Shown here piece by piece: positions 1-8,558 of a DNA stretch of 8,558 nt. Source of the DNA: Nitrospinota bacterium (GTDB lineage: Bacteria > Nitrospinota > Nitrospinia > UBA9942 > JAHJSF01). The stretch spans positions 1-8,558 of the forward strand of contig JAHJSF010000061.1 in assembly GCA_018830405.1 (NCBI GenBank). Reading direction: 5' to 3'. Below the pieces are notes generated by a model. It was not told the DNA's origin. It searched no databases and worked only from the letters and a program-made list of their open reading frames with translations. The stretch's first letter is position 1. The number at the start of each line of letters is the position of its first letter. A program made the translations under genes and the position numbers.

Positions 1-821
1 AGAAGCAATTTGTGGCCGTTAACTGCGCAACCCTCCCTGAAAACCTTGTTGAGAGTGAACTCTTTGGGCATGAGAAGGGTTCCTTTACGGGGGCCGATTC
101 CAGCAAACCGGGCCTCTTTGAGGTGGCGGATGGGAGTACCCTCCTCCTTGATGAGATTGGCGAGCTGCCTTTGCCCCTACAGCCTAAACTTCTCAGGGTT
201 TTACAGGAGAAGGAACTGAAGAGGGTTGGGGGGATAAAGGATATAAAGGTTGATGTCAGGCTTATTGTGGCCACCAATGTTGATCTTGAAGAGGCTGTGG
301 AGGAGAAAAAATTCCGCCAAGACCTCTATTATCGCCTGGCGGTTATATCGTTGGAGATCCCCCCCCTTAGGGAGAGGATGGAGGACATCCATATAATAGT
401 TGAGCACCTTGTTAAGAAATATAATGCTGTAAATAATAAGAGTATCAAGGGGGTTAGTTCCGATGTCCTTGATCTGCTGGAAAGATATTCCTGGCCAGGT
501 AATGTACGGGAGCTGGAGAACGTTATAGAGCGGGCCGTAATATTTGCCGATGGAGATAAAATCACCCCGGCCAATCTTCCCGATATGGTGAGGAAGCAAC
601 ATAAGATAGAATGCGGTTTGGCCATCCCCTCAGAGATAGGGTCAGGACGTTTCAGCCTAGAGGGATATCTGGAGATGGTCGAAAAATGTCTCTTTGAGGA
701 TGCCTTAAAGAAGGCGGGTGGAGTTAAAAAAGTGGCCGCCAAGTATCTTGGAATGAGTTTTAGGTCTTTCCGTTATAAGCTATATAAATATGGGATGGGT
801 AAAGATGAAAAGGATATTTAG
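1..821 (+). CDS. Sigma-54-dependent response regulator, NtrC/PilR family (3' part)
   Basis: This is the C-terminal part of a bacterial enhancer-binding protein, which uses ATP to remodel sigma-54 RNA polymerase at the promoter. The reading frame is open from base 3 and enters from upstream, so the receiver domain and Walker A are outside the window. Of the 272 visible residues, 26-31 are GSFTGA, the sigma-54 contact loop, with Ser in place of the usual Ala of GAFTGA. Walker B is TLLLDEIGE (Asp50, Glu51), sensor I is VATN, the arginine-finger region is FRQDLYYRL, and sensor II is [15 protein letters not shown]. The C-terminus is a Fis-type helix-turn-helix containing [17 protein letters not shown], a wording typical of PilR-like regulators. 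It ends at TAG 819-821, inside the next gene, so the two are probably co-transcribed. The family assignment is firm. The target genes and the partner kinase are unknown. Confidence 0.95.
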
Positions 822-2721
822 AATACTGCTGGTTCTGCTGCTGTTGCCGGTTCTTTTTAGCTCGGCTGAGGCGGCCGGAGGCCGTCCCCCCCCCAAGGAT
901 CAAAAGGATGTTTTTGATAGTATAGACAGGTCTTTTACCAAGGGGGCCTATAAGGACGTTATCAGCCAGGTGCGTATCTATGAGGGGCTCTATCCCAACG
1001 GAGAGTATATAGAGAAGACCTCCTATTTCAATGGTGTGAGCCGCTATCATCTTAAAGACTACTCCGGGGCGGTTGACAGACTAAAGACATTTATGGATAG
1101 CTATCCCGAATCTTCCTTTAGGTATGATGCCTCCCTGAAGTTGGCTCTTTCCTACTACAACCTTAATAATTGGGCGGAGGCCCTGGCTGTTTCCCGCAGA
1201 CGTCTGGAGGAAGATATTGATCCTGACCGAGTTCTTCAGTTTCACCTTGTGGCGGCCAGGTCTTTGGCCAATATGGCCAAATTTAGTGAATCGCTGGTTG
1301 AGTATAAGGCAGCCCACCGCGTCTTGGGTTATAGGAACCGCCTTGAGACGGAGGAGGAGATTATAGGGCTTATAAACGAGAAGATAAATTGGCTGAATGA
1401 CCTTGAGGTCGCTATAGATATATTTGGGGATAGCCATATCGCATCTTATGCCATGTTCAAGAAGGGGAAGATACAGTTTGATGAAAATAATTATGTTGCA
1501 GCCCGTGTATCCTTAACTCAATTTATTTCCAACTACCCTGACCATGAGTATGCCGATAGGGCCAGAAAACTTATAGACCAAACCTCGACTGAGGGGGGGG
1601 CAACTAATATCGATATCGGGGCGGTTTTACCACTATCCGGCGAACGAGCTGAGATTGGCCGTAAGGTTATGAATGGTCTTCAGCTCGCCTTTGCCGAAAT
1701 TAAGCCAACCGAGGATATAAGGTTGGTTGTTAAGGATTCTCAGGGTGATCCAGAGGAGGCCGGGAAACTTATAAATAAGATGGGTTGGGATAGGGGTGTT
1801 ATAGGCATCATCGGACCAGTTTTCAGCGATGAGGCGATTGAGGGGGTAAAGGCGGCCAATAGACATAAAATCCCCCTATTGTCTCCAACGGCGGCCTCAG
1901 CCGAACTTACCGACATTTCTCCCTTCTTCTTTAGAAACTGTCTGATGATGAAGAATGAGGCCCGCTTTATAGCTGAGACAGCGGTGAGAAGGATGGATAT
2001 TAAGAGGTTTGCCATACTCTATCAGAACGATTCTCAGGGGATAGCCCTGAGAGATTATTTTGCTGCGAGAGCGGTGGAGATGGGGGGGAAGATAGTTAGG
2101 GACGTGCCGTTCGATAAGGATGAATCAGATTTTTCTTCCCAGATGGCCGCAATAGGGGGAATAAGCGATACAGATATATCACGCCTCCTCTCCGAGGGGA
2201 AGAAGCTCCCCGACTATAGCTATGATGCCGTCTATATTGCCGGAGATGCTAAAAAGACCGGGCTTATCCTCCCCCAACTGGCCTTTTTCAATATAAACGA
2301 TATTCCGATATTCGGTTCAAGTTCTACAAGGTCAGAAGACTTCATAAAAACGGCCGGAGATTCTTCGGGGGGGGTTATTTTCCCCTACAGCTTTGACCCT
2401 GACGAGAAGGATTTTCTTACCCAAGATTTTGTAAAAAAATATCAGGCCTACTTCAATGAAACCCCCGACATTATAGCTGCCCAGGCGTTTGATGCCGCCT
2501 CTATACTTATCCATCTATCAAGAAGCGGTCTAACAAGCCGAGGCGAATTGACAAAACAGCTCTCTACCCTGAAGAATTTTAGAGGTGTCTCCGGGCTTAC
2601 ATCTTTTAATAATAGTGGAGATGCGGATAAGACCTTTTACCTGATGAAACGCCGGGCCGGAAAGTTTGTTGTTTTGACTGCTGATGATCTAAAGGAACTA
2701 GCCGATAAACATACCTTCTGA
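805..2721 (+). CDS. Exported TPR / type I periplasmic-binding protein (LpoA-like architecture)
   Basis: This is a predicted periplasmic protein of 638 residues. The ATG at 805 is preferred because it begins a clean signal peptide: a basic MKRIFR, a leucine-rich core, and a probable signal peptidase I site after AEA at residue 23. An in-frame ATG at 790 would add MGWVK in front. There is no lipobox cysteine. Residues about 35-264 hold TPR-like helical repeats, for example the segments around [32 protein letters not shown] and [13 protein letters not shown]. From about residue 268 to the end there is a Leu/Ile/Val-binding-type fold starting with IGAVLPLSG and including [15 protein letters not shown] and [11 protein letters not shown] plus this fold is the layout of LpoA, which activates a peptidoglycan synthase, but ligand-binding sensors are also built this way. 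The exact role is inference. The start overlaps the upstream regulator by 17 bases and has only a weak ribosome site, which suggests translational coupling. Confidence 0.88.
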
Positions 2722-2824
2722 TATGGAGTCGCATTCAAACGCCAACGTCGTCGGCTCCTCAACATACAACCCCCTATCCCCCTTTGTTAAGGGGGAATAA
2801 GGCATTTTGAAGGCAACTCCGTTC
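2721..2824 (-). repeat. MITE-like palindromic element A (shortened copy of B, inverted)
   Basis: This is a roughly 104-base element with imperfect terminal inverted repeats: GGAGTCGCATTCAAA on the left and TTTGAAGGCAACTCC on the right. It contains the hairpin TCCCCCTTTGTTAAGGGGGA. It aligns with the reverse complement of element B (5026-5177), including 39 identical bases (2764-2802 against 5084-5122). Relative to B it lacks about 36 bases in one arm and 12 in the other, which accounts for the length difference. It starts at the last base of the preceding TGA stop codon. It has no open frame of its own, so any mobility would need a transposase supplied elsewhere. Confidence 0.82.
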
Positions 2825-2923
2825 GAAACCTTGGGGGGTATAAGCGGACAAAAACCTTTTTCAAAAACATATTTATGGGTCTTCGTGTATATATGTGGGT
2901 AAAATCTTCATGAAAAGGGTTAC

Positions 2924-3000
2924 TATATTGGTAATCCCCCCTTTGGAAAATGGGGGAACTCCAATATACTCCCCCTTTAGAAAAGGGGGATGAAGGGGGA
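2924..3000. repeat. Two tandem C-run/G-run hairpins
   Basis: The first palindrome (2924-2968) has the outer arms TATATTGG and CCAATATA around CCCCCC and GGGGG. The second (2970-2990) is TCCCCCTTT, a three-base loop, then AAAGGGGGA. A further GGGGGA unit follows at 2995-3000. The same C-run/G-run motif lies in the core of elements A and B, and motifs of this kind are common dispersed repeats in deltaproteobacterial and Nitrospirota spacers. No T-tract follows on the + strand, so neither hairpin looks like a standard intrinsic terminator. Confidence 0.65.
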
Positions 3001-3037
3001 TTTGAAAACTGGGGGATGGAAATATGGAGTGGGTTGT

Positions 3038-3251
3038 GATTATAAAATCTCCCCCCACCCCTCTTTGCCAAGAGACTGTGTCGCAATGTCTGTTTTGTCA
3101 TTGCCCGGCTTGACCGGGCAATCCATGGTCCCTGATTCTATTAGACTTCTGGATTCCCGCTCCCCATTTTCATGAGGACAAGCTTTGCGGGAATGACAGG
3201 GAAAAGGATTGTGACACAGCCTCCAAAGAGGGGGAATAGGATAAAATAATC
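3038..3251. repeat. Nested inverted-repeat element C
   Basis: Three layers of symmetry can be seen. The outer arms are GATTATAAAATC (3038-3049) and GATAAAATAATC (3240-3251). The middle arms are CCCCTCTTTG followed by CTGTGTCGCAAT on the left (from 3058) and ATTGTGACACAG followed by CAAAGAGGGG on the right (to 3234). The core (about 3096-3198) begins TGTCATTGCCCGG and ends GCGGGAATGACA. It includes the perfect hairpin TTGCCCGG-loop-CCGGGCAA at 3101-3121 and a GGATTCCCGC/GCGGGAA pairing. Core sequences of this type recur widely in bacterial intergenic regions. The nesting suggests that one element inserted into another. Confidence 0.72.
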
Positions 3252-3284
3252 CACACCCTTACGCGAAGAAACATATTTATACTA

Positions 3285-3293
3285 TGCTAAAAT
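3285..3293 (+). promoter_or_regulatory. Candidate extended -10 promoter for the gcv operon
   Basis: TGCTAAAAT is an extended -10 form (TG-n-TAAAAT) about 37 bases before the chosen gcvT start, in the AT-rich strip that follows element C. No good -35 box lies 16-18 bases upstream, which an extended -10 can tolerate. An overlapping TATACT at 3278-3283 is an alternative. This rests on sequence resemblance only. Confidence 0.33.
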
Positions 3294-3318
3294 TATTGTA
3301 TCGGTTGTGCCAATAGAC

Positions 3319-3323
3319 AGGAG
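3319..3323 (+). promoter_or_regulatory. Ribosome binding site deciding the gcvT TTG start
   Basis: AGGAG lies 7 bases before TTG 3331. No comparable site precedes the in-frame GTG at 3307. This favours the TTG start, which also makes the protein begin MIKKTPLY, in register with the usual GcvT N-terminus. Confidence 0.72.
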
Positions 3324-3330
3324 CAGAAGA

Positions 3331-4431
3331 TTGATTAAAAAGACCCCGCTTTACCGGAAACACCTTGAACTTTCAGCCAAGATGGTTGATTTCGCCGGCT
3401 GGAATATGCCTGTAACCTATTCGGGAGTTATAGAGGAACATCTGGCTGTCAGAAACTCGGTCGGGATATTCGATGTCAGCCATATGGGGGAGATTGATAT
3501 CAAGGGGGAGGAAGTTATCCCCTTTCTGCAGTATATATTAGTCAGCGATATATCGGGGATGAAGGAGGGGGATGTTTCCTACTCTCTAATGTGTCTTCCC
3601 AACGGCGGTATCGTTGATGACCTTCTTGTCTACAAGATATCTGACAAATATTTTATGTTGTGCGTCAATGCCTCCAATAAAGATAAAGACTTGGCTTGGA
3701 TAACAGACCATTCCGGTGACTATAATGTCGGTGTAATTGATAAGAGCGAGGCCACGGCCCTGATATCCCTTCAGGGGGTGAAGTCGGCCAATATTCTGAC
3801 TGAAATATCTGATTTGGATATTTCATCCGTGCGCCACAACAACTTTAGGTTTGGCAAGGTGGCAGGGGCTGAGGCGATGATTTCCCGCACCGGCTACACC
3901 GGTGAGGATGGTTTTGAGATATTCTTTAAGGCCGAGGATGCGGAGATGGTCTGGGGTGCTATGATGTCGGCCGGGGAAAAATATGGTATTAAGCCGATTG
4001 GGCTGGCTGCCAGGGATACCCTACGCCTTGAAATGAAGTATACCCTCTATGGTAATGACATTAGCGACAAGACCAATCCGGTGGAGGCCGGGCTAAGTTG
4101 GGCGGTTGGATTTGATAAGGAAGATTTTATCGGGCGTGATATCCTGATAGAGGAGAAGAAGAATGGCCCCCAGCGCAAGCTGGTTGGTTTTGAATTATTG
4201 GAAAGGGGAATTCCGAGGGCCCACTATGCTATATATGCCGATGGCAGAATGGTGGGAGAGGTTACGAGCGGCACCCATTCGCCGTCGCTGAATAAAGGGA
4301 TTGGTTTAGCCTATATTGATACTGATTATGCCAAGGTCGGCAGCAAGATAGAGGTAGAGGTTCGTAGGCATATGGTGAAGGGGGAGGTTGTTAAGACCCC
4401 CTTTTGTAGTGGTAGCCTTAAGCGGGATTAA
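3331..4431 (+). CDS. gcvT: Aminomethyltransferase, glycine cleavage T-protein
   Basis: GcvT takes the aminomethyl group carried on lipoylated GcvH, transfers its carbon to tetrahydrofolate to give 5,10-methylene-THF, and releases ammonia. It acts in the cytoplasm. From TTG 3331 the protein has 366 residues, normal for the family. It opens MIKKTPLYRKHLELSAKMVD, then FAGWNMPV and FDVSHMGEI. VDDLLVY follows at residues 95-101 and holds the conserved catalytic aspartate. Next come CVNASNKDKD, the folate-binding-domain signatures TGYTGEDGFEI and GLAARDTLRLE, and a C-terminal barrel segment with GEVTSGTHSPSLNKGIGLAYID. GTG 3307 would give 374 residues but has no ribosome site and adds an atypical MPIDRSRR. 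gcvT is first in a gcvT-gcvH-gcvPA-gcvPB order and lies just after a repeat cluster. All key motifs are intact. Confidence 0.96.
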   Translation: MIKKTPLYRKHLELSAKMVDFAGWNMPVTYSGVIEEHLAVRNSVGIFDVSHMGEIDIKGEEVIPFLQYILVSDISGMKEGDVSYSLMCLPNGGIVDDLLVYKISDKYFMLCVNASNKDKDLAWITDHSGDYNVGVIDKSEATALISLQGVKSANILTEISDLDISSVRHNNFRFGKVAGAEAMISRTGYTGEDGFEIFFKAEDAEMVWGAMMSAGEKYGIKPIGLAARDTLRLEMKYTLYGNDISDKTNPVEAGLSWAVGFDKEDFIGRDILIEEKKNGPQRKLVGFELLERGIPRAHYAIYADGRMVGEVTSGTHSPSLNKGIGLAYIDTDYAKVGSKIEVEVRRHMVKGEVVKTPFCSGSLKRD

Positions 4432-4449
4432 ATTATATTTATTATTGAT

Positions 4450-4454
4450 GGAGG
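4450..4454 (+). promoter_or_regulatory. Ribosome binding site deciding the gcvH GTG start
   Basis: GGAGG sits 5 bases before GTG 4460. It overlaps the in-frame ATG at 4448, so that ATG cannot use it, and nothing similar precedes that ATG. The GTG therefore looks like the true start. Confidence 0.65.
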
Positions 4455-4459
4455 ACAAA

Positions 4460-4849
4460 GTGGAATTTCCTGATGATCTGTTGTACACCAAAGAGCATGA
4501 ATGGATCAGGGTTGTTGGTGATACAGCTGTTATAGGCATAACCGATTATGCCCAGAGTCAACTCGGAGATATTGTTTATACGGAGCTACCCGACATTGGG
4601 ACTGAGTTTGCCCCGGGAAATGCCTTTTCAGTTGTAGAGTCTGTTAAAACCGTTTCTGACATCTATTCTCCTATCACCGGAACTATCGAAGAGGTCAATG
4701 ATAACCTTGAGTCCTCCCCCGAACAGATTAATGCCGAGCCTTATACGGGGGGCTGGATAGTTAAAATGACCATCTCAAACGCGGATGAATTAGAAAAACT
4801 ATTGTCTCCCGAAGAGTATGAGAGCCTTGTAAACGAAGAGTCGCACTAG
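4460..4849 (+). CDS. gcvH: Glycine cleavage system H-protein (lipoyl carrier)
   Basis: GcvH is the small shuttle protein of the glycine cleavage system. Its lipoyl-lysine arm moves the aminomethyl group from the P-protein to GcvT and is then re-oxidised by the L-protein. From GTG 4460 the product has 129 residues, the usual size. It begins MEFPDDLLYTKEHEWIRV, a standard GcvH opening, and continues GITDYAQSQLGDIVY. The lipoylation site is Lys63 in VVESVKTVSDIYSP, and the expected GGW motif lies in YTGGWIVKM. The C-terminus LLSPEEYESLVNEESH looks natural. An ATG at 4448 would add only four residues and has no ribosome site; longer frames run into gcvT. The spacer after gcvT is 28 bases. The AG of its TAG stop is also the first two bases of palindromic element D. 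Confidence 0.96.
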   Translation: MEFPDDLLYTKEHEWIRVVGDTAVIGITDYAQSQLGDIVYTELPDIGTEFAPGNAFSVVESVKTVSDIYSPITGTIEEVNDNLESSPEQINAEPYTGGWIVKMTISNADELEKLLSPEEYESLVNEESH

Positions 4850-5010
4850 TGCTTAATTGCCTAAGCCCTGCTATATTCGACCGGCCTTTGGTGCCCCTGG
4901 CTTTGTCGTCAATCCTCGCCATAGGCCCTGCTATGGCTGCGGTTGTCTTCGTGCCAGTTGCGCCAAATTCTTGGTCTCGATATCGACGCAGGCTTAGGCA
5001 ACTAAACACT
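4848..5010. repeat. MITE-like palindromic element D
   Basis: This is a 163-base element with terminal inverted repeats AGTGCTTAATTGCCTAAGCC (from 4848) and GGCTTAGGCAACTAAACACT (to 5010). The arms differ at two positions. The pairing continues inward with lower identity: TTTGGTGCCCCTGGC matches the complement of GCCAGTTGCGCCAAA, and the apex is ATAG-GCCCTG-CTAT near 4920-4934. The whole element could therefore fold into one long imperfect hairpin. It is unrelated to elements A and B. It encodes no protein, which fits a non-autonomous element. Its left end lies inside the gcvH stop codon. Confidence 0.85.
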
Positions 5011-5015
5011 GGGAG
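5011..5015 (+). promoter_or_regulatory. Orphan Shine-Dalgarno-like GGGAG between elements D and B
   Basis: GGGAG is in the only 15 bases (5011-5025) of the gcvH-gcvPA spacer that belong to neither palindrome. It is now 160 bases from the gcvPA ATG. Removing element B and one terminal AT would leave it 10 bases from an ATG. It is therefore a plausible ancestral gcvPA ribosome site. Whether it still works across the folded element is untested. Confidence 0.4.
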
Positions 5016-5025
5016 TATTTAATTG

Positions 5026-5177
5026 ATACGGAGTTGCATTCAAAATGATAACAAGGCGACAAGGAGGAAGCGACTCACAACCCCCTTATTCCCCCTTAAC
5101 AAAGGGGGATAGGGGGTTGTATATTGAGGAGCTGACAACGAAGGCAACACGGTTAGCGTTTGAAAGCGACTTCGTAT
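5026..5177 (+). repeat. MITE-like palindromic element B (full-length relative of A)
   Basis: This is a 152-base element whose ends pair over 19 positions: ATACGGAGTTGCATTCAAA at 5026-5044 against TTTGAAAGCGACTTCGTAT at 5159-5177. Sixteen pairs are Watson-Crick. Two would be G-U wobbles in + strand RNA, and one is a mismatch. The core is TTCCCCCTTAACAAAGGGGGATA, flanked by CAACCCCC and GGGGGTTG. Element A at 2721 is a shortened inverted copy. The element is bounded by the dinucleotide AT at both ends, a possible 2-base target duplication. Its right end forms the A and T of the gcvPA start codon. It has no open frame of its own. Confidence 0.85.
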
Positions 5178-6534
5178 GAGATACATTCCTAATACCGATT
5201 CTATTGTTGAAGAGATGCTGGGGGAGATAGGGGTTGATTCGGTTAGAGCCCTCCTTCGTCCAATACCCGACTCCCTGATTCTTGATAAACCGTTGGATTT
5301 GCCTTCGGCTATGTCAGAATCGGACATTGTCAAACATATGGCCAAGATAACCAGTTTGGCTGGTATACACCTCTCCTTTCTCGGCGGCGGCTACTATGAC
5401 CACCTTATTCCGGCGGCCGTTAAACATATTATCGGCCGTTCCGAATTTTATACCGCCTATACCCCCTATCAACCGGAGATAAGCCAGGGGACCCTTCAGG
5501 CCATATACGAATTTCAGACCATGATATGTCAGTTGACTGGCATGGAGCTTGCCAACGCCTCGATGTATGACGGGGCCTCCGCCCTAGCCGAGGCGGCCAT
5601 TATGGCTGTTAGGATATCCAAAAAGAAAGAGATTATACTCCCTGAAAATATCCACCCTGAATATAGGGAGACGGTTAAGACCTACTGCCGTTTCCTTGAT
5701 ATTGTAATCAAGGAGATTCCTGTCGGCTCCGACGGGCGGATAGATGTTAAGGTTTTAAAGGAAAATATTTCAGCTGATACCGCTGCCGTGGCTGTTCAGA
5801 ACCCCAACTTCTTTGGAGTTGTGGAAGGTCTCGAAGAAATTTCGGCTGTAATTAAAGATGCCGGGGCCTTATTTATAGGGGTAGTGGTTGAGCCGGTCTC
5901 ACTCGGCATCCTCAAACCCCCCGGTGATTTTGGGGCGGATATTGTCGTTGGAGAAGGGCAGGCCTTTGGTAATCCGATGAACTTTGGTGGTCCCGGAGTA
6001 GGCTTCTTCGCCTCAAGGGATAAATATATGCGTCAGATGCCGGGGCGTCTGATTGGTCAGACAGTCGACAAGAATGGAAAGAGGGGCTATGTCCTAACCC
6101 TCTCTACCCGTGAACAGCATATCCGCAGGGAGAAGGCAACCTCAAATATATGCAGCAACCAGTCTTTATGTGCCTTGGCCGCAGCGGTTCATCTGTCGCT
6201 GCTCGGCAAGGGGGGGCTGAAGAAGGTTGCCCTGCTCAACCTAAGATTGGCCGATTACGCCAAAGAAAAATTAGGATCTGTTAAGGGGTGCAAGCTTAGA
6301 TTTAGTTCACAAATATTTAATGAGTTTGTAGTAGAACTTCCGATTCCGGCTGAAGAATTTAGCCGAAGACTTTTGCTAGAAAAAAATATAGTTGGAGGTC
6401 TTCCACTCGGGAGATTCTTTAAAGGGATGGAAAAGTCTCTCCTAGTTACACTGACCGAGAAGATCTCCAAAGAAGATATAGACACCTTAACCGAGTCCTT
6501 GAATGGTCTCCTTAATGGAGGCGGGGGACAATGA
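5176..6534 (+). CDS. gcvPA: Glycine dehydrogenase (decarboxylating) subunit 1, P-protein alpha
   Basis: GcvPA is one half of the split P-protein. With GcvPB it makes the PLP enzyme that decarboxylates glycine and loads the aminomethyl group onto GcvH. The product has 452 residues, normal for the subunit. It opens with the family's MRYIPNTD and then shows FLGGGYYDHLIPAAV, YTPYQPEISQGTLQAIYEFQ, LANASMYDGASALAEA, AVQNPNFFGVVE, MNFGGPGVGFFA and TREQHIRREKATSNICSNQS. The subunit lacks the PLP lysine, which GcvPB supplies. The start is certain: the upstream frame closes at TGA 5161-5163, and the next in-frame ATG (5215) would remove the conserved N-terminus. There is no Shine-Dalgarno sequence just before this ATG, because the 150 bases upstream are element B and the A and T of the codon are the element's last two bases. 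It overlaps gcvPB by ATGA. Confidence 0.96.
   Translation: MRYIPNTDSIVEEMLGEIGVDSVRALLRPIPDSLILDKPLDLPSAMSESDIVKHMAKITSLAGIHLSFLGGGYYDHLIPAAVKHIIGRSEFYTAYTPYQPEISQGTLQAIYEFQTMICQLTGMELANASMYDGASALAEAAIMAVRISKKKEIILPENIHPEYRETVKTYCRFLDIVIKEIPVGSDGRIDVKVLKENISADTAAVAVQNPNFFGVVEGLEEISAVIKDAGALFIGVVVEPVSLGILKPPGDFGADIVVGEGQAFGNPMNFGGPGVGFFASRDKYMRQMPGRLIGQTVDKNGKRGYVLTLSTREQHIRREKATSNICSNQSLCALAAAVHLSLLGKGGLKKVALLNLRLADYAKEKLGSVKGCKLRFSSQIFNEFVVELPIPAEEFSRRLLLEKNIVGGLPLGRFFKGMEKSLLVTLTEKISKEDIDTLTESLNGLLNGGGGQ
6517..6521 (+). promoter_or_regulatory. Ribosome binding site for gcvPB inside gcvPA
   Basis: GGAGG lies 9 bases before ATG 6531, within the last codons of gcvPA. A GGGGG closer in (6523-6527) may contribute. 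Together with the ATGA stop/start overlap it indicates coupled translation, which suits two subunits of one enzyme. Confidence 0.6.
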
Positions 6535-8027
6535 GAGAGAATGTCGGAGCGAGGGGACTGATATTCAACGAACCGCTAATATTTGATATAAGCCGAGAGG
6601 GGAGAGATGGCGCGTCTATTCCCGATGGGGTAGGACTACCTGAAAAAAAGATAGAGTCTCTCCTTCCTAAGGGGAGCCTTCGGGACGATATAGAAGGATT
6701 TCCCTCTCTTAGTGAGGTTGATGTAGTTAGGCACTTTACCCGTCTTTCTCAATGGAACTATGGTTTGGACGGAGGCTTTTATCCACTCGGTTCCTGTACC
6801 ATGAAGTATAACCCGAAGATAAATGAAGATATGGCCTCTCTGCCGGCCCTGAATAATCTCCACCCCTATGCCCCTGAAGGGCTTGCTCAGGGGGCGCTCC
6901 GGATTATGTATGAACTCTCTGACTACCTAGCCGAGATTTCCGGTTTGGCCAAGGTTTCTCTACAGCCATCGGCCGGGGCCCAGGGGGAGTTTGCTGGTAT
7001 CCTAATTATAAAGAATTATTTTGAGTCTATAGGAGAAAAGAGGCATAAGATAATCGTTCCCGACTCTGCCCACGGCACCAACCCCGCCTCCTCGGCCCTC
7101 TGTGGTTATCAGGTTATTGAGGTTAAATCCGGCAGTGATGGTCTTATTGACCCGGCCGAGATTGAAAAACATATGGACGATGATGTGGCGGCCATAATGC
7201 TTACCAATCCGAATACCTTGGGACTTTTTGAGAGTCAGATATTAAAGATAACCGAGATCATCCATAAAAAAGGGGGATTGGTCTACATGGATGGGGCCAA
7301 CCTTAATGCCCTTATGGGGATAGTCAAACCGGCTGACATGGGGGTCGATATTATGCACTTCAACCTTCATAAGACATTTTCAACCCCTCATGGGGGAGGA
7401 GGCCCGGGGAGCGGCCCGGTAGGGGTTACTAAAAAAATAGCCCCCTTTCTCCCGACTCCTGTAATTGTAGAGAATAATGGTAATTATAGTTTCCAATATG
7501 GTAATAAGGATTCTATAGGCAGATTGCGAGCCTTCTACGGCAACTTTGGGGTAATGGTTAAGGCCTATGTCTATATCCGCTCTATGGGGGGGGATGGACT
7601 TAAAAAGGCGAGCGAAACGGCAGTGGTCAATGCCAATTATATCAAGGAAAAACTGAAGGGAATCTACCACCTCCCCTACGACCGTGAATGCATGCATGAA
7701 TGTGTCTTTTCCGATAAGATTCAGGGGGAGAATGATGTTTCTACCCTCGACATTGCCAAGGCGATTATCGACAGAGGTTTTCATCCCCCGACCATCTATT
7801 TCCCCCTCATTGTTCATGGGGCGATTATGATGGAGCCGACCGAAACAGAGGGGAAGGAGACCCTTGATTCCTTTATAGAGGCCCTTAAAGATATTGCCGC
7901 TAAGGCCAAGGAAGACCCTGGAAGCCTTAAGGCCTCTCCCGAGAAGCCTAAGGTTGGACGTCTCGATGAGACCCAGGCCGCCCGGAACCCCAAATTGAGG
8001 TGGAGAGCGGGGCAAAAAGATGGTTAA
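6531..8027 (+). CDS. gcvPB: Glycine dehydrogenase (decarboxylating) subunit 2, P-protein beta
   Basis: GcvPB is the PLP-binding half of the glycine decarboxylase. It pairs with GcvPA, and the complex gives CO2 and aminomethyl-lipoyl GcvH. It has 498 residues, slightly longer than the common ~485 because of a short N-terminal lead before LIFNEPLIFDISREGRDG. Seen in order are FYPLGSCTMKYNPKIN (residues 83-98), LQPSAGAQGEFAG, the PLP-site region PDSAHGTNPASSA, and VYMDGANLNALMG. Lys281 in FNLHKTFSTPHGGGGPG is the expected Schiff-base lysine. The C-terminal domain has PPTIYFPLIVHGAIMMEPTETE. The ATG overlaps the gcvPA TGA. The split PA/PB form is usual in Gram-positives, Thermotoga and several delta- or Nitrospirota-type lineages, while E. 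coli has a single fused GcvP. The reading frame is intact through an 8-G run near 7586-7593. Confidence 0.97.
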   Translation: MRENVGARGLIFNEPLIFDISREGRDGASIPDGVGLPEKKIESLLPKGSLRDDIEGFPSLSEVDVVRHFTRLSQWNYGLDGGFYPLGSCTMKYNPKINEDMASLPALNNLHPYAPEGLAQGALRIMYELSDYLAEISGLAKVSLQPSAGAQGEFAGILIIKNYFESIGEKRHKIIVPDSAHGTNPASSALCGYQVIEVKSGSDGLIDPAEIEKHMDDDVAAIMLTNPNTLGLFESQILKITEIIHKKGGLVYMDGANLNALMGIVKPADMGVDIMHFNLHKTFSTPHGGGGPGSGPVGVTKKIAPFLPTPVIVENNGNYSFQYGNKDSIGRLRAFYGNFGVMVKAYVYIRSMGGDGLKKASETAVVNANYIKEKLKGIYHLPYDRECMHECVFSDKIQGENDVSTLDIAKAIIDRGFHPPTIYFPLIVHGAIMMEPTETEGKETLDSFIEALKDIAAKAKEDPGSLKASPEKPKVGRLDETQAARNPKLRWRAGQKDG

Positions 8028-8103
8028 CTGGATGATGCTTTTTTAGTCGCCATTTGATAAACTCACAGACAATTGCAACATTACCAAATTTAAAGGGTAT
8101 TTA

Positions 8104-8558
8104 ATGACAGTGTTAGAAAAAATAAAGGGGAAACGGGCCAATATCGGCGTTATAGGTTTGGGATATGTGGGTCTTCCACTTTTAATAGAGTTTGTTGGGG
8201 CCGGTTTTCAGGTAACGGGTTTTGATACAGACCCGGCTAAGGTCAAGTCTATTACGGCCGGCAAGAGTTATATAAAACATATTCCCTCCAGCAGGATAAA
8301 AGAGGTTTGCAAAACTGGAAGGCTTAAAGCCACAACAGACCTTGGAAAATTGGCTGACATGGATGCCATTCTAATATGTGTCCCTACCCCCCTTAATGAG
8401 CATAGAGAGCCGGAAATGTCCTACGTCTTTAACAGCACCAGGTCGATAGCCAAAACCCTCAGGAAGGGGCAGCTTGTGGTTCTCGAAAGCACTACCTATC
8501 CGGGAACTACCGACCATGATATGCGCAGGATACTTGAGGAGACGGGGCTAAAGGTTGA
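8104..8558 (+). CDS. Nucleotide-sugar dehydrogenase, UDP-GlcNAc 6-dehydrogenase (WbpA)-like (5' part)
   Basis: This gene runs off the window end; 151 codons are visible. The family oxidises UDP-sugars such as UDP-glucose, UDP-GlcNAc or UDP-ManNAc to uronic acids with two NAD+, supplying cell-surface polysaccharide synthesis. The N-terminus carries a Rossmann NAD-binding motif IGVIGLGYVGLPL (residues 14-26), with an acidic FDTD at the end of the second strand. ILICVPTPLNEHREPEMSYV and LVVLESTTYPGTT follow, both standard for this superfamily. SYIKHIPS and the HREP segment favour the WbpA-like UDP-N-acetylglucosamine branch over UDP-glucose dehydrogenase. The catalytic cysteine and the sugar-binding domain lie beyond the window, so the substrate is uncertain. 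AAAGGG at 8092-8097 lies 6 bases before the ATG. The 76-base gap after gcvPB shows no clear terminator. Confidence 0.9.
   Translation, partial: MTVLEKIKGKRANIGVIGLGYVGLPLLIEFVGAGFQVTGFDTDPAKVKSITAGKSYIKHIPSSRIKEVCKTGRLKATTDLGKLADMDAILICVPTPLNEHREPEMSYVFNSTRSIAKTLRKGQLVVLESTTYPGTTDHDMRRILEETGLKV

Follow-up and report, generated by a model that had tools for sequence, protein, structure and literature searches.

In enterobacteria, the non-autonomous intergenic repeats ERIC (RU-1, 127 bp) and RU-2 (168 bp) are palindromic, form stable stem-loops and carry a terminal TA, with duplication of a TA (PMC2759123). Transcripts bearing Correia elements are cut by RNase III, and ERIC has been reviewed as having effects on mRNA level (PMC10969869), REPs being repeats of 20-40 bp (PMC3733652). 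For one element of the IS630/Tc1/mariner group, it is established that insertion occurs at TA and duplicates it (PMC2170065), and in phage T4 genes 25 and 38 have split ribosome-binding sites, in which a hairpin is located between the Shine-Dalgarno sequence and the AUG (PMC3014915).

Here we describe two palindromic elements, D and B, that lie between gcvH and gcvPA at a glycine-cleavage locus of Nitrospinota. D and B are two new families of the known MITE-like kind, and it is highly probable that a spacer of about 16 nt was filled by two independent MITE-like insertions, which share the flanking codons by way of their targets, neither element being a designed regulator.

Results and discussion

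The window, that is the whole stretch of DNA that was analysed (8558 bases, contig C27 of a genome of 1.42 Mb in 185 contigs, 87% complete), contains the glycine-cleavage genes gcvT, gcvH, gcvPA and gcvPB. On the plus strand, gcvH (4448..4849; NCBIfam TIGR00527/NF002270) ends with the stop codon TAG at 4847-4849, gcvPA (5176..6534; NCBIfam NF001696) begins with the ATG at 5176-5178, at a distance of 326 nt from that stop, and gcvPB (6531..8027; NCBIfam NF003346) overlaps gcvPA by 4 nt. The closest gcvPA among named relatives is that of Nitrospinaceae, and the nearest comparison genomes are six from another family (f2) of the same order. In the junction sequences, the C-terminus of the gcvH product (...NEESH*) aligns with ...EEESQ* of the same-order relatives, with the stop at the homologous codon. 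Upstream of gcvT (2932-3235) there are more C-rich inverted repeats, and a separate palindrome is found there, which contains GTCATTCCCGC (3187-3197, minus strand) and has the arms ACTGTGTCGCAA and TTGTGACACAGC.

The preliminary description had placed element D at 4848..5010 and element B at 5026..5177 (neither is assigned to a strand), and these limits proved to be right: both are strong palindromes, their overlaps with the TAG of gcvH and the ATG of gcvPA can be read directly from the positions, and exactly 15 bases (5011-5025) separate them. The body of D, GTGCTTAATTGC...GCAACTAAACAC (4849-5009), is flanked by TA (4847-4848) and TG (5010-5011), and the arms of the element (4848-4867 and 4991-5010) are 90% complementary, whereas the body of B, CGGAG...CTTCG (5029-5174), lies between TA (5027-5028) and TA (5175-5176). 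Folded as RNA, D reaches -71.9 kcal/mol against a mean of -45.4 for shuffled sequences (z -7.4), and B -70.1 kcal/mol against -35.0 (z -8.9). Both have the features of MITEs, namely multiple dispersed copies, terminal inverted repeats and a body (161 nt in D, 146 nt in B) too short for a transposase gene.

A search for copies in the whole genome, together with their flanks, bore out the proposal that D and B are dispersed non-autonomous palindromic elements inserted in an operon spacer. For D there are at least 42 match rows, including 26 that run from end to end of D with at least 78% identity and 8 from a longer subfamily of about 190-200 nt with 67-71% identity, the others being partial (mean pairwise identity in a set of 26 D copies, 0.90); for B there are at least 63, about a dozen of them near full-length. 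Beyond the sampled stretches only the best 40 candidates were scored, so these counts are to be taken as minima. The terminal 16-mer of B, with up to 2 mismatches, occurs 63 times, compared with 2 for the reversed control, and the stems of the D copies stay complementary (1189 Watson-Crick pairs in 1223 cells counted). Neither the full D nor the arms of B were found in the 76 other Nitrospinota genomes searched, and a scan of the window against Rfam, which covers RNA families only, gave no match.

The two elements had been regarded as unrelated, and this holds for their arms, but not for all their modules, since a C-rich core hairpin is nested in both. This hairpin, ACAACCCCC...GGGGGTTGT (5077..5120, no strand assigned), sits at the tip of B, as in most B copies, and in the long D copies it replaces the usual tip CATAGGCCCTGCTATG (e.g. 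C104:4149-4342, with copies on C23, C29 and C39), besides being found free-standing in genomes of the same order. B copies that do not have the core are located at L006, L052 and C23:12230; the one at L006 (554-634) has an 8-bp direct repeat, TGTTTAAA, at its flanks in place of the TA of the other copies.

An ancestral operon leader, for which the same spacer would be expected in relatives without dispersed copies elsewhere, was rejected, given that no relative shares the spacer sequence. In most Nitrospinaceae the gcvH-gcvPA spacer measures 18-35 nt; in family f5 the range is 11-16 nt, and some spacers exceed these lengths. In five genomes of the same order (G001, G003-G006) it is 59-132 nt long and differs in sequence from one genome to the next; G002 gave no gcvPA match. 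For four of these five inserts almost no shuffled version folds as well (z -2.8 to -5.1), and the fifth, L064, has a z of -1.6, with 14/200 shuffles as good. In the sampled same-order family, a strong inverted repeat is present in 143/684 co-directional spacers (1 in shuffled spacers), the corresponding figures being 20/219 in the genome of the window and 3/81 in the Nitrospinaceae loci sampled. Because spacers with inverted repeats are so common, the recurrent filling of the gcvH-gcvPA spacer, which was not a randomly chosen one, is notable without being extreme. At the Nitrospinaceae loci L079, L089 and L097, a CTCC located immediately after the stop codon can pair with the GGAG in the final codons of gcvH, and this would point to gcvPA being translationally coupled to gcvH in Nitrospinaceae.

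The flanks of the copies define the target preferences of the two families. In 31-32 oriented copies of D the consensus is (C/T)TA-[GTGC...CAC]-T(A/G)G, with T at -2 in 25/31 and A at -1 in 24/31 on the left, and T at +1 in 28/32 and G at +3 in 22/32 on the right, the preferred sites being CTRG/CTAG-like. For B the consensus is ATA-[CGGAG...CTTCG]-TAT, and a count by eye gives about 15 copies, out of 21 distinct ones, that have TA at each side. TA on both sides was seen in 6/31 D copies, one TA being paired with one TG in 14 copies, and a check of the occupied sites for target-site duplication found identical dinucleotides on both sides in 6/31. Furthermore, 14 of the 20 D copies with a left TA have no right TA, a negative association (Fisher p = 0.03). 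Given that TA stands on both sides so rarely and that the two TAs are negatively associated, the chemistry of D could be either TA duplication or insertion adjacent to CT that duplicates no target.

Movement of D by an IS630/mariner-like transposase, into CTAG and with TA duplication, is a tentative possibility to which we give somewhat less than an even chance. IS630 is reportedly site-specific for the TA in CTAG, and the CTAG-like flanks of D match the target named in two titles that PMC2170065 lists among its references (Tenzen and Ohtsubo 1991; Tenzen et al. 1990). However, the low number of copies with identical dinucleotides and the negative association of left and right TA argue against this route, and no DDE_3 (IS630-type) transposase gene was found in the 87%-complete genome. 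Strand exchange beside CT, without target duplication, carried out by a REP-associated Y1 transposase (RAYT) or through a circular intermediate, appears rather unlikely. RAYTs cut next to CT, the genome encodes one of them, and CT abuts D on either strand in 18/31 copies against 12% expected (p ~1e-9, for a pattern picked post hoc), with D ends often showing TA at one side and TG at the other. On the other hand, D-like ends are absent from the vicinity of the RAYT and IS110-type genes of this genome, and by this route gcvH would have been without its homologous stop before the insertion.

Two transposase genes were considered as mobilisers of D and B and rejected. The RAYT, the only one found (L182, 1390-2350), has inverted GGGGTCAGGTCTTGCAATG repeats on both sides, which are likely to be its own substrate, and is without D or B ends; an IS110-type transposase gene is also present, likewise without such ends. 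Searches for DDE_3, RAYT and IS110-type genes found no parental IS sharing the termini of the elements, and the matches to the B terminus give no obvious IS-sized pair.

The dispersed copies, the flank preferences and the intact codons are seen directly, and from them we infer an empty site, in which a starting spacer of about 16 nt would have read CAC TAG GGAGTATTTAATTGAT ATG. D would have entered the CTAG at the gcvH stop and B the TATG at the gcvPA start. As the first base of D is G, the sequence T-A-[G] would still have been read as a TAG stop, and the TA left at the right end of B, presumably by duplication, would have kept the ATG together with the native TG, the A of the present start codon belonging to the TA that flanks B. 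Selection would have retained only those insertions that spared both proteins, the outcome being hairpins between two genes of one apparent operon.

Between the two elements, GGGAGTATTTAATTG (5011..5025, plus strand) would be a remnant of the native spacer and would carry the putative Shine-Dalgarno sequence of gcvPA, GGGAG, as judged from virtual removal of D and B. When one TA is kept per site, such removal leaves 16 nt from stop to start and places GGAG 12 nt upstream of the ATG; the short junction reconstructed in this way would be the ancestral one. Removal of D with the right-hand G kept would instead fuse gcvH in frame to gcvPA; because the right dinucleotide is TG and not TA, an A-to-G change or some other mechanism is needed for D.

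The position of the copies relative to predicted genes was determined in a 412-kb sample of the genome, partly made up of loci picked for holding D or B, which contains 35 D and 23 B copies and in which genes were called by a simple codon-usage score and not by a trained gene finder. In all, 24 gene 3' ends lie no more than 300 bp from D; at 7 of them the flanking TA and the first G of D form a TAG stop, and at 4 the stop codon is inside D. D stands at a TAG stop in 7/35 copies (20%), and CTAG sites taken outside coding DNA and away from the elements (31 intergenic and 6 at stop codons) are at stops in 6/37 cases (16%); given this similarity, target preference and selection against gene disruption suffice to explain the arrangement. 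As to B, it restores an ATG (TA|TG) before gcvPA, ruvC and a gene for an EnvC-like peptidase, and in the case of ruvC the stop codon of yebC adjoins the opposite end of the element. The elements share codons with the genes because their preferred landing sequences resemble stop and start codons. Thus, where the packing of a core metabolic operon without damage had been thought unusual, the flanking proteins are indeed intact, but the arrangement is explained by target preference and purifying selection. D and B are stacked by chance, and are tolerated since their targets coincide with codon edges.

Some other copies are worth describing. A degraded copy of the B family, third in the window (2724-2821), begins 2 nt past the TGA of the upstream gene (TGA-TA), repeating the arrangement of a stop followed by TA. 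Predicted genes at L186, L187 and L194 enter B by about 20 nt and stop inside it, so that B would supply C-terminal residues. At L003, L020 and L025, tRNA genes for Leu, Ala and Glu have a D copy at a distance of 2-5 nt, and none of these genes is entered. The D copies at L012 and L017 have the same left flank, tgtttttacgggattaactt, and different right flanks; L017 is close to a contig end, and the shared flank may be an assembly effect.

With B inserted, the presumed ribosome-binding site of gcvPA lies 160 nt ahead of the ATG instead of 12 nt, and the sequence immediately preceding this ATG contains no good Shine-Dalgarno match. Equilibrium folding predicts that the first two bases of the gcvPA start codon, A and U, are paired at the foot of the B stem. 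As modelled, B may lower the initiation of gcvPA translation, or initiation may be coupled to gcvH or require the hairpin to fold out.

The last of these possibilities corresponds to a split ribosome-binding site, in which the palindrome folds out and the Shine-Dalgarno sequence and the AUG act as if they were adjacent, as in T4 genes 25 and 38. Such an explanation, which is compatible with a MITE origin and competes with other readings on function only, is in our view distinctly unlikely. At this locus GGAG precedes B and, once the element is virtually removed, is 12 nt away from the ATG; in the five same-order genomes the final codons of gcvH contain a GAGGAG-type run, which is followed by a different insert and then by the ATG. 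However, even with the insert taken out, 17-25 nt separate this run from the ATG in L062, L063 and L065. Among hairpin-abutted starts, a Shine-Dalgarno match of at least 5 nt was found in 10/57 after virtual removal, compared with 4/57 as they stand and 9.6% in controls, but the difference from the control windows has p = 0.043, the paired comparison is 9 versus 3 (p = 0.15), and at a 4-nt threshold virtual removal gives no more matches than the control. In this comparison the thresholds were set by us, and the starts include several TTG or GTG codons that may be miscalls. The predicted pairing of the A and U of this start codon in the B stem base also speaks against a split site at gcvPA, as does size, given that the T4 structures take out about 16 nt of spacing and B about 150 nt. 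The split-site signal is therefore weak, a lead and not a result. Extended to the whole order, the idea would be that palindromic elements repeatedly insert between ribosome-binding site and start and are tolerated by folding out, with separate colonisations of the gcvH-gcvPA spacer, each by another insert, in every one of the six genomes of the order in which this junction was read; we regard this as even more doubtful.

The preliminary description also suggested that the two hairpins regulate the ratio of H- to P-protein, through attenuation or RNA processing. In a wider form, this ratio would be set by the hairpins, whether through attenuation, through processing by RNase or through stabilisation of the mRNA, in the manner of those of ERIC and Correia elements; we consider this unlikely. 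Such a role would fit the position of D and B between co-directional genes of an operon and their folding far better than shuffled sequences, and 6 of 49 stem pairs of D have changes on both sides. Template switching can also yield complementary change in DNA palindromes. If RNA were the selected molecule, G-U pairs on the transcribed strand of D would be expected to exceed A-C, and the counts are 9 versus 8, which is no signal of RNA-strand selection, in a sample so small that a modest effect is possible. Precedents are to be found in the RNase III cleavage of Correia transcripts and the mRNA-level effects of ERIC (PMC10969869). Against a regulatory spacer, the copies are dispersed beside many different genes, the different inserts of relatives leave no conserved leader, no intrinsic terminator (a G+C-rich hairpin followed by a U run) was found in 4700-5300, and promoter matches at the spacer are at chance level only. 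The proposed role in the H:P ratio thus finds no positive support in terminators, promoters or an RNA-strand signature in D, and the gcvH-gcvPA spacer is probably not a designed regulatory leader. An incidental effect of the hairpins on gcvPA expression would nevertheless be likely.

Conclusions

Two independent MITE-like insertions explain how a compact operon can take up two mobile palindromes harmlessly: the preferred landing sequences match stop and start codons, which are then restored by the ends of the elements. With about one-fifth of its co-directional gene pairs bearing a strong inverted repeat in the spacer, the sampled same-order lineage is a natural set for studying the effects of hairpins on translation, and the recurrent filling of this spacer within the order, together with the split-site idea, are the parts that deserve a laboratory test.

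In comparison with known systems, the T4 split sites are short and native to phage genes, whereas B is mobile, about 150 nt long and putative in its effect. REPs and the RAYT system have in common with D and B the extragenic hairpins and the presence of one RAYT in the genome, but D and B are longer than REPs and the RAYT is flanked by GGGGTCAGGTCTTGCAATG, not by D or B. Correia elements and RUP are, like D and B, described as MITE-like repeats adjoining genes, although for D and B no mobilising IS was found among the DDE_3, RAYT and IS110-type genes searched. By their description, ERIC and RU-2 are similar to D and B in size, palindromy, stem-loops and TA, whereas D and B belong to another host phylum, share a nested core and overlap the start and stop codons of the neighbouring genes.
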